From assembly GCA_016938675.1 (NCBI GenBank), contig JAFGUF010000042.1, forward strand, positions 1-64,000: 64,000 bases of DNA. The letters run 5' to 3'. The DNA is from Clostridia bacterium (lineage in GTDB: Bacteria; Bacillota; Clostridia; Christensenellales; UMGS416). How positions within the stretch are numbered: position 1 is the first letter of the stretch; each line of letters starts with the position of its first letter. Positions 1 to 64,000 of the stretch are shown here, in pieces. The notes under the pieces were generated by a model, which worked only from the letters and a program-made list of their open reading frames with translations, was not told the origin of the DNA and made no database searches. Made by a program: the position numbers and the translations under genes.

Positions 1-7
1 AAAAGAA

Positions 8-85
8 TGGGGTGAATAGTGGGATTCGAACCCACGGCCTCCAGGGCCACAACCTGGCGCTCTAACCAACTGAGCTATACCCACC
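8..85 (-). tRNA. tRNA-His (GTG)
   Basis: On the minus strand a full cloverleaf can be folded. The anticodon loop TTGTGGC carries anticodon GTG. The 7-bp acceptor stem is preceded by an extra G that faces C73, the G-1:C73 pair diagnostic of histidine tRNA. The 3' CCA is encoded in the DNA (TGG at 8-10 on the plus strand). It sits 62 bp from tRNA-Arg on the same strand, so both probably belong to one tRNA transcript, with Arg upstream. Confidence 0.97.
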
Positions 86-147
86 ATATAAAATGAATAT
101 TCTTTTGCTGCCTCTAGCCTGCAGCGTGACAGATAGAAAGATAATAA

Positions 148-224
148 TGGCGCGCCTGAAGGGATTCGAACCCCTGGCCCACGGCTTAGAAGGCCGTTGC
201 TCTATCCTACTGAGCTACAGACGC
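148..224 (-). tRNA. tRNA-Arg (TCT)
   Basis: On the minus strand the acceptor stem GCGTCTG pairs with CAGGCGC, the T arm contains GGTTCGAATCC, and the anticodon loop CTTCTAA gives anticodon TCT, reading AGA/AGG. The discriminator is G and CCA is encoded (TGG at 148-150 on the plus strand). AGA and AGG are common arginine codons in the neighbouring genes. Confidence 0.96.
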
Positions 225-524
225 AAGTCTTTAACAGCGTGGTAAATTGTATCATATTATGCGCATTGATGTCAATACCATTTGAGAATAAATTGATATG
301 CCAAAGAATAAATATATGCCTTATAAAGCAGGGTTTCGATGCTGCAACAGCTGCTGCTAGAAACGCTCTAAGTGCACATAAAAGTATTGACTGTGAATCC
401 TAGCTGGGCAAAAATTATTATACATTTTTATATATTGTGTTATAATAGATTTAAAATTGTGCAAAACAGCAGATTTAAAGGCATTTTAAGCTATTAAGCT
501 ATATATATAAAGAGGTAATAAGCC
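225..524. other. Intergenic stretch between tRNA genes and first CDS
   Basis: I see no supported gene in these 300 bases. A TATAAT hexamer lies at 441-446 with a poor -35 (TTATAC at 418-423) and could drive the operon starting at 525. The tRNA promoter for the minus strand should also lie here. The 68-codon open frame at 197-403 overlaps tRNA-Arg and has no ribosome binding site, so I do not call it. Confidence 0.5.
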
Positions 525-1880
525 ATGAGTGACTTTTTTTACAAATTAAGAAAAGCAAAAAATAAATTCAAGAGAAAATTTCAAGAGACTAAAGATGAGG
601 AATTCGCTGAGGCGACAGAATACACACCTGTTTTTAAGGTGCTGATGATTGTCCTGCTTAGCGTTATAGCTGCAGCCATGGTCTTTATTATTCTTCTGCT
701 TACGAATGTAATAAATATTGGCGAGGAGGTAACTCCTGCTGAAACATACACACCTGTGCCGTCAGCAACCATTCAGGCTACGCCTTCACCTACGGCTGCT
801 CCCACAGAGGAGCCGACGCCGACACCGACGCCAAGGCCGACAATTGTGCCTGGCCCGACGGCTAAAATAGTAAACGGCGGGGCAACGCCGCTGCCATTGT
901 CTGAAGATGACGTGGTGGTGGAAGTGGGCTGGATAGATGTTGATTTCCTCAATGTAAGGACAGGCCCTAGCGAGGACTACAGGCGCATAGGCATACTGCC
1001 GCAGTACAGCGTGGTAGAGGTGCTGGAAAAGGGAAGGTGGCTGAAGATTAAATTCCTGGGCGGCGTCGGATACTGCACAAATACATACTATGTGTCAGGA
1101 TATCTGCCGTCTGATAAATACGACGCGGTGCCGACTATCCCGCCGGAAGATCAGCTGGGCGTAGACAGAGTGGTCGAGCCTGACTATTCGCACATATCGC
1201 AGGATCTTAAGATATTGATAGATAAAGTGGAAGAAACAGACAGGCAGTATTTCGTGGCGGAGATTTGGTGCGACGCCAGCCATATAGCTTCACTTCTTGC
1301 CAGCGAGACCTTAGACAGGACTGTTCGGAAGACGACGTCTGCCATGTTTGACGAGGCAGAGGGCGCAATTCTTGCTATAAACGGAGACTTCATATCCTAC
1401 CATGATTACGGAATCGCCATAAGAAACGGCGAAATATATAGGGATTCATCGGGATATGAACTGCTGGTTTTGTATGACGACGGTGAGATGGTAGGCATAA
1501 TGCCGAACAAGGTTGACGCGGAAAGGCTGCTGAATGAGGGGGCTGTTCAGTGCTGGTCATACGGGCCGATATTGGTTGAAAATTATGTTGCCTATGACGA
1601 CTTTTCAACCCGCTCAACGGTAAACCCAAATAATCCGCGCACAGGCATCGGCATGATTTCGCCGGGGCACTATATAGTAATAGTAGCGGATGGAAGAAGG
1701 CAGGATTATTCAGGGCCTACACTGGTTGAGTTCGCTAAGCTCTTTGAAGACTACGGCTGCAAAACAGCCTATAACCTAGAGGGCGGCTCGGCGAGCACTA
1801 TGGTATTCAAAGGCGACGTAATAAACACGCCAAGCAGCGGCGAAGAAAAAGTTACCGGCGATATAATCTATTTCAGGTAG
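525..1880 (+). CDS. Membrane-anchored SH3 / phosphodiester glycosidase-like protein
   Basis: A 451-residue extracytoplasmic protein. A short basic cytoplasmic tail (1-35) precedes one membrane segment (about 36-60), then a Pro/Thr-rich linker (about 69-115), a bacterial SH3 domain (about 128-195, with LNVRTGPS), and a C-terminal domain of the NAGPA / DUF2233 phosphodiester glycosidase family (about 230-451). The family hallmarks are present: AINGDF, NPRTGIG, a DGRR turn and NLEGGSASTM near the C-terminus. The family removes sugars from phosphodiesters; in Gram-positives the likely substrates are wall glycopolymers, but the true substrate here is unknown. The start is supported by AGAGGT upstream. 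It heads an operon with a VanZ-like gene 6 bp downstream, which supports an envelope role. Confidence 0.85.
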   Translation: MSDFFYKLRKAKNKFKRKFQETKDEEFAEATEYTPVFKVLMIVLLSVIAAAMVFIILLLTNVINIGEEVTPAETYTPVPSATIQATPSPTAAPTEEPTPTPTPRPTIVPGPTAKIVNGGATPLPLSEDDVVVEVGWIDVDFLNVRTGPSEDYRRIGILPQYSVVEVLEKGRWLKIKFLGGVGYCTNTYYVSGYLPSDKYDAVPTIPPEDQLGVDRVVEPDYSHISQDLKILIDKVEETDRQYFVAEIWCDASHIASLLASETLDRTVRKTTSAMFDEAEGAILAINGDFISYHDYGIAIRNGEIYRDSSGYELLVLYDDGEMVGIMPNKVDAERLLNEGAVQCWSYGPILVENYVAYDDFSTRSTVNPNNPRTGIGMISPGHYIVIVADGRRQDYSGPTLVEFAKLFEDYGCKTAYNLEGGSASTMVFKGDVINTPSSGEEKVTGDIIYFR

Positions 1881-1886
1881 GAGACA

Positions 1887-2459
1887 ATGAAATTGATACA
1901 GCCGATTTATCCATCAACTTTCGAATTGCTGATAATGCTGGCATTGACGATACTTTTGATAATATTATCCCAAAAAGCTAAACGGTTTGAAAGAATAATA
2001 CTAAGCTTTATTTGGGTTGCTTATATGTGCGTGATGCTGCTGATGACAATCCCGTCGGCATCATATGACAATTGCATGACATTTGCAGAGAAGCTAAATG
2101 ACGCACCGCCTTGGAACATAAGGCCCTTTTCTTTGCTTCCGCAGCAGTTCCATAATATGCTTAGCGGACAGAGCGGCGCGGCACGGCAGTTTCTGGGCAA
2201 TATCATTCTTTTTATTCCGGCAGGATTTTTCCCGCCGATGCTATTTCCGAAGTTTAGAAAGTGGTACGGGATTATTATTCCCGGGCTTATTTGGTCTCTT
2301 TTTATCGAGGTGTCGCAGCTGATACTGAACCTCGCCAATATGGGAAACCGTTCCTTTGACCTTGACGATATCACTCTCAATGTGCTGGGAGCCATGATAG
2401 GATATATAGTATATAAAATTTTCTTTGCTAAAAAGCATAGGCTTGAGAAAGGAAACTGA
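1887..2459 (+). CDS. VanZ-like family membrane protein
   Basis: A 190-residue integral membrane protein with about five hydrophobic segments. The VanZ family signature is clear: FLGNIILFIPAGF (about 103-115), SLFIEVSQ (about 136-143), then RSFDLDDITLNVLGAMIGY (about 154-172). VanZ confers low-level teicoplanin resistance in enterococci, but most VanZ-like proteins are uncharacterised envelope proteins, so resistance should not be inferred. It lies 6 bp after the NAGPA-like gene and 8 bp before malic enzyme, so the three are almost certainly cotranscribed. The lysine-rich tail (KKHRLEKGN) is presumably cytoplasmic. Confidence 0.85.
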   Translation: MKLIQPIYPSTFELLIMLALTILLIILSQKAKRFERIILSFIWVAYMCVMLLMTIPSASYDNCMTFAEKLNDAPPWNIRPFSLLPQQFHNMLSGQSGAARQFLGNIILFIPAGFFPPMLFPKFRKWYGIIIPGLIWSLFIEVSQLILNLANMGNRSFDLDDITLNVLGAMIGYIVYKIFFAKKHRLEKGN

Positions 2460-2467
2460 AAATCAAG

Positions 2468-3640
2468 ATGTCGATAAATGAACGCGCGCTTAAAATGCAT
2501 GAGGAGCTGAAGGGCAAAATTGAAGTAATAAGCAGGGTGAAGGTATCCAGCAGGGAGGAGCTTTCCCTGGCGTATACTCCGGGAGTTGCTGAGGCCTGCA
2601 GGCAGATACAAAAGGACGCTGACAAAAGCTATGAGCTGACAAGAAGGTGGAACACAGTAGCCGTAATAACTGACGGGACGGCGGTTCTTGGCCTTGGTGA
2701 CATCGGCCCGCTGGCCGGTATGCCGGTAATGGAAGGCAAGTGTGTGCTATTTAAGGAATTCGGAGGCGTGGATGCCATTCCCCTTTGCCTGAATACCAAA
2801 GACAGCGATGAAATAGTAAAAACCATATACAATATTTCGGGCAGCTTTGGCGGAATCAACCTAGAGGATATAGGCGCGCCAAGATGCTTCGAGATTGAAC
2901 GCAGGCTAAAGGAGCTATGCGACATTCCTGTTTTCCACGATGACCAGCATGGCACAGCCATAGTTGTGCTCTCTGCTTTAATAAATGCACTCAAGATAAC
3001 AAAAAAAGACAAAGCAGAAATAAAGACAGTAGTTGCAGGCGCGGGCGCGGCGGGCACAGCGATAACAAATCTACTATTAAAGTATGGCATAAAGAATATT
3101 ATTGTGTGCGATAAAGACGGCGCACTTTGCCAAGGTGACCCAAACCTTTCACCTGAGCATGCGGAGCTTGCAGCGAGGACAAACCCGGAAAGAATAAAGG
3201 GCAGCCTGAAAGACGCCATAAACGGCGCGGATGTTTTCATTGGCGTTGCCAGAGCCGGCATAGTGACTGCTGATATGATCAAGTCCATGACTGACAAATC
3301 AATTTGCTTTGCCATGAGCAACCCCGTTCCGGAAATAATGCCGGAGGACGCGGAAAAAGCGGGGGCATATATTGTTGGCACAGGCAGAAGCGACTATAAA
3401 AACCAGATAAACAATGTGATTGCATTCCCGGGAGTATTTCGCGGTGCACTGGATGTGCGTGCCTCAGATATAAATGACGAGATGAAGCTGGCTGCGGCGT
3501 TGGCCATAGCGCAGCTCATATCAGAAGACGAGCTGAGCCGGGACTACATCATTCCTGACGCATTTGATTTAAGGATAGGCAGTGCTGTTTCGGAGGCTGT
3601 GCGCATTGCCGCGAAGCAAACGGGTGTAAACAGAATCTAG
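2468..3640 (+). CDS. NAD(P)-dependent malic enzyme
   Basis: Oxidatively decarboxylates malate to pyruvate. At 390 residues it is the short bacterial form without a phosphotransacetylase-like extension. Visible motifs are SLAYTPGVAEACR (substrate loop), TDGTAVLGLGDIGPLAGMPV, the metal-site stretch FHDDQHGTA, the Rossmann turn GAGAAGTA (about 195-202), and AMSNPVPEI. Cofactor preference cannot be read with confidence. It follows the VanZ-like gene by 8 bp. Its TAG stop shares the tetranucleotide CTAG (3637-3640) with the stop of the convergent AEC transporter gene, leaving no intergenic terminator. Confidence 0.95.
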   Translation: MSINERALKMHEELKGKIEVISRVKVSSREELSLAYTPGVAEACRQIQKDADKSYELTRRWNTVAVITDGTAVLGLGDIGPLAGMPVMEGKCVLFKEFGGVDAIPLCLNTKDSDEIVKTIYNISGSFGGINLEDIGAPRCFEIERRLKELCDIPVFHDDQHGTAIVVLSALINALKITKKDKAEIKTVVAGAGAAGTAITNLLLKYGIKNIIVCDKDGALCQGDPNLSPEHAELAARTNPERIKGSLKDAINGADVFIGVARAGIVTADMIKSMTDKSICFAMSNPVPEIMPEDAEKAGAYIVGTGRSDYKNQINNVIAFPGVFRGALDVRASDINDEMKLAAALAIAQLISEDELSRDYIIPDAFDLRIGSAVSEAVRIAAKQTGVNRI

Positions 3641-4569
3641 CTTAAAATTATTGATGTCATAGGGAACACGATAAAAAGATAGACTATTGTTGTATATAGG
3701 AATGCGCTGACCGCCACATTTTCATCCAGCTTTGAAATTCTAGATACTACAACTGAATCTATTGCTACAGGCATAGTATGAACCAGCACAAAAGCTATAG
3801 CCATCAGCCTGTCCGGGATGAATAAGAGCGCAATCACCGCTCCAAAAACTGGCATAATAATGAACTTAATGATACCGATATCCAGCACCTTTCTAAGGTG
3901 CTTTTTAATGCTGTGAAGCTCAATGGATGCGCCGACAGGGATCAGGGTAAACCATGCTGCGCCTTTTATAAGGGGGTCAACCAGTGGCGTTATGAATTCC
4001 GGGCGGTCTCCCGCGAAAATATGCAGCAGCACTCCTGCAATTATGCCGATTACAGGCAGGTTGGTCTTCCTAAAGAATATTGATTTGAGCGTGGGCTTAG
4101 CGGATGATTCGCTGCTGAAATAATTTGCCAAAGGGAATGCTATTACAAAATTATTGACAGGTGCAAAGAGATTGACCATATAGACATAAATATAGCCGAT
4201 TTCGCCAAAGAGTATATACGCGACCAGCCCGCCTATTGTGCCGCGGTTGCTAAGCATGGAGGCTATTATGTAGCTTCCTTTCTGCTTTGGGTCGGTGTAT
4301 TTTTTTCTGCTGAACAGATAGCCGAAACCTAGGTACATGAGCGGAGTCAGAAGGCCAATGATCGGGAGCAGCAGCATGTTTTTATCCGGATTCATTGCCC
4401 AGAAAAGCAGAACCATGGATATCGGCAGAACAAATAGAATGCTAATTTGAAGCAGAATGTCAAACTTATCTTTGCTAAGCCTGAATATTTTTTTTATGGC
4501 ATAGCCCAGCATTATCGGCAGTATCACGCTGATAAAAAAGCTCAGCATTTTTTGAAATATTGGGTTCAT
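3637..4569 (-). CDS. AEC (auxin efflux carrier) family transporter
   Basis: A 310-residue, highly hydrophobic protein with about ten membrane segments in the two-bundle AEC layout. Family-like features are an N-terminal PIMLGYAIKK segment, the Asn/Gly-rich SNRGTIGG turn in the middle and PVAIDSVVVSRI in the C-terminal half. AEC carriers export or exchange small organic anions; some bacterial members move malate or related acids, which would fit the convergent malic enzyme, but that is inference. The start is backed by CCGGAGGAAAAATG. A TATAAT (minus strand, 4598-4603) lies upstream with a weak TTAACA at 19-bp spacing. Confidence 0.85.
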   Translation of the reverse strand: MNPIFQKMLSFFISVILPIMLGYAIKKIFRLSKDKFDILLQISILFVLPISMVLLFWAMNPDKNMLLLPIIGLLTPLMYLGFGYLFSRKKYTDPKQKGSYIIASMLSNRGTIGGLVAYILFGEIGYIYVYMVNLFAPVNNFVIAFPLANYFSSESSAKPTLKSIFFRKTNLPVIGIIAGVLLHIFAGDRPEFITPLVDPLIKGAAWFTLIPVGASIELHSIKKHLRKVLDIGIIKFIIMPVFGAVIALLFIPDRLMAIAFVLVHTMPVAIDSVVVSRISKLDENVAVSAFLYTTIVYLFIVFPMTSIILS

Positions 4570-4681
4570 TTTTCCTCCGGGTTTTTTACAATTGAATATT
4601 ATACACTAAACTTAAGAATTTGTGTTAAAAACTTTAATGGACTGATTAGTCGCACTTTGATATAATGAGCTTGGAGAGAAC

Positions 4682-5788
4682 ATGAAAAAAGATAATAAGA
4701 TTTATATAATAAAAGGCAAAGATATTATAAAAATGACGATGGATATCCTTAACCTAATGAACCCTCTGGAGGGCAGAAGCAAGGATATACTGATAGGCAT
4801 CAAGCCCAATCTTGTCTGCGTATCCAGGGCCTCGGAGGGCGCTACAACACATCCTGAAATAGTGGAAGGAATAATACAGTATTTAAAGCAAAGCGGATAC
4901 GACAACATTATAGTCCTAGAAAGCAGCTGGGTGGGCGCAAATACCGAGGACGCTGCAGACTACTGCGGATATACTGAGCTATGCCGAAAGCATGACATAC
5001 CATTTATAAATATAAAGCAGACAGACAGCACGGAGCACAATGTAGGGGGGCTAAAGGTACAGGTAAGCAAATACGTCGAAAAACTGGACTACCTGATTAA
5101 CGTTCCGCTGATAAAGGGGCATTGCCAGACGGGAATAACCTGCGCCCTTAAAAACATGAAGGGGCTGATTCCTGACGCTGAAAAGAGAAGATACCATACG
5201 CTGGGGCTGCATAAGCCCATTGCCTACCTGAATACCGTAATAAAGCAGGATTTGATAATTGCGGACGCCATATGCCCGGACCCTTATTTTGAAGAGGGAG
5301 GCAGGCCAAAGCAGATGGATATGATAGCGGGTGCTTTCGACCCGGTGCTGATGGACTGCTACGCGGCGGAAGTATTGGGGTATGAGCCATTCGATATAAA
5401 ATATATAAAATTGGCATGGGAGCTTGGCGTAGGCAAAATAAAGGACGATGACACAGAGATTATAAAGATAGGCGACATAAAAGACACTGAGAAGGTGCAG
5501 CAAAAAGAGAAGAAATATCTTAAGCTGGTATTGGAGGACAATGCCTGCTCGGCATGCTACAGCAGCCTTGTGACGGCTATGGAGAGGCTGAATGCTGAAG
5601 GCCTGACGGAGAAGCTGGTGGATGAAATATCAATAGGGCAGGGCTATCGCGGAGCGGGCGGCACCGTGGGGATAGGCGACTGCACGGCAGGATTTGAAAG
5701 AAATATCGCCGGCTGTCCGCCAAAATCAGAGGACATATACAATTTTCTTAGGGCTATTGCAGAATCAAATGAATCCGGCGAGCCTTAA
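4682..5788 (+). CDS. DUF362 domain-containing protein
   Basis: A 368-residue soluble protein matching the DUF362 family. Recognisable stretches are IKPNLVCVSRASEGATTHPE (about 40-59), the conserved VPLIKGHCQTGITCALKNMKG (about 140-160) and DLIIADAI. The family often carries ferredoxin-type Fe-S clusters, but I see no CxxCxxC array here. Scattered cysteines (NACSACYS, GDCTAGF, AGCPPK) in the C-terminal third could still bind metal. The biochemical function is unknown. RBS is TTGGAGAG. A TATAAT sits only 15 bp before the start codon, so the mRNA leader may be very short. Confidence 0.8.
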   Translation: MKKDNKIYIIKGKDIIKMTMDILNLMNPLEGRSKDILIGIKPNLVCVSRASEGATTHPEIVEGIIQYLKQSGYDNIIVLESSWVGANTEDAADYCGYTELCRKHDIPFINIKQTDSTEHNVGGLKVQVSKYVEKLDYLINVPLIKGHCQTGITCALKNMKGLIPDAEKRRYHTLGLHKPIAYLNTVIKQDLIIADAICPDPYFEEGGRPKQMDMIAGAFDPVLMDCYAAEVLGYEPFDIKYIKLAWELGVGKIKDDDTEIIKIGDIKDTEKVQQKEKKYLKLVLEDNACSACYSSLVTAMERLNAEGLTEKLVDEISIGQGYRGAGGTVGIGDCTAGFERNIAGCPPKSEDIYNFLRAIAESNESGEP

Positions 5789-5807
5789 CGTTACATAGAT
5801 TTTACAA

Positions 5808-5850
5808 ATTAATTATATTTCTCTTTCTATTGTTTAAAGAGAGTATTAAT
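5808..5850. repeat. Inverted repeat downstream of DUF362 gene
   Basis: TCTCTTT (5820-5826) and AAAGAGA (5836-5842) pair perfectly around a 9-nt loop and are flanked on both sides by ATTAAT (5808-5813, 5845-5850). It may end DUF362 transcription, but no T-run follows. Confidence 0.4.
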
Positions 5851-5884
5851 TTGGTTCAAAGCGGGGTAATAACTATATTTAGTA

Positions 5885-5913
5885 TTGAATGCATTAACTA
5901 ATGGTGATATACT
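5885..5913 (+). promoter_or_regulatory. Promoter of phnD operon
   Basis: TTGAAT (5885-5890), a 17-bp spacer, and TATACT (5908-5913), 32 bp before the phnD start codon. This is a good sigma-A-type promoter. No Pho-box could be identified by eye. Confidence 0.7.
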
Positions 5914-5945
5914 ACAAAATATAGAAAACAAAAGAGAGGTATACC

Positions 5946-6938
5946 ATGAAAAAATTATTATCAATAGTTTTTGTCTTAATTCTTGCTGCAACATTGTTTG
6001 TAGGCTGTGCAGATAAAGAAGAGGCATCAACTCCTGAGGTTTCAGAAGTAACTGAAGCAACAGAAGCACCTGCTGAAACAGAAGCACCTGCTGAACCTGA
6101 ATATGATGTTCTTGAAGTTCAGCTGATACCTTCAAGAGACGCAGCGGTTCTTGATGCTCAGAGAAAACCATTACAAGACCTTCTTGAAGCAGAGCTCGGC
6201 ATGCCTGTAAACGTAACCGTAGCAACTGACTATAATGCTCTTATCGAAGCTATGGCTTCTGAGCAGGTTCAAGTTGGCCTATTGGCTACAACAGCATACG
6301 TACTGGCCGCTGATGAAGGCGCAGCAGAAGCTATCCTTAAATCTCTTCGTTATGATGTAGATGACAACGGCAGCAAGCTACTTGACCAACCATTAGTAAG
6401 TGGTTATAAGTCACAATTAGTTGTTGCTAAAGACAGCGGAATCGCATCAGTTGAAGACCTGGCAGGAAAGAAAATAGCTATTTCTTCATTCACATCAACA
6501 TCAGGCTTTGTATGGCCTGCAAACCTTTTAGCTGACCACGGCCTCAACCCTGAAACAGACGTTGAATGGCTGAATGCCGGCGGACATGACAATGCTATAT
6601 TGGCAGTATACAACGGCGAAGCTGACGCAGCATTTACATTCAAGGATGCACGTACATTATTCGAAGGTGAAGACTTCTATGATGATCTTATGGAGAATGT
6701 AGTATTCGTAATGAACACAACAGAAATCCCTAATGACACAATTTCAGTCATTCCTAGCATGAGCGACGAAATGAAGCAACGCGTTGCAGACGCATTCATG
6801 GCTATTGCTGCCAGCGACGAAGGTCTCGAAATCATCAGAGCTATCTATTCACACGAAGGATATGCACCTGTAACAGATGCTGAATATGATCAGGTAAGAG
6901 AATATCTTGCAAGGCAAGAAGAGTGGAGCTTTGAATAA
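5946..6938 (+). CDS. phnD: Phosphonate/phosphate-ester ABC transporter binding lipoprotein
   Basis: A 330-residue PhnD-family solute-binding protein. The signal peptide ends in a lipobox (LFVGC, Cys about 21), followed by an acidic Glu/Thr/Pro linker and a type-II periplasmic-binding fold starting at about residue 50 (VQLIPSRDAAVL). Further family traits are VGLLATTAYVLA, LAGKKIAISSFTSTSG and FTFKDARTLF. The ligand could be a phosphonate, phosphite or phosphate ester. RBS is GAGAGG. Codon use is more biased (CGT, GCA, GAA, CCT) than in neighbouring genes, as expected for a highly expressed binding protein. A hairpin separates it from phnC. Confidence 0.9.
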   Translation: MKKLLSIVFVLILAATLFVGCADKEEASTPEVSEVTEATEAPAETEAPAEPEYDVLEVQLIPSRDAAVLDAQRKPLQDLLEAELGMPVNVTVATDYNALIEAMASEQVQVGLLATTAYVLAADEGAAEAILKSLRYDVDDNGSKLLDQPLVSGYKSQLVVAKDSGIASVEDLAGKKIAISSFTSTSGFVWPANLLADHGLNPETDVEWLNAGGHDNAILAVYNGEADAAFTFKDARTLFEGEDFYDDLMENVVFVMNTTEIPNDTISVIPSMSDEMKQRVADAFMAIAASDEGLEIIRAIYSHEGYAPVTDAEYDQVREYLARQEEWSFE

Positions 6939-6969
6939 TAAAGCTTAAATAGTTTTTTAACCTAAATGT

Positions 6970-7004
6970 ATGGCTGCGCTTTTTAAGACGCAGCCATATT
7001 ATTT
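6970..7004 (+). terminator. Intra-operon hairpin between phnD and phnC
   Basis: ATGGCTGCG (6970-6978) and CGCAGCCAT (6989-6997) form a perfect 9-bp stem with a 10-nt loop, followed by ATTATTT. It is positioned to stabilise the phnD 3' end or to stop most transcripts before phnC. It also shows that the open frame beginning at 6970 is hairpin sequence rather than coding. Confidence 0.75.
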
Positions 7005-7023
7005 GATTGATTGGAGAAGTACA

Positions 7024-7800
7024 GTGATTGAGTTCAAAGGTGTGAGCAAAGTGTACCCCAACGGGGTAAGGGCTTTGAATAACATAAACCTGAAAATCGA
7101 AGAAGGGGAATTTGTTGCGATAATAGGGCTTTCCGGCGCTGGCAAATCCACTCTTTTAAGGCTGATGAATAAATTGATAGACGCTACAGAAGGCGAAGTT
7201 TTCTTTCAGGGTGAATCTGTTACCAAGGCAAGAGGAAGAGCGCTGATTAATATCAGGCGCCAGATAGGCATGATTTTTCAGGGGTTTAATATTGTAAAAA
7301 GGATGTCAGTTATGAATAACGTTCTTTCAGGGCGTGTGGCATACAATCCTACGGCGCTTACAATACTGGGGATTTTCCCGGAGTCTGACAAGCAGATAGC
7401 CTACAGGGCGCTAAAGAAAGTGGATATACTTGAAAAGGTGCATAACAGGGCAAGTGATTTATCAGGAGGGCAGCAGCAGCGTGTGGCCATAGCGAGAGCG
7501 CTGGCGCAGGAGCCGAAGCTGATGCTGGCTGATGAGCCTGTTGCGTCGCTCGATCCTATAACCACAGTACAGGTAATGGATTATCTTAAAAAGATAAATG
7601 AAGAAGACGGTATTACAACAATTGCCAACCTGCACCATGTTGACCTCGCCTGGAAATACGCTACCCGCGTAATTGGCGTAAGGGCAGGGGAAGTTATCTA
7701 CGACGTGCAGATGAAGGGCATGGATAAGAAGCAATTCTATGAAGATCTGGAAGGCGTATACGGACGCGCACTGCACAGCGACGAAGTTTTGGGTGAATGA
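7024..7800 (+). CDS. phnC: Phosphonate-type ABC transporter ATP-binding protein
   Basis: A 258-residue ATPase. Motifs in order: Walker [11 protein letters not shown]-loop MIFQGFN, signature [15 protein letters not shown], Walker [14 protein letters not shown], and switch histidine in NLHHVDLA. An open frame extends to an ATG at 6970, but its first 18 codons are the terminator-like hairpin. The GTG at 7024 has GGAG 8 bp upstream and begins [14 protein letters not shown], where PhnC proteins normally start. The stop overlaps the next ATG in an ATGA. It energises the two PhnE permeases and uses PhnD. Confidence 0.93.
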
Positions 7801-8591
7801 TTATGCCTGAAGAAAGAATCATTGTCCCGAAGCCTGACAGGCGCAAAAAAATAGCCACTATTATTACTGTAATTGTAATTATAGTAGGAAGCGGCATTAT
7901 AGCACATTTTAATATAATTGATGTATTTAGAAACCTTTCTAAGGGCGTGAGCATACTGAAGAGGATGTTCTGGCCGCCGGATTTCACCTACATTCCGAAT
8001 ATTGTTAAGCCGATGCTGGAAACTATCCGCATGGCGATAGTGGGAACATGCGTCGGCGCGATTATTGCTCTGCCGATAGCCGTATTAGCCGCGAATAATT
8101 TTATTAAGACAAAATGGCTTCATGTCCCCTTAAGGTTTATACTCAATATTTTCAGAACAATCCCTGCACTTGTATTGGCATCTCTTTTTGTTGCCGTATT
8201 TGGAACGGGAGCTTTTTCAGGAGTTGTGGCTTTGTCTGTTTTCACATTCGGCCTTGTATCAAAGCTGACATATGAATCCATTGAGGCTATAGATTATGGA
8301 CAGGTAGAGGCTCTGATATCCCTGGGAGCGAATAAGCTGAATATATTAAGATATGCTATAATGCCACAGATACTTCCGCAGTATTTGTCCTACACACTGT
8401 ATGGGTTCGAGGTAAATGTGCGTGCCGCTGCAGTCTTGGGATACGTAGGCGCGGGAGGAATAGGGCAGCTGTTTGAGTTCAACCTAGCCTGGCGAAAATT
8501 CGGCAAGATAGGAATGATAATAATTTTCTCGTTCTGCGTGGTTATGATTATCGATCTGGTTAGCTCCAGCATCAGAAAGAGGTTGGTCTAA
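7797..8591 (+). CDS. phnE: Phosphonate-type ABC transporter permease (first PhnE)
   Basis: A 264-residue permease with about six membrane segments. The cytoplasmic EAA loop reads EALISLGAN followed by [10 protein letters not shown], then the PhnE-typical [15 protein letters not shown]. The start overlaps the phnC stop by 4 bp; ATG at 7797 and ATG at 7803 are both possible. It ends one base into the next permease gene, so translation of the two is coupled. Two different PhnE subunits probably form a heterodimeric channel. No C-P lyase, phosphonatase or phosphite dehydrogenase gene is present in this window. Confidence 0.92.
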
Positions 8592-9391
8592 TGGAAAAAA
8601 TAATTATTAAAAAAGAACGAAATTATTTAAAGATGAGCCTTAAAGCGCTATATTACATTGTAGTATTTTCGCTGATTATATGGGGATTTAAAGGCATCGA
8701 ATACAAAGGCATTATGAAGACGGCATCCAGCTCTATCAACGCGCTGCTGGACGGATTTATACATCCTGATTTGACATACGCAAAGGACCTGACAATTGAC
8801 GGGCTTCCTTATGCAGTTCTGGAGACCATAGCAATAGCCATAAGCGGAACATTCGTGTCGGCCATATTGGCAATTCCTTTCGCGCTACTTGCCAGCCAGA
8901 ACATAGTAGGAGTAAAGGTAGCGAGGGTAGGCAAGGTCATCGTAACGCTTATCAGAAGCTTTCCGGAGCTGATACTTGCCCTGATGTTCATATCAGTAGT
9001 CGGCCCGGGTGCCCCCGCGGGAATACTCGCACTGGGAATCCACTCCATCGGCATGCTGGGAAAGCTCTTCTCAGAGGCCATCGAGAGCATGGATATGGGC
9101 GTAAAAGAGGCGCTGGAATCCTGCGGCGGAAACTATTTCGAGGTGCTCTTCCGCGCAGTATTGCCTCAGGTATCTCCGGAGCTTTTAAGCTATACGCTTT
9201 ACCGCTTTGAGATCAATATGCGTGCTGCATCGACACTTGGTTTAGTTGGCGCTGGCGGCATAGGAGCTCCGCTTATCTTCGCGATAAGAAACAGAGCGTG
9301 GTCAAGAGCGGGCATTATAATTATTGTGCTGATAGTAACAGTTACAATAATTGACCAAATTTCAGGCAGAATAAGGAAAAGGCTTGTTTAA
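8591..9391 (+). CDS. phnE: Phosphonate-type ABC transporter permease (second PhnE)
   Basis: A 266-residue paralogue of the preceding permease. The EAA loop is EALESCGGN with AVLPQVSPELL, followed by RAASTLGLVGAGGIG. The membrane topology is similar (about six segments), but the N-terminal third differs, consistent with a heterodimeric transporter. The start codon uses the last A of the previous TAA (TAATG), and its own stop similarly overlaps the surE start. The tight coupling implies stoichiometric synthesis. Confidence 0.92.
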   Translation: MEKIIIKKERNYLKMSLKALYYIVVFSLIIWGFKGIEYKGIMKTASSSINALLDGFIHPDLTYAKDLTIDGLPYAVLETIAIAISGTFVSAILAIPFALLASQNIVGVKVARVGKVIVTLIRSFPELILALMFISVVGPGAPAGILALGIHSIGMLGKLFSEAIESMDMGVKEALESCGGNYFEVLFRAVLPQVSPELLSYTLYRFEINMRAASTLGLVGAGGIGAPLIFAIRNRAWSRAGIIIIVLIVTVTIIDQISGRIRKRLV

Positions 9392-10122
9392 TGAATATAT
9401 TAGTAGTTAATGATGATGGATATAAGGCGGAAGGCATAAAGATACTCGTTGAAAGCCTTAAAGGATACGGCAAACTATTTGTGATGGCACCTGAAACCCA
9501 GCAGAGCGGCGCAAGCCACTGCATAACATTGCATACATATGTAAAGATACATGAGCGCAGCAACTTCGGCGATGATGTGAGGGCGTGGTCCATTGAGGGC
9601 ACTCCTGCAGACTGCGTGATATATGCGCTTAAATATCTGAAGCTGGATGTGGATATGGTTGTTTCAGGAATCAATGACGGGCCGAACCTAGGCACGGATA
9701 CTATATATTCAGGCACTCTTGCAGGCGCCACTGAGGCCATAGTACACAACATTCCGGCAATAGCTTTCTCTACGGATTTCGGCGGATTTGAAACTGCACG
9801 AAAAGAAACAGGCAATGTGCTAAAGGAGATTTTTGAAAAGAAACTCTATAGCAGCGAGTATGTGCTAAATGTTAATTTCCCCATGAAAAAGTTCGAAGAC
9901 GTGAAGGGAATTAAAGTCACTGAACAGGGAGTCAGGCTCTTCATGCATGATTTCGAGGAGAAGGACGGCGAAATATGGGCCAGAGGCTGGTGGGACGACG
10001 CAACCAATGAGCCCCACACGGACGTATATGCCTACGAGAGCGGCTATATATCTCTTTGCCCCATGGGAATAAGCAGGGCGCACAGAGAGGGAATAAAGCG
10101 CATTAAGAAAGCACTGAAGTAA
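9391..10122 (+). CDS. surE: 5'/3'-nucleotidase SurE
   Basis: A 243-residue SurE-family phosphatase that dephosphorylates nucleoside monophosphates and related phosphate monoesters with a divalent metal. The N-terminal metal site NDDG (about 7-10), APETQQSGASHCIT, EGTPADC and SGINDGPNLG are all intact, as is the following SGTLAGATEA. The start codon overlaps the stop of the second phnE. Placing a phosphomonoesterase in the importer operon suggests the imported compound may be a phosphate ester that SurE acts on; this is inference from context. Confidence 0.93.
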   Translation: MNILVVNDDGYKAEGIKILVESLKGYGKLFVMAPETQQSGASHCITLHTYVKIHERSNFGDDVRAWSIEGTPADCVIYALKYLKLDVDMVVSGINDGPNLGTDTIYSGTLAGATEAIVHNIPAIAFSTDFGGFETARKETGNVLKEIFEKKLYSSEYVLNVNFPMKKFEDVKGIKVTEQGVRLFMHDFEEKDGEIWARGWWDDATNEPHTDVYAYESGYISLCPMGISRAHREGIKRIKKALK

Positions 10123-10147
10123 TATCTTAATATTAAATAATAAGAAT

Positions 10148-10690
10148 ATGATTGAAATCACTGAATATAATCCAAAATGGGCTGATGATTTCAGCAGACT
10201 GAAAGCAATATATCTAAAGACAATACAATCCACGCATATTAAAGTAGAACACATAGGCTCGACTTCAATAAAGGATTTGTGTGCAAAGCCTGTAATTGAT
10301 GTTGTAATAATATACTATAATCAAGGTGATTTGCCATTGATAATAAATAATCTGCTGGATATAGGCTATGAGCATAGAGGAGATCGTAGAATAACAGGCA
10401 GAGAAGCATTCAGGTACAGAGGTACCTGTTTGCTTCCCGCACATAACCTGTATGTATGCCTAGATGGAATAACAGCTCTTGAGAACCAGATAAAATACAG
10501 AGATTATTTAATCAACCACCCGGATGATAAAAAGGCATATGGCGAACTTAAAAAAGCACTTGCAGAAAAATATAGCTACAGCAGAGATAAATACTGTGCA
10601 GCTAAAACCGAATTTATAATTGATAAATTAAGAAAATGCGGCCTGAGTGAAGAAAAGCTCAATGACATAATTGAAATGAACAGAATATAA
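10148..10690 (+). CDS. GrpB family protein
   Basis: A 180-residue protein of the GrpB / UPF0157 family, which shares the nucleotidyltransferase-like fold. The family start EYNPKWADDFSRLK, then VEHIGSTSI, KPVIDVVI, and HNLYVC and RDYLINHPDD further on are clear. Biochemical function is unknown. It follows surE by 25 bp and may be the last gene of the phn operon, but its ribosome binding site is poor (only AATAAGAAT before the ATG), so expression may be low. Confidence 0.85.
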   Translation: MIEITEYNPKWADDFSRLKAIYLKTIQSTHIKVEHIGSTSIKDLCAKPVIDVVIIYYNQGDLPLIINNLLDIGYEHRGDRRITGREAFRYRGTCLLPAHNLYVCLDGITALENQIKYRDYLINHPDDKKAYGELKKALAEKYSYSRDKYCAAKTEFIIDKLRKCGLSEEKLNDIIEMNRI

Positions 10691-10825
10691 ATTGAAGCCG
10701 TGGATTGGTTAATATTGCAAATTTTTTCTATCTGCATTAGGATATGATTTGATGCTTTTCGCATGATTAACCAAACGCATAATTACAATTCAATAAAAAG
10801 CAAAACACAATATCCGTGCCTCATA

Positions 10826-10854
10826 TTTACATTTTATCTATTTTATAGTATTAT
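10826..10854 (+). promoter_or_regulatory. Promoter of the tandem membrane-protein genes
   Basis: TTTACA (10826-10831), 17-bp spacer, TATTAT (10849-10854), 37 bp upstream of the start at 10891. Confidence 0.65.
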
Positions 10855-10890
10855 ATATTTTAATTGAAATAAATTAAATGAAGGTGAAAC

Positions 10891-11490
10891 ATGGAATTTG
10901 AACTTTTTAAAGGTAGAGACCCCAAAAGCAACCGTATAGTATGGGGGCTGTTTATAGTACCGTATACTGCGCTTACGCTTTATGTATTTTTTGCAGAATT
11001 CGGCGGGAAGTTTTCTGCAGTATTTGCCGATAATGCATTTATGGCAGTGCTTGCAATAGCCTTTCCGATTGCGATGACTATACTGGCCTTTTGGGACAGA
11101 CGATACAGCTTGGGCAAATTTATTGTAGAGGATGAAGGCATTACTTTTAGTACAGAGCATGTTAATCACTTTATGAAGTGGGAGAATTTAAGCCACGTAG
11201 TAATCAGGAAAAATGTAATACACTTCTATTCCAATTTAGTTGTACAGCGTGTGCGGCAAAATATCACCACATATCCACTTACCTACACACCAAAAATATT
11301 TATGGGGAATGACGGAAAGCTGAAAATAGAAAAAGAGCTTCTGACTTTGCTTTCACCCAAAAGCACCAGTCCGTATTATATGTATGTAAAGTGCAGCGAC
11401 GAAATCTTGGATGAAATAAAGAAGCATTTCAAAAAAGACATTACGAACGAGTACTCATTGTACATGAAGGGGGCGGCAAAATGGCTGTAA
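10891..11490 (+). CDS. Membrane protein of unknown function, PH-like C-terminal part
   Basis: A 199-residue protein that I do not recognise by name. It has two membrane segments (about 18-37 and 48-68) in a hairpin, then a soluble beta-rich part: FIVEDEGITFSTEHVNHFMKWENLSHVVIRKNVIHFYSN. A strand pattern with a W-containing turn before a long antiparallel sheet is typical of YcxB-like and bacterial PH-like domains, so it may be a distant member. RBS is GAAGGTGA. It overlaps the next gene by 10 bp; that gene has the same layout, so the two are probably diverged duplicates working together. Confidence 0.65.
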   Translation: MEFELFKGRDPKSNRIVWGLFIVPYTALTLYVFFAEFGGKFSAVFADNAFMAVLAIAFPIAMTILAFWDRRYSLGKFIVEDEGITFSTEHVNHFMKWENLSHVVIRKNVIHFYSNLVVQRVRQNITTYPLTYTPKIFMGNDGKLKIEKELLTLLSPKSTSPYYMYVKCSDEILDEIKKHFKKDITNEYSLYMKGAAKWL

Positions 11491-12050
11491 AGGCAACAAG
11501 CGATAAAGTATTTAAAAAGCGAAAGAGCCTGCGTATAATTGCAATCGTCTTATTTGCTTTGGCAATTGGATTTGCCTTTTTAATCCCCGGAGCAATGGAA
11601 GGCAGCAAGGTAGTAAAGGAAGGACAGTTTTGGCTGGGATTTTTCGGCGTGTTTATTTTCATTCTGGCTCCGCTTATCCCCTGGTCGTGGCGCACGGTTT
11701 ACACAAGATATGCAAAAACCGTAGGCTGCAGCCTAGAGTACACCTACGATGAAAATGGAATATATCTGCAGGACAGCGCAGAGGATAAAGACATAGAAAA
11801 AAACTATAAATGGCAGGATATCAAATACGTTCAATTGCAAAGATTTGTACTAAACCAAAATAAGGGCACGTTTTTGACGGCACTTTTGTTTGTTATTGAT
11901 GAAGACACATTTCATGCGGCATTGAAGCTGCGCAAAATGAAGCCTGAATATGAGCAGAGGAGTATGGAATTAAACGGCGGATTTTTTATAATTGCAGATG
12001 CTGCTCAGATATACAACATGGCTGATTTATGGGGTGGACAAGTAAGATAA
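11481..12050 (+). CDS. Membrane protein of unknown function, companion of 10891 gene
   Basis: A 189-residue protein with a basic N-terminus, two membrane segments (about 19-37 and 50-68) and a soluble beta-rich domain containing LEYTYDENGIYLQDSAED and YKWQDIKYVQL. That pattern mirrors the upstream protein (EDEGITFS, MKWENLSHVV), so they look like ancient paralogues. Its start lies inside the 3' end of the upstream gene, with a purine-rich GGGGGCGGCAAA just before the ATG. Function is unknown; a YcxB/PH-like membrane-associated regulator is one possibility. Confidence 0.65.
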   Translation: MAVKATSDKVFKKRKSLRIIAIVLFALAIGFAFLIPGAMEGSKVVKEGQFWLGFFGVFIFILAPLIPWSWRTVYTRYAKTVGCSLEYTYDENGIYLQDSAEDKDIEKNYKWQDIKYVQLQRFVLNQNKGTFLTALLFVIDEDTFHAALKLRKMKPEYEQRSMELNGGFFIIADAAQIYNMADLWGGQVR

Positions 12051-12143
12051 ATGTATATAAGAGATTTGTTCACAAAATATTATGTTTATTTGAAAAATCT
12101 GATCTCATCCCGGCAACTTGGACGGGAGAAGAAAAATAATTAA
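12051..12143 (+). CDS. Possible 30-residue small protein
   Basis: An ATG immediately follows the TAA stop of the previous gene (TAAATG) and opens a 30-codon frame (MYIRDLFTKYYVYL... ending REKKNN). The peptide is basic and amphipathic. There is no clear ribosome binding site, so expression would depend on termination-reinitiation. It may be chance. Confidence 0.2.
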   Translation: MYIRDLFTKYYVYLKNLISSRQLGREKKNN

Positions 12144-12151
12144 CAAATAAA

Positions 12152-12186
12152 AAGCTATGGATTTTCACCCATAGCTTAATTTTTTA
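12152..12186. terminator. Bidirectional terminator between convergent units
   Basis: AAGCTATGG (12152-12160) and CCATAGCTT (12169-12177) form a 9-bp stem followed by AATTTTTTA on the plus strand. On the minus strand it is followed by TTTATTTGTT. It can end both the plus-strand membrane-protein operon and the minus-strand ilv/leu operon; the ilvB stop codon lies just outside its right side. Confidence 0.8.
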
Positions 12187-13836
12187 ATTTCTGTCCATTA
12201 TAATTTTATTCAATGCTTTTCCCGGCGGAACTATGGGAAGAACCATTGCATCAGTATCAATAATGCATTGAATGAGTGCCGGCTTATCTTGAGCAAGTGC
12301 TTCATTTAATGCGATTTTATATTCTTCAACGGTAGTTACTTTTCGTGTGAAGTATCCGTAGCATTCTGCAATGCCTGTGAAGTTGAGCGGGGGCAGATCC
12401 GTTACTGACCATCTGCCGGCGTAGAAAAGCGTCTGCCATTGGCGCACCATTCCGAGGGTGTTATTATCAAAGAGCACGCTGATTATCGGCAGATTGTATC
12501 TGACGGCAGTCGCCATTTCATTCATATTCATGCGGAAGCTTCCGTCGCCTGTCACATGGATGACTCTGCCTTTGTCATTAAGGCCAACCTGTGCGCCTAT
12601 TGCCGCGCCCATTCCGTATCCCATTGTGCCAAGGCCGCCGGATGTTAGGAATTTATTATGCTTTTTGAAATGGTAATACTGGGCTGTCCATATCTGATGC
12701 TGCCCGACATCCGTAACTATGGCTGTGCTTTCGCCCATTATTGCCGCAGTTGCTTCAAGTATCTCCTTTGGCATATGCGTGGCAGAGAGCTGCTCAATAT
12801 CCTCGGCCTTCCATTTGTTGATCTCTGCTATCCATTCATGGTGGTCTTTTTCGGGCACTGCTTTATTGAGCTCTGATAATATCTCCTTTATGTCACCCAT
12901 TGCGTGGTATGTAGTGGCGATATTTTTGTTTATTTCAGCTGGGTCAATATCTATCTGAATGATTTTCGCATGCTTTGCAAACTCCTTCGGGTCGCCCGTA
13001 ACACGGTCTGAAAACCTTGCGCCGCATACAATTAAGAGGTCACAGTTGGTGAAGGCCATGTTGCTGGCCTTTGAGCCGTGCATGCCAACCATTCCGGTTG
13101 AGAGCTCATCGTCGCTGGGGTATGAGCTTTTGCCCATCAGCGACTGGGCTACAGGTGCACCAATCTTTTTTGCAAAGGTAAACAGCTCGTCCTCCGCGCC
13201 TGATAATACAACGCCTCCGCCTGAAAAAATCATTGGCTTTTTGGCCTCGTTAATAGTTGTAATGATTTCATCCAGCGGCAGATGTGTTTTGCCGTTTACC
13301 ACTCTGGATTTTCCTTCGCCTTTGTATTTGGCTTCCTTAATGAACGCGTCCTTGGTGATGTCAATTAAAACGGGGCCGGGGCGTCCTGATTTTGCAAACT
13401 CAAACGCCTCCTGAAAAACATCCTCTATATCGTTTACGTCGGTTATCCTATAGTTGTGCTTGGTTACAGCCATAGTCATGCCGACAATGTCCACTTCCTG
13501 AAAGCTGTCCTTGCCGAGGAGCACATTGGGTACATTCCCGGTGATTGCCACTATCGGCACAGAGTCCATATAGGCTGTTGCAATGCCTGTAATCAGGTTA
13601 GTTGCGCCCGGGCCTGATGTCGCCACGACTACGCCAACTTTGCCGGTTGTACGGGCATATCCGTCAGCTGCATGGCAGCCGCCCTGCTCATGGGCAGGAA
13701 CAATAGTTTTTATGGCTCTTTCATCGTAGAGCGCGTCAAAAAGAGGTATTACCGCGCCTCCCGGATAGCCGAAGATCGTATCGACTTTCTGCTTTTTCAG
13801 GCATTCAACTACAATTTTTGATCCTGTCATTTTCAT
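12184..13836 (-). CDS. ilvB: Acetolactate synthase large (catalytic) subunit
   Basis: A 550-residue ThDP enzyme. It condenses two pyruvates to acetolactate, or pyruvate with 2-oxobutyrate to acetohydroxybutyrate. The N-terminal domain carries GYPGGAVIPLFDAL and the catalytic Glu in PAHEQGGCHAADGYAR. The middle FAD-type domain contains SGGGVVLSG. The ThDP-Mg motif is GDGSFRMNMNEMATA with the distal Asn in LFDNNTLG. Length and motifs are normal for the amino-acid biosynthetic type. It is the last gene of the T-box-controlled operon; its regulatory partner IlvN is the first. Confidence 0.96.
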   Translation of the reverse strand: MKMTGSKIVVECLKKQKVDTIFGYPGGAVIPLFDALYDERAIKTIVPAHEQGGCHAADGYARTTGKVGVVVATSGPGATNLITGIATAYMDSVPIVAITGNVPNVLLGKDSFQEVDIVGMTMAVTKHNYRITDVNDIEDVFQEAFEFAKSGRPGPVLIDITKDAFIKEAKYKGEGKSRVVNGKTHLPLDEIITTINEAKKPMIFSGGGVVLSGAEDELFTFAKKIGAPVAQSLMGKSSYPSDDELSTGMVGMHGSKASNMAFTNCDLLIVCGARFSDRVTGDPKEFAKHAKIIQIDIDPAEINKNIATTYHAMGDIKEILSELNKAVPEKDHHEWIAEINKWKAEDIEQLSATHMPKEILEATAAIMGESTAIVTDVGQHQIWTAQYYHFKKHNKFLTSGGLGTMGYGMGAAIGAQVGLNDKGRVIHVTGDGSFRMNMNEMATAVRYNLPIISVLFDNNTLGMVRQWQTLFYAGRWSVTDLPPLNFTGIAECYGYFTRKVTTVEEYKIALNEALAQDKPALIQCIIDTDAMVLPIVPPGKALNKIIMDRN

Positions 13837-13858
13837 AAAAATATTTCCCCTTTGCTGC

Positions 13859-15523
13859 CTAGTAGTTTATGATCGCGCCTTTATCTGCGGAGGATACAAT
13901 CTTTGCATAGCGCTTAAGCCAGCCTGTAAGCACCTTATCCTCCTTAGGTACAAACTCATTCCTTCTTTTCTCTATTTCTTTATCGTCCACTTTAAGGTTG
14001 ATTTTTCTCTCAGGTATGTCTATTTCAATGATGTCGCCTTCTTTAACCAGTGCAATCAATCCGCCTGATTTAGCTTCCGGTGAAATATGCCCGATTGAAG
14101 CGCCTCTTGTAGCTCCTGAAAAGCGCCCGTCTGTTATCAGCGCTACATCTTTATCAAGCCCCATTCCAGCAACAGCCGAAGTAGGGGAGAGCATCTCTCT
14201 CATTCCCGGGCCGCCAGCAGGGCCTTCATAGCGGATAACGACGACATCGCCTTTTACGATTTTACCGCTGGTTATTGCCGCGATGCTTTCCTCCTCGCTG
14301 TCGAACACTCTTGCAGGGCCGCTGTGCTTCATCATTTCCGGTGCTACAGCAGACTGCTTGACCACGCAGCCGTTTGGCGCGATATTGCCCCTTAAGACGG
14401 CTATACCGCCCTGATTGGAGTAGGCATTGTCTACTGTACGTATTACATTGTCGTTTGATACCCTTGCATTCTTCACGTATTCGCCGAGAGGCTTGAGGGC
14501 AACTGTCATAACGTCACCGTTAAGATAGCCGTTTTCATTCAATCTGTTCAGAAGCGCCTGTATTCCGCCTGCGTAATACAAATCGGATATATGCATTTTG
14601 CTTGCAGGGGCCAGCTTGCACAAGTTCGGTGTCTTTCTGCTGATTTCATCCACTGTGTCCAGGCTCAATGCTATTTCGCATTCGTTGGCTATTGCAGGCA
14701 GGTGCAGTATGGAGTTTGTGGAGCACCCTAGCGCCATGTCCGAAGTCAGAGCGTTCTGGAATGATTTCCCCGTCATGATATCCCTTGGCTTTACCTGAGC
14801 TTCGAATATCTTCATCAGCTGCATGCCGCTTTCCTTTGCAAACCTGATGCGCTTTGCATCCACTGCAGGTATAGTGCCGTTGCCGGACATTGCCATACCC
14901 AAAACTTCAGTTAAGCAGTTCATGGAGTTTGCTGTAAACATCCCAGAGCACGAGCCGCATCCGGGGCAGGCTGAGTTTTCCATGTCACATACGTATTCTT
15001 CATCGGCATTGCCGGAGGCATATGCCCCAACTGCCTCGAAGACGTCATTGAGGTTTCTTTCCACTCCCTTGCTGTCTCTTCCGGGCAGCATAGGGCCGCC
15101 CGAGCAAAGAATAGCAGGGCGGTTTATTCTGGCGGCAGCCATCAGCATGCCAGGCACTATTTTATCGCAGTTTGGAATCAATGCGATTGCGTCAAATCCG
15201 TGCGCCATAACCATGGTTTCTACAGTATCTGCAACCAGCTCTCTTGATGCCAGTGAATAATGCATTCCTGCGTGTCCCATTGCTATGCCGTCGCACACGC
15301 CAATTGTATTCATAAGCACAGGAGTTCCGCCGGCCATTCGTACGCCGTCTGCTACGGCCTTTGCAATTTTATCCAGATGGATATGCCCCGGTACAATTTC
15401 ACTGCCTGCGTGAATGATGCCGATAAGCGGGCGCTCAAGCTCCGCGTCTGTATATCCCATTGCTTTAAATAATGACCTGTGTGGTGCTTTATCAATTCCT
15501 TTTTTTACGCTGTCACTAATCAT
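13859..15523 (-). CDS. ilvD: Dihydroxy-acid dehydratase
   Basis: A 554-residue Fe-S dehydratase that forms the 2-oxo acids of valine and isoleucine. Cluster cysteines lie in [12 protein letters not shown] (about 115-126) and [18 protein letters not shown] (about 185-202). The C-terminal domain has [22 protein letters not shown] is GGAG before the ATG. It lies 22 bp upstream of ilvB. No ketol-acid reductoisomerase (ilvC) is in this operon, so that step must be encoded elsewhere. Confidence 0.96.
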
Positions 15524-15605
15524 TTTTTTCTCCGTTTCATCTGGCCTGGCCAGCTGTGTATGCTTTCTAACAATTGATTTGCTTTGCTAGAATGTTATTG
15601 TTATT

Positions 15606-16667
15606 CTATAGATTTTCTATGATGCGCTGTGTCATCTCATCTGTTGACAATACTTTTTCGCCTTCAACTGCAATGTCTGCGGTTCTTGCGCCCTGCGCAA
15701 TAGCCTTTGCTACAGCATTTTCTATCATGTCCGCTTCTTCCATTAGGTCGAGTGAGTAGCGGAACATCATTGCAACCGACATTATCGTGGCTATCGGGTT
15801 AGCTATGCCTTTGCCTGCAATGTCCGGCGCGGAGCCGTGCACCGGCTCATATAGGCCGAATGAACCCTCAGCCAGGCTTGCAGACGGCAGCATGCCGATA
15901 GATCCTGTTATCATTGCGGCTTCATCTGAGAGGATGTCGCCGAACATATTACCAGTTACGATTACGTCGAATTGCCCCGGATTCCTGACAAGCTGCATGG
16001 CCGCGTTATCCACGTACATATTGCTCTGCTTGACCTCAGGATAGTCTTTGGCGACTTCCTCAACGAACTTGCGCCATACTCTTGATGACTCCAAAACGTT
16101 TGCTTTGTCCACGCTTACTACATTCTTATTGCGCTTCATAGCGACCTCAAAGGCAACCTTGGCAATTCTTTTTATTTCATAGTCTGAGTATTTCAGCGTA
16201 TCATAGCCGGATGTTTCATCCCTGCCTTTATCGCCGAAGTATATTCCGCCTGTCAGCTCACGCACAACCAGCACGTCAAGACCGTTTTCTATGAGGCGCG
16301 GCTTCAATGGACATGCATCAGCTAATTCCTTGAAAAGCTGTGCAGGGCGAAGATTGGCAAAAAGTCCAAGCTCTGCTCTTATTCTTAGTAGTCCTGTTTC
16401 CGGGCGAAGATGGCTGGGAAAGGTGTCCCATTTCTCGCCGCCAACTGCGCCAAGGAGAACTGAATCAGATGCCTTGCATCCGTCAATAGTTTCCTGCGGC
16501 ATCGGGTCGTTGACGGCGTCTATTGCGCATCCGCCTGCCAGATAATTTTTAAACTCAAAGGCAAAGCCTCTTTTTTGCGCGATATGATTCATAACGGCAA
16601 TTGCTCCTGCCACTACCTCAGGGCCTATTCCGTCGCCGCCTAAGACGGCTATATTGTATGTTTTCAT
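15606..16667 (-). CDS. leuB: 3-isopropylmalate / 3-methylmalate dehydrogenase
   Basis: A 353-residue beta-decarboxylating dehydrogenase. It has [13 protein letters not shown] at the N-terminus, the [14 protein letters not shown] stretch, the metal-binding DAAMQL...[23 protein letters not shown] region and the NAD loop [18 protein letters not shown]. In leucine synthesis it oxidises 3-isopropylmalate; in the citramalate route it oxidises 3-methylmalate to 2-oxobutyrate. With cimA in the operon and no leuA here, the citramalate role is likely, possibly alongside leucine synthesis. An 80-bp gap separates it from ilvD. Confidence 0.94.
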
Positions 16668-16671
16668 TTAA

Positions 16672-17157
16672 TCAGCCCTTTCTTATTGAGTTTATCAGGC
16701 CGCCGGAATTAATGATATTTACCAGAAATTCTGGGAAAGGCTGTGTTGTGTACTCTTTGTTTTTTGTCTTGTTTGTGATTATTCCGTTATCGGTGTCTAC
16801 CACTATTATATCGCCTTTTTCGGCGTCGTTTACTGCCTCATCACATTCCAATATGGGAAGGCCGATGTTGATAGCATTGCGGAAGAATATCCTAGCGAAA
16901 CTTTTGGCTATTACGCAGCTGACGCCGCTTCCCTTTATGGCAAGGGGCGCATGCTCTCTGGATGAGCCGCAGCCGAAGTTGATGCCGCCGACTATGATAT
17001 CGCCTTCTTTAACCTCTTTCGCGAATGCTTTGTCTATATCGCTCATGCAGTTTTTGGCCAGTTCCTTGGGGTCAGCCGTTGTCAGGTACTGAGCAGGGAT
17101 AATAACATCTGTATCTATATGGTCTCCGTATTTGAAAACTTTACCTTCTAATTTCAT
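16672..17157 (-). CDS. leuD: 3-isopropylmalate / citramalate dehydratase small subunit
   Basis: A 161-residue swivel-domain subunit of the short LeuD type found in anaerobes and archaea. Motifs are [15 protein letters not shown] near the N-terminus and the substrate loop [20 protein letters not shown], followed by [18 protein letters not shown]. It pairs with LeuC. RBS is AGGAG. It is 4 bp upstream of leuB and 14 bp downstream of leuC. Confidence 0.95.
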
Positions 17158-17171
17158 TTTGCGTTTCTCCT

Positions 17172-18431
17172 TTACACTTTATCAGGTGTTGTGATATATC
17201 CGGCTATTGCGCTGGCCGCTGCTACCGCTGGGCTTGCAAGGTATACCTTTGAGTCCACGTGACCCATGCGTCCTACGAAATTGCGATTGGTAGTGGATAC
17301 TGCCACTTCGCCTGCCGCCAGCACGCCCATGTGCCCTCCGAGGCATGGCCCGCATGTAGGAGCCGATACTACGCATCCCGCTTCAATCATATCCTTGAAG
17401 TAACCCTTCTCCATGGCTTCAAGATATATTTTCTGTGTGCCGGGGAAGATGATTGTCCTTACGCCTTTTTTCACCTTTTTACCGCGAAGGATGTCCGCCG
17501 CCGCTTTAAGGTCAGATATTCTTCCGTTGGTGCAGGAGCCTATTACCACCTGGTCGACCATCACCTTTTCCATTTTGTCAACAGCTTCTGTGTTTTCAGG
17601 AAGATGAGGCTTTGCAACTGTTAATGGCACTTCCGCCAGATTGATGTTGATCACCTGGTCGTACTCAGCATCGTCATCGGCTGCAAATACCTTTGGTTCT
17701 CTTTCTGAATGGTCTTTTATATATTCCAGAGTTTTATCATCCACCGGGAAAATGCCGTTTTTGGCTCCGGCCTCTATTGCCATGTTGGCTATTGTGAACC
17801 TGTCATCCATGGTCAGGTTTGCTACGCCTTCGCCTGAGAATTCCATGGATTTATAAAGCGCGCCGTCCACGCCTATCATGCCGATGATATGGAGGATTAG
17901 GTCCTTACCGGATACGTACTTGCTGAATTTACCCGTTAAGTTAAACTGGATAGCAGAGGGCACCTTGAACCAGCATTTGCCCGTTGCCATGCCTGCTGCC
18001 ATGTCTGTTGAGCCTATTCCTGTGGAGAACGCTCCCAATGCTCCGTATGTACATGTGTGAGAGTCTGCTCCGATTACTACGTCTCCTGCCACAACCAGCC
18101 CTTTTTCAGGCAGAAGCGCGTGCTCTATGCCGACTTCGCCTATTTCAAAGTAATTCTCGACTTCTTTGCCGTGGGCAAAGTCTCTGATTAGTTTGCACTG
18201 CTGGGCGCTGTCGATATCTCTGTTCGGAGTGAAGTGGTCTGGCACAATTGCGACCTTCGATTTATCAAAAACCCCTGATAAATTCATTTTTTCAAATTCC
18301 TTTATTGCTACAGGAGTAGTGATGTCATTGCCAAGTACCAAATCAAGACTGCAGTTGATAAATTGCCCTGCGGTTACGCTTTTTTGTCCGCTTCCGTTGG
18401 CCAGGATTTTCTGGGTCATAGTCATTCCCAT
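17172..18431 (-). CDS. leuC: 3-isopropylmalate / citramalate dehydratase large subunit
   Basis: A roughly 419-residue aconitase-family subunit. The [4Fe-4S] cysteines lie in [12 protein letters not shown] (about 298-310) and the CxxC of [13 protein letters not shown]; the nearby [23 protein letters not shown] is also conserved. With LeuD it isomerises 2-isopropylmalate or citramalate. An in-frame TTG at 18437 overlaps the cimA stop and could be the start; I prefer the ATG at 18431 because GAGG lies 10 bp upstream and [10 protein letters not shown] aligns with family starts. Either choice keeps it coupled to cimA. Confidence 0.94.
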
Positions 18432-18433
18432 AA

Positions 18434-20002
18434 TCAATGTACCTCGTTTTCTAAAAGTTTATAGTCAATTGAGTCTATCAATGCGTATAGACTCGCTTCT
18501 ATTACGTCTGTGGATACGCCTACTGTGCGCCAGGAGTCTTTGCCGTCGCTGCTTTCTATTATAACGCGAACCTTAGCGCCTGTGGCGTGGCTAGTTTCCA
18601 AAACTCTTACCTTATAGTCCGTTAATACTACTTTGGTAAGCTCCGGATAGAATATGCCGAGTGCCTCGCGAAGCGCTTTGTCAAGAGCATTAACAGGGCC
18701 GTTTCCGTCGGCGGCTGCCATTCTGGACTGGCCGTTGACATCCACCTTGACCACTGCATACGCGCCGAAAGTATTGTGGTGCGACGGCTCATCGAATACC
18801 TTGAAGTGAATCAGCTTGAACTGAGGTTTGTGCATGCCCAGCTCTTTCATAATAAATATTTTAAAGGAGCTTTCTGCGCCCTCGAAGCTGACACCTTCAT
18901 TTTCAAGGTCTTTTAGCTTATTCATCAGTTCAGATACTTTTTGTTTATCCTTTGCGACTTCCGGGTATTCGCTTTCGAGCTTTGATGCCATTGCTGACCT
19001 TCCTGCCACTTCAGACAACAAAAACTCCCGCCTGTTGCCGACTAAGTCAGGATTGATATGCTCGAATGAACCCTCTGCCTTCTTCAGCCCGTCTATGTGC
19101 ATCCCGCCCTTATGGGAGAAAGCATTCTGTCCCACATAGGCAAGGGTTTCATCAAACACCAGATTTGTAAATTCTGCAAGCTGCCTGCATGTTTCATAAA
19201 GCTCGTTCATTTTGCCTTCAGGAAGGCATTTGTAGCCCATTTTTAGCTCCAGGTTAGGGATGATGGATGACAGCCTTGCATTGCCGCAGCGCTCACCAAA
19301 GCCGATAAGCGTGCCCTGCACCTGCACGGCGCCTTCCTCAACGGCGATTAGTGAATTGGCTACTGCCAGCTCGCTGTCGTTATGTGCGTGTATGCCAAGA
19401 GGTGTTGTGAAGGATGAGGCACATTTCCTGACAGCTTCGCGCATCTGGCACACCATTGTTCCGCCGTTGGTATCGCACAGCACCAGATAGTCAGCTTTTG
19501 CCTTTTGCGCAGTCTCCAACACTTTGAAAGCGTACTCAGGGTTTGCTTTGTATCCGTCGAAGAAATGCTCAGCATCGAATATTACTTCAATGCCCTTGCT
19601 TTTGAAAAACTCAATTGTATCAAAAATCATACTCAGGTTTTCATCCAGAGTCGTATTCAGCACGTCCGTCACATGAAGATCCCATGCCTTGCCGAAGATG
19701 GAAACAGTCTTTGTGCCGGCTGAAAGGAGCGCCTGAACGCCTGCATCCTCTTCAGCACTGCTGTCTTTTCTTCTGGTGCTTCCGAAGGCAACCAGCTTTG
19801 AATGGCTGAGCTTGATATCAGCAGCTCTTTCGAAGAACTCCCTCTCCTTGGGGTTGGATGCCGGGTTTCCGGCCTCAATATAGTCTATTCCGAAGCTATC
19901 TAAGAGCTTGAGCACGTTGAGCTTATCAGCAAGTGAATAATTGATGCCTCTTGCCTGAGCTCCGTCTCTTAATGTTGAATCGAAGATTTGTATTTTTTTC
20001 AT
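18434..20002 (-). CDS. cimA: (R)-citramalate synthase
   Basis: Condenses pyruvate and acetyl-CoA to citramalate, the entry to threonine-independent isoleucine synthesis. It belongs to the long CimA subfamily: an HMGL-like barrel (about 1-270) with [24 protein letters not shown] and the metal-binding [13 protein letters not shown], followed by [12 protein letters not shown], then a C-terminal LeuA-type allosteric dimer domain (about 390-520). The 522-residue length and the GINYS sequence favour CimA over LeuA. The frame opens at 20023 inside ilvN, but I start it at 20002 ([10 protein letters not shown]), which fits the family. An isoleucine T-box upstream supports the assignment. Confidence 0.92.
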
Positions 20003-20009
20003 CTGGTTT

Positions 20010-20495
20010 TCACAGCCTTTCATCGCCGCTGTCTAGTGCCACCAGGCCTGTGCGGGCAAATTCAATAATTCCGTACTTCTCCATGTACTTGATGCACTGA
20101 TTGATATATTCATAGGAGCCTGCGAACTGGACAGTTGCTGTGTCTTCCCCGATGTCGGCGATGACGCCCTTTTTTTCCGCGATTTCATCAATCAGCTCCT
20201 TTTTCGCAAAGCCCTGCGTGCCAATCTTCACAAGGGCCAGCTCACGAACTGTGGACTTCTGCACTGAAAGCTCCTTAATTGCTTTAACAACGAGCAGCTT
20301 ATCAAGCTGCTTTATCATCTGCTCAACCACCTGGTCGTCGGCTTCCAGCATCAGTGTAATTCGGGTAATGGATTCGTTTTCTGTGACTCCGGCTGTAATG
20401 GAATCCACATTGAACCCTCTCTTGCTTAATAGGCCTGACACCCTGCTTAATACGCCGACTTCATTTACCACCAAAAATGATATAATCCTTTTCAT
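20010..20495 (-). CDS. ilvN: Acetolactate synthase small (regulatory) subunit
   Basis: A 161-residue regulatory subunit with an N-terminal ACT domain (about 1-75; ISFLVVNEVGVLSRVSGLLSKRGFNVDSI) and a C-terminal ALS_ss domain. It activates IlvB and confers feedback inhibition by branched-chain amino acids. The frame extends four codons upstream via GTG, but those codons are the ribosome binding site itself (GAGGTGG), so I start at ATG 20495. It is the first gene after the T-box; the catalytic subunit is six genes away at the other end of the operon. Confidence 0.95.
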   Translation of the reverse strand: MKRIISFLVVNEVGVLSRVSGLLSKRGFNVDSITAGVTENESITRITLMLEADDQVVEQMIKQLDKLLVVKAIKELSVQKSTVRELALVKIGTQGFAKKELIDEIAEKKGVIADIGEDTATVQFAGSYEYINQCIKYMEKYGIIEFARTGLVALDSGDERL

Positions 20496-20523
20496 TTTCC
20501 ACCTCACTTCAAACTAAAAACCT

Positions 20524-20802
20524 AAAATAAAAAACTGCGTCTCTTCAAAAAATGAAGAGACGCAGTTATTAATTTCTAAAACCACGCGGTACCACTCAAC
20601 TTGCCATATGTAATATGACCGCCTCAAGCTCAAACAAGCTTTAAATCTCTAACGGGATTATCCGGTTGCCCCTACTTTATTCAGGGAACAGCTCGGGAGG
20701 GATTACCAGCAAAGCAATTATCGACTTTCACCAAAATGCCGACTCTCTATAAACTGACCTTTACAAGTCCATCTCCTTCAACGCCTAAACCTTTATTAAA
20801 TT
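20524..20802 (-). ncRNA. T-box leader of the ilv/leu operon, isoleucine specifier
   Basis: Read on the minus strand, the leader has stem I elements AGAGAGTCGGC and GGTGAAAG, then the specifier region GTA-ATC-CCTCCCGAGC. ATC (plus 20701-20703) occupies the same place relative to the GAGC sequence as GGC does in the glycine T-box of this window. The antiterminator T-box motif is GTGGTACCGCG (about 20584-20597). A terminator hairpin follows: AACTGCGTCTCTTCA pairs with TGAAGAGACGCAGTT (20533-20567), then TTTTATTTT. Uncharged tRNA-Ile should bind and permit readthrough into ilvN. Confidence 0.95.
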
Positions 20803-20808
20803 AAAGGC

Positions 20809-20837
20809 ATTATATCAGATGGAGAATTCATTGTCAA
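20809..20837 (-). promoter_or_regulatory. Consensus promoter of the ilv/leu operon
   Basis: Minus strand: perfect TTGACA (20832-20837), 17-bp spacer, perfect TATAAT (20809-20814). Transcription should begin near 20802, at the head of the T-box leader. Strong constitutive initiation fits control by attenuation. Confidence 0.93.
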
Positions 20838-20855
20838 GAAAAAATGTATATTAAT

Positions 20856-21665
20856 TTAGTTTGTTGCAAGATATGCATACTGTATTGCTTCCTGATGCTG
20901 TGGGTCAACGGCATCAGCATTATGCGTTCTGGAATTCAAGAAGTGAATGCATACCTGTCCGTACATATCATTCCCGGGTACAGTTTCATATCCGTGGGGA
21001 TATCCGTTTGTGGATGCTGCTATGTATTCGCCGTCTAGAAGCACAACAATCGGCCTGCGTTCCCAGCTCCATGAGCCGCCGTATGTGGAGAGAAGCTTTG
21101 CACAGTCTTCTGCTGTAACTGGCTCTACGTCCGCGTGGTTATATCCTCCTACGCGAATCATATTGTATGAGATGCCTGTTTTTACGTCAAACACTTTTAT
21201 TACTTCACCTCTTGAGAACCTCGGAAGCACATATGTGAACCAATCTCTGAGCGCAGCCTTTGGTATCCTGGATGATCCTGCATACGCAGGCTTGGGTGTG
21301 GGCTGAACTACTGCCTCAATAGGCTTTCTGATGGCATCGTTGGAGTAGACAATAGCGTATGTTGCCTCGCCCAACACGCCGTCGCGGCTAAGTCCATTGA
21401 CTTTTTGGAAATCGATAAGTGCCTGCTCTGTGAATGAACCGAAATAATTAGTTATTTTGTAATTGTAGTATCCCAGGTCTTTTAATCGCAGCTGAAGCAT
21501 TATTACATCGTCGCCTTCGCTGCCCTCTTTGAGCAGAATGGGTTCTTCCGTAGCTTCTGCCTGCTCGGTTGTTTCATCGGCGCTTGCCGTATCTGTCTGA
21601 TATATAAATCCTGCAATCATTACAAGAGCTAAAAACATAATTAGCAGTTTTTTTGTTGAAATCAT
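20856..21665 (-). CDS. Secreted peptidoglycan-binding domain protein
   Basis: A 269-residue exported protein. Residues 1-30 form a signal peptide or anchor (LLIMFLALVMIAGF). An acidic linker precedes a PG_binding_1 repeat (about 47-108; LKEGSEGDDVIMLQLRLKDLGYY ... LIDFQKVNGLSRDGVLG). A Pro-rich linker leads to a C-terminal domain (about 135-269) that I cannot name; it contains VCIHFLNSRTHNADAVDPQHQEAI with clustered Cys and His residues that could form an active or metal site. It probably acts in the cell wall. The gene is monocistronic and convergent with nothing nearby. Confidence 0.75.
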   Translation of the reverse strand: MISTKKLLIMFLALVMIAGFIYQTDTASADETTEQAEATEEPILLKEGSEGDDVIMLQLRLKDLGYYNYKITNYFGSFTEQALIDFQKVNGLSRDGVLGEATYAIVYSNDAIRKPIEAVVQPTPKPAYAGSSRIPKAALRDWFTYVLPRFSRGEVIKVFDVKTGISYNMIRVGGYNHADVEPVTAEDCAKLLSTYGGSWSWERRPIVVLLDGEYIAASTNGYPHGYETVPGNDMYGQVCIHFLNSRTHNADAVDPQHQEAIQYAYLATN

Positions 21666-21713
21666 TTTTTATACCTTATGTCTGTATATTTCAGGCGTCC
21701 TTTCGCTTATTAG

Positions 21714-21742
21714 ATGATAACACAATATAAATTAGTTGTAAA
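21714..21742 (-). promoter_or_regulatory. Promoter of the peptidoglycan-binding gene
   Basis: Minus strand TTTACA (21737-21742), 17-bp spacer, TATCAT (21714-21719), about 50 bp upstream of the start codon. Confidence 0.6.
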
Positions 21743-21924
21743 GCACACGTAACACAAAAGTAACATATGGTTGGAATAAAAAACCACGTATTCAAAATTT
21801 GTTCACATATTATTAAAACTTTTTATGATATATTTTGGTAGAATATTTCGATAAGGGCATAAAGGCACAGACAGAACTGCTGCTTGAACGAAATTATTCG
21901 TTCAGAAGATGAGGGAAGACATAA

Positions 21925-22122
21925 ATGAAGAATAAAGGGAAAGAATTCGGCAAGAGCACTTTTTGCAGGCTGAAATATCTTCTTTTAAAATTCAATAACA
22001 ATTCTTTGTATAAATATCATATTTGCAAACAATGCAGACAATGCATGAGGCTGCCCAAAAATAAGGGCACATTTATTGTTACATGCCCTCACTGCGGATA
22101 CACTTCCGAAGTAGACACCTGA
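21925..22122 (+). CDS. Small zinc-ribbon protein
   Basis: A 65-residue basic protein. The C-terminal half has the cysteine pattern CKQCRQCMRLPK and CPHCGYTSEV, a likely zinc ribbon using four of its five clustered cysteines. The N-terminal half is Lys/Leu-rich. Function is unknown; nucleic-acid binding is plausible. GAGGGAAGAC precedes the ATG, and a rho-independent terminator follows, so it looks like a real independent gene despite its size. Confidence 0.7.
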   Translation: MKNKGKEFGKSTFCRLKYLLLKFNNNSLYKYHICKQCRQCMRLPKNKGTFIVTCPHCGYTSEVDT

Positions 22123-22170
22123 TATTTAGACACCCATATATCTATATAATTTTTTCAAATGATTTAATTG

Positions 22171-22206
22171 AAACCATATTTGACTAGTATCAGGTATGGT
22201 TTTTTG
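22171..22206 (+). terminator. Terminator after zinc-ribbon gene
   Basis: AAACCATA (22171-22178) pairs with TATGGTTT (22195-22202), followed by a T-run that ends at 22205. Confidence 0.75.
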
Positions 22207-22266
22207 CTATATATGCGCTTTTTTTAGGGAGTATTAGCATGAGTTAGCAGAAGCGGGACATTTTAA

Positions 22267-22295
22267 TTGCACAAAAAGTGATACTTTGATAGAAT
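22267..22295 (+). promoter_or_regulatory. Promoter of udk operon
   Basis: TTGCAC (22267-22272), 17-bp spacer, TAGAAT (22290-22295), 38 bp before the udk start. Confidence 0.65.
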
Positions 22296-22332
22296 ATTTA
22301 TTAATAAGGTTTCTATTAATGAGGTATAAAAG

Positions 22333-22956
22333 ATGGTAGATATTATTATAGGCATAGCCGGGGCTTCAGGATCCGGCAAGACAACAATAGCGTGCAGAAT
22401 CCATGAACCGCTGGGCGAAGACGCAGTTTTGATTACCCATGACTCCTATTATAAAAACCACGATGAACTAAGCTTTGAAGAGCGTGCCAAAATAAACTAT
22501 GACCATCCTGATTCACTGGAATCATCTTTGCTTGTAAAACATCTTAAGGATTTAAAAAACGGAATGAGCATAGATATACCGGAGTATGATTACGGCCTCC
22601 ACAGGAGAAAGGACGAAACCAAACGTGTTGAACCGAAATCCGTAGTTTTGGTTGAAGGCATACTAATATTTGCTGAACCTGCGCTAAGAGAGCTTTTTGA
22701 CCTGAAGATATATGTAGATACTGACCCGGATCTATGCCTAATAAGAAGGATAAACAGAGACGTAAAAAAGAGAAAGCGCAGCTTGGAATCTGTTCTGGAT
22801 CAGTATGTGAACACAGTTAAGCCGATGTATCACGAGTTTGTGGAGCCGTCAAAAAGGTATGCGGACATTATAGTGCCGGAGGGCGGATACAACGATGTGG
22901 CAAATGAAATCATAATAAACAGCGCAAAAGCAATCATAGAAAAAGCAAAGAAATGA
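22333..22956 (+). CDS. udk: Uridine kinase
   Basis: A 207-residue P-loop kinase that phosphorylates uridine (and usually cytidine) to the monophosphate. It has Walker A GASGSGKTT (about 9-17), the substrate segment THDSYYK, INYDHPDS, YDYGLHRR, and VLVEGILIF as Walker B. RRINRDVKKRKRS is the lid. A GAGG sequence precedes the ATG. The stop overlaps the start of the next gene by 4 bp (ATGA). Confidence 0.94.
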   Translation: MVDIIIGIAGASGSGKTTIACRIHEPLGEDAVLITHDSYYKNHDELSFEERAKINYDHPDSLESSLLVKHLKDLKNGMSIDIPEYDYGLHRRKDETKRVEPKSVVLVEGILIFAEPALRELFDLKIYVDTDPDLCLIRRINRDVKKRKRSLESVLDQYVNTVKPMYHEFVEPSKRYADIIVPEGGYNDVANEIIINSAKAIIEKAKK

Positions 22957-24392
22957 ACGAAGACTATAATTTGAATAAAAATTCTTTCCGCAATGTTTTA
23001 AAAAGACTTATATTAATGGTGATTTATGCGATCATTGTGCTGCTCATTCTTCTGTTAATGATGATGGCCTATGAGGCATTGCAGGACAGGCAGGACGCTG
23101 CAAAATATCTGATTGAAATGCCGGATGAAACAGCAGCGGCTTCAGAAAGTGAGACAATGGAATCAACAGATACCCAAAGGCCCTCTATAACGCCATATGA
23201 AGTTCCGCGTATGGAGTACACAAGCGCAGAAAATGTTGGCTTTGACCTAAGCGGGATTGATGAATTGGATACCTTTATTCAAGGGCAGATAGATGACGGA
23301 TTTCCCGGTGCTGTACTTATGGTAGCCAAGGATGGCTATATAGTATTCCATAAGGCATACGGCTATTCGCAGAAATATGACGGAATGAATCTTTTGAACA
23401 CATTTGAAGATATGAATCAGGATATGCTGTTTGATTTAGCTTCCCTTACAAAAATATATTCAACTACCTATTCAATAATGAAATTATTGGATGAAGGGAA
23501 AATATCCCTTGACGGCAAGGTATCAGACTATATCGACGGATATACTGGCGGAGGCAGGGAAGATATAACAATAACCATGCTCCTAAGCCACAATGCAGGG
23601 TATACGCAGAACTACTATTTCTATAAGGATGACAGCCCGTATAAAACCCGTGACAGAGATACCGTTTATGAATTCTTAAAGCAGATTCCACTGGATGAAG
23701 AGCCGGGCAGCACATATTCATATAATAATCTTAACTATATGCTGCTGGGGATGATAGTAGAGGAAGTATCCGGCATGAGGATAGATGAATTTGCAAGGGA
23801 AAACATCTATAAACCGCTGGGGATAGACTACGAGGTAACATATCTGCCCCTAGATAAAGGAGCTTACGTTGGCAATATTGCCGCCACTGAAAGAATGGGA
23901 AACACTCGGGACGGCACTGTGTATTTTGAAGGAGTAAGGCAGTATACACTGAAGGGCGAGGTTCATGACGAGAATACATATTACTGCATGGACGGCGTCT
24001 CCGGCCACGCTGGGCTCTTTGCTTCCTGCTATGGGCTCACTGTGCTTAATCAGCTGCTTATAAATGGCGGTGAGTACGGCGGGGTAAGGATATACAGCGA
24101 AGAGACTGTTGCCAACTGGATGAAAGATATTAACGATAAGAAATATCAGCTTGGCTTCTGGAATGCGGAAACAGCCAGCTCTAAATTAAAAGGATATGTT
24201 TCTGATTCGACATTCTATCACAACGGATGGACGGGAACTGCAACAATAGTAGACCTTGAAAACAACTTGTCAATCATTCTGCTTACAAACAAAAGGCATT
24301 CGCCCTGCCCGGACGGGGAATTTGAGGGGACGGACTACGCAATAGCTTCCTATACTCCTGTGATACAATTGGTATATAAGGCATTAAAATAA
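22953..24392 (+). CDS. Membrane-anchored serine hydrolase (beta-lactamase class C fold)
   Basis: A 479-residue protein with one N-terminal membrane segment (about 16-42), a low-complexity Ser/Thr/Glu linker, and a serine beta-lactamase-like domain facing outside. The catalytic SxxK is in DLASLTKIYS, the YxN motif is YSYNN, and the third motif is HNGWTGT. The fold is shared by DD-peptidases, esterases and class C beta-lactamases; wall or esterase activity is more likely than antibiotic hydrolysis. It is translationally coupled to udk, although the functional link is unclear. Confidence 0.85.
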   Translation: MNEDYNLNKNSFRNVLKRLILMVIYAIIVLLILLLMMMAYEALQDRQDAAKYLIEMPDETAAASESETMESTDTQRPSITPYEVPRMEYTSAENVGFDLSGIDELDTFIQGQIDDGFPGAVLMVAKDGYIVFHKAYGYSQKYDGMNLLNTFEDMNQDMLFDLASLTKIYSTTYSIMKLLDEGKISLDGKVSDYIDGYTGGGREDITITMLLSHNAGYTQNYYFYKDDSPYKTRDRDTVYEFLKQIPLDEEPGSTYSYNNLNYMLLGMIVEEVSGMRIDEFARENIYKPLGIDYEVTYLPLDKGAYVGNIAATERMGNTRDGTVYFEGVRQYTLKGEVHDENTYYCMDGVSGHAGLFASCYGLTVLNQLLINGGEYGGVRIYSEETVANWMKDINDKKYQLGFWNAETASSKLKGYVSDSTFYHNGWTGTATIVDLENNLSIILLTNKRHSPCPDGEFEGTDYAIASYTPVIQLVYKALK

Positions 24393-24441
24393 AGATATGA
24401 CACCGTTTTAATTGAGCTCTCATACAAGGGAGGAGATAAAG

Positions 24442-24450
24442 TGGTATAAT
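24442..24450 (+). promoter_or_regulatory. Extended -10 element before pyk
   Basis: TGGTATAAT is a perfect extended -10, 33 bp before the pyk start. No recognisable -35 lies upstream. Confidence 0.5.
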
Positions 24451-24482
24451 AACAGCATAAATATTATGAGGTAAATAATTAT

Positions 24483-25922
24483 ATGGACAAGTACATCAAG
24501 AAAACAAAAATAATTTGCACGATAGGCCCGGCGAGCAACACAGAGGAGATGCTGACGAAAATGATACAGGCGGGCATGAATATCTGCAGGCTTAACCTTT
24601 CTCATGGGGGCAAAGAATCATTTGTGCCGGTGATAGAAAAAATAAAGAAGGCTAGAATCAACGCAGGCGAGCCTGTTGCCATACTTCTGGATACAAGAGG
24701 GCCGGAAGTGCGCGTGGGAAAAATTGAAAACGATAAGGCTGAGCTTAAAATCGGAGATAAAGTGACACTAAGCCATGGAAACTTTCTGGGAACAAGCGAG
24801 CGCTTGCCGATAACCTACGATAAATTATACATGGATTTAAATCCAGGGTCACTCATTCTACTAGATGACGGCTCCATGGAACTGAAAGTTTTGGAACTAA
24901 AGGATGAGGATATAGTATGCCAGGTTATAATAGGCGGAACTATTAAAAACAACAAGGGCATCAATATTCCGGGTGTATCTCTGAAACTTCCCGCCCTCGG
25001 AGACAAGGATAAGGATGATATAATTGCGGGAATAGAAAATGGGATTGATTTCATTGCGGCGTCATTTGTGCGCAGTGCGGAGGATGTCAAGTTTATAAGA
25101 ACATTTCTTGATGAAAACGGCGGAGAGCACGTATCAATTATATCAAAGATTGAAAATCAGCAGGGTATAGACAACATTGATTCTATTATAGATGTAACCA
25201 ATGCTATAATGGTTGCCAGGGGTGACCTTGGCGTTGAAATGGCTAAGGAAAGAATTCCGCTGGTGCAGAAAATGGTGATAAAAAAGTGCAATGCAAAAGC
25301 CGTTCCTGTAATTACCGCGACGCAGATGCTGGAGTCTATGTATAATAACCCCACGCCTACAAGAGCGGAACTTTCGGATATTGCCAATGCAATCATTGAC
25401 GGTACAGATGTCATCATGCTTTCGGGGGAAAGCGCGGCCGGAAAGTATCCGCTGCTTGCTGTGCAGCAGATGGCTAAGTCCGCAATTGAGGTGGAAAAAT
25501 CTCTGGACTATTCGCCGAAGACATCTATGATAGGGGGGCAGACCAGCGACAACGACTACAGCGTAGCCAATGCAGTTAGCTATGCAGCCTGCAACACGGC
25601 GCATTGCCTTAATGCCGCAGCTATAATAGTGCCTACCCACGGAGGCAAGACAGCCAAGCTTATATCCAGCTATCACCCTAAAAGCGCTATAATCGCAACC
25701 ACCACCAATTATCTGGTTCAAAGGCAGCTGCAGCTTTTCTGGGGAGTGACTCCGATACTTCTGGATGTAGTTGATTCAATGGATGTGCTATTTTTCAGGT
25801 CAATTGAGACCGCCAAATTGATGAATATTCTCGAAACAGGGGACATTGTAGTGATAACTGCCGGTGTGCCTTTGGGCGGAACCCACAGCACAAACATAAT
25901 GAAAGTGGTAAATGTAAAATAA
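24483..25922 (+). CDS. pyk: Pyruvate kinase
   Basis: Converts PEP and ADP to pyruvate and ATP. The 479-residue length means the common A/B/C-domain form without the extra C-terminal PEP-utiliser-like domain seen in many Bacillota. Motifs: TKIICTIGPAS, CRLNLSHG, LLDTRGPEVR, the ISKIENQQG active-site lysine and glutamate, ARGDLGVE, and TATQMLESM. Residues GCGG-type effector site cannot be judged. A strong terminator follows within 50 bp, so it is monocistronic. Confidence 0.96.
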   Translation: MDKYIKKTKIICTIGPASNTEEMLTKMIQAGMNICRLNLSHGGKESFVPVIEKIKKARINAGEPVAILLDTRGPEVRVGKIENDKAELKIGDKVTLSHGNFLGTSERLPITYDKLYMDLNPGSLILLDDGSMELKVLELKDEDIVCQVIIGGTIKNNKGINIPGVSLKLPALGDKDKDDIIAGIENGIDFIAASFVRSAEDVKFIRTFLDENGGEHVSIISKIENQQGIDNIDSIIDVTNAIMVARGDLGVEMAKERIPLVQKMVIKKCNAKAVPVITATQMLESMYNNPTPTRAELSDIANAIIDGTDVIMLSGESAAGKYPLLAVQQMAKSAIEVEKSLDYSPKTSMIGGQTSDNDYSVANAVSYAACNTAHCLNAAAIIVPTHGGKTAKLISSYHPKSAIIATTTNYLVQRQLQLFWGVTPILLDVVDSMDVLFFRSIETAKLMNILETGDIVVITAGVPLGGTHSTNIMKVVNVK

Positions 25923-25935
25923 AGCTTGCTATCCT

Positions 25936-25972
25936 AAGCGCCTGCGGTAAATGATGCCGAGGCGCTTTTTTA
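25936..25972 (+). terminator. Terminator of pyk
   Basis: AAGCGCCTGCGG (25936-25947) pairs with CCGAGGCGCTT (25957-25967) with one bulge, followed by six T residues. Confidence 0.85.
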
Positions 25973-26040
25973 AATAAATAATATGTTTTATAAATCATAT
26001 TATTGTATATATAAATAAAAGTATAGCAATGATTACAATA

Positions 26041-26069
26041 TTTACTAGTTACTGATGTTGTGTTATTAT
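26041..26069 (+). promoter_or_regulatory. Promoter of orphan regulator
   Basis: TTTACT (26041-26046), 17-bp spacer, TATTAT (26064-26069), 67 bp upstream of the GTG start. Confidence 0.55.
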
Positions 26070-26136
26070 GTACTCATAGTGTATTCAGCCATGAAGTCAG
26101 CCATAGATATGCCAAGGTAAGCAGCGAGGTGGAAAA

Positions 26137-26787
26137 GTGATTAAATTCAGGCTGGTAATATTCGAAAAGGAGAATGAGATAAGGGAATTTCTTCAAAGCG
26201 GTAATATTACTATTATATCTCACAGTGAGTTAAAAACAAATGCGGCGGAAACTGCCAGCATGTCGGCTGATGCAGTTATTATTGACATGAGCTCATATGA
26301 TAAGACGCAGGTTTTAAGATACATAAATGAAAACGGAAGCACCAATATATTCGCTGTTAACGCTGATGAAGCAATAAAGTACCAGATTTATGAATGCGGC
26401 GCAGTGGATGTTATGGTAAAACCGCTGGATAAAATTGAACTGAAATATAAAATAGATATTGCCATAAGCAAAAGCAAATACCATCCCAAAAGGTATTGCC
26501 TTGGGGATCTGGTTTATGAGATAGAGACAGGCACACTGATTAAAGAGCACAGGAGCATTGTGCTGCCATCGCTTCAGAATAAGATATTTGCTCAGCTGCT
26601 TAATTCCTATTATGAAAACCGGATAGTAAGAAAAGAAGAGGTGTTTGATTCTCTGGTGGATGAAAGCAGCAGGATACAGAACCATATTGCGCGCCTTAGA
26701 TTTTCGCTTTCGTACATTAAAAGCAGGCAGGTGGTTATAGAGACAGTCTACGGCAAAGGCTACAAACTATTTGTAATGGACAACTGA
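26137..26787 (+). CDS. Orphan OmpR-type regulator with degenerate receiver
   Basis: A 216-residue protein with a receiver-like domain (about 1-110) and a winged-helix DNA-binding domain (about 120-213; ending VVIETVYGKGYKLFV). The receiver retains a possible phospho-Asp (AVIIDMSS) and the switch Lys (VKPLD), but the usual N-terminal acidic pair is replaced by IFEKEN and the Ser/Thr position reads FAVNADE. Phosphorylation is therefore doubtful. Start is GTG with GAGGTGG 4 bp upstream. No histidine kinase is adjacent. The targets are unknown. Confidence 0.75.
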   Translation: MIKFRLVIFEKENEIREFLQSGNITIISHSELKTNAAETASMSADAVIIDMSSYDKTQVLRYINENGSTNIFAVNADEAIKYQIYECGAVDVMVKPLDKIELKYKIDIAISKSKYHPKRYCLGDLVYEIETGTLIKEHRSIVLPSLQNKIFAQLLNSYYENRIVRKEEVFDSLVDESSRIQNHIARLRFSLSYIKSRQVVIETVYGKGYKLFVMDN

Positions 26788-26946
26788 CACAAAATGGCAT
26801 ATTTTTCACTTAAATGGACACGAACATAAAAGTGTTTATTTTTTTTATTAAATGCAAATTACCTGCTATATTACATTAACAGAATAAAATACCACACGTG
26901 CAAGCAATTATTTTTCATTGATTTGAATATTTAACAGACTAAGGCA

Positions 26947-26975
26947 TTGACATGCAATTTATACTATATTAAAAT
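26947..26975 (+). promoter_or_regulatory. Promoter of prepilin-like gene
   Basis: Perfect TTGACA (26947-26952), 17-bp spacer, TAAAAT (26970-26975), about 60 bp before the start codon. Confidence 0.7.
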
Positions 26976-27035
26976 ACTTTCGGATAGATAGATAAATAGA
27001 GCCAAGTAGAATAAGGTAGAATAAGGTGAATAAAG

Positions 27036-27395
27036 ATGAAGAGATTCTCACAAGGAGGATACTCATTCTTCAAAGTACTGGTCATATTGACTATTGCTGC
27101 GCTTATTTTAATCGTAGGAATACCGTCTATCAAAACCTTAGCGGGCCAGACCGGAGAAAATGCCTGTAAAAGCAATTTAGAGACAATTAACAGGCTGGAA
27201 GATGAGTACTACTCAATGATGGGCACACACACTAAAGAATACGAAAACCTTGACTATGTTGATGAAGACAGCACACTGTTTGTAGCAGGATTCTTATCAG
27301 AAGATGATATTAACTGCAAGCAGACAGGAGGGCAGTACAAATGGCAGGAAGTCAATGGAAGAGTTATTCTTATATGCACAGGGCATAACGACTAA
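27036..27395 (+). CDS. Atypical type IV prepilin-like protein
   Basis: A 119-residue protein shaped like a small pseudopilin. A short basic leader (MKRFSQGG) meets a hydrophobic alpha-helix (about 9-30) that begins YSFFKVLVILTIAALILIVGIP, then a soluble head with two cysteines (NACKSN, INCKQT) plus one near the C-terminus. Cleavage after Gly8 would put Lys at mature position 5, where nearly all pilins have Glu. Tyr replaces the usual Phe/Met at position 1. It has its own promoter and terminator and no pilus-assembly neighbours, so any assembly machinery must be elsewhere. Confidence 0.65.
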   Translation: MKRFSQGGYSFFKVLVILTIAALILIVGIPSIKTLAGQTGENACKSNLETINRLEDEYYSMMGTHTKEYENLDYVDEDSTLFVAGFLSEDDINCKQTGGQYKWQEVNGRVILICTGHND

Positions 27396-27405
27396 AAATC
27401 TAAGT

Positions 27406-27434
27406 AAGCGCGGCAACACCGCGCTTATTTTTTT
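27406..27434 (+). terminator. Terminator of prepilin-like gene
   Basis: AAGCGCGG (27406-27413) pairs perfectly with CCGCGCTT (27419-27426), followed by ATTTTTTTG. Confidence 0.88.
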
Positions 27435-27570
27435 GCAATATTTTAAGCAATTATATTACCATTGAAAAGAACGAATAAGCATCAGCAAGGAAAGCGACAA
27501 ACAAATTTACTGTATAATATAACAAATTTAAGCATTCAATTATTATCATATTAGCACAAATAATCAATAA

Positions 27571-27621
27571 AACTGGACATTATTAAGCATTGTGCACAAT
27601 AAATATTAATAAAATCCAGTT
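27571..27621. repeat. Nested 51-bp inverted repeat upstream of chvE
   Basis: Three nested perfect arms share one centre. Outer: AACTGGA (27571-27577) with TCCAGTT (27615-27621). Middle: TTATTAA (27580-27586) with TTAATAA (27606-27612). Inner: the palindrome ATTGTGCACAAT (27589-27600). It lies in the 347-bp gap between the prepilin terminator and chvE, about 120 bp before the chvE start. It may be an operator or a regulatory stem-loop. No consensus promoter could be picked in this gap. Confidence 0.7.
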
Positions 27622-27742
27622 ATAGTAAATTAATAGAATATAAAGGTTAAAAAAAAACAGAAGAAGCATAATATTGTCTATTCATATTTTGTTCATAAAG
27701 CAGTACTATTTTAAGGTATAAAAAATATAGGAGGAGCTATTT

Positions 27743-28819
27743 ATGGCTAAAAAGTTAAGCATAGTTTTGTTAGTACTTGTATTAGTTCTATCATTCGCAG
27801 CAGGCTGCCAGAAAGATTCAGGCGGAAACAAAGTTGGCGTTTTAATGCCTACTAAGGACCTGCAGAGATGGAACCAAGACGGTGACAACATGAAGCAACA
27901 ATTGGAGGCTAAAGGTTACGAGGTAGATCTACAATATGCAAGCAATGACGTTGCTACTCAGGTTTCTCAGATTGAGAACATGATAACAGCTGGCGTTGAC
28001 GTTCTTGTTATCGCATCTATAGACGGAACTGCTCTTGGCGCAGTTTTGGAAGATGCTCACAAAGAAGGTATTGTAGTAATAGCTTACGACAGACTTATAA
28101 TGGGAACAGAATATTGTGACTATTATGCTACTTTCGATAATGAAAAGGTTGGTACTATCCAGGGCCAGTATATTGTTGACACATTAGGCTTAGCTGATGG
28201 CGAAACAGGACCTTTCACAATGGAAGTATTTGCTGGCTCACCTGACGACAACAATGCAAAATTCTTCAACAAGGGTGCTATCGACGTATTAACACCTTAC
28301 ATTGAGAGCGGCGTATTAGTAATCAAATCAGGTGAAGGCAAAACAAATGACGAATGGACAAGCATCGGTATCCAGGGATGGGCTTCAGAAGGCGCTCAGG
28401 ACAGAATGGACAACCTGCTCACAGCTTATTATGCTGACGAAAACATTGACGTAGTTCTGTCACCAAATGACAGCTTGGCTCAAGGTATAACAGCAGCATT
28501 AGACGCAGCAGGCTACGGCACAGGCGACAAGCCATTCCCAGTTCTTACAGGCCAGGACTGCGATGTTAACTCTGTTAAAAACATTATTGCTGGCAAACAG
28601 TCAATGTCTATCTTCAAAGATACACGTGACTTGGCAGCTCGCGTTGTAACAATGGTTGATCAGGTTCTTGCAGGCGAAGAAGTTGAAACAAACAACACAT
28701 ATGACAACGGCGTAAAACAGGTTCCATCATATCTTTGCGATCCTAAGTTCGCAGACATCACTAACTATCAAGAACTTCTAGTCGACTCTGGCTATTACAC
28801 AGCTGATCAGTTAAACTAA
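27743..28819 (+). CDS. chvE: Monosaccharide ABC transporter binding lipoprotein, ChvE type
   Basis: A 358-residue sugar-binding protein. Its signal peptide ends in lipobox SFAAGC (Cys about 22). The type-I periplasmic-binding fold begins VGVLMPTKDLQRWNQDGDNM, a ChvE/XylF signature, followed by ITAGVDVLVIASIDG and VIAYDRLIMG. ChvE-type proteins bind several aldose monosaccharides such as glucose, galactose, arabinose and xylose; the ligand here is unknown. RBS is AGGAGGAG. Codon use is strongly biased, as for phnD. A hairpin follows before mmsA. It feeds the MmsA-MmsB pump. Confidence 0.92.
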   Translation: MAKKLSIVLLVLVLVLSFAAGCQKDSGGNKVGVLMPTKDLQRWNQDGDNMKQQLEAKGYEVDLQYASNDVATQVSQIENMITAGVDVLVIASIDGTALGAVLEDAHKEGIVVIAYDRLIMGTEYCDYYATFDNEKVGTIQGQYIVDTLGLADGETGPFTMEVFAGSPDDNNAKFFNKGAIDVLTPYIESGVLVIKSGEGKTNDEWTSIGIQGWASEGAQDRMDNLLTAYYADENIDVVLSPNDSLAQGITAALDAAGYGTGDKPFPVLTGQDCDVNSVKNIIAGKQSMSIFKDTRDLAARVVTMVDQVLAGEEVETNNTYDNGVKQVPSYLCDPKFADITNYQELLVDSGYYTADQLN

Positions 28820-28858
28820 TAGCTTAAGAAAACACGTATAGGTAACTATACAATGATT

Positions 28859-28894
28859 TATGGCGACAGCATAGTATGTTGTCGCCATATTTTC
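28859..28894 (+). terminator. Intra-operon hairpin between chvE and mmsA
   Basis: TATGGCGACA (28859-28868, starting T-A) pairs perfectly with TGTCGCCATA (28880-28889), followed by TTTTCT. It resembles the phnD-phnC hairpin in place and design, so it probably sets a high binding-protein to pump ratio by partial termination or by protecting the 3' end. Confidence 0.75.
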
Positions 28895-28910
28895 TAAGGA
28901 GCGAGTATTT

Positions 28911-30446
28911 ATGGCACAACACATTTTAGAAATGAAAAATATAACCAAAATCTTTCCGGGTGTTATAGCGCTTGACAAGGTTAACCTTCAGGTTGAGGAG
29001 GGCGAGATACACGCACTTGTTGGGGAAAACGGCGCTGGAAAATCGACTCTGATGAATGTTCTCAGCGGAATATATCCCTTTGGCGATTATGAAGGGGATA
29101 TATTATATAAGGGCGAGATTTGCAGGTTTAAGAATATAAGAGAGAGTGAACAAAAGGGAATTGCCATCATCCATCAGGAACTGGCATTAAGCCCGTATAT
29201 GACCATTGCTGAAAATATTTTTATAGGCAATGAAAGACAAAAAAACGGAGTAATTGACTGGGATGAAACCAATTTTCAGGCAGCTGAAATTATGGAGCAA
29301 ATCGGAATAAGGGAAAAGCCCTCTGCAGTTATTAGGAATATAGGCGTAGGTAAGCAGCAGCTGGTTGAGATAGCAAAGGCGCTTGCAAAAAAATGCGAGC
29401 TTCTTATTCTGGATGAGCCGACAGCAGCGCTGAATGATGACGATGCAAACCATTTGCTTGAACTGCTGAAGAAACTCAACAAAGAGCAGCATATAACATG
29501 TATTATTATTTCGCATAAATTAAATGAGATAGCAAAAGTAGCAGATAGAATCACCATTATACGAGACGGACAGGTCATTGAAACGCTTGAAAATGTTCCC
29601 GGAGGCATTAGTGAAAGCCGCATAATAAAGGGAATGGTTGGCCGTGAAATGGTGGACAGGTTCCCCAAACGCGAATCGCACATTGGCGATGTTGCATTTG
29701 AAGTTAAAAACTGGACAGTATATGACCCGCTTGACGATGAAAGAATCGTAATAGATGATGTAAGCATTAATATTAGAAAAGGCGAGGTCGTAGGCCTTGC
29801 AGGACTGATGGGCGCAGGCAGAACGGAATTTGCTATGAGCGTATTCGGAAAAGCTTACGGCAAAAACATATCAGGAACGATAATAAAGGACGGCGAAGCA
29901 ATCCACCTTAACAACGTTTCGCAGGCAATAGACCATGGCCTTGCATACGTAACAGAGGATAGAAAAAATGCCGGCCTAGTGCTTATACAAGACATTAGAA
30001 AAAATACTTCAATGGCAAACCTGAAGTCCTTAAGCAATAAGGGCGTTGTAGACGATGACAAGGAAATACACATCGGAAAAGAATATGCAGAAAAGCTTAA
30101 GACAAAGTGCTCAAGTATATTCCAGAAGGCAGGCAACCTCTCAGGAGGCAATCAGCAGAAGGTTGTACTGAGTAAGTGGCTTTTTGCCGAGCCGGATGTA
30201 TTGCTATTGGATGAGCCGACAAGAGGAATTGACGTTGGCGCAAAATACGAAATATACAACATAATTAACGATATGGCAAGCGATGGAAAATGTGTTTTGG
30301 TTATATCGTCTGAGTTAACGGAAATCCTAGGCGTAGCGGATAGGATATATATCATGAATGAAGGCAAAATAGTAGGAGAGATGCCCAAAGAGAAGGCTAC
30401 ACAGGAAAACGTAATGCAATGCATAATCAGAAGTGCAAGTAATTAA
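28911..30446 (+). CDS. mmsA: Monosaccharide ABC transporter ATP-binding protein (tandem ATPase)
   Basis: A 511-residue protein with two fused ATPase domains, as in RbsA, XylG and GguA. Domain 1 has Walker [10 protein letters not shown] (about 38-46), Walker [12 protein letters not shown] and a degenerate signature [13 protein letters not shown]. Domain 2 has [10 protein letters not shown] in place of a standard Walker A, then signature LSGGNQQKV and [13 protein letters not shown]. Such asymmetry is normal for the family. Its start has AAGGAG upstream, and it lies 11 bp before mmsB. The closest family is the MmsA/GguA multiple-monosaccharide class, based on the chvE partner. Confidence 0.93.
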
Positions 30447-30457
30447 GGAGATTAGAG

Positions 30458-31645
30458 ATGATAAGAAAATTAAGAGAGGCCCTAAGGCATAATTTTAGAG
30501 AATACGCAATGTTTTTTGCGCTCATTGCCATCGTAGCTTTTTTTGGTATCGCGACAAACGGAATATTGTTGGCGACAAGAAACGTTACAAGGCTGATTTA
30601 TCAAAACAGCTATATTCTTATCTTAGCTGTAGGTATGCTGATGTGCATACTGACAGGAGGTAACATTGACCTGTCTGTTGGTTCAGTTGTTGCCCTTGCA
30701 AGTGCTATGTCCGGACTTTTGGCTTCCGTTCTCGGATGGCCAATATGGCTTTCAATTATTCTGGCTATGCTGGTTGGAGTACTGGCTGGTGCGTGGCAGG
30801 GATACTGGATTGCTTATATTCAGATTCCGGCGTTTATCGTTACTCTAGCTGGAATGCTTGTATTCAGGGCGATTAACAACATTATACTTCAAGGCGAAAC
30901 TGTTGGCCTGCCTGATGCATACAAAGTAATAGCAGCAAGGCCTGTTGCTGACTTTGTAGGAGAGATTAATGTAGGACAATTCGGCCTCAACGGCACATCA
31001 ATGCTTGTTGGAGCTCTAGCAATATTGATTTATATCGCAGTTACTCTTTGGAACAGAAGAACAAAGAAGGCAAAAGGCTATGAGGTAATGGATCAGAGCC
31101 TGCTGATACTCAAAATGGTATTGATCTCACTGGTTATAGCGTTCTTCACATTGTGGCTAAGCCTTGATGACGGACTGCCGATAATTCTTGTAATCTTCGG
31201 TGTACTAGCTGGAATATATATCTTCATCACGAATAAGACAGTATTAGGAAGGCATCTGTATGCCCTCGGCGGAAACGCCAAGGCGGCAGAACTTTCAGGA
31301 ATAAAGACCAAGAGAATATTATTCCTTGCCTATACTAACATGGGTATGCTATCTGCAATATCCGGAATAGTGTACGCAGGGCGCCTTAACGCATCATCAC
31401 CGATTGCGGGCAAAGGATTCGAACTGGATGCTATTGCTGCATGCTTCATTGGAGGAGCTTCAGCTACCGGCGGAGTTGGAACTGTAATGGGAGCTATTAT
31501 CGGCGGACTGATAATGGGTATCTTGAACAATGGTATGTCAATAATGAGTGTTGACGTATTCTGGCAGGACTTCACAAAGGGATTGGTTCTTCTAGGTGCA
31601 GTTGCATTTGACGTTATGTCAAAATCCAAGTCATCTGTAAAATAA
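30458..31645 (+). CDS. mmsB: Monosaccharide ABC transporter permease
   Basis: A 395-residue permease of the RbsC/XylH/GguB group with about ten membrane segments. Family motifs are MLMCILTGGNIDLSVGS (about 60-76), IPAFIVTLAGMLVFRA, YALGGNAKAAELSGI and GKGFELDAIAACFIGGASATGGVGT. The length, longer than RbsC, and the extended central loop NRRTKKAKGYEV fit the GguB/MmsB class. RBS is AAGGAG. A terminator follows, so the transporter is one unit and the sensor genes start a separate one. Confidence 0.93.
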   Translation: MIRKLREALRHNFREYAMFFALIAIVAFFGIATNGILLATRNVTRLIYQNSYILILAVGMLMCILTGGNIDLSVGSVVALASAMSGLLASVLGWPIWLSIILAMLVGVLAGAWQGYWIAYIQIPAFIVTLAGMLVFRAINNIILQGETVGLPDAYKVIAARPVADFVGEINVGQFGLNGTSMLVGALAILIYIAVTLWNRRTKKAKGYEVMDQSLLILKMVLISLVIAFFTLWLSLDDGLPIILVIFGVLAGIYIFITNKTVLGRHLYALGGNAKAAELSGIKTKRILFLAYTNMGMLSAISGIVYAGRLNASSPIAGKGFELDAIAACFIGGASATGGVGTVMGAIIGGLIMGILNNGMSIMSVDVFWQDFTKGLVLLGAVAFDVMSKSKSSVK

Positions 31646-31660
31646 AATTAGTGTTTTGCT

Positions 31661-31697
31661 AAGGGCTGTCAATTTAAGGCAGCCCTTAAGTGTTTTT
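31661..31697 (+). terminator. Terminator of the chvE-mmsA-mmsB operon
   Basis: AAGGGCTG (31661-31668) pairs with CAGCCCTT (31680-31687), followed by AAGTGTTTTT. Confidence 0.75.
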
Positions 31698-31841
31698 ATG
31701 GGGAAATATATGTTTGCAGATGCTAAAATAATAAGGGATATATATTAAATAAATTTAAGCATAGGCAAAATTATATGGCATGATTTATAAGACTGGTGTA
31801 TTATATAAAAAGGCGATGTACATAGGAGAAAAGGAGTGCAT

Positions 31842-32396
31842 ATGAAAGCAAAAACCAGCTATAGAAAAAATGATGGAACAACAGTGGTTGAGTACTTTAA
31901 GGTAAGCCAGCCGTTTGAATTCAGATATAACGTACTAAAGAACGTTCTTGAGTCTGAAGGCGAGGCTGTCATGTTTATTGATACAAACAGCCGCCTCAAA
32001 AAGCCGGAAAAAAGGATAGAAGCATATTTTGACGAGAACAATGTTGAATATTCTATATTTAAAATACCTCAGAGAGAAGGCAAGCTATTTGGCATGTTTG
32101 TAAATGTATTCAGAAAGCCGCAGGTTAAGCTAACAGAAAAATATATAATATCCCGCATTACAGCAGAAACCTTTTCTAAGGAATTCTTTGATGAATATTT
32201 GGCCAATTATGATATAGCGCTGGGCTTCGGCGCAAAGCTTGGTATCGGCGAGATGGCGGATGATTACGGTGAAAATGTAACCGAGTTGTTTTTTGACAAG
32301 GAATTTTTTGAGAACTTTATATATGATTCAATAATCTTTGCATCTGCACGCAGTTCTATGGACATACGAAAGATTGTTGCGGAGTATGATGGATGA
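31842..32396 (+). CDS. Unknown soluble protein heading the sugar-sensor operon
   Basis: A 184-residue protein that I do not recognise. It has no signal peptide or membrane segment and a mixed alpha/beta look. The N-terminus is basic (MKAKTSYRKNDG) and there is a repeated aromatic/acidic pattern in the C-terminal half (ELFFDKEFFENFIYDS). The frame opens at GTG 31836, but AAGGAG occupies that site, so I start at ATG 31842. Its stop overlaps the start of the membrane-bound sugar sensor by 4 bp, so the two are translationally coupled. A role in the sensing system is likely from context only. GFGAKLGIGEMADDYG is a glycine-rich stretch worth noting. Confidence 0.7.
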   Translation: MKAKTSYRKNDGTTVVEYFKVSQPFEFRYNVLKNVLESEGEAVMFIDTNSRLKKPEKRIEAYFDENNVEYSIFKIPQREGKLFGMFVNVFRKPQVKLTEKYIISRITAETFSKEFFDEYLANYDIALGFGAKLGIGEMADDYGENVTELFFDKEFFENFIYDSIIFASARSSMDIRKIVAEYDG

Positions 32397-33409
32397 ACAA
32401 ACTTTTTAAAATACTTTTGTGGGTTTTCTTTGTGGCACTTACAGTATCTTTGATCGGGTCACTTTATTATTACAATAAGATAAACAAAATATATCAAGAA
32501 GACGTCACATATGTATTTGACGAAAACCCGGAGTATCACTACTCGCTTATAATCGCAGATAACGGTGATATATACTGGCAGGACTTCAAGGAAGGCGCGT
32601 ATGAAGCCGCGAAAGCAAATGACGCTGCAATTGAGATGAACATTGTGGACGACATAAACACTGCTGATACAATAATTGAGTATCTGGATATAGCCGGAAA
32701 GTCAAAGGTTGACGGAGTTATAGTTCTGGGACAAAACTCAACAGCTCAGGACGATGCCATCAACAGCCTTATTGCGCAGGGCATTAATGTGGTCGTAGTA
32801 GGACAGGAATCAAAGAACACTACAACCAGCTATTTTGTCGGTACGAACAATTATGAATACGGTGCGCGGGCAGGGGAATTCCTTAAGGAAACTGCTAATG
32901 ACTACGAACCCATAAATATCGCCGTAATTCTGTCTGCAGACTACAGTAATAACGATAAGGCGACGGCTTCATCCAGCGACATAATGATGACCGGGCTTCA
33001 GACATATATACAGGAGCATAGCAATATGAACCTGCTGGTAACAAAAAACTGCGACAGCGAACTGCTTGGCTCGGAGGACATCGTTAGAGATATTTTAACA
33101 GAATATGAGGATGTAACCGCAATATTTTGCACCAGCACTATGGACACGGAGGCAGCAGCCAGAGTTGTTGTCGAAAGAAACCTGGTTGGTCAAGTCAAAA
33201 TTATTGGTACAGGGATTACAGAGAGCATAATTGCCTCCATAGAAAAGGGCGTAGTTTTCGGTACTATAGACAAAAACGGATATCAGGCCGGCAAAAGCAG
33301 CGTGGAATTTTTGTGCAACAGGGAAACGGACACACTGCAGCCTGATTTTATATCAGTTGACCTGGATGTCTATACCGCAATGAACATTCCATCAGGTCCT
33401 GAGGATTAG
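32393..33409 (+). CDS. Membrane-tethered sugar-binding sensor protein (XylFII-like)
   Basis: A 338-residue protein with one uncleaved N-terminal membrane segment (about 8-27, no lipobox) and an extracytoplasmic type-I periplasmic-binding fold (about 48-335). Signs of the fold are YSLIIADNGDIYWQDFKEGAYEAA, VDGVIVLGQN, YFVGTNNYEYGARAGEFL and FGTIDKNGYQAGKSSVEFL. Standing directly before a LytS-type kinase, it matches the arrangement of XylFII in clostridial XylFII-LytS-YesN systems, where the binding protein senses the sugar and docks on the kinase. The ligand is not known. Aromatic residues near the cleft (YW) fit sugar stacking. Confidence 0.85.
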   Translation: MNKLFKILLWVFFVALTVSLIGSLYYYNKINKIYQEDVTYVFDENPEYHYSLIIADNGDIYWQDFKEGAYEAAKANDAAIEMNIVDDINTADTIIEYLDIAGKSKVDGVIVLGQNSTAQDDAINSLIAQGINVVVVGQESKNTTTSYFVGTNNYEYGARAGEFLKETANDYEPINIAVILSADYSNNDKATASSSDIMMTGLQTYIQEHSNMNLLVTKNCDSELLGSEDIVRDILTEYEDVTAIFCTSTMDTEAAARVVVERNLVGQVKIIGTGITESIIASIEKGVVFGTIDKNGYQAGKSSVEFLCNRETDTLQPDFISVDLDVYTAMNIPSGPED

Positions 33410-33418
33410 CCGGGGAAT

Positions 33419-34924
33419 ATGATGGAGTTTATTAGGAATTTTTTTAAAAACAAGGTGCACAAGAGCATCAGGACAAAAATGATAGCGCTCTTCATAGTTA
33501 CGACACTGCTGACAAGCTTCACCAGTATTTTCATCCAGAGGACATCGGATAACCTGATACTGAAGATGGATGAAATGTTCGCTGCCAATGTTAAGCTCGA
33601 TCAGTTTGTTGAGCTGCTTGAGGAAGTGGACGGCAACCTGGTAGACTATCTCGTTACTGACAACTCAGAGAGTGTGCTTAACTATCACAAGAAAAAAGAT
33701 GAATTCAGAGAACAAGCCGAGAGCATGTTTGAAAATATTATGGGCGTATACAGCCAAGGAGACCTGATATATAAAGATATTTTGTATATGGTTGAATCAT
33801 ATCTGGTGGAGACAGATGCCGCGGTGGCGGCAAGGCTGGTAGATGACGGCAACGAATACTCGAAAAGGTATAGCGAGGCAAGCATTATATCAGGGTACAT
33901 AAAGGCCTACGCAGACAAGCTGAACCTGAAATACCTTGATACCAATACAGCACAGTATAGGAACATATCGCAGGACTTATCCAAGCTAATGTTTGCTAAT
34001 ATTATATTGCTGGTTTCGGTAATCTGCCTTAATCTGATGATCATAATCTATATCGCATATAATCTTACAAATCCGATTATTAAGCTGTCTCATTCCGCAG
34101 TGGAGATAGCAAAGGGCAATTTTGACGCTGATGACATTACTGTGGGAACTGATGATGAAATAAGCGTGCTGGCAAATGCATTCAACGAAATGAAGCACAG
34201 CATTAAAAAATATATAATCGTACTAAAGGACAAGGCAGACACAGAAACGCAGCTTTTTGAGCAGAAAATCGAGAATCTGGAGATGCAGTCGCTTCTTGAT
34301 GTTGCGGAGCTTAAGGCTCTGCAGATGCAGATAAATCCGCATTTTCTTTTCAATACTCTTAACGCTGCCGTGCAGCTTGCTACAATAGAAGGGGCAGACA
34401 GAACCTCCGTGTTCCTCGACGATATATCAAAGATATTCAGATATAATGTAAAGAGCCTGGACAGAGTTGTTAAAATATCTGAAGAAATTGAGATGGTTAA
34501 AGCCTACGGCAGTATGTTCGTTGTGCGCTTCGGCGACAAGGTGCACTTTGACTTCGACATTGAGCCGGGGATAAAAGACTTTGATGTTCCGCCCCTCATT
34601 ATTCAGCCATTTGTCGAGAATGCGACTATCCACGGCGTAGGTGACATGGAGAGCGAAGGAAGAATAACCGTAAGGATGACGCAGGAGGGAGACACCGCGA
34701 GAATAGAAATCCGCGATAACGGACTTGGCATGGATGAGGCCACAAGGCTAAAAATATTAGCAGGAGAGCCTGCCGAAAACACTAGTGCAGGCCACACAAC
34801 CGGAATCGGGATACAGAATGTGCTGAAGAGGCTTCAGATATTTTTCAGGACAGATGATGTGGTAGAGATTGAAAGCTCGCCGGGATACGGCACGAAAGTA
34901 ACGCTTAAGATCCCCATCAAATGA
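33419..34924 (+). CDS. Sensor histidine kinase, LytS/YesM family
   Basis: A 501-residue kinase. It has TM1 at about 19-38, an extracytoplasmic helical region, TM2 at about 172-194 and a HAMP linker (about 195-250). The His_kinase domain carries the phospho-acceptor in MQINPHFLFNTLNAA (about 302-316), and the HATPase domain has QPFVENATIHG, DNGLGMDE and GIGIQNVLKRL. The extracytoplasmic region lacks an obvious ligand fold, consistent with sensing through the preceding binding protein. It lies 9 bp downstream of that gene and 30 bp upstream of its regulator. Confidence 0.93.
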   Translation: MMEFIRNFFKNKVHKSIRTKMIALFIVTTLLTSFTSIFIQRTSDNLILKMDEMFAANVKLDQFVELLEEVDGNLVDYLVTDNSESVLNYHKKKDEFREQAESMFENIMGVYSQGDLIYKDILYMVESYLVETDAAVAARLVDDGNEYSKRYSEASIISGYIKAYADKLNLKYLDTNTAQYRNISQDLSKLMFANIILLVSVICLNLMIIIYIAYNLTNPIIKLSHSAVEIAKGNFDADDITVGTDDEISVLANAFNEMKHSIKKYIIVLKDKADTETQLFEQKIENLEMQSLLDVAELKALQMQINPHFLFNTLNAAVQLATIEGADRTSVFLDDISKIFRYNVKSLDRVVKISEEIEMVKAYGSMFVVRFGDKVHFDFDIEPGIKDFDVPPLIIQPFVENATIHGVGDMESEGRITVRMTQEGDTARIEIRDNGLGMDEATRLKILAGEPAENTSAGHTTGIGIQNVLKRLQIFFRTDDVVEIESSPGYGTKVTLKIPIK

Positions 34925-34954
34925 TCAAAAACAAAGAAGAAGGAAAAACACGGC

Positions 34955-36538
34955 ATGTATAAACTGATGGTGGTCGACGATGAACAGATTACTATTGAAT
35001 CTGTAAAATACATCGTTGAGAATGAAATGGACGATATAAAAGTAGTAAGTACTGCTATCTCCGGCAGAATGGCTATAGAGCAGGCTCATTTGGAGCGCCC
35101 GGACATAGTGATGATGGATATAAAGATGCCCGGGATAAACGGGCTTGAGGCAGTGCGCGAAATAAAAAGGATGCACAACAATATAAAGTTTGTTATAGTG
35201 TCTGCCTTTGAATACTTTGAGTACGCGCAGCAGGCAGTGGAGCTGGGCGTTACGGAGTATCTGACAAAGCCTGTCAACAAGGCTTCAATTATTGATACTC
35301 TGCTAAAAATAAAGGCTGAACTTGACAGGGAAAAAATTAAATTTGACCAGCAGATAAAGACCCAGGAAAAAATGAAGAAGATGCTAGAAGACGTAGAGCA
35401 CAGCTGCATATATTCTCTGCTTCTGTCTCAGGGGCACAGAGTTAAAATCAGCAAATACAAAGAGCTATTTGAGATAACTGAAAAGCAGGGATATATATTT
35501 GTGCTTCAGATAAAAGGCGACATGGAGCAGGAAACAGTGTGGCTGGATGAAAGCGAAGGAATACAGAAATTTTATAGCTTTTTCAGGGACGAACTGAAAA
35601 GAAAAAGCCGCTGCATAGTCGGGCCGATGATGTTTGACAGAGTGGTTGTCTATATGCCGCAGGATATGAAGGATGAGTATCAGCAGAGGGTAAGCTCAAT
35701 CGATTATCTTGAGGGCATACTTTCGGTTCTCAGCGAAAGGCGCGCAGGGCACTACAAGATGGGAATCGGCTCCGTAAGGGATGACGAGAGCATCAGCATT
35801 TCTTATCAGGAAGCTCTGAAGGCGCTGAACTACAGCGCGGACAATAAGGCCGTGCATATAGCGGACGTCACTATGAACGCCGGCAACACGAACTTCGATA
35901 TATTTACCGATGAGCAAAAGCTTATTAACCTGATAGAAAAGGGCGATGAGCACGCCAGCACAAATCTGCTGAACGAAATTTTCAATAAGTATCCGGAGTT
36001 TTACACACGAGAAAACATAAGAAACAGGCTGGTTGAATTGATGGTGGTTGCACACAGGATAGCCATAGAGAACGGAATAGAAAACGACAGCTATCTGGAA
36101 TACTCGAATTACATAAACCAGATATTAAGCTGCGACAGCAGTGATACATTTAAGTCAATGTGCATAGGGAAGATAAGGTATATAGTCAACAAAGTGCAGA
36201 TGACGAAAAAGAAAAAGATTTCATCAATTGTCGACAAAGCAAACAGGATAATTGATGAACGGTTCGGCAGCGAGCTTACACTGGATGACATATCAAAGGA
36301 GCTCAGTATAAGTCCGCAGTATTTTTCTAGGCTCTACAAGGATGAAATGGGAATAAACTTCATAGAGCAGCTTACAAAAAAGAGGATTGACAACGCGAAG
36401 CGACTGATAGAAGAAGGAGAATATTCCGTAAAGGAGATTTGCTATATGTCCGGGTATTCAGACCCGAACTATTTCAGCAGATTGTTCAAAAAGCACGAAG
36501 GGGTATCTCCGTCACTTTACCAGAAAAGCAAAGGCTGA
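34955..36538 (+). CDS. Response regulator, YesN/AraC type
   Basis: A 527-residue regulator. Its receiver domain (about 1-125) has VVDDEQ, phospho-Asp in VMMDIKMPGINGLEA (Asp about 55), SAFEYFEYA and the switch Lys in YLTKPV. A long middle region (about 130-415) contains a coiled-coil-like start. The C-terminal AraC-type double helix-turn-helix (about 425-525) ends YSVKEICYMSGYSDPNYFSRLFKKHEGVSPSLYQ. RBS is GAAGGA. Expected targets are the chvE-mmsAB operon and its own operon; no operator has been proven. Confidence 0.94.
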   Translation: MYKLMVVDDEQITIESVKYIVENEMDDIKVVSTAISGRMAIEQAHLERPDIVMMDIKMPGINGLEAVREIKRMHNNIKFVIVSAFEYFEYAQQAVELGVTEYLTKPVNKASIIDTLLKIKAELDREKIKFDQQIKTQEKMKKMLEDVEHSCIYSLLLSQGHRVKISKYKELFEITEKQGYIFVLQIKGDMEQETVWLDESEGIQKFYSFFRDELKRKSRCIVGPMMFDRVVVYMPQDMKDEYQQRVSSIDYLEGILSVLSERRAGHYKMGIGSVRDDESISISYQEALKALNYSADNKAVHIADVTMNAGNTNFDIFTDEQKLINLIEKGDEHASTNLLNEIFNKYPEFYTRENIRNRLVELMVVAHRIAIENGIENDSYLEYSNYINQILSCDSSDTFKSMCIGKIRYIVNKVQMTKKKKISSIVDKANRIIDERFGSELTLDDISKELSISPQYFSRLYKDEMGINFIEQLTKKRIDNAKRLIEEGEYSVKEICYMSGYSDPNYFSRLFKKHEGVSPSLYQKSKG

Positions 36539-36558
36539 ACAACTTTACGGGGGGCAAT

Positions 36559-37623
36559 ATGAAAACCGGAAAAAGATTGATACCGATTTGGGCCATTTTT
36601 ATGACTGTGGCCTTTCTACTGACCATGGCAGCCTGCAAGAAAGAAGAAGCATTTATAAATAATGACGATACCATAATAATCGGTTTCGTTATTGAAACGA
36701 TGACCGTGGAAAGATGGCAGCTTGACAGGGATATTTTTGAGGCCAAGGCAAAGGAGCTGGGTGCCAAAGTAATAGTGAAGAATGCCTATGAAGACGCCGA
36801 ACGGCAGGATCAGATAATTAGGGATTTGGTGGCTCAGGGGGTTGATACGCTGGCTGTTGTGGCGTACGACAAAGAGAGCCTTGCCGACGCCGTGAAATAC
36901 GCCCATGAGCATAATGTAAAAGTTATAGCCTATGACAGGCTGATTATGGGTGCAGATGTTGACCTGTATATATCTTTCGATAACTACGAGGTAGGCAGGC
37001 TGATAGGGCAAAGCGCGGTGGACAATGTGCCGGAGGGCAGATACCTGATTTTAAACGGAGCACAGACGGATAACAACGCATTCATGCTAAATGAAGGGTG
37101 CATGAGCGTGCTGCAGCCGTATATAGATGCCGGAAAAATCGAAATTGTCGACGAGACATGGGTAGAAGCATGGAGGGATGAGGTTTCCTACCAGTATGTC
37201 ACAGACAAGATAGAGCAGGGTATTGAATTCGACGTTATTATAGCCGCCAATGACAGAGTTGCAGAAGGTGCCTTGAATGCTCTAAGTGAAAACAGGCTGA
37301 CTGACCAGGTGTATATAACAGGCCAGGACGCGGAGCTGGGCGCATGCCAAAGGATAGTTGAAGGCATACAGGACATGACAGTGTACAAATCAATCAGTGT
37401 GCTGGCAGAGGGCGCTGCGGAAATTGCCGTAAAGATGGCAAAAGGTGAGGACATAGGCGACTGTGGGCTGTATGACGACGGCAAATATATGGTGAAGTAT
37501 ATTGCATATGAGCCTGTTGCCGTAAATAAGGACAATATAAATGAGATAATTATAAAAGGTGGTTTCTACACTATTGAGCAGGTATATGCAAACATAGACA
37601 AGGAGAACTGGCCGGAAAATTAG
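36559..37623 (+). CDS. XylF-like sugar-binding lipoprotein without its own pump
   Basis: A 354-residue binding protein with a lipobox in its signal peptide (TMAAC). Its N-terminal fold matches the D-xylose-binding protein XylF: IGFVIETMTVERWQLDRDIFEAKAKELGA, later VIAYDRLIMGADVDLYISFDN. It shares VIAYDRLIMG with ChvE in this window but is clearly a distinct paralogue. The frame continues upstream to 36439 inside the regulator gene, but GGGGGG precedes ATG 36559, where the signal peptide begins. It ends the sensor operon, and a terminator follows. It may deliver sugar to MmsA-MmsB or serve signalling. Confidence 0.88.
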   Translation: MKTGKRLIPIWAIFMTVAFLLTMAACKKEEAFINNDDTIIIGFVIETMTVERWQLDRDIFEAKAKELGAKVIVKNAYEDAERQDQIIRDLVAQGVDTLAVVAYDKESLADAVKYAHEHNVKVIAYDRLIMGADVDLYISFDNYEVGRLIGQSAVDNVPEGRYLILNGAQTDNNAFMLNEGCMSVLQPYIDAGKIEIVDETWVEAWRDEVSYQYVTDKIEQGIEFDVIIAANDRVAEGALNALSENRLTDQVYITGQDAELGACQRIVEGIQDMTVYKSISVLAEGAAEIAVKMAKGEDIGDCGLYDDGKYMVKYIAYEPVAVNKDNINEIIIKGGFYTIEQVYANIDKENWPEN

Positions 37624-37630
37624 AATGCTT

Positions 37631-37661
37631 AAAGGGGTGCTTAAAAAAGCATCCCTTTTTT
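37631..37661 (+). terminator. Terminator of the sugar-sensor operon
   Basis: AAAGGGGTGCTT (37631-37642) pairs with AAGCATCCCTTT (37647-37658) with one G-T pair, and the T-run continues to 37661. Confidence 0.85.
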
Positions 37662-37727
37662 AAGTTAAGGCGGGTTTTATGTGATATAATATTTATTAGC
37701 ACCATCAAAAACAGAGGCATTAATTCA

Positions 37728-38357
37728 ATGATCATTACAGATATAAAAAAACAGGTAAATAATAAAAGCAAGGTATCTATATTTGCGGACGGAGTATATT
37801 ATAACTCACTCTTTGACGAGACTCTAGCGGCATCAGGGCTAAAAATCGGCGATTCATTCACCGAAGAGGAATTCCAAAGGCTTCAGACAGAGAGCCAAAA
37901 AAAGCTTGCGTTTAATAAATCCCTCGATTATATTTCAATCAGAATAAGGGCATCAAGCGAGCTGCGCAAATACCTTGAGAGGAAAGAATACTGCGAGGAG
38001 GCCATAGAGTATTCCGTGCAGAAGCTTATGGAATACGGCTATCTGAATGATGAAACTTTTGCGAAGACATTGGTGCGCGACCGGATGAACGCAAGGAAAA
38101 AGGGCAGAAATTATATCATTTCGGACTTAAAAAAATACGGAATAGATAATGAGATAATTCAGCAGATTACCGATGAATACGACTACGAAAAAGAACACGA
38201 AAACGCCCTGAACCTTGCAGGGAAGCTTCTGCTTAAGCATAAAAAAGAAGAAGACCCATATAAAAGAAAGCAGAAAATATCTGCATCTATGGCGAGGGCA
38301 GGGTATGACTGGGAAACTATACAAAGCGCGCTTAACGAGGCTGAAAAAGGGAAATAA
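37728..38357 (+). CDS. recX: Regulatory protein RecX
   Basis: A 209-residue RecX-family protein that modulates RecA filament activity. Three-helix repeats are visible: SLDYISIRIRASSELRKYLERKEY, then VQKLMEYGYLNDETFAKTLVRDRMNARKKGRNYIISDLKKYGI, and a C-terminal repeat ending GYDWETIQSALNE. The N-terminal extension (about 1-60; ITDIKKQVNNKSKVSIFADG) is common in Clostridia. An extended -10 (TGATATAAT, 37682-37690) lies upstream. recA is not adjacent. A shared terminator separates it from the convergent gene. Confidence 0.92.
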   Translation: MIITDIKKQVNNKSKVSIFADGVYYNSLFDETLAASGLKIGDSFTEEEFQRLQTESQKKLAFNKSLDYISIRIRASSELRKYLERKEYCEEAIEYSVQKLMEYGYLNDETFAKTLVRDRMNARKKGRNYIISDLKKYGIDNEIIQQITDEYDYEKEHENALNLAGKLLLKHKKEEDPYKRKQKISASMARAGYDWETIQSALNEAEKGK

Positions 38358-38360
38358 ATA

Positions 38361-38393
38361 AAAGGCTGCCGATAGTATATCATGGCAGCCTTT
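38361..38393. terminator. Bidirectional terminator between recX and the glycerophosphodiesterase gene
   Basis: AAAGGCTGCC (38361-38370) pairs perfectly with GGCAGCCTTT (38384-38393) between two convergent genes. Confidence 0.75.
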
Positions 38394-38397
38394 AAAT

Positions 38398-39162
38398 TTA
38401 TTTATTGGTTATTTCATTCAGAGCTTTTCGCATGATATCCGGCCGGTTGGTTATTACGCCGGTTATGTACTTGATGCCCGCCATCTTTTGGAATATTGCC
38501 GGGCTGTCCACCGTCCACGGCCGTATCTTTATGCCGTTTAGGGCGGCGCTTTTTACGCACTCTGCGACGACGGCGTATTTATGCGGGTGTATGCCGTCTG
38601 CCTTAACTGTGTGCCTTGCGTACCTGCCTGCTTTCATTATGCCGCTTTGATATAGAATCGCGGTTTCCAGTTTGCTGAATTTTTTCTTGATGCTTCGCAT
38701 GCAGTAGTGATTAAATGATGATATAACCACCTGATCAACCAAGTCCATTGACTTACATATGGATATAACCTTGTCTTCAATTTCAGATGACCGGACAGTG
38801 GGCTTAATCTCAATATTAAGCAGCATGTTTTTATCCTTTACCAGCCTGCATACATCTGTAAGCAGAGGTATTTTCTCGCCCTTGAATTCGCTGCCCTTCC
38901 AGGAGCCAAAGTCCAGCGCCTTTATATCGGAATAGTACATCTGCTCGACAGTGCCTTTGCCGTTGCTTGTCCTGTCCACATCATCGTCGTGGATAACGAC
39001 AACTTCGCCGTCCTTTGTGAGGATTACATCCAGCTCTATTCCGTCGGCCTCGTACTGAGCTGCCAGCTCGAAGGAAGCCATTGTGTTCTCGGGAGCGTCC
39101 GCGGAAGCGCCGCGGTGAGCGTATATTAAAGGTTTATGTATTTTTTTAGTCTTCAACGTCAA
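38398..39162 (-). CDS. Glycerophosphodiester phosphodiesterase
   Basis: A 254-residue cytoplasmic GDPD that releases sn-glycerol 3-phosphate from glycerophosphodiesters. Catalytic motifs: HRGASADAPENTMASF (His and Arg), the metal ligands in GIELDVILTKDGEVVVIHDD, and LLNIEIKP. There is no signal peptide. The start codon is TTG with AGAGG upstream, inside the 3' end of the MFS gene (17-bp overlap). The coupling suggests that the carrier imports a substrate of this enzyme. Confidence 0.92.
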   Translation of the reverse strand: MTLKTKKIHKPLIYAHRGASADAPENTMASFELAAQYEADGIELDVILTKDGEVVVIHDDDVDRTSNGKGTVEQMYYSDIKALDFGSWKGSEFKGEKIPLLTDVCRLVKDKNMLLNIEIKPTVRSSEIEDKVISICKSMDLVDQVVISSFNHYCMRSIKKKFSKLETAILYQSGIMKAGRYARHTVKADGIHPHKYAVVAECVKSAALNGIKIRPWTVDSPAIFQKMAGIKYITGVITNRPDIMRKALNEITNK

Positions 39163-40417
39163 ATGCCTCTAGTTTGCTATTTAGTTTTACGGGCTTAATG
39201 TCGCCGTGCTTCACAAATAGGAATGTGCCCGCGGAAAGTACAACGAAAAGCCCTGCATAAGGAAAGAGAGTCCAGTAGCCAACATGCTCCAGAAGGTAAC
39301 CAGATAGTATTGGCGTTGCAATCTGCGCGCCCATGCTGGCAAAGTAATAATATCCTGTGTACCTGCCTACATCATGGCCCTTGCTCAAGGCTACAACCAT
39401 AGGATAGGAGTTAACATTAATTGTTGCCCAGCCCATACCGGCAAGAGCGAACAGGACGAGTATTAATACATTGAATGTAGGGAAGAAGCTGACAGCTATA
39501 AATGCTGCTGCAAGCATTCCTATGCCAATGATGATGGTTTTCTTCCTGCCTATCTTGGTAGCTATCATTCCAACTGGGATAAACCACAAAAGTGCAGCAC
39601 CCTGCGCCACCATCAGTGCGTAAGCATAGAGCCCGTTTTCCATTCCCCAGTGATATACGGCGTATCTGGAATAGGCCGTTGTTACTGCGTTATAGCCCAT
39701 GAACCAAAGGAAAATTGAGCCTAAAATCAGAACCAAGCTTATAGCCTTATCACGAGGCAGCTTTGAAGAAACTCCGCTGGATTTATCATCTCCGGATTCT
39801 GTTTTTGAGTCCGGGTTTTCTTCCCTGCATTTATTTTCTTTTATAGTAAAGAACAATATCGCAACGCCCAGCACCATGAAGGCGGCAATAGATACAAACA
39901 GATTGAAATAATTATGTCCGACTTTTGGTGAAAGTTGGCCAATGGCTAGAAGCGCCAGTATTCCGCCAACTGTGCCCATCAGATTGATTACTGCGTTGCC
40001 TTTGGATAAAAGAGGCTTAGGAGTTACATCAGGCATAAGTGCGACAGCAGGTGAACGATAGACGCTCATTGCTATGAGCAGCAATCCCAATACAACAACA
40101 AATGGTACTAGAGTATCCTGATTATTAAAATATGAAAGTAAAATAATGAGGATGACTGCGGCTATTGTGCCGAACACGACATAGGGCATTCTTTTGCCGA
40201 TTCGTGTATTTGTTTTGTCGGAAAGCATACCGAAGAGCGGAAGCATGAATAGGGCAAGGACGTTATCAATGCTCATTATGTACCCGGTTATTACTTCGCT
40301 GAAATTGAATGTTCCCTTTAATATTAGAGGGATAACACTGTCATACATTACCCAGAAGCTGGATATAGTCATGAATGCCAGACCGACGAGTATAGAACGT
40401 GATTTGTTTAGTTTCAT
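39146..40417 (-). CDS. MFS transporter
   Basis: A 423-residue carrier with about twelve membrane segments and an acidic central loop (about 190-212; REENPDSKTESGDDKSS). The loop between TM2 and TM3 reads GMLSDKTNTRIGKRMPYVVFG, the GxxxDxxxxRxGRR-type MFS motif, close to the SLC45 / GPH-like group that often moves sugars or sugar phosphates. It is cotranscribed with the glycerophosphodiesterase, so glycerophosphodiesters are candidate substrates. Substrate is not determined. RBS is AAAGGAG. Confidence 0.85.
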   Translation of the reverse strand: MKLNKSRSILVGLAFMTISSFWVMYDSVIPLILKGTFNFSEVITGYIMSIDNVLALFMLPLFGMLSDKTNTRIGKRMPYVVFGTIAAVILIILLSYFNNQDTLVPFVVVLGLLLIAMSVYRSPAVALMPDVTPKPLLSKGNAVINLMGTVGGILALLAIGQLSPKVGHNYFNLFVSIAAFMVLGVAILFFTIKENKCREENPDSKTESGDDKSSGVSSKLPRDKAISLVLILGSIFLWFMGYNAVTTAYSRYAVYHWGMENGLYAYALMVAQGAALLWFIPVGMIATKIGRKKTIIIGIGMLAAAFIAVSFFPTFNVLILVLFALAGMGWATINVNSYPMVVALSKGHDVGRYTGYYYFASMGAQIATPILSGYLLEHVGYWTLFPYAGLFVVLSAGTFLFVKHGDIKPVKLNSKLEAFDVED

Positions 40418-40442
40418 TTGTTTTCTCCTTTATACCTTACTC

Positions 40443-40471
40443 ATTATATATTCATTTTAATTTATGCACAA
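40443..40471 (-). promoter_or_regulatory. Promoter of the MFS / glycerophosphodiesterase operon
   Basis: Minus strand TTGTGC (40466-40471), 17-bp spacer, perfect TATAAT (40443-40448), 26 bp before the start codon. Confidence 0.7.
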
Positions 40472-40573
40472 TGCAAATTTTTATCATATGATGATTTTTT
40501 TATAAAATACTCCTTATCACCGAGTAAAAGAGGAAAAAGCAAGTATTTATGCAAATATAATTGCAAGCATTCA

Positions 40574-40602
40574 TTGACCCGTCATGATAAATATCATATA
40601 AT
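40574..40602 (+). promoter_or_regulatory. Promoter of the tilS-hpt operon
   Basis: TTGACC (40574-40579), 17-bp spacer, perfect TATAAT (40597-40602). Predicted start near 40609 leaves a leader of about 150 nt before tilS. Confidence 0.75.
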
Positions 40603-40608
40603 ATTAAA

Positions 40609-40760
40609 ATATTATTCTTTATTAAGGAGATTTTATGCAATGAAATCTCCTACGCAATAAGAGGCGAACCGACAGGCCGAGGCTGGTTACTATCGATTAG
40701 AAAACAGCGAAAGGCGAGGCGAGTCTTTAGAGCAGAAGCCCACTATAAAAGGAGCATCAA
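40609..40760 (+). other. Structured 5' leader of tilS, candidate regulatory RNA
   Basis: The leader opens with hairpin GGAGATTT (40627-40634) pairing with AAATCTCC (40643-40650), which hides AAGGAG and two ATG codons. Then comes a markedly GC-richer stretch (about 40660-40740) with repeated GGCGA and GGCCGAGGC elements, unlike the AT-rich surroundings. No T-run or known riboswitch signature was recognised. A micro-ORF (MKSPTQ) sits in the hairpin. Confidence 0.4.
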
Positions 40761-42155
40761 TTGAGCACGGACATCGCACTGAAGATCCATAAATTTATTA
40801 GAGAAGAGCACATGATAGACGAAAAAGACACTGTTATTATTGGGCTCTCCGGTGGAGTGGATTCCATGGTGCTGTGCGATGCGCTGCTTCTTTACAGAAG
40901 GGCAGTTCCTTTCAGGCTCTTTGCTGCCCATATGGACCACAGGCTGCGCGAGGAATCCGGCGAGGATGCGCTATTTGTCGCTGCCTACTGCAGCAAAAAT
41001 AATATTCCGCTCTATACAGCGTCAGCAGATGTCCTGGCGGAAGCTAAAGAAGCAAAAGTGTCAATTGAAGCCGCGGCAAGGTATATTCGCCACGGCTTTT
41101 TCAATAACATCCTTTTGGAGCACCCGTCGGCGAAGCTGGCTCTTGCCCATCATATGAACGACCGTGCGGAGACAATACTGATGCGCCTGATACGAGGCAC
41201 TTCAATAGACGGGCTATCTCCGATGCCTCCAACTGACGGACATATTATAAGGCCGCTGATGTGCTTGCTAAGAGCCGAGATAGAAGAGTACGCCAAAGAA
41301 AACAATATCAGCTGGCGTGAGGACAAATCAAACGCTGATACCCAATACACACGCAATTATATAAGGCATAGCCTAATCCCTGAAATTGAAAGAAACCTTA
41401 ATCCGGCTGTGGTACAGACATTGTGCAGCCAGGCGAAGAGCTACTATGAGGACAGCGATTTTATAAACCAGATAGCAAAAGAGAGGATCAAAAACGCCGT
41501 GAAAACCGATGACGGCTTTATGATGTACGATGAGGATTTTGAAGACCTAGCGCCAAGCGTAAGGAAGAGGGCGATTAAAATGCTCTTTGCAAGGCTTGGG
41601 AAAAGTGCTGACCTGTATGAAAAAAACATATCGGCAGTAGATAGTATGTTTTCAGATAGGAGAACAGGAGCAGTTATAGAAATTCCCGGTGAGTATGAGG
41701 CAAGAGCTCACGCAATGGGAGTGGAGCTAGTAAGAAAAGATAGTGCTCCTGAAACATTGGAGGAAGCGCTGCTTAACATGGACGGCACGACATACCTCAG
41801 CAATGGGGACATGCTTCACTGCGAAATGGCAGGAAATATGCAGAACGCTCGCAAGCCGCACTCTAAAAATGTGCAGTATATAGATTACCTGGCCTTAAAG
41901 GAAACACCCGTCGTTCGCACAAGAAAGCCGGGAGATATAATATATCCGCTAGGGGCAGGCGGAAAGAAAAAGATGAAGGATTACTTCATCGACAAAAAAA
42001 TAAGCCGATGGGAAAGGGGAACAATCCCGCTTATTGCGATTGGAAACGAAATAATATGGGCAGCAGGAATAGGCGTAAGCGAGAACTATAAAATAACAGA
42101 CGATACAGCAATGGCATTAAAGATTACATATAAAAAGGGAGAAAGCAATGAATAG
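40761..42155 (+). CDS. tilS: tRNA(Ile)-lysidine synthetase
   Basis: A 464-residue enzyme that attaches lysine to C34 of tRNA-Ile(CAU), converting it to an AUA reader. The PP-loop ATPase motif GLSGGVDSM (about 29-37) is intact, followed by AAHMDHRLREES, LAHHMNDRAETILMRLIRGT, and the C-terminal TilS domain with RTRKPGDIIYPLGAGGKKKMKDYFIDKKI. The start is TTG with AAAGGAG 6 bp upstream. It overlaps hpt by 8 bp; tilS-hpt is a classic Bacillota pairing, but the usual ftsH is missing downstream. Confidence 0.95.
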   Translation: MSTDIALKIHKFIREEHMIDEKDTVIIGLSGGVDSMVLCDALLLYRRAVPFRLFAAHMDHRLREESGEDALFVAAYCSKNNIPLYTASADVLAEAKEAKVSIEAAARYIRHGFFNNILLEHPSAKLALAHHMNDRAETILMRLIRGTSIDGLSPMPPTDGHIIRPLMCLLRAEIEEYAKENNISWREDKSNADTQYTRNYIRHSLIPEIERNLNPAVVQTLCSQAKSYYEDSDFINQIAKERIKNAVKTDDGFMMYDEDFEDLAPSVRKRAIKMLFARLGKSADLYEKNISAVDSMFSDRRTGAVIEIPGEYEARAHAMGVELVRKDSAPETLEEALLNMDGTTYLSNGDMLHCEMAGNMQNARKPHSKNVQYIDYLALKETPVVRTRKPGDIIYPLGAGGKKKMKDYFIDKKISRWERGTIPLIAIGNEIIWAAGIGVSENYKITDDTAMALKITYKKGESNE

Positions 42156-42696
42156 TGATGTTAAAAAAGTACTGATTTCAGAGGCGGAGATCCAGCAGAA
42201 GGTAAAGGAGCTGGCCGAGCGCATATCAAAGGACTACAAGGGCAAGCATCTGCTGATGATATGCATTCTTAAGGGAGCAATAATGTTCTACAGCGACTTA
42301 GCAAGGAACATAAGCATTCCTATGGCTATGGACTTCATGGCTGTTTCCAGCTATGGCGCAGGCACGAAGACATCCGGCGAAGTGAGGATACTTAAGGATT
42401 TGTCCGGCCCGGCAGAAGGCCTTGATATTCTGATTGTAGAGGATATATTAGACTCCGGCAATACGCTTAATTACATAGAAAACATCCTTAAGGACAGAAA
42501 CCCGGCATCGCTGAAAATATGTACGCTGCTTGACAAGCCGGAGCGCAGGGAAAAGCCTATTGTCGTTGACTATGTAGGATTTGCAATACCTGATGAGTTT
42601 GTAATAGGCTACGGCCTTGATTATTCGGAAAGGTACAGAAACCTTCCTTATATAGGCGTGCTTAAAGAGGAAGTGTATGCCTCGCCTGCTGAGTGA
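42148..42696 (+). CDS. hpt: Hypoxanthine phosphoribosyltransferase
   Basis: A 182-residue purine salvage enzyme making IMP and GMP from hypoxanthine and guanine. The PRPP-binding motif is LIVEDILDSGNTL (about 95-107). ILKGAIMFYSDLAR is the PPi loop, SSYGAGTKTSGEV the flexible loop, and VVDYVGFAIPDEFVIGYGLDYSERYRNLPYIGVL the base-binding end. It overlaps tilS at its start and the GNAT gene by 20 bp at its end. RBS GGAG lies within tilS. Confidence 0.95.
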   Translation: MNSDVKKVLISEAEIQQKVKELAERISKDYKGKHLLMICILKGAIMFYSDLARNISIPMAMDFMAVSSYGAGTKTSGEVRILKDLSGPAEGLDILIVEDILDSGNTLNYIENILKDRNPASLKICTLLDKPERREKPIVVDYVGFAIPDEFVIGYGLDYSERYRNLPYIGVLKEEVYASPAE

Positions 42697-43201
42697 AATC
42701 CCGGATATAAGCAGAAAGCACGATGCTGACGACCTCATAAATGAATTCAGGCAGGCAGGCTCATCAATGGATGGGTCTTTAGGACTTGGCAGGGTATCAG
42801 GATATGAGGAGTGGCTGGAATACATCGGAGCCCATAAAAATGAAGAAACGCTTCCTGCTGGGCATGTGATAACCTCTGCTTACTTTGCAGTGAGGGAAAG
42901 CGACAGCAGGATAGTCGGCATATATAATGTGCGGCACTATCTGAATGATGCGCTCATACTTTCTGGCAACGGCAACGTGGGCTATTGTGTCCGCCCATCG
43001 GAAAGAAGGAAGGGCTATGCAACTGAAATACTCAGAATGGCTCTTGAAAAATGTGCAGAGCTTCAAATGCATGATGTGCATGTTTCCTGCTATCAGTTCA
43101 ATACCCCATCAATGAAGGTGATAGAGAAAAACGGAGGGAAGCTTTATCAGGAATATAAGCGGCCGGAAGGTTTGTTTATGGAGTACATTATAGAAATTTA
43201 G
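42677..43201 (+). CDS. GNAT family N-acetyltransferase
   Basis: A 174-residue acetyltransferase. The acetyl-CoA loop is VRPSERRKGYATEILRMAL (about 111-129), followed by VHVSCYQFNTPSMKVIEKNGGKLYQEY, typical of the group. Substrate is unknown. It starts 20 bp inside hpt in another frame, an unusually long overlap that suggests tight coupling. In most Bacillota ftsH follows hpt; here this gene takes its place and closes the operon. Confidence 0.88.
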   Translation: MPRLLSEIPDISRKHDADDLINEFRQAGSSMDGSLGLGRVSGYEEWLEYIGAHKNEETLPAGHVITSAYFAVRESDSRIVGIYNVRHYLNDALILSGNGNVGYCVRPSERRKGYATEILRMALEKCAELQMHDVHVSCYQFNTPSMKVIEKNGGKLYQEYKRPEGLFMEYIIEI

Positions 43202-43283
43202 AAATTAATCTAAAACCTCTCCGGCAATCTGACTATTGCCTTGATTTTATTGACTGTACTTATTAATTAAGTCGCTTTATACA

Positions 43284-43319
43284 TAAATAAAAAAGGACTA
43301 AGCTTTTGCTTAATCCTTT
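43284..43319 (-). terminator. Terminator of the pepP-efp operon
   Basis: AAAGGACTAAGC (43292-43303) pairs with GCTTAATCCTTT (43308-43319) with one mismatch. On the minus strand a T-rich tail follows (plus 43284-43291). It may also stop plus-strand readthrough. Confidence 0.75.
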
Positions 43320-43340
43320 ATTGAATCAGTTTATCTGATA

Positions 43341-43898
43341 TTATGCTCTTTCCATGTACTCGCCTGTACGCGTATCAATCCTTATTTTTTCACCAATATT
43401 TACAAACAGAGGAACATTCAAAGTGAAGCCTGTCTCCAAAGTAGCGGGCTTTGTGGTATTTGATGCCGTATCTCCCTTTACTCCCGGTTCAGTTTCTGTA
43501 ACTTCGAGCACAACGAAATTCGGAGGGCTTACGCTGAATGCGTCACCTTTATAGAACTTAATCTGTACATCAGTATTTTCCAGAATGAAGGGCAGAGCTT
43601 CCTCCACCTTGGCATATCCTAAAGGCAGCTGCTCAAATGTCTCATTGTCCATGAAGTAATAGAGTTCTCCGTCGTTATAAAGGTACTGCATCTCCTTTGT
43701 TTCGATATGAGCTTTCACCATCTTATCGGAAGGTGAAAAAGTCCTCTCAACTACGGCTCCTGTGAGCACATTTTTAATTTTTGTTCTTACGAACGCCGAG
43801 CCTTTGCCGGGCTTTACATGCTGAAAATCTACGATTGTAAAAATGTTTCCATCTATTTCTACAGTAATACCCTTTTTAAAATCTCCTGCTGAAATCAT
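43341..43898 (-). CDS. efp: Elongation factor P
   Basis: A 185-residue, three-domain factor that relieves ribosome stalling at polyproline. The loop at the tip of domain I reads [12 protein letters not shown], with Lys at the position that is modified in many bacteria. The C-terminal OB domain ends with [22 protein letters not shown], the family signature. It lies 25 bp downstream of pepP, a common pair. The organism's secreted proteins have Pro-rich linkers, so demand for EF-P is expected. Confidence 0.96.
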
Positions 43899-43923
43899 CT
43901 CTGATTATTCCTTTCTGCTTTCT

Positions 43924-44994
43924 TTATAATTTTACCATATCAGTTGAAGCGCCAAATAGCGCCTTGCCGCCGTCTTTTGTTATTACACAAGTGTTTTCTA
44001 TGCGTACTCCGCCCACTCCAGGGATGTATATTCCGGGCTCTACAGTTACAACCATGTTTTCCTGCAGTATTTCCGTTGATGTAGGCGCAAGCCTTGGGAG
44101 TTCATGAATGTCCAGCCCAACGCCGTGCCCGAGTCCGTGGCCGAAATATTCTCCATAGCCTTTTTCTGTAATGTAGTTTCTTGCAATAGCGTCGATGTCT
44201 TTGCAGGCAGCTCCCGGCTTCAGGGCATCCTGGGCAGCCTTCTGCGCATCGTATACTATTTGGTATATTTCCTTCATTTTGTTTGAAGGCTCGCCTATTG
44301 CAAAGGTTCGGGTCATGTCGGATTTGTATCCTTCCAGTGCAGCGCCGAAATCCAGCGTAACCATGTCTCCTGATTTAAATACTCTTTCGGAGGGCAGTGC
44401 ATGGGGCATGCTGCCATTGTCGCCGGAGGCTACAATGGTGTCGAATGCGCTCTCGGCTTTATATTTTTTTAAAGTAAGGTATGAAAGCTCCGCCACAAGG
44501 TCTAGCTCCGATACGCCGGGCTTTGAAAGCAGGTACGCCATCTCCAGAAGTTCGTCTGTTACCCGCGCAGCCTTTTTCATGATCTTTATTTCGGATGCGT
44601 CCTTTATCTTCCTGATGGATATTCCGACGGCCTTTGTAGGCACCAGTCCAATTGCTCCGAGGCCTGCCTTCAAAGTATTGAACTCATCACATGTTATAAC
44701 GTCTGCTTCGTAGCACATTGCGTCAATGTTTAGTTTGTCGCACGTTAATTTGACTGTATCTAAATATTTGCCGCTTTCAAAAGTTATGATTTCGAAACCT
44801 TCAGCCTGCTTCTGAGCCTGCTCAGTGTACCTGCTGTCGGTTATTATGGCGCAGCCGTTTTCGGAAAGAATTGCCGCACCTTCGCCGGTATATCCGCTGA
44901 AATAACGGATATTATTTCTGTCTTTCAGCATGAATCCGGAGCAGTTATTTATGTTTGCCTGTGTTATCAGTTTGTTTACTCTTGAAAAGTTCAT
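43924..44994 (-). CDS. pepP: Xaa-Pro aminopeptidase (M24 family)
   Basis: A 356-residue metallopeptidase with an N-terminal creatinase-like domain (about 1-125) and a C-terminal pita-bread domain. Metal ligands lie in TLDFGAALEGYKSDMTRTFAI (two Asp), the His of GHGLGHGVGLDIHE, the Glu of VVTVEPGIYIPG, and the final Glu in GGVRIENTCVI. It removes N-terminal residues preceding proline. The gene precedes efp in the same operon. RBS is AGGTGG. Confidence 0.93.
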   Translation of the reverse strand: MNFSRVNKLITQANINNCSGFMLKDRNNIRYFSGYTGEGAAILSENGCAIITDSRYTEQAQKQAEGFEIITFESGKYLDTVKLTCDKLNIDAMCYEADVITCDEFNTLKAGLGAIGLVPTKAVGISIRKIKDASEIKIMKKAARVTDELLEMAYLLSKPGVSELDLVAELSYLTLKKYKAESAFDTIVASGDNGSMPHALPSERVFKSGDMVTLDFGAALEGYKSDMTRTFAIGEPSNKMKEIYQIVYDAQKAAQDALKPGAACKDIDAIARNYITEKGYGEYFGHGLGHGVGLDIHELPRLAPTSTEILQENMVVTVEPGIYIPGVGGVRIENTCVITKDGGKALFGASTDMVKL

Positions 44995-45118
44995 TCAAAT
45001 TACCACCTGTAAAAATATCTCATATATTATATCATATATTATATAATAAAGATATATCATAATATATGAGTTTCCGCATTTTTTCAAAATGCTCAATAAA
45101 CTTAGATTTTACTAACAT

Positions 45119-45162
45119 ATACATCAATAATATCCAATAAATATATGACATTATTGATGTAT
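45119..45162. repeat. Perfect 13-bp inverted repeat
   Basis: ATACATCAATAAT (45119-45131) and ATTATTGATGTAT (45150-45162) pair perfectly around an 18-nt spacer in the gap between pepP and the nfo operon. It may be a terminator-like hairpin or an operator for pepP. Confidence 0.6.
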
Positions 45163-45209
45163 AAAGCCGTAAAATCAAAAAATTAAGTAACGGCACTTAA
45201 TAAATGCAG

Positions 45210-45256
45210 TTGAGTTTTAGTATTTCCCAACTTAAGTGTAAAATACAAAAACTCAA
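45210..45256 (-). terminator. Long hairpin just after nfo
   Basis: TTGAGTTTTAGTATTT (45210-45225) and AAATACAAAAACTCAA (45241-45256) match at 15 of 16 positions and start directly after the nfo stop codon. The gene reads leftward, so this probably terminates or protects its mRNA, although no long T-run follows. Confidence 0.55.
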
Positions 45257-45257
45257 G

Positions 45258-46121
45258 TCATAATAGATTTTGATACATCTTTTTCATGGCCAAAGCATCC
45301 CGTATCATTGTGCCGCTGGATTCTGATATTACAACTGCTGTCATTTTGCGCCTGACAAGCTGCCTTACCAGATTTTCAAAATACGGGCCGAATTTTTTAT
45401 CCTCAAATGTAAGATGGCGTATTTCTCCTGAAGGGCCATACTCTATCTGGCTGAAGTGTATGTGGATATTCCTTGCCCTGTAGGTGCCGATTGAATCTTC
45501 AATGGCGTCGAGTACCCTTGCGAAATCATCCTCAGTGTTTAGTGATCCGCGCCGCCTTGCGTGCAGGTGCCCGAAGTCAATAGTGGGGATAATTCTTTCA
45601 TCCAGCTGGCAGATTTCAAGGATTTCTTTCAGGTTGCCAAGCTGGTTCTTCTTTCCCATGGTTTCAGGGCAAATGGTAATGTCCCCAAGCCCTGCATTGT
45701 CTATTTCAGGGATGAGCGTTTTCATATAGTCAAGCAGTATGCCCATGGCGTAGCCCCTGTCCATCTTCTTGCAGGTGCCGGGATGGAAAACAACTCTTTC
45801 AGCGCCCATAACTTTCGCCAGATTAAGCGCCGACTCAAGATAGTTTTTTGAATTAATTCTTTTCTCTTCTTCAGGGTTTGCAAAATTGATAAAATACGGG
45901 GCATGAACGGACATCTTTATTCCGTTTTTTCGGGCATTGTATCCAATAGAAGATGCCGTTGCCTCGCCGACATTGACGCCTCTGCCGCAGGGGTATTCGT
46001 ACCAATCCAGGCCGACATTTTTAAGGAAGGCAGGCATATCTGCAGACTTTTTATATCCTGCATTGTAGAACATTTCAGAGTTCCCTGCCGGGCCGAAAAC
46101 AGTATATTCTCTATTTGTCAT
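45258..46121 (-). CDS. nfo: Endonuclease IV-like TIM-barrel protein (AP endonuclease)
   Basis: A 287-residue AP-endonuclease-2 family TIM barrel. Metal ligands of endonuclease IV can be followed in order: VHAPYF, VFHPGT, CPETMG, IDFGHLHAR, IHIHFSQ and VISESSG. This supports a trinuclear-zinc nuclease acting on abasic sites. RHLTFEDKKFGPYFE matches the family's C-terminal segment. Its start overlaps the end of yqeG by 11 bp and it ends the radC-yqeG-nfo operon. A sugar isomerase of the same fold is less likely because all ligands are present. Confidence 0.85.
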   Translation of the reverse strand: MTNREYTVFGPAGNSEMFYNAGYKKSADMPAFLKNVGLDWYEYPCGRGVNVGEATASSIGYNARKNGIKMSVHAPYFINFANPEEEKRINSKNYLESALNLAKVMGAERVVFHPGTCKKMDRGYAMGILLDYMKTLIPEIDNAGLGDITICPETMGKKNQLGNLKEILEICQLDERIIPTIDFGHLHARRRGSLNTEDDFARVLDAIEDSIGTYRARNIHIHFSQIEYGPSGEIRHLTFEDKKFGPYFENLVRQLVRRKMTAVVISESSGTMIRDALAMKKMYQNLL

Positions 46122-46611
46122 CAGTTTTTTTCCTTATGTCTCTGCCAAATAGAATCCTTTCAAAGAATCTGTTTACATAGGTTATTTTTTGTTCCTTTGG
46201 TGAAAGCGGATCGACTATTATGTAGCTGCAGCCGTATATTTTTGAGCCTAGTGCGTCTGTCATCATCTGGTCGCCTATCAGGCATATATGCTGTTTTTTA
46301 ATCTTAAGCTTTGCCTGCGCCCTTATAAATCCGAAGGGAAATGGCTTGAATGCACTAGGCACATATAAAAGCCCGGTGTTTTTCATTACTTCATCAGTTC
46401 TTTTGCTGCCTGAATTTGTGATAACACATATTTTAATTCCCGATTCCTGCATCGCGTTTACCCATTGCATGGATTGATCGCTAATTAATGTCTGGTCCCA
46501 CGGAAGCAGGGTGTTGTCCATATCCACAAAGAGCCCTTTGATATTGTTTTTTATCATGAATTCCGGTGTTATCTCAAGTATCGTCTTAAATTGTGATTGT
46601 ATTCTTATCAT
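46111..46611 (-). CDS. yqeG: YqeG family HAD-type phosphatase
   Basis: A 166-residue HAD-superfamily protein of the YqeG group. Motif I is FVDMDNTLLPWD (Asp about 31 and 33), motif II is CVITNSGSKR, and the acidic motif is CLIGDQMMTDALGSKIYGC. The IRPFFPDLYV-like N-terminus of other YqeG proteins is replaced by MIRIQSQFKTILEITPEFM. It is predicted to hydrolyse a small phosphate ester; substrate is unknown. It lies 10 bp after radC. Confidence 0.88.
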   Translation of the reverse strand: MIRIQSQFKTILEITPEFMIKNNIKGLFVDMDNTLLPWDQTLISDQSMQWVNAMQESGIKICVITNSGSKRTDEVMKNTGLLYVPSAFKPFPFGFIRAQAKLKIKKQHICLIGDQMMTDALGSKIYGCSYIIVDPLSPKEQKITYVNRFFERILFGRDIRKKTDDK

Positions 46612-46621
46612 TTATTTTCCT

Positions 46622-47365
46622 TTAGGTAGTGCTGTATTTTTGTATGGGTGATGCTATCCTAATGTTTACATCCTTGTTTATCTGCTGCATCTCCCCCTGA
46701 CGGGCGAAGGAATAGGCAGAGGTCTCGTTGATTATCACGTGGTCAATTACAGGTATGTCTATTGTCGCCATAACTACTGCCAGCCTGCGCGTAAAGAGGA
46801 TATCCTCATCAGAGGGTGTAACGACGCCGGAAGGGTGGTTGTGGGCGAAAATAACTTGCGAACTATTGTAGCGTATAGCAGACTCCACCACTTTTTTGGG
46901 GTGTACATGCAGGCCTCCCGTTTCGCCTACGCTTATCTGTACATACTGCGTAAGGCTGCATTTGGCGTCCAGGCAAAGCAGATAGAAGACCTCTTTATTC
47001 CATCCGTAGAAAAGGTCAGAGATAAAGTCGATTACCTTGCTTGCTGAGTCAAGGGGCGTAGAGGACTGAGCCTTCTGAGTATTATATAGGCGCATGAGCT
47101 TGGGCAGCATATTCAGGTATACAGCGCAGCGCTCTGATACGCCCGGCACCTTAATCAGGTCATCAGGATGGGCATCCAGCACATTTGAAAACGAACCAAA
47201 TGTGTCTATCAGGCTGTGTGCCAGTGGGTTTACATCCTTGCGCGGGATAACATAATAAAGCATCATTTCCAGTGCTTCATGGGGCGCGAAGCCATCCAGT
47301 CCGCTCTTTCTGTATCGCTCATACATTCTCTGCCTGTGGTTTATGTGAGTGGTGTTTGTGTCCAT
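46622..47365 (-). CDS. radC: RadC family JAB-domain protein
   Basis: A 247-residue RadC-like protein. An N-terminal helix-hairpin-helix region (about 25-90; LIKVPGVSERCAVYLN) is followed by a JAMM/JAB domain with the metal motif HNHPSGVVTPSDED. The role of RadC in DNA repair is disputed; the JAB fold suggests a metallopeptidase. The frame opens at 47392, but GGGAG lies just before the ATGATG pair, so I start at the second ATG, 47365. It heads the radC-yqeG-nfo operon; a TGCTATAAT extended -10 is about 30 bp upstream. Confidence 0.88.
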   Translation of the reverse strand: MDTNTTHINHRQRMYERYRKSGLDGFAPHEALEMMLYYVIPRKDVNPLAHSLIDTFGSFSNVLDAHPDDLIKVPGVSERCAVYLNMLPKLMRLYNTQKAQSSTPLDSASKVIDFISDLFYGWNKEVFYLLCLDAKCSLTQYVQISVGETGGLHVHPKKVVESAIRYNSSQVIFAHNHPSGVVTPSDEDILFTRRLAVVMATIDIPVIDHVIINETSAYSFARQGEMQQINKDVNIRIASPIQKYSTT

Positions 47366-47458
47366 CATTTCTCCCTGTAAAAATATAGGCATTATTATAG
47401 CATATAATGCACAATAATAAAATCTGTTTACCTGCTTAAAAGCATATTATATGCGACT

Positions 47459-48553
47459 TTATTCACTTGTGGAATATGGCGACAACCCTTTATAAACGAA
47501 ATCATATATCCGCGAAAGGTTCTTGTCTTTGTCGTATTGTACGACGGACATTTTCTTGTACCAGCCCATCTTATATGTTCCGTCCAGAGGAACGCGTATT
47601 GAGCAGTAATCGCCTTCCTTGCAGGCATAAAGATACATTGTCATCTCCACCAGCTCCAATGGGTTCATATCGGTCTTTACGTTTTCAGATACTACGGTGA
47701 GTATATTGTTTATTTCCTGTATGCTCAGGCTTCCAAGGCTTTCCTTTAGTGACAGAAGGATTTCCTTCTGCTTGTCATCCCTTGCGAATCCGCCGTCCTG
47801 CTTGCGCTGCCGCATAAAGGCAACTGCCTGTATGCCGCTTAGGTGCACATCTCCGAATGATGTAATGTAGTTTGATTTCTGCGGGTATCCCATCAGCGGG
47901 TTCATTTCGTATATGCAGTGGTTGCAGTCGTGGGCAACAGCGCTTGTCACGTAGGCATCAGCTCCGCCGATTGCGTCAATTATTCTTGCCATTCCTACAA
48001 AATTAGTCACCATATAGTGGTCTATATCCAGGCCGAATTCCTGCTCTATGCATTCAACTGCCCCTTCAGGGCCGTTTGCAAACACAATAGCCGCATTGAT
48101 CCTGTTGAAGTCTCCAAGGGGCGCGATGTAGATGAGTGTATCACGGATAAATGACGTCAGGCGTACGGAATTGGTGTTTTTGTCAATGGTAAGTATCATA
48201 ATAACGTCGCTTCGCCCGCCGATGATCGTATTTTTATATCTATTGTCCATGCCGAAAACAGCGATATTGATTACGCCGAATTCTTCATTTGTTTCGGGCT
48301 CTGGGGTAGGGGCTGGGGTGTAGAGCAGCGATTCGTCTACGGTCGGAATAGGAGTATAGGATACAGACGGTGTCGGCGAAGGGGACTCATCCTCCAGCAT
48401 CAGTGTTTCAGGTGCTGCGTCTGTGCCGTCCTTGAGCTGCATTTTCGATAACTTGATATATACATACCCTGCACATAGGAAAACTAAAGCCAAAATAGAG
48501 GCTGAAACAATCAGCAATATTCGTTTTATTGTGTTTTTGTCTTCCCTGTACAT
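47459..48553 (-). CDS. LytR-CpsA-Psr (LCP) family wall-polymer ligase
   Basis: A 364-residue LCP protein that transfers anionic polymers from lipid carriers to peptidoglycan. One membrane segment (about 11-33) leads to a Pro/Thr-rich linker (about 55-88), then the LCP domain (about 92-260): INIAVFGMDNR, GRSDVIMILTID, LTSFIRDTLIYI, the substrate Arg in DFNRINAA, VTNFVGMARIIDAIGGADAYV and AVAFMRQRK. The Pro/Thr linker resembles that of the 525 gene product. It is monocistronic, with a promoter at 48620-48648. Confidence 0.92.
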   Translation of the reverse strand: MYREDKNTIKRILLIVSASILALVFLCAGYVYIKLSKMQLKDGTDAAPETLMLEDESPSPTPSVSYTPIPTVDESLLYTPAPTPEPETNEEFGVINIAVFGMDNRYKNTIIGGRSDVIMILTIDKNTNSVRLTSFIRDTLIYIAPLGDFNRINAAIVFANGPEGAVECIEQEFGLDIDHYMVTNFVGMARIIDAIGGADAYVTSAVAHDCNHCIYEMNPLMGYPQKSNYITSFGDVHLSGIQAVAFMRQRKQDGGFARDDKQKEILLSLKESLGSLSIQEINNILTVVSENVKTDMNPLELVEMTMYLYACKEGDYCSIRVPLDGTYKMGWYKKMSVVQYDKDKNLSRIYDFVYKGLSPYSTSE

Positions 48554-48619
48554 ATTTTTTCCTTCTGCTATTGTGCATTATTTTTATAAAAATGCGCAGT
48601 AATGAGTCCGTCACTAAAG

Positions 48620-48648
48620 ATTATATATCAGCTTGAAGATATATTCAA
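48620..48648 (-). promoter_or_regulatory. Promoter of the LCP gene
   Basis: Minus strand TTGAAT (48643-48648), 17-bp spacer, perfect TATAAT (48620-48625), about 67 bp before the start codon. Confidence 0.7.
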
Positions 48649-48717
48649 TTTTTATAATAATTTATGCTTTTTCTAATGAGGTGTTCTATGGTATTATATA
48701 GAAAGGAGGGATATTGC

Positions 48718-49215
48718 TTGTTTAAAAAAATTGCAAGGTACATAGTAATATTGTGTTTGTATTCACTTGTATATATGGTACTTGTGGAGAATGTGGGCTG
48801 GCTTAGTTTTTTAATTGGACTGGCTGTTTCTTTTATTGCCATTCTTTTTTCAGGAAAGTATCTTCTTTTTGAATCCTACGATCAATTGTTTCCCATGCGT
48901 TTTTGGGGATTCTTAATATATGTATTCTATCTTTTTGCAAAAATTATTCAATCGGGCATTCAGGCAGCTATCATGACCATCTCCGGCAAAACCAAGCTTT
49001 TCTACAGCAGATATGAAAGTGTACTTAATGATGATTTCACGCTGGATCTTCTGGCGAACTCTATAACATTGACTCCGGGAACAGTAACAGTGAACAGAAA
49101 AGAGAATGTACTGCTTGTCATGCAGCTAGGAAAGGAAGATGCTGGCTTCGATTCGAAGGACATAAACGCGCTTGAAAAAAAGATAAAAAAACTTGTTGCG
49201 AGGAATGAAGGATAA
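48718..49215 (+). CDS. mrpE: Na+/H+ antiporter subunit E (MrpE/MnhE)
   Basis: A 165-residue MrpE-family subunit with two or three membrane segments (about 5-22, 27-47 and 60-80) and a cytoplasmic tail. Family traits are RFWGFLIYVFYLFAKIIQSGIQAA and the signature LANSITLTPGTVTVN. The frame opens at ATG 48664, but AAGGAGG lies 8 bp before a TTG at 48718, which gives a normal MrpE N-terminus; I use that. First gene of the antiporter operon. Confidence 0.92.
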   Translation: MFKKIARYIVILCLYSLVYMVLVENVGWLSFLIGLAVSFIAILFSGKYLLFESYDQLFPMRFWGFLIYVFYLFAKIIQSGIQAAIMTISGKTKLFYSRYESVLNDDFTLDLLANSITLTPGTVTVNRKENVLLVMQLGKEDAGFDSKDINALEKKIKKLVARNEG

Positions 49216-49216
49216 T

Positions 49217-49468
49217 ATGGAGTACTTTTTGGGTATACTTGGTGCGCTGGGCATAGTAGTGATAGTCAGGATGATACAAGGCCCAACTATATGGGAAAGG
49301 CTGCTTACTTTTAACCAGCTATCGTCAAAGATAACGATAAGCATAGTTATGATGGGGATAATAACATCCCAGTCTTTCCTTCTGGACATCGCGATTGTAT
49401 ATACGCTGCTTTCATTTATTTCTAATGTGCTAATAGCGCGGTTTGTGCGCGACAAAGGAGGCATTTGA
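49217..49468 (+). CDS. mrpF: Na+/H+ antiporter subunit F (MrpF/MnhF)
   Basis: An 83-residue subunit with three membrane segments. The family signature RMIQGPTIWERLLTFNQLSSKI follows the first segment, and the last reads LLDIAIVYTLLSFISNVLIARF. The longer frame from 49193 overlaps mrpE; AAGGAT precedes ATG 49217, one base after the mrpE stop. Its own TGA overlaps the mrpG ATG (TGATG). Confidence 0.92.
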   Translation: MEYFLGILGALGIVVIVRMIQGPTIWERLLTFNQLSSKITISIVMMGIITSQSFLLDIAIVYTLLSFISNVLIARFVRDKGGI

Positions 49469-49761
49469 TGGCGCTAAAAATTGCTGCATATTTTCTTTTA
49501 TCCTTCGGAATGATTATGGCTGCATTCGGCGTGGCCGGATTATTCCGCTTCCCTGTAATATATATGCGCCTGCTTGTAAGCTCCAATGTGGACGTAGTGG
49601 GCATGATGCTGATGATGACAGGCATGATGCTGATGTCGCCGAATTTGCTTTTTGCGGCGAAGATTCTGCTTATTATGATTCTTTCTTTGATTACTTCGCC
49701 GCTTTCTGCCCATGCGATAGCAGCCAGCGCATACGAAAGCGGGTACAGATTTAAAAAATGA
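49468..49761 (+). CDS. mrpG: Na+/H+ antiporter subunit G (MrpG/MnhG)
   Basis: A 97-residue subunit with three membrane segments. The MrpG hallmark is GLFRFPVIYMRLLVSSNVD (about 26-44), and SPLSAHAIAASAYESGY closes the protein. AAAGGAGG lies 5 bp before ATG 49468. The stop overlaps the following start (ATGA). Confidence 0.92.
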   Translation: MALKIAAYFLLSFGMIMAAFGVAGLFRFPVIYMRLLVSSNVDVVGMMLMMTGMMLMSPNLLFAAKILLIMILSLITSPLSAHAIAASAYESGYRFKK

Positions 49762-50306
49762 TTAAAATTGTTGAAATAATTGTTTTTTCCATGATGATTG
49801 TGCTTGCTGTTGCAGCAGTAAGCTCCATGAAGCTTCGTAGGGCAATCATATACCTTGGCGCATTTTCTCTGCTTTCATCATTTGTATATCTTTTCAGCAA
49901 CGCTCCAGACCTTGCTATTGCAGAGGCCGTGATAGGCTGCACAATATCTGTTATACTTCTGCTGACTGCACTAAAAAAATACCGCATAATGACAATATAT
50001 TATGTTGAGGATAAGGACTGCGAAGTTTCGCAGAAGATGGGAGAAAACTTTATTGAAGAGATGGAGCAATTTCTAGTTGCCCATGAGTTCGAGCCGCAGC
50101 TCGTAAGGACAGAGCTGGATGATGAATCCCTGCATGAGCAGGACAAATTCGACCTTCTGGTTGTGGGAGTTGAAAAGAGCATAAATGTATATTCAGCAAG
50201 TGACAACTTCAATTCGGAGATGATAGGCAAGTTTATAGAAAGAACGGAAGAACACAAGGATATACTTTTTATATCCCTTACTGAGGAGACAGGCTATGAC
50301 GGATAA
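49758..50306 (+). CDS. MbhD-like (DUF4040) antiporter subunit with C-terminal extension
   Basis: A 182-residue protein. The N-terminal 78 residues form three membrane segments of the DUF4040/MbhD type (RRAIIYLGAFSLLSSFVYLFSNAPDLAIAEAVIGCTISVIL), a region homologous to the C-terminal part of MrpA. Residues 80-182 form an acidic soluble domain (FIEEMEQFLVAHEFEPQLVRTEL) that I cannot name and that is not part of the minimal MbhD. It starts in an ATGA overlap with mrpG and overlaps the next gene by 11 bp. It is one of two pieces standing in for MrpA. Confidence 0.85.
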   Translation: MIKIVEIIVFSMMIVLAVAAVSSMKLRRAIIYLGAFSLLSSFVYLFSNAPDLAIAEAVIGCTISVILLLTALKKYRIMTIYYVEDKDCEVSQKMGENFIEEMEQFLVAHEFEPQLVRTELDDESLHEQDKFDLLVVGVEKSINVYSASDNFNSEMIGKFIERTEEHKDILFISLTEETGYDG

Positions 50307-50577
50307 AAGAAGAAGAACAATCATCATGGTTTTGTGCTTTGCAATGGCAGCTCTTACTTTAATGGGGTATTTCATAAGCGAAAGGGAGGAATATTCAGGG
50401 CAGAGCGAGGCGAAGGATTATATACTTGCTCACCATGTGGAGGAAACGGGAGCCCTCAACTCCGTAACTGCGATATATCTAAACTATAGGCTTTGGGATA
50501 CGCTTTTTGAGGCTATGGTGCTGATGCTTTCTGCGCTTGCGGTAATAACGTTTTCCTGGAGTGAAAAAGATGAATAG
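50296..50577 (+). CDS. MbhE-like small antiporter subunit
   Basis: A 93-residue protein with two membrane segments (about 9-27 and 67-87). SVTAIYLNYRLWDTLFEAMVLMLSALAVITF is characteristic of MbhE and the matching C-terminal piece of MrpA. With the preceding MbhD-like protein it covers the MrpA C-terminal region. It overlaps mrpB by 8 bp. Confidence 0.85.
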   Translation: MTDKRRRTIIMVLCFAMAALTLMGYFISEREEYSGQSEAKDYILAHHVEETGALNSVTAIYLNYRLWDTLFEAMVLMLSALAVITFSWSEKDE

Positions 50578-50953
50578 CAATTCTGTAATAGTATCAAACA
50601 TTTCAAAGATACTCATACCGATAGTATTGGTTTTCGGAATATATGTGGTCGTTAACGGTGCGGACAGCGTTGGCGGTGGGTTTCAGGGCGGAGCAGTGCT
50701 GTCTTCTGTTTTCATCCTGCGCTACTTAAGCGAGCCCAGCAGGGAGCTGAGGCTTGATCTTCTGAAGCTGGCAGAGAAGATTCTTATGCTCGGGCTATTG
50801 CTGCTGGCTGCTTTCACAATATCAAGAAGCATGGACATGGGCGAAAAACTAGGCGGCATATGGATGCTGGCGCTGAATATAATAATAGCGGCAAAGGTGA
50901 GCTGCGGCTTAAGCATTGTATTTTTCAGATATGTTTTCTACGAAGGAAGGTAG
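50570..50953 (+). CDS. mrpB: Na+/H+ antiporter subunit B (MrpB/MnhB)
   Basis: A 127-residue MrpB-like protein with four membrane segments. Signature residues are GIYVVVNGADSVGGGFQGGAVLSSVFILRYL (about 20-50). The frame extends three codons upstream by GTG, but GGAG is located there, so I start at ATG 50570. It is 2 bp from mrpC. Confidence 0.9.
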   Translation: MNSNSVIVSNISKILIPIVLVFGIYVVVNGADSVGGGFQGGAVLSSVFILRYLSEPSRELRLDLLKLAEKILMLGLLLLAAFTISRSMDMGEKLGGIWMLALNIIIAAKVSCGLSIVFFRYVFYEGR

Positions 50954-50955
50954 CG

Positions 50956-51321
50956 ATGGGGATAATAAATAACTTTAACATTGGCGAAATCGCCGCAATC
51001 ATCATTTTCTTTATCGGAGTATACGGCATAATTGCCAGGCGCAATATTGTAAAGAGCGTAATATCCATAGGCATCATGGAGACAGCTATTATCCTTTATT
51101 TTGTATCATCAAATAAGGGCTATGAAAAGGCGCCAATCGCAGCTGATACAGTAAACAGCGCCCATATAGCTGACCCTATGCCGCAGGCTCTGATGATTAC
51201 TGCCATTGTTATCGGCGTAGGCATTACAGCGATTGCCCTGACAATGTTTATTAATCTCTATCATAAATACGGAACAACAAACTGGAAAAAGGCAAGAAAC
51301 CTGAGGGATAAAGAATTATGA
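50956..51321 (+). CDS. mrpC: Na+/H+ antiporter subunit C (MrpC/MnhC, NuoK-like)
   Basis: A 121-residue NuoK-type subunit with three membrane segments. ARRNIVKSVISIGIMETAIILYFVSS and DPMPQALMITAIVIGVGITAIALTMFINLY are typical of MrpC. The frame opens far inside mrpB at 50860; AAGGAAGG and a proper hydrophobic N-terminus support ATG 50956. Overlaps mrpD by 4 bp (ATGA). Confidence 0.93.
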   Translation: MGIINNFNIGEIAAIIIFFIGVYGIIARRNIVKSVISIGIMETAIILYFVSSNKGYEKAPIAADTVNSAHIADPMPQALMITAIVIGVGITAIALTMFINLYHKYGTTNWKKARNLRDKEL

Positions 51322-52910
51322 GCTATCTCCTAAGCATTCTTATACTATTGCCGATAATTTCCGGCATATTGATATATCTGATACCAAAACGGGCTAGCCT
51401 GTGGGTATGCATAGCCGCACAGATTTTTCAGCTAGGTGTCAGCGTATATTTAATGTCATTGGTAAAGGAAGGGGCAATCTATTTCAACATAGGCAGATGG
51501 ATTCCTCCGGTGGGCATTTCTCTCTATGCCGATACTCTGTCGATGTCTTTTGTGATGCTGTCTTCTTTCCTGTTTATGATGTTTGTAATTTTCAATTCAT
51601 CAAGGCACTATGTGGACAGAATGTTCTATATGCTCTATCTGTCGCTGCAGGGCATGATAGCAGGCATTTTCCTAATGGATGACCTTTTCTCTATTTTCAT
51701 TATTGTTGAGGTTTCAACTATTGTTGTTTCCCTGCTTATTATGTACAAGCGGGACTCAAGGTCCATGTACGACGGGCTAATATATCTGCTTATCAATGTC
51801 TTTTCAATGACATTCTATCTCTTCGGAATAGTCGTGCTCTATAAAATAACGGGGACATTCAGCCTGAGGCTGAACGCTGAAATAGTAAAGCAGATGACGG
51901 ATGCAAGAGTTTTATACTTTCCGTATGCTTTGATAATAACCTCCGTTTCATTGAAGGCTGCGCTGATGCCGCTGTTTTCTTGGCTGCCTAAGGCTCACGG
52001 AACGCCCAGTGCGCCATCCGTTGTATCGGCGGTGCTTTCCGGGCTTTATGTGAAGGGCGGAGTATACTTATTTTTCAGGATTACAAATGCTTTCAGCGTA
52101 ATAGATACCACTCAGTTTTTCTTTGTCAGCGGCGTAATTACTGCTTTTATTGGGCTGATTCTGGCGCTTTCGCAGACAGATATTAAGCTGATATTATCCT
52201 ACAGCACAGTGTCGCAGCTTGGCATAATAATGCTGGCATTGAATTTAGGAGACAGCGAAGCGGTATACGGCGGGTTCTATCATATGGTGAGCCATGCGCT
52301 TTTTAAGGCCGCGCTGTTTCTTTGTGCGGGAATAATTATCGAAAAATATGAGACAAGGAATATAAATGAGATAAGAGGCGTATTCAGGACGATGCCGCTT
52401 GTTTCGATTGCGTGTATCGGAGCAATTCTCGCAGTTACTGGTGCTCCGTTTTTTAATGGTGCAACATCCAAATACATGATTTCACACAGCACAAACTCAA
52501 TATTTACGGAGGCACTGCTGATATTCTTGAATTTCGGAACAGTGCTGTATTTCGTTAAATTTGCATCTATATTTCCTGGAAAGCGCAGAGAGGGAATATC
52601 CAAAGTGCCGATAAACAGAGAAATTGTTCTTGTAGTGCTGGGTGCATTCTGCCTGGCTGGCGGGATATTCGGCACTCAGCTTATAAAGATTCTATATGGA
52701 GTGGATGTCAGCATAGAAATAGGCGAGTACTTCAAGAAGTCACTTATTTATTTCGGAACGCTGGGTGCTTCTTTGCTGCTATTTAGGCTGAAGGTGCTTC
52801 ATAATAAATTCTTTGACAGGCTGCGCACTTTCGACGCCACATTCAATACGATAGCCTTGAGCCTGCCGCTTTTTTTTGCTGCTGTTTTGGCCTACCTGAT
52901 AATATCCTAG
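51318..52910 (+). CDS. mrpD: Na+/H+ antiporter subunit D (MrpD/MnhD, NuoN-like)
   Basis: A 530-residue proton-pumping subunit with about fourteen membrane segments. Key elements are the conserved Glu in IIVEVSTIVVS, the broken-helix Lys in SLKAALMPLFSWLPKAHGTPSAPSVVSAVLSGLYVKGGVY, LSYSTVSQLG and HMVSHALFKAALF. It is the only large antiporter-like subunit in the operon, because MrpA is absent. Its TAG stop shares CTAG (52907-52910) with the convergent GNAT gene. Confidence 0.94.
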   Translation: MSYLLSILILLPIISGILIYLIPKRASLWVCIAAQIFQLGVSVYLMSLVKEGAIYFNIGRWIPPVGISLYADTLSMSFVMLSSFLFMMFVIFNSSRHYVDRMFYMLYLSLQGMIAGIFLMDDLFSIFIIVEVSTIVVSLLIMYKRDSRSMYDGLIYLLINVFSMTFYLFGIVVLYKITGTFSLRLNAEIVKQMTDARVLYFPYALIITSVSLKAALMPLFSWLPKAHGTPSAPSVVSAVLSGLYVKGGVYLFFRITNAFSVIDTTQFFFVSGVITAFIGLILALSQTDIKLILSYSTVSQLGIIMLALNLGDSEAVYGGFYHMVSHALFKAALFLCAGIIIEKYETRNINEIRGVFRTMPLVSIACIGAILAVTGAPFFNGATSKYMISHSTNSIFTEALLIFLNFGTVLYFVKFASIFPGKRREGISKVPINREIVLVVLGAFCLAGGIFGTQLIKILYGVDVSIEIGEYFKKSLIYFGTLGASLLLFRLKVLHNKFFDRLRTFDATFNTIALSLPLFFAAVLAYLIIS

Positions 52911-53410
52911 TCAATAATGCCTGCGAGCGAGTAGTCGGGAAGGATTTCTTTGACAAGCAGCCCGCGGATATATCCCTTTGTATCAGTAGTTGAGTGAACA
53001 AAAAAGCCCTGCTTATAATAATACTGAACCTGCTTGCTCAGCTTTGTAGCTGTGTGCAGCGCCATTGCGGAAAGATTGTTTTCTTTGCAGTACTGTTCTG
53101 CATACTTCAATAGCTGTCCGCCGCTGCCGGTGGACTGCCATTTGGGCAGCACGCCGAAGCGGGAAATGTAGCAAACGTTGTCTATTGCCTCGAATCGTAT
53201 TGTGCCTGTTATGTTGAACATGTTTGCCGTTGCAACGTATACCTGCTTTGTGAGTATATCGTTTTTTATTTCATCGTATGTTTCATTTGCTGTCTTTATC
53301 TTTATGCCCAGCACGTTGTAGTAGTCGGAGAAGGCGACGTGAAGCACATCCGAGATAGCGGGTATATCGGCTAGCTTTGCAGGGCGCACTTGTATATTTA
53401 TATTTTCCAT
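52907..53410 (-). CDS. GNAT family N-acetyltransferase
   Basis: A 167-residue acetyltransferase. IQVRPAKLADIPAISDVLHVAF opens the domain, and the acetyl-CoA loop is VLPKWQSTGSGGQLLKYAEQYC, where the usual R/QGxGxG/A becomes STGSGG. Substrate is unknown. The frame extends to 53470 inside argD; starts at 53458 (GAGAAAG upstream) and 53410 are both possible, and I prefer 53410 because the domain begins there. It is the last gene in line with argCBD, so it might supply acetylation in that pathway, but the sequence is not ArgA-like. Confidence 0.8.
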   Translation of the reverse strand: MENINIQVRPAKLADIPAISDVLHVAFSDYYNVLGIKIKTANETYDEIKNDILTKQVYVATANMFNITGTIRFEAIDNVCYISRFGVLPKWQSTGSGGQLLKYAEQYCKENNLSAMALHTATKLSKQVQYYYKQGFFVHSTTDTKGYIRGLLVKEILPDYSLAGIID

Positions 53411-53444
53411 TATTCTTCTTTCAGGCGTATTTATTTCTTTGTAA

Positions 53445-54659
53445 CTATATAGATTCATTTTCTTTCTCAATGCTTTCTAAGACTTGATCAAGCGCAGCAA
53501 GCATCTCTTCTATGTTCTTTTTGTCCATTATAAGGGGCGGAACTATGCGCAATGTGTTGCCGCCGCTGGGGCATAGCAGGAAGCCTTTTTCTATCATTTG
53601 GTTTATTATGATGCCTACATTGACAGACTTATCAATTTTCAGCCCGGTCAGCAGGCCCATACCCTGTGCTTTAAGTGTACTTGAATAGTTGTCTTCTAAT
53701 GCTTTTAGTCCGCTCATCAGGCACTCTCCTGCATCAGAAACGGAAGCAAGCAGGTGGCCTTTCTCTATAGTGTCAAGTACGGCCAGAGCGCAGGCACATG
53801 CCATAGGGCCGCCGCCGAATGTTGTGCCATGGTCGCCCGGCTCGAATGCAGAGCATTCCTCGGACGCGATAATTGCGCCAATGGGGAACCCGCCGCCTAA
53901 GCCTTTGGCCAGCGTCATAATATCGGGCGTTACGCCGAAATGCTCATAGGCAAACATTTTGCCTGTTCGGGCTATGCCTGTCTGTACTTCATCGAATATC
54001 AGCAGCACTCCTTTTTCCGTACAGAGCTTTCTTACCTGCTGAACGTATTCTTTGTCCATCATCTCAACGCCGCCTTCGCCCTGGATGAGCTCCATCATCA
54101 CGGCACAGGTTTCATCATCTATGGCTTCTTCCAATGCTTTTATATCGCCCTTTGGTATATTCATTATTCCATTTACTAGGGGCTTATAGGGTTTCTGGTA
54201 CTTTTCCTGGCCTGTGGCTGCGACCATAGCCAATGTCCTGCCGTGAAAGGAATTTTCCAGTGTTATGATTTTATGCTTTTTAATGCCTTGTTTGCTGAAA
54301 TACTTCTTAGCCAGCTTTATTGCGCCTTCGTTGGCCTCTGCGCCTGAATTGGCGAAGAATGCCTTGCCGCCAAAGGACAATTGGCATAGTTTCTCCGCGA
54401 GCTCAGATTGCTCCTTGATGAAATAGAAATTTGAACAGTGCATCACGCTCTTTGCCTTTTCGCATATGGCATTAAGTAAGGCAGGGTGGTTATAGCCAAG
54501 GGAATTCACCGCAATGCCTGCAACAAAATCGATGTACTTTTTGCCGGAGATGTCAGTTAATACTACGCCATCGCCGCCAGTGAAGCAAAGCGGATAGCGC
54601 CCCGTATATATGTTTACAAAATATTTGTCGTTTAATTCTTTTATGTTTTCAAGCGTCAT
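53445..54659 (-). CDS. argD: Acetylornithine aminotransferase
   Basis: A 404-residue class-III PLP aminotransferase that makes N-acetylornithine from the semialdehyde. It has NSGAEANEGAIKLAKKY, the SFHGRT motif, LIFDEVQTGIARTGKMFAYEHFG, and the PLP lysine in TLAKGLGGGFPIGA. The start overlaps the argB stop by 4 bp. It can also act as succinyldiaminopimelate aminotransferase in some bacteria. Confidence 0.95.
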   Translation of the reverse strand: MTLENIKELNDKYFVNIYTGRYPLCFTGGDGVVLTDISGKKYIDFVAGIAVNSLGYNHPALLNAICEKAKSVMHCSNFYFIKEQSELAEKLCQLSFGGKAFFANSGAEANEGAIKLAKKYFSKQGIKKHKIITLENSFHGRTLAMVAATGQEKYQKPYKPLVNGIMNIPKGDIKALEEAIDDETCAVMMELIQGEGGVEMMDKEYVQQVRKLCTEKGVLLIFDEVQTGIARTGKMFAYEHFGVTPDIMTLAKGLGGGFPIGAIIASEECSAFEPGDHGTTFGGGPMACACALAVLDTIEKGHLLASVSDAGECLMSGLKALEDNYSSTLKAQGMGLLTGLKIDKSVNVGIIINQMIEKGFLLCPSGGNTLRIVPPLIMDKKNIEEMLAALDQVLESIEKENESI

Positions 54660-55519
54660 GCCGTCACCATTGTTCCTATGCCCTTATCGGTGAATATCTC
54701 AAGGATGATGGAGTGGGGCAGTGTGCCGTCAACAATGTGGGTTTTGCTCACGCCCTGTTCTATGCTCTTTATGCAGCCCATTACCTTTGGTATCATGCCA
54801 CCTTTAATGACCTTCTGTTCAATCAGACGGTAGATATGGTCAACTTCAATTATAGAAATTAGTGTGTCTTTATCCTCTGGGTTCATGCGCACGCCGTCCA
54901 CATCAGTTAAAAACATCAGCTTTTCAGCTTTAACAGCGGCTGCTATCTCTCCGGCAACGGTATCAGCGTTTATATTATAGCTGTTTCCATCATCGCCGAA
55001 TCCAACAGGAGCGATAACTGGGATGTATCCTGTGGATGTGAGCTCCAAAAGCAGCTTAGTATTTATGCTGACAACTTCGCCCACAAACCCCAGGTCAACA
55101 CCATCAGCCGAGATTTTCTTCTTTGCTTTTATCAGGTTTGCGTCCTTGCCGCTCAGCCCGATTGCCTTTGCTCCCATGGAATTAATCATTGATACGACGT
55201 TTTTGTTTACTTTGCCTGCAAGAACCATCTCAACAACTTCCATTGTTTCAGCTGATGTTATTCTGGTGCCGTTGTGGAAATCAGACTTAATACTCAGCTT
55301 TTCAAGCATCCTGTTTATTTCCGGGCCGCCGCCGTGGATGACAATCGGGTTAACGCCCACATACTTAAGCAAAGTTACATCCTGCATGATTGTATGAATA
55401 ATTTTTTCGTCTTTCATCGCGCTGCCGCCGTATTTTACAACTACGTGTTTTCCCCACAGCCTTTGAATGTAGGGCAGTGCCTCCATCAATATATCCGCTT
55501 TTTCATATAAATCTTTCAT
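54656..55519 (-). CDS. argB: Acetylglutamate kinase
   Basis: A 287-residue amino-acid kinase phosphorylating N-acetylglutamate. Motifs: VVKYGGSAM (phosphate-binding Lys), VIHGGGPEINRML, GLSGKDANLI, INADTVAGEIAAAVKAEKL and LTDVDGV, plus the C-terminal GGMIPKV. The N-terminal extension (about 1-20) suggests an arginine-sensitive hexameric form. It lies 18 bp after argC. Confidence 0.96.
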   Translation of the reverse strand: MKDLYEKADILMEALPYIQRLWGKHVVVKYGGSAMKDEKIIHTIMQDVTLLKYVGVNPIVIHGGGPEINRMLEKLSIKSDFHNGTRITSAETMEVVEMVLAGKVNKNVVSMINSMGAKAIGLSGKDANLIKAKKKISADGVDLGFVGEVVSINTKLLLELTSTGYIPVIAPVGFGDDGNSYNINADTVAGEIAAAVKAEKLMFLTDVDGVRMNPEDKDTLISIIEVDHIYRLIEQKVIKGGMIPKVMGCIKSIEQGVSKTHIVDGTLPHSIILEIFTDKGIGTMVTA

Positions 55520-55537
55520 TTATGCTTCCCCTTTGTA

Positions 55538-56572
55538 TTATAGATACCATGCGCCAGCACAGAGCCCTGCGGATTCATCGAGCCCGAACATAATATTCAT
55601 GTTCTGCACTGCTTGTCCGCCTGCGCCTTTTATCAGGTTGTCTATCACCGATACTACTATCAGTGAATTTGTTCTTTTGTTTATTGTATATCCGCAAATA
55701 ACTGAATTTGAGCCGGTAACGCTCTTGATCTCCGGCATTTTGCCTTTTTCGAGCACAGTTACGAATGGTTCGCTGCTATATTTTGCATATGCTGATGCAA
55801 TCTCTTCGTCAGTTACTCCGCTTTTATGTTTCGCGTATATAGTTTCCAGTATGCCGCGCTTTATTGGCAGCAGGTGGGGCGTAAAGTCCACAATTATATC
55901 TTCGTTTGCAGCCTTTCCAAGCTCCTGCTCAATCTCTGATGTATGTCTGTGGCCGGTTACTTTGTATGCCTTGAAGGATTCGTCCACTTCGCAGAAATGC
56001 ACCGCCTCGCTTAGTCCTCTGCCTGCGCCCGTTACGCCAGATTTGGCGTCGATTACTATAGAGCCAATCTCAATAAGGTTATTTTCGAGCAAAGGATAGA
56101 GGCTTAGTATCGCGCAGGTTGTATAGCAGCCGGGATTGGCTGTTATTTTAGCGCCTGCTATCTGCTCTCTGTAGAGCTCACTTAATCCGTACACAGCTTC
56201 CTTTAAAAGCTTTTCGGATTTATGCTCAACTCCATACCATTTTTCGTATATATTAATATCGTCATAGCGGAAGTCGCCGGACATATCAATTATTCTTATA
56301 TCGAATTTATCCAGCTCAATCACAGTTTCGCAGCTGGCACCGTGAGGCAGGGCAGTGAAGACTACATCGCTTTTTTGTGCTATGTTTGGTATATCAATCG
56401 TATCCAAAACAAAACTGCCGCATGGATGGCCGGGGTAGAGTTCGCCGAACTTCTGCCCGGCATAGTTTTTAGATGAGAGGCTTACTATTTCTACGCCCGG
56501 ATGCCCGTGCAGCAGCCGTGCAAGTTCTGCGCCAACATATCCTGTTGCTCCGATAACGGAAGCTTTAATCAT
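55538..56572 (-). CDS. argC: N-acetyl-gamma-glutamyl-phosphate reductase
   Basis: A 344-residue NADPH-dependent reductase. The Rossmann start is IGATGYVGAELARLL, the catalytic cysteine is in ANPGCYTT, and TGHRHTSEIEQEL and FTPHLLPIKRGI complete the active site. The frame extends 77 codons upstream without coding character; AAAGGAG lies just before ATG 56572. First gene of argC-argB-argD. argJ, argF, argG and argH are not in the window. Confidence 0.95.
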   Translation of the reverse strand: MIKASVIGATGYVGAELARLLHGHPGVEIVSLSSKNYAGQKFGELYPGHPCGSFVLDTIDIPNIAQKSDVVFTALPHGASCETVIELDKFDIRIIDMSGDFRYDDINIYEKWYGVEHKSEKLLKEAVYGLSELYREQIAGAKITANPGCYTTCAILSLYPLLENNLIEIGSIVIDAKSGVTGAGRGLSEAVHFCEVDESFKAYKVTGHRHTSEIEQELGKAANEDIIVDFTPHLLPIKRGILETIYAKHKSGVTDEEIASAYAKYSSEPFVTVLEKGKMPEIKSVTGSNSVICGYTINKRTNSLIVVSVIDNLIKGAGGQAVQNMNIMFGLDESAGLCAGAWYL

Positions 56573-56614
56573 TTTGTGCTCCTTTGCAGTTGTATAAAAT
56601 AAATAATTATTAAT

Positions 56615-56644
56615 AATATACATTAAGATGCATAAAAATGCAAG
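56615..56644 (-). promoter_or_regulatory. argC promoter overlapped by an ARG box
   Basis: Minus strand TTGCAT (56638-56643), 17-bp spacer, TATATT (56615-56620). Covering the -35, the plus-strand sequence ATGCATAAAAATGCAAG (56628-56644) closely resembles the ArgR/AhrC operator type ATGAATAAAAATTCAAG recalled from Bacillus arginine genes. Arginine-bound ArgR should therefore block RNA polymerase. Confidence 0.8.
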
Positions 56645-56979
56645 TGTATTCATTAAAATTCTCTCTAAATTGTATATTCTGATTAAAACTTCTATATTGG
56701 TTGCAGAAGAAGCTGGCCTATTCAATATGATATAAGAGCGCATTAACTGCAAAAACCACCGAGCTAGGAAACGGTTATCATTGGTGACAGAATTAAAAAC
56801 CATTTAGGTACAAAGAGAGCAGGGTATAGTGACCAGAGACATATATAGGGTATATGAAGACTTGCAGAAAAACGGATCGTTATTATTGTTATTCTAAGTT
56901 TGAATAAAAATTGCATAAAAATGTTTATACAAATGTAATAATGCGTATATTAAATTCAAAAATATTTCAAGGATATAAT
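56645..56979. other. Intergenic stretch between argC promoter and channel gene
   Basis: No gene is supported. ATTCATTAAAATTC (56649-56662) may be a second weak ARG half-box. A stretch around 56780-56890 reads without a start codon as a short peptide (VTRDIYRVYEDLQKNG), possibly a decayed gene remnant. No consensus promoter for the channel gene was found. Confidence 0.4.
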
Positions 56980-58032
56980 ATGAACAAGAATTTGAAATTC
57001 ATCCTGATAACTCTGTTATGCATCATAGGCTATATTCTGTTGTCAGCAACATTGTATTATCTTGAGACAGGCCCTGAAGGCTCTGGCGGCTTCGGCTCCA
57101 TATGGGAAACTTTATGGTATGTGCTGTCGGCCTTTTTTGCTTTAGGCTATGAGGATATTATCGGCCTGACTTTTGCAGGAAAAATAATTGACATAGCTGT
57201 TGTTATTGCGGGGCTGTGTTTTTTAGGCTTGATTATAGGAAATATAACGAATTTGCTTACTGAAAGTTTTGAGAAAAGGAAGTTAGGATTTATGGGAACA
57301 AAATTTACGAATCATATCATTATAATAGGATGGGATAACTTCGCGGAGGATGTGGCTACGCAGCTTATCGGCGCAGGCAAAAAGATAGCAATAATGACAG
57401 CGAGCAAAGACAACATAGACCTGATATATCAGAAGTTTGATAAGAAAGATGTCTTTGTGTGTTTTTCAGAAATTAATAAATACTTTTCTCTTGAGCTTCT
57501 TAATATTAATCAGGCACAGGTAGTATTTCTAAATTACGGTGACGACTCAGAAAAGCTCGTAGAGATATTGAATATAAAGAAGCAGTATGCAGGTGCAAAA
57601 TTCGTTGTAATATTGGATAACCCTGACCTTAAGGATACATTTGTAAGCGCGGGCGTCACATACGTCATGAGCAAAAATGAAATCGCATCAAAATTGGTTG
57701 CCAGCTATATATTTGAGCCGGCTGTAGCAGACTATGAGAAGGACCTCTTGTCATCTGCTGTCAGCGAGCAGGAATACGACATCCAGCAGTATAGAGTCGT
57801 TAAGGATAATCCCTACGCAGGCAAGCAGTATGGTGAAATGTTCAAAGAGCTTAAGGCGCTATATAATATTATAGCTATAGGCATAAACAAAAAAAGGGAA
57901 ACCGGAACCGAGCTTTTGAAGTCGCCTGATGACGAAATAGTAGTAAATGTAGATGATGATGTAATCGTGATTGCAAACGGTGCAGCAGAAAAAATAATGC
58001 AGAAAGTTTTCAGAGTTCAGGAAGGCGCATAA
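56980..58032 (+). CDS. Channel-like protein with TrkA-N (RCK) domain, degenerate filter
   Basis: A 350-residue protein built like a bacterial two-TM potassium channel. It has TM1 (about 4-24), a pore-helix region (about 38-60), TM2 (about 66-88), then a Rossmann TrkA-N/RCK domain (about 105-230; HIIIIGWDNFAEDVATQLIGAG) and a C-terminal TrkA-C-like part (about 265-345). Where potassium channels have TVGYGD this protein has ALGYED, so selectivity for K+ is uncertain. RBS AAGGAT supports ATG 56980 over the longer frame at 56911. It may be an ion channel of altered selectivity or a ligand-gated membrane sensor. Confidence 0.82.
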   Translation: MNKNLKFILITLLCIIGYILLSATLYYLETGPEGSGGFGSIWETLWYVLSAFFALGYEDIIGLTFAGKIIDIAVVIAGLCFLGLIIGNITNLLTESFEKRKLGFMGTKFTNHIIIIGWDNFAEDVATQLIGAGKKIAIMTASKDNIDLIYQKFDKKDVFVCFSEINKYFSLELLNINQAQVVFLNYGDDSEKLVEILNIKKQYAGAKFVVILDNPDLKDTFVSAGVTYVMSKNEIASKLVASYIFEPAVADYEKDLLSSAVSEQEYDIQQYRVVKDNPYAGKQYGEMFKELKALYNIIAIGINKKRETGTELLKSPDDEIVVNVDDDVIVIANGAAEKIMQKVFRVQEGA

Positions 58033-58056
58033 AAAATATATTCTATTTTACCTAAG

Positions 58057-58085
58057 TTGACATTGGACATAAAATTGTGTATTAT
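58057..58085 (+). promoter_or_regulatory. Promoter of glyS
   Basis: Perfect TTGACA (58057-58062), 17-bp spacer, TATTAT (58080-58085). Transcription should begin near 58092 at the head of the T-box. Confidence 0.85.
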
Positions 58086-58091
58086 ACATAA

Positions 58092-58291
58092 TAATTGAAT
58101 AGTGCGTTGATTGAGAATAAGGTTATCAAAGTTTTTACAGCGAGCACGCGATAGTGGAAGGCGGGCAAATCATGGATGACTGTGGCGCTCATGAGCATGT
58201 GGTTTTGTTAAGTGGCAGTCATATGGCTGCAAGAAGGGTGGAACCGCGAGAGTGAAAGCTATCGTCCCTTTGCCGGGATGAGGCTTTTTTA
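58092..58291 (+). ncRNA. T-box leader of glyS, glycine specifier
   Basis: The specifier region reads GTG-GGC-GCTCATGAGC, with GGC (Gly) at 58184-58186. The T-box antiterminator motif AGGGTGGAACCGCG lies at 58235-58248. The terminator AAAGCTATCGTCCC (58255 on) pairs with GGGATGAGGCTTT (58275-58287), followed by a T-run. Uncharged tRNA-Gly should favour readthrough into glyS. Stem I looks shorter than in the ilv leader, as in other glycine T-boxes. Confidence 0.95.
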
Positions 58292-58322
58292 TTTTTTTAC
58301 TTGATTTATGGAGGATGATTAA

Positions 58323-59708
58323 ATGGCAGCTAAGAGCATGGACAAGCTGGTAGCATTGTGCAAAAACAGAGGGTTTATTTTTCCGGGGTCTGAAATCTAC
58401 GGAGGACTTGCAAATACTTGGGATTACGGCCCTTTGGGAGTGGAATTCAAAAACAACGTAAAGCAGGCATGGAGGAAGAAGTTCATTCAGGAATGCCAGT
58501 ATAACGTTGGGCTGGATTCAGCTATACTAATGAACCCTGAAACATGGGTTGCATCAGGCCACGTAGGCAACTTTGACGACCCACTGATGGACTGCAAAAA
58601 CTGCAAAGCGCGCTTCAGAGCAGACAATATAATAGAAGACTACGGCAAAGAGCGCGGCGAGGAAATCCTAGCCGATGGCTGGAGCAATGAAAAGATGGAG
58701 AAATATATCGCCGATAATAACATTCCATGCCCGGAATGCGGCGAGCATAACTTCACATCAATAAGACAGTTTAATATGATGTTCAAGACATTCCAGGGCG
58801 TAACCGAAGACAGCGCCAACCAGATATACCTGCGCCCGGAGACGGCACAGGGAATATTCGTGAATTTCAAAAGCGTGCAGAGGACAACCAGAAAAAGAGT
58901 GCCCTTCGGCATAGCACAGATAGGAAAATCCTTCAGGAATGAGATTACCCCCGGAAACTTCACATTCAGGACAAGGGAATTCGAGCAGATGGAGCTGGAA
59001 TTTTTCTGCAAGCCGGGCACAGACCTTGAATGGTTTGCCTACTGGAAAGAATTCTGCATGAACTGGCTCGTAAACCTTGGCTTAAGCGAAGATGCCCTGC
59101 GCTTCCGTGACCATTCACCGGAGGAGCTGAGCCACTATTCCAATGCAACCAGTGACATTGAGTTCATGTTCCCATTCGGTTGGGGCGAGCTTTGGGGAAT
59201 AGCCGACAGGACAGACTTCGACCTTAAGGCGCATGCCGAGCATGCCAACGCAAATATGGATTACTTGGATCCAGTAACTAATGAGAAATACATCCCGTAC
59301 TGCATTGAGCCCTCATTAGGTGCGGACAGGGTGGCTCTTGCCTTCCTTGCCAATGCTTACGAAGAGGAGACACTAGAGGACGGCGATGTGCGCGTAGTTA
59401 TGAAGCTGCACCATGCATTAGCCCCGTTTAAGATAGCAGTACTTCCCCAGCAGAAGAAGCTGGCTGAACCTGCAATGGAACTATACCACAGCCTAGCTCA
59501 CCACTACATGGTGGACTATGACGTGACAGGCTCGCTGGGCAAAAGATACCGCAGGCAGGACGAGATCGGAACGCCTTTCTGCATAACATATGATTTTGAT
59601 TCAGTGGATGACAACTGCGTCACAGTGCGGGACAGGGACACGATGGAGCAGGACAGAGTGCCAATAAGCGAGCTAAAAGACTATCTTGACAAAAAGCTTG
59701 ACTATTAA
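58323..59708 (+). CDS. glyS: Glycine--tRNA ligase, single-chain (alpha2) type
   Basis: A 461-residue class II synthetase of the dimeric type. It has [20 protein letters not shown] at the N-terminus, a likely zinc site formed by DCKNCKAR and PCPECGEHN (about 84-145), motif 2 [49 protein letters not shown], and motif 3 [13 protein letters not shown]. The C-terminal anticodon-binding domain begins APFKIAVLP. It is the sole gene expected under the glycine T-box, with ychF 16 bp downstream. Confidence 0.97.
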
Positions 59709-59724
59709 TTTTTAGGAGGAGAAA

Positions 59725-60813
59725 ATGCAGCTAGGTATTGTAGGGCTTCCTAATGTAGGCAAAAGCACATTGTTCAACGCCATTACAAAGGCGGGCGCGC
59801 AGGCGGCCAATTATCCGTTTTGCACAATTGAGCCCAACGTGGGCATAGTGCCTGTGCCGGATAAAAGACTGGATAAGCTGGCGGAACTATACAACCCCAA
59901 AAAGGTGACCCCCGCCGTCGTAGAATTCGTTGATATAGCTGGGCTTGTGAAGGGTGCATCCAAGGGCGAAGGGCTGGGCAACCAGTTTCTTTCCCACATA
60001 AGAAATGTTGATGCTATTGTTCAGGTGGTGCGCTGCTTCGAAAATGATAATATTACCCACGTAGACGGCTCAATTGACCCGGTGCGCGACATGCAGACCA
60101 TAATGATAGAGCTGATACTTGCGGATATGCAGGCTGTGGAAAAAAGAATAGATAAGGTGAAAAAGCAGGCAAAATCAGGCGAGGCTAAGCTGAAAAGTGA
60201 ACTTGCAGAGCTTGAAGGCATTTTGGAAGGCCTTTCTCAGGAAAAGCCGGCAAGAGCGCTGGAATTGACAGATGAGCAGAAGGAACTCTGCGTAGATATG
60301 TTCCTGCTTACAATAAAGCCGACTATCTATGCAGCGAATGTATCAGAAGGCGATCTGGCAACGGGCAACGCGATGGTAGAGCAGGTGAAAAAGCGTGCCT
60401 CGGAAGAAGGCGCGGAGACCATAATAGTATCCGCTGAAATAGAATATGAAATATCATCAATGGATAAAGACGATGCTTTGATGTTTCTAAATGACCTTGG
60501 CGTCGAAAGCTCCGGCCTCGACAGGCTGATACAGAAATCATATTCACTGCTTGGATTGATATCCTACCTGACAGCAGGAGAGAAGGAAGTGCGGGCATGG
60601 ACAATAGAGAAGGGCACGCTGGCTCCGCAGGCTGCTGGGAAAATACACACGGACTTTGAAAAGGGATTTATCCGCGCGGAAGTCGTGCCGTATGATGTAT
60701 TGGTTGAGCTGGGTTCGGTGACTCTGGCGAAGGAAAAGGGGCTGATGCGATCGGAGGGCAGGGACTACGAAATGAAAGATGGGGATGTAGTTCTTTTCAG
60801 ATTCAATATATAA
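59725..60813 (+). CDS. ychF: Redox-regulated ATPase YchF
   Basis: A 362-residue Obg-family P-loop protein that prefers ATP. G1 is GLPNVGKSTLFNA, G3 lies in VDIAGLVKGASKGEGLGNQFL, and the TGS domain ends the protein (GLISYLTAGEKEVRAWTIEKGTLAPQAAGKIHTDFEKGFIRAEV). A coiled-coil insertion is at about 130-180. It is linked to ribosome function and oxidative-stress responses. RBS is AGGAGG. Likely cotranscribed with glyS. Confidence 0.96.
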   Translation: MQLGIVGLPNVGKSTLFNAITKAGAQAANYPFCTIEPNVGIVPVPDKRLDKLAELYNPKKVTPAVVEFVDIAGLVKGASKGEGLGNQFLSHIRNVDAIVQVVRCFENDNITHVDGSIDPVRDMQTIMIELILADMQAVEKRIDKVKKQAKSGEAKLKSELAELEGILEGLSQEKPARALELTDEQKELCVDMFLLTIKPTIYAANVSEGDLATGNAMVEQVKKRASEEGAETIIVSAEIEYEISSMDKDDALMFLNDLGVESSGLDRLIQKSYSLLGLISYLTAGEKEVRAWTIEKGTLAPQAAGKIHTDFEKGFIRAEVVPYDVLVELGSVTLAKEKGLMRSEGRDYEMKDGDVVLFRFNI

Positions 60814-60820
60814 AAATAAT

Positions 60821-60850
60821 AAGCCGTCGGTTGATTCCGGCGGTTTTTGT
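60821..60850 (+). terminator. Terminator after ychF
   Basis: AAGCCGTCGG (60821-60830) pairs with CCGGCGGTT (60837-60845) with one bulge, followed by TTTTG. Confidence 0.75.
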
Positions 60851-60970
60851 ATTTATCTATCTTTCTGCCTCGATTAACTCCTTACCCTGCTAGGCATCCT
60901 ATGCGGGATTAAAAGACAAATAAAAAAAGCACAGATTATCATCCGTACCCATATATCTTCTATAACAGCT

Positions 60971-60998
60971 AAAGCCGCAGAATGAATCCTGCAGCCTA
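60971..60998 (-). terminator. Possible terminator of the yvlD-like operon
   Basis: On the minus strand GCTGCAG (plus 60989-60995) pairs with CTGCGGC (plus 60974-60980) using one G-T pair. Only a short TTT follows, so it is weak. Confidence 0.35.
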
Positions 60999-61021
60999 AG
61001 CTTTGAAAAACAAAAACATAT

Positions 61022-61387
61022 TTAGTTGCTTATCTCGTTTAGTCTTCCTCGTACTGAGTTCCTTGAATACCTTACGCCGTTGTCAATAGCCATAATTACT
61101 ATTGCTATAACGAGCTTTACCCAGAAGGGACTTGCCAGTATACCGCCTGATATCCCGTCTGCTATTACAAGGGTAAGCACATTTACAAACACGCTTGCTA
61201 TTCCGAAAGTTATCATATTTAATGGCAGTGCTACAATCGTAAGCAGTGGCCTAATTATTGTGTTTACCAGCGCAAGAACTACTGCTGCTATCAGCAGGGA
61301 GCTTACTGTTGCTTCAGGCAGTAGGTTTATTGCCATGAAGATGCACAGTGCAGCAAAGTATAGCGCGAATTTAATTACAAATCTCAT
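61022..61387 (-). CDS. Phage-holin-like membrane protein (YvlD family)
   Basis: A 121-residue integral membrane protein with four membrane segments. The central NTIIRPLLTIVALPLNMITFGIASVFVNVLTLVIAD is the signature of the YvlD / PF04020 family, named after a holin but found in cellular envelope-stress operons. The frame opens at 61507; GAGGTAAT precedes ATG 61387, which gives MRFVIKFALYF, the usual start. It closes an operon with DUF2089 and SHOCT-like genes, resembling part of Bacillus yvlABCD. Confidence 0.85.
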   Translation of the reverse strand: MRFVIKFALYFAALCIFMAINLLPEATVSSLLIAAVVLALVNTIIRPLLTIVALPLNMITFGIASVFVNVLTLVIADGISGGILASPFWVKLVIAIVIMAIDNGVRYSRNSVRGRLNEISN

Positions 61388-61391
61388 TTTA

Positions 61392-61673
61392 TTACCTCGT
61401 AAATATTTTGATCTTAACTTTTTTATTATGCTTACCTGAAACGACATCGATATCAACCAAATCCAGTTTGCCGAAATCAGTAATTGATTGTACGGCCGCT
61501 TCTGCAATGTTCATTGCGGCTGTTATCTTTGCACTATAGAAGGTGAAGAAGTTAACCAGATCGCAAATCTCGGTAATAAGCGTATTCAATATGAATGCCG
61601 GAATAAATATCGGAAGCCTGAATGCATCTATTTTGATATATATAAATATAAAATGCGCTTTTTTAGTCCACAT
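61392..61673 (-). CDS. Unknown 93-residue protein with hydrophobic N-terminal half
   Basis: I do not recognise this protein. A hydrophobic, proline-containing stretch (about 8-30; FIFIYIKIDAFRLPIFIPAFIL) is followed by an amphipathic region (TEICDLVNFFTFYSAKITAAMNIAEAAVQSI) and a charged C-terminus ending KVKIKIFTR. It starts 11 bp inside the SHOCT-like gene with AAGGG 9 bp upstream, and it ends 4 bp before yvlD, so it fits an operon frame. It is probably membrane-associated. Low similarity expectation makes it a candidate orphan member of the operon. Confidence 0.6.
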   Translation of the reverse strand: MWTKKAHFIFIYIKIDAFRLPIFIPAFILNTLITEICDLVNFFTFYSAKITAAMNIAEAAVQSITDFGKLDLVDIDVVSGKHNKKVKIKIFTR

Positions 61674-62073
61674 AAACTCTTACCCTTACAGGCTTTTCTT
61701 CACTTCCTGCGTCTATAGTAACCAAATCTTCATCGATATCACCGTCTTCAAACATGCCAATCAGTTCTCCGAGGTCAATGGCATCCAGGTCTATGCCTTC
61801 ATCATTAAGGCTATCTTTCGCGCTTTTTGGAACGAGCTTTGTAAGCCCTGTCATCTTCTTTGCCAGTATAAGAGGCACATTTACATTAACGACGGCTTTA
61901 TCGCCTTCCTCATCTCCGCTGGCATCGATACGCACTCTAAGCGTCGATTTCTTTCCAGTACTTTTTCTGGGTTCTTCTTTTTCATATAAAGCTTCAATTA
62001 ATTTCTCTCCTTCCTCTTGGGTTATTGTTCCGTTGCTAATCATGTCCAGTATTTTTCTTGTTTCTTCGCTCAT
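61663..62073 (-). CDS. SHOCT-like domain protein of a YvlB-like operon
   Basis: A 136-residue, acidic protein. Its N-terminus (ETRKILDMISNGTITQEEGEKLIEALYE) is a SHOCT-like helix pair as in YvlB; the remainder (about 45-136) is a beta-rich acidic region with DASGDEEGDKAVVNVNVPLILAKKMTGL. It lacks the full DUF4097 domain of YvlB. Such short domains are thought to mediate oligomerisation or membrane association. It lies 12 bp after the DUF2089 gene. Confidence 0.75.
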   Translation of the reverse strand: MSEETRKILDMISNGTITQEEGEKLIEALYEKEEPRKSTGKKSTLRVRIDASGDEEGDKAVVNVNVPLILAKKMTGLTKLVPKSAKDSLNDEGIDLDAIDLGELIGMFEDGDIDEDLVTIDAGSEEKPVRVRVYVD

Positions 62074-62085
62074 CGTATTGTCTCC

Positions 62086-62460
62086 TTACATTTTTCTAAT
62101 TAAGTCTGCTGCTTCGTCAGCTGTGATTTCTCCGTTTTCCAGACGGGCAAATATTTTCTGTCGTTCGGCTTTTATCTCATCCCTAGACATAGTCGTATCC
62201 AGCCCTAGGGCAGTTATTATTTTATCCAGCCGGCTTTTGACAGTGGGGTAGGATATGCCTAATGCTTTTTCCATCTCTTTTATGCTTCCTCTGCATTTTA
62301 GGAATGTCAGCACAAAATATGCATCTTCCTGATTGAGATTGCAGAAGTCACAGCCGTGGAAGTGTCCGTTGAGACCTGCACCGCACCTCTTGCAAGTAAG
62401 TGTGGTGATTTCGTATTCGCCCTGGCATACAGGGCATGTTGTTGGCGCCGTTCTTATCAT
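62086..62460 (-). CDS. DUF2089 protein (zinc-ribbon, helix-turn-helix regulator-like)
   Basis: A 124-residue DUF2089 protein. The N-terminal zinc ribbon CPVCQGEYEITTLTCKRCGAG (four Cys, about 8-28) is followed by CDFCNL and a helix-turn-helix-like region LTFLKCRGSIKEMEKALGISYPTVKSRLDKII, then a SHOCT-like C-terminus (KIFARLENGEITADEAADLIRKM) that resembles the N-terminus of the next protein. It is probably a transcription regulator of its own operon. The promoter has a 17-bp spaced TTGACA/TATAAA. Confidence 0.85.
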   Translation of the reverse strand: MIRTAPTTCPVCQGEYEITTLTCKRCGAGLNGHFHGCDFCNLNQEDAYFVLTFLKCRGSIKEMEKALGISYPTVKSRLDKIITALGLDTTMSRDEIKAERQKIFARLENGEITADEAADLIRKM

Positions 62461-62490
62461 TTTTTGCTCCTAAAATTAACTTATGCTATA

Positions 62491-62519
62491 TTTATACCAC
62501 CATTTATTGATTATGTCAA
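62491..62519 (-). promoter_or_regulatory. Promoter of the DUF2089 operon
   Basis: Minus strand: perfect TTGACA (62514-62519), 17-bp spacer, TATAAA (62491-62496), 30 bp before the start codon. Next to it, 62530-62580 holds overlapping AATATTGA / ATTAATAT repeats that could be operator sites. Confidence 0.8.
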
Positions 62520-62704
62520 TAGTTATATTAAAATAATTAATATGAATATTGATTAAATTAATATTGAGATTAATATAATCAAGGTTTACGCAAATATTTA
62601 CTGTTTACAGAATGAATATGCTTAATTTTATTGGTTTTTGATTTTTAAAGAGATTATGGAGTGCTATTGCAATTATGTTGCATTGAAATATACAACATAT
62701 TTAA

Positions 62705-62733
62705 TTGACACGAATTGACAGTTAACCTATAAT
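62705..62733 (+). promoter_or_regulatory. Promoter of the comM-like gene
   Basis: Perfect TTGACA (62705-62710), 17-bp spacer, perfect TATAAT (62728-62733), 53 bp before the start codon. Confidence 0.88.
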
Positions 62734-62786
62734 AAATTTAAGTTTATATGAAATAGTATTAGCTTAATAAATATTGGAGCACATTG

Positions 62787-64000
62787 ATGCTGGCAAAAAT
62801 AAATAGTCTAGGTTTCGAAGGAATAGAAGGATACCATGTGGTGGTCGAGGTAAACATCGCAAACGGCATCCCCGCCTTTGACGTAGTCGGCCTTCCGGGA
62901 GCAACCATCAAGGAATCCCGCGAAAGAGTGAAGGCCGCTATCATGAATTCCAAACAGTTTTTCCCCATTAAAAGAATAACAGCGAATCTCGCGCCCGCCG
63001 ACAGAAAAAAAGAAGGCGCTGTTTATGATTTGCCGATTGCCCTTGGCGTGCTTTGCGCCGGCGGCACCATTCAGGCAGATTTATCAGAGAGCTGCTTTAT
63101 TGGCGAGCTTTCACTGGACGGCAGTGTGCGCGGAGTTGTCGGGGCAATAGCCATGCTTGTTGAGGCTGTGCGGCAGGGATTCAAAAGGATATACATCCCC
63201 AGTGAAAACAAAAACGAGGTTTCCTGCGTGGCCGGCATAGAAATAGTGCCGGTTGATAATCTTGTGCAGATAATTGGCATATTAAACGGGCAGATAAATG
63301 CTGTGCCGATGGAAACGGTTGAATACAAAAAGCTAATAGAAAAGAGCGAATCAAATATTGATTTCTGCCATATAAAGGGGCAGTTCCTGGCGAAAAGAGC
63401 CATGGAGATAGCCGCCGCTGGCGGACACAATGTGCTGATGATTGGCCCTCCGGGCTCAGGCAAAACCATGATGGCGACAGCCCTTGCCGGCATTATGCCG
63501 CCGATGTCATTCGACGAAGCGCTGGAAGTGACTAAGATACACAGCATTGCCGGGGTGCTCGACAAGGAACAGGGGCTGATATTAAAGAGACCTTTCCGCT
63601 CGCCTCACCATACATCATCATCAATTGCATTAACCGGAGGAGGCAGCAAGGTGCGTCCGGGCGAAATAAGCCTTGCTCACAACGGCGTACTCTTTTTGGA
63701 CGAATTCCCCGAATTTCAGCGTCCGGTGCTGGAAGCACTGCGCCAGCCATTGGAAGACGGCGTGATAACGGTATCCCGAGCATCGGGCACTGCTGTATTT
63801 CCATCAAACATTATGCTGGTCGCCTCGATGAACCCATGCCCCTGCGGACACTTTGGGTCATCGACAGGGCAGTGCACCTGCAACAAGAGCCAGATAGCAA
63901 GGTATCTAGGCAGGATAAGCGGCCCGCTGCTGGACAGGCTGGATATACATGTAGAAGTTGATGCTGTGCCATTTATGCAGCTTAGCTCATCGGATATGGA
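62787..64000 (+). CDS. comM: YifB/ComM family Mg-chelatase-like AAA+ ATPase (5' part)
   Basis: The reading frame is open to the end of the window (404 codons plus two bases), so the 3' part is missing. The N-terminal Lon-protease-like domain (about 1-170) starts [22 protein letters not shown] and includes [18 protein letters not shown]. The AAA+ module has Walker [11 protein letters not shown] (about 220) and Walker [11 protein letters not shown], followed by SRASGT and a CPCG...C cysteine cluster near residue 352. ComM is a hexameric branch-migration helicase for natural transformation in Gram-negatives; its role in Clostridia is less clear. RBS is GGAG; TTG at 62784 is an alternative start. 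Confidence 0.94.

Follow-up and report, generated by a model that had tools for sequence, protein, structure and literature searches.

The window (the whole stretch of DNA that was analysed, 64,000 nucleotides) carries a sensor operon encoding two SBPs, a histidine kinase, an AraC-type regulator and a small protein without family assignment, preceded on the same strand by a sugar ABC importer. The features of the region are as follows.

27743–28819, + strand: chvE, lipoprotein SBP of a multiple-monosaccharide ABC importer (NF040907, 478.9 bits; cut-off 460)
28859–28889, + strand: terminator-like hairpin between chvE and gguA
28911–30446, + strand: gguA, ABC ATPase of the importer (NF040905, 825.5 bits; cut-off 810)
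30458–31645, + strand: gguB, permease of the importer (NF040906, 476.5 bits; cut-off 450)
31660–31688, + strand: terminator-like hairpin between gguB and the sensor unit
31842–32396, + strand: P184, 184 residues, no Pfam or NCBIfam match above cut-off
32393–33409, + strand: tethered SBP, XylFII-like (PF13407, 7.8e-34), with an uncleaved N-terminal TM anchor
33419–34924, + strand: LytS/YesM-type histidine kinase with an extracytoplasmic sensor domain, HAMP, His_kinase and HATPase_c
34955–36538, + strand: YesN, with a receiver (PF00072), a GGDEF_2-like middle part and an AraC-type HTH (PF12833)
36559–37623, + strand: XylF-like lipoprotein (PF13407, 3.3e-55; TIGR02634, 291.1 bits)
37631–37658, + strand: terminator-like hairpin closing the sensor unit

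The genes of the sensor unit are closely spaced, P184 overlapping the tethered SBP gene (−4 bp) and the following gaps being 9, 30 and 20 bp. The initial annotation had proposed five ORFs in this place and order, all of which were confirmed, with the classes of the last four backed by Pfam and NCBIfam; the terminator it had put at the end of the unit was located as the hairpin at 37631–37658, and it had correctly pointed to both an extra gene and two extracytoplasmic SBPs for a single kinase. Absent from it was the complete chvE-gguA-gguB importer, which ends 196 bp upstream of the sensor unit and of which all three components (3/3) scored above the NCBIfam equivalog cut-offs, gguA being the sole GguA over the cut-off in the whole genome. 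Because a complete sugar pump thus lies so close to the separate sensor unit, the earlier description of the lipoprotein as ‘pump-less’ is misleading. Upstream of chvE, AACAAATTTA occurs twice at 21-bp spacing (window 27500–27530), and the 12-mer AAATTTAAGCAT of the second AACAAATTTA copy is found again upstream of P184 (31751–31762). The repeat is a possible candidate for a YesN site; no regulatory motif common to the regions upstream of chvE and of P184 rose above shuffled sequence.

The tethered SBP has no lipobox, and its nearest solved chains were 5xsd, 5xsj and 5xss (E about 1e-25). A profile of the kinase family (12 kinases, A7) matched the sensor chains of Clostridium beijerinckii LytS (5xsd_L, E 1.5e-8; 5xsj_L, E 3.7e-8), and these solved-chain matches of SBP and kinase sensor domain back the earlier view of the locus as a relative of XylFII-LytS-YesN. 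The C. beijerinckii system, which is encoded with XylFGH, shares with the present locus the types of SBP, kinase and regulator, their order, the TM-tethered SBP, a LytSN-related sensor domain and a XylF gene after yesN (PMC7017829). A tethered SBP paired with a LytS/YesM-type kinase is also found in AraP-AraS-AraT from Geobacillus, whose chains 6sw4 and 6swj were close matches. CuaD-CuaS-CuaR from Ruminiclostridium cellulolyticum resembles the locus in having a dedicated signalling SBP beside a transport SBP and a YesN/AraC-type regulator, but its signalling SBP is a lone lipoprotein, its sugar is cellobiose and it has no tethered SBP (PMC10384115).

A search for the tethered SBP returned 3 of 297 genomes of the order and 27 of 391 genomes of the class, the window being counted in both. 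Besides the window, 29 neighbourhoods were read; 28 of these and the window make up the 29 cassette loci, while the remaining one (L073) was set apart as a classical module. Wherever the contig permits reading, the order tethered SBP-LytS-YesN-XylF-like was found (29 loci, each in a different genome of the class), and the same four-gene order is present in Acetoanaerobium noterae. In all loci that could be read, the XylF-like gene lies behind yesN. This holds for four loci that lack a nearby pump gene (L055, L058, L060 and L064) and for L052, where the only pump is a truncated one at a distance of 2.8 kb. The XylF-like gene follows yesN at tight spacing or with an overlap in most loci, and the gap to a following pump SBP is 133–387 bp. 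The pump itself is found upstream of the cassette in the close relatives of the window (L005, L019, L047 and L048, plus L071 and L072) and downstream in most other loci. Since the XylF-like gene is kept behind yesN even without an intact pump nearby, it is a regular member of the cassette, and the tethered SBP, LytS, YesN and the XylF-like protein constitute a conserved four-gene cassette. The claim that the lipoprotein falls outside the described core did not hold, both for this reason and because the module XylFII-LytS/YesN-XylFGH, as described, already has a XylF gene behind YesN (PMC7017829). When genome contigs were scanned with the XylF-like alignment, the record of a single genome (G074) matched. 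The surroundings of 40 other CUT2 ATPases were also read, and none held an additional triad whose tethered SBP was clearly intact. In one locus (L050) a single ORF matches both LytS and YesN and in another (L053) LytS is in two pieces; the joining or splitting of the kinase gene likely reflects frameshifts or a fusion. L058 (genome G316) has two tandem sensor operons: approximately 4 kb from the cassette lies another LytS/YesN-like pair, preceded by an ORF of its own.

When the tethered SBP of the window was aligned to XylFII (5xsj), AraP (6sw4) and 6gq0, it showed G, M, G and K at the positions that D, R, D and Q occupy in these proteins. The four columns, which we take to be the sugar-coordinating D89, R141, D215 and Q235 in RbsB numbering, were defined from the alignment together with the generally known RbsB/XylF positions, and N was accepted for D in the counts. 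Tethered SBPs of the cassettes keep between zero and two of the four canonical residues (n = 28), 15 of the 28 keeping none, and the window protein likewise has 0. Among control CUT2-type SBPs from neighbouring loci, supplied by the neighbourhoods of the 40 other CUT2 ATPases, 29 of 43 keep all four residues and 8 of 43 keep three, and the four sensor-type SBPs whose pockets are intact (XylFII, AraP, 6gq0 and that of L073) have 4/4 each. The locus thus differs in its tethered pocket from both the C. beijerinckii system and AraP-AraS-AraT. General structural positions are still conserved in the pocket-degenerate proteins, which argues that the pocket loss is not mere overall divergence. We infer from these replacements that the tethered protein would bind no sugar.

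A pocket devoid of the canonical residues may, on the other hand, take a different ligand. At the tethered pocket positions D, E or R persists in some lineages, and the replaced positions are partly conserved within a clade, one example being the motif D-[RK]-N-G found at position Q235. This conservation would fit a dual-ligand sensor in which the tethered SBP takes a non-pyranose or charged ligand, the XylF-like protein reports xylose and LytS integrates the two signals, as would the influence of both LevQ and LevT on the sugar specificity of LevQRST (PMC3043104). Clades differ, however, in the residues that replace the canonical ones; this argues against one new ligand, and we regard such an arrangement as improbable. 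Dual-ligand or antagonistic sensing had been put forward for this locus on the initial annotation; a division of labour fits better, because the tethered SBP lost most of its pocket residues and the XylF-like protein keeps them.

The state of the tethered pocket could also be compared with the presence of a XylF-like protein outside the cassette loci. L073 is a classical XylFII-LytS-YesN-XylFGH module with a tethered pocket of 4/4, and its single SBP between yesN and gguA is a true XylF that passes the TIGR02634 cut-off (453.4 bits). Two further loci were reached via kinase similarity on PLSDB records before their pockets were inspected. That of Acetoanaerobium noterae has a tethered pocket of 1/4, and its yesN is followed first by a XylF-like gene and then by a second SBP and a pump; that of Metabacillus dongyingensis has a tethered pocket of 4/4 and no XylF-like gene. 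Both intact-pocket tethered sensors, L073 and Metabacillus, are thus without an extra XylF-like protein, within a small set of intact-pocket tethered loci that comprises these two here and the published XylFII and AraP. Rhizobial plasmids also gave intact-pocket matches. The Acetoanaerobium record NZ_CP154629.1 is labelled a plasmid but is 2.6 Mb in size with only 4 annotated features, and is therefore probably a chromosome.

The XylF-like lipoprotein of the window scored 291.1 bits against the transport XylF model TIGR02634, below its equivalog cut-off of 389.55, and in this the locus is again unlike the C. beijerinckii system, as it is in the pump, which here is ChvE-GguAB with its own SBP. 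In an alignment to 3m9w the contact positions R-W, D-R, D-x-N, W, N-D, D and K were retained in essentially all copies, scored against a list of positions that we take to be the xylose contacts of XylF; at three comparable pocket columns the canonical D, D and K are present in 27 of 27 XylF-like proteins. A tree that also included pump SBPs and solved XylF placed the 27 XylF-like proteins of the cassettes in one long-stemmed clade (SH-aLRT 100). The clade adjoins the transport XylF of L073 and is separate from transport XylF as well as from the pump SBPs, a further departure from the C. beijerinckii arrangement. The XylF-like proteins of eight loci belonging to one clade (L060, L062, L064, L065, L066, L067, L069 and L070) have a hydrophobic anchor and no lipobox, as does that of L063, which is cut at the contig end; this TM-anchored form differs from the lipoprotein of the window and resembles a sensor SBP. 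The XylF-like protein may be a sensor-dedicated paralogue of transport XylF. Neither pocket loss nor a sensor-dedicated XylF clade was found described in the open-access papers searched.

The XylF-like lipoprotein could still supply the GguAB pump, which is near in most loci. An ordinary three-component sensor would then be at hand, in which the tethered SBP senses in the manner of XylFII and the XylF-like protein, together with ChvE, delivers xylose to GguAB. Such a role agrees with the place of XylF as the transport SBP of XylFII-LytS/YesN-XylFGH (PMC7017829), with the full set of XylF-type contacts in the XylF-like protein and with the adjacent pump of most loci. It is difficult to reconcile with a degenerate tethered pocket, with a XylF-like gene that stays by yesN where no intact pump is adjacent, with pumps that carry their own SBP, and with a XylF-like protein that is TM-anchored in one clade and forms a clade apart from transport XylF. 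We therefore consider a second transport SBP unlikely, and the sequence data favour a four-component sensor.

The locus is best read as a XylFII-LytS-YesN variant with a resemblance to LevQRST of Streptococcus mutans, in which two SBPs serve one kinase, LevQ for complex integrity and LevT for selectivity (PMC3043104). Compared by description, the two systems share two extracellular SBP-family proteins, one kinase and one regulator; LevQRST differs in its gene order and in controlling a fructanase and a PTS, and predictions give LevS as many as 5 TM segments (PMC3043104), versus about 2 in LytS here. As a tested precedent for two SBPs per kinase, LevQRST supports the four-component reading (PMC3043104), as do the agreement of Acetoanaerobium, Metabacillus and L073 on pocket state versus presence of a XylF-like protein and the TM-anchored, lipobox-less XylF-like proteins of one clade, which are like a sensor SBP. 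The loss of the tethered pocket next to an intact companion suggests that the sensing duty may have shifted from one protein to the other.

In the sensor that we propose, the tethered XylFII-like protein would be a pseudo-SBP that has lost its sugar residues and holds LytS in a complex as an adaptor. Outside the cell, sugar would be bound by the XylF-like lipoprotein, which in the loaded state would act on the tethered protein and on LytS. The kinase would then phosphorylate YesN, which would activate chvE-gguAB and probably also its own operon, and ChvE would be left with delivery to the pump. We give about an even chance to such a clostridial four-component sugar sensor, with the XylF-like protein as the sugar binder and the tethered pseudo-SBP as adaptor to LytS beside the importer.

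The ligand is, as a best guess, D-xylose or a similar aldose. A xylA over the cut-off was found in 21 of 29 cassette genomes versus 1 of 21 genomes chosen without the cassette (raw counts, uncorrected for phylogeny). The operon in G074 is flanked by xylA, a xylB-like kinase gene and araD, and the xylA of the window genome is located on another contig.

P184, the first gene of the unit, encodes a protein predicted to be cytosolic, with no predicted signal or TM segment. Relatives of equal length with 25–30% identity are encoded in two other genomes (G074 and G477), and P184 is thus a true gene, albeit of a rare family. In G074, which belongs to a different family, one relative occupies the same slot (29% identity) and its gene overlaps the tethered SBP gene by 17 bp. 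A second G074 relative (L004:10454–11011) lies in a sugar operon between genes for a PfkA-type 6-phosphofructokinase and a tagatose-kinase-like protein, with no sensor, and the G477 relative (L009:1501–2061) lies between GNAT and PAS-GGDEF genes with no sensor adjacent, the G477 cassette itself being without P184. The cassette slot is filled in 2 of 29 loci and empty in 27, and in the window's own clade 3 of 5 cassettes lack the gene, close relatives without it including G011, G449 and G521; from this patchy occurrence it was either ancestral and then lost, or gained twice. No relatives were found in GTDB genome contigs, viral contigs or plasmids.

A profile search of solved chains with P184 gave no match. 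The AF2 model of P184 has a pLDDT of 79.7. Two AlphaFold models, from different homologues, share a beta-alpha-beta-beta-alpha-beta core in which the loop joining the middle strands is disordered. Foldseek returned nothing at E<=0.001 for the models, and the best Z values in VIA were 3.5 and 6.2; the best matches were generic ferredoxin-like or ACT-type domains, with PII-like among the weak ones. The models thus predict a ferredoxin-like core. A GGDEF-like identity had been considered, as a weak profile match to the C-terminal part of a GGDEF was obtained in two related genomes, but it was rejected as unproven because hhalign to GGDEF gave 1.6% and controls gave similar nonsense alignments; no GGDEF was among the structural matches listed for the two models (Foldseek, VIA).

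That P184 is integral to the sensor, for example as a cytosolic modulator of LytS, is quite improbable: two genomes from different families, whose proteins are 29% identical, have the gene in the same slot and overlapping that of the tethered SBP, which speaks for it, but the slot is empty in nearly all cassette loci, close relatives included, and relatives reside among sugar kinase genes or beside GNAT and GGDEF genes with no sensor. The earlier suggestion that the gene is part of the sensor agrees with the slot in G074 and is weakened by its presence in only 2 of 29 loci and by the two relatives elsewhere. Likewise, the extended system had been expected to fail if the gene were genome-specific or scattered and the lipoprotein belonged to another transporter; the scattering was found, and the lipoprotein was found as a regular member of the cassette. 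P184 is an optional accessory gene outside the core, co-translated with the tethered SBP, and we would guess that its product acts in the cytosol as an accessory, perhaps as a regulator that binds a small molecule.

Across Clostridia, we would tentatively propose, at somewhat less than even probability, that a XylFII-type receptor became a ligand-blind pseudo-SBP and that XylF, formerly a transport protein, was captured as the dedicated sugar receptor of the same kinase, giving a serial relay of two SBPs ahead of a single histidine kinase. If true, a sensor can hand ligand recognition to a recruited transport protein while the old receptor is kept as a scaffold, and many anaerobes would have tethered SBPs that carry a sugar-sensor annotation but do not bind the sugar themselves. 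Two proteins and four point positions would then allow a direct test of the role of the second SBP in such systems.
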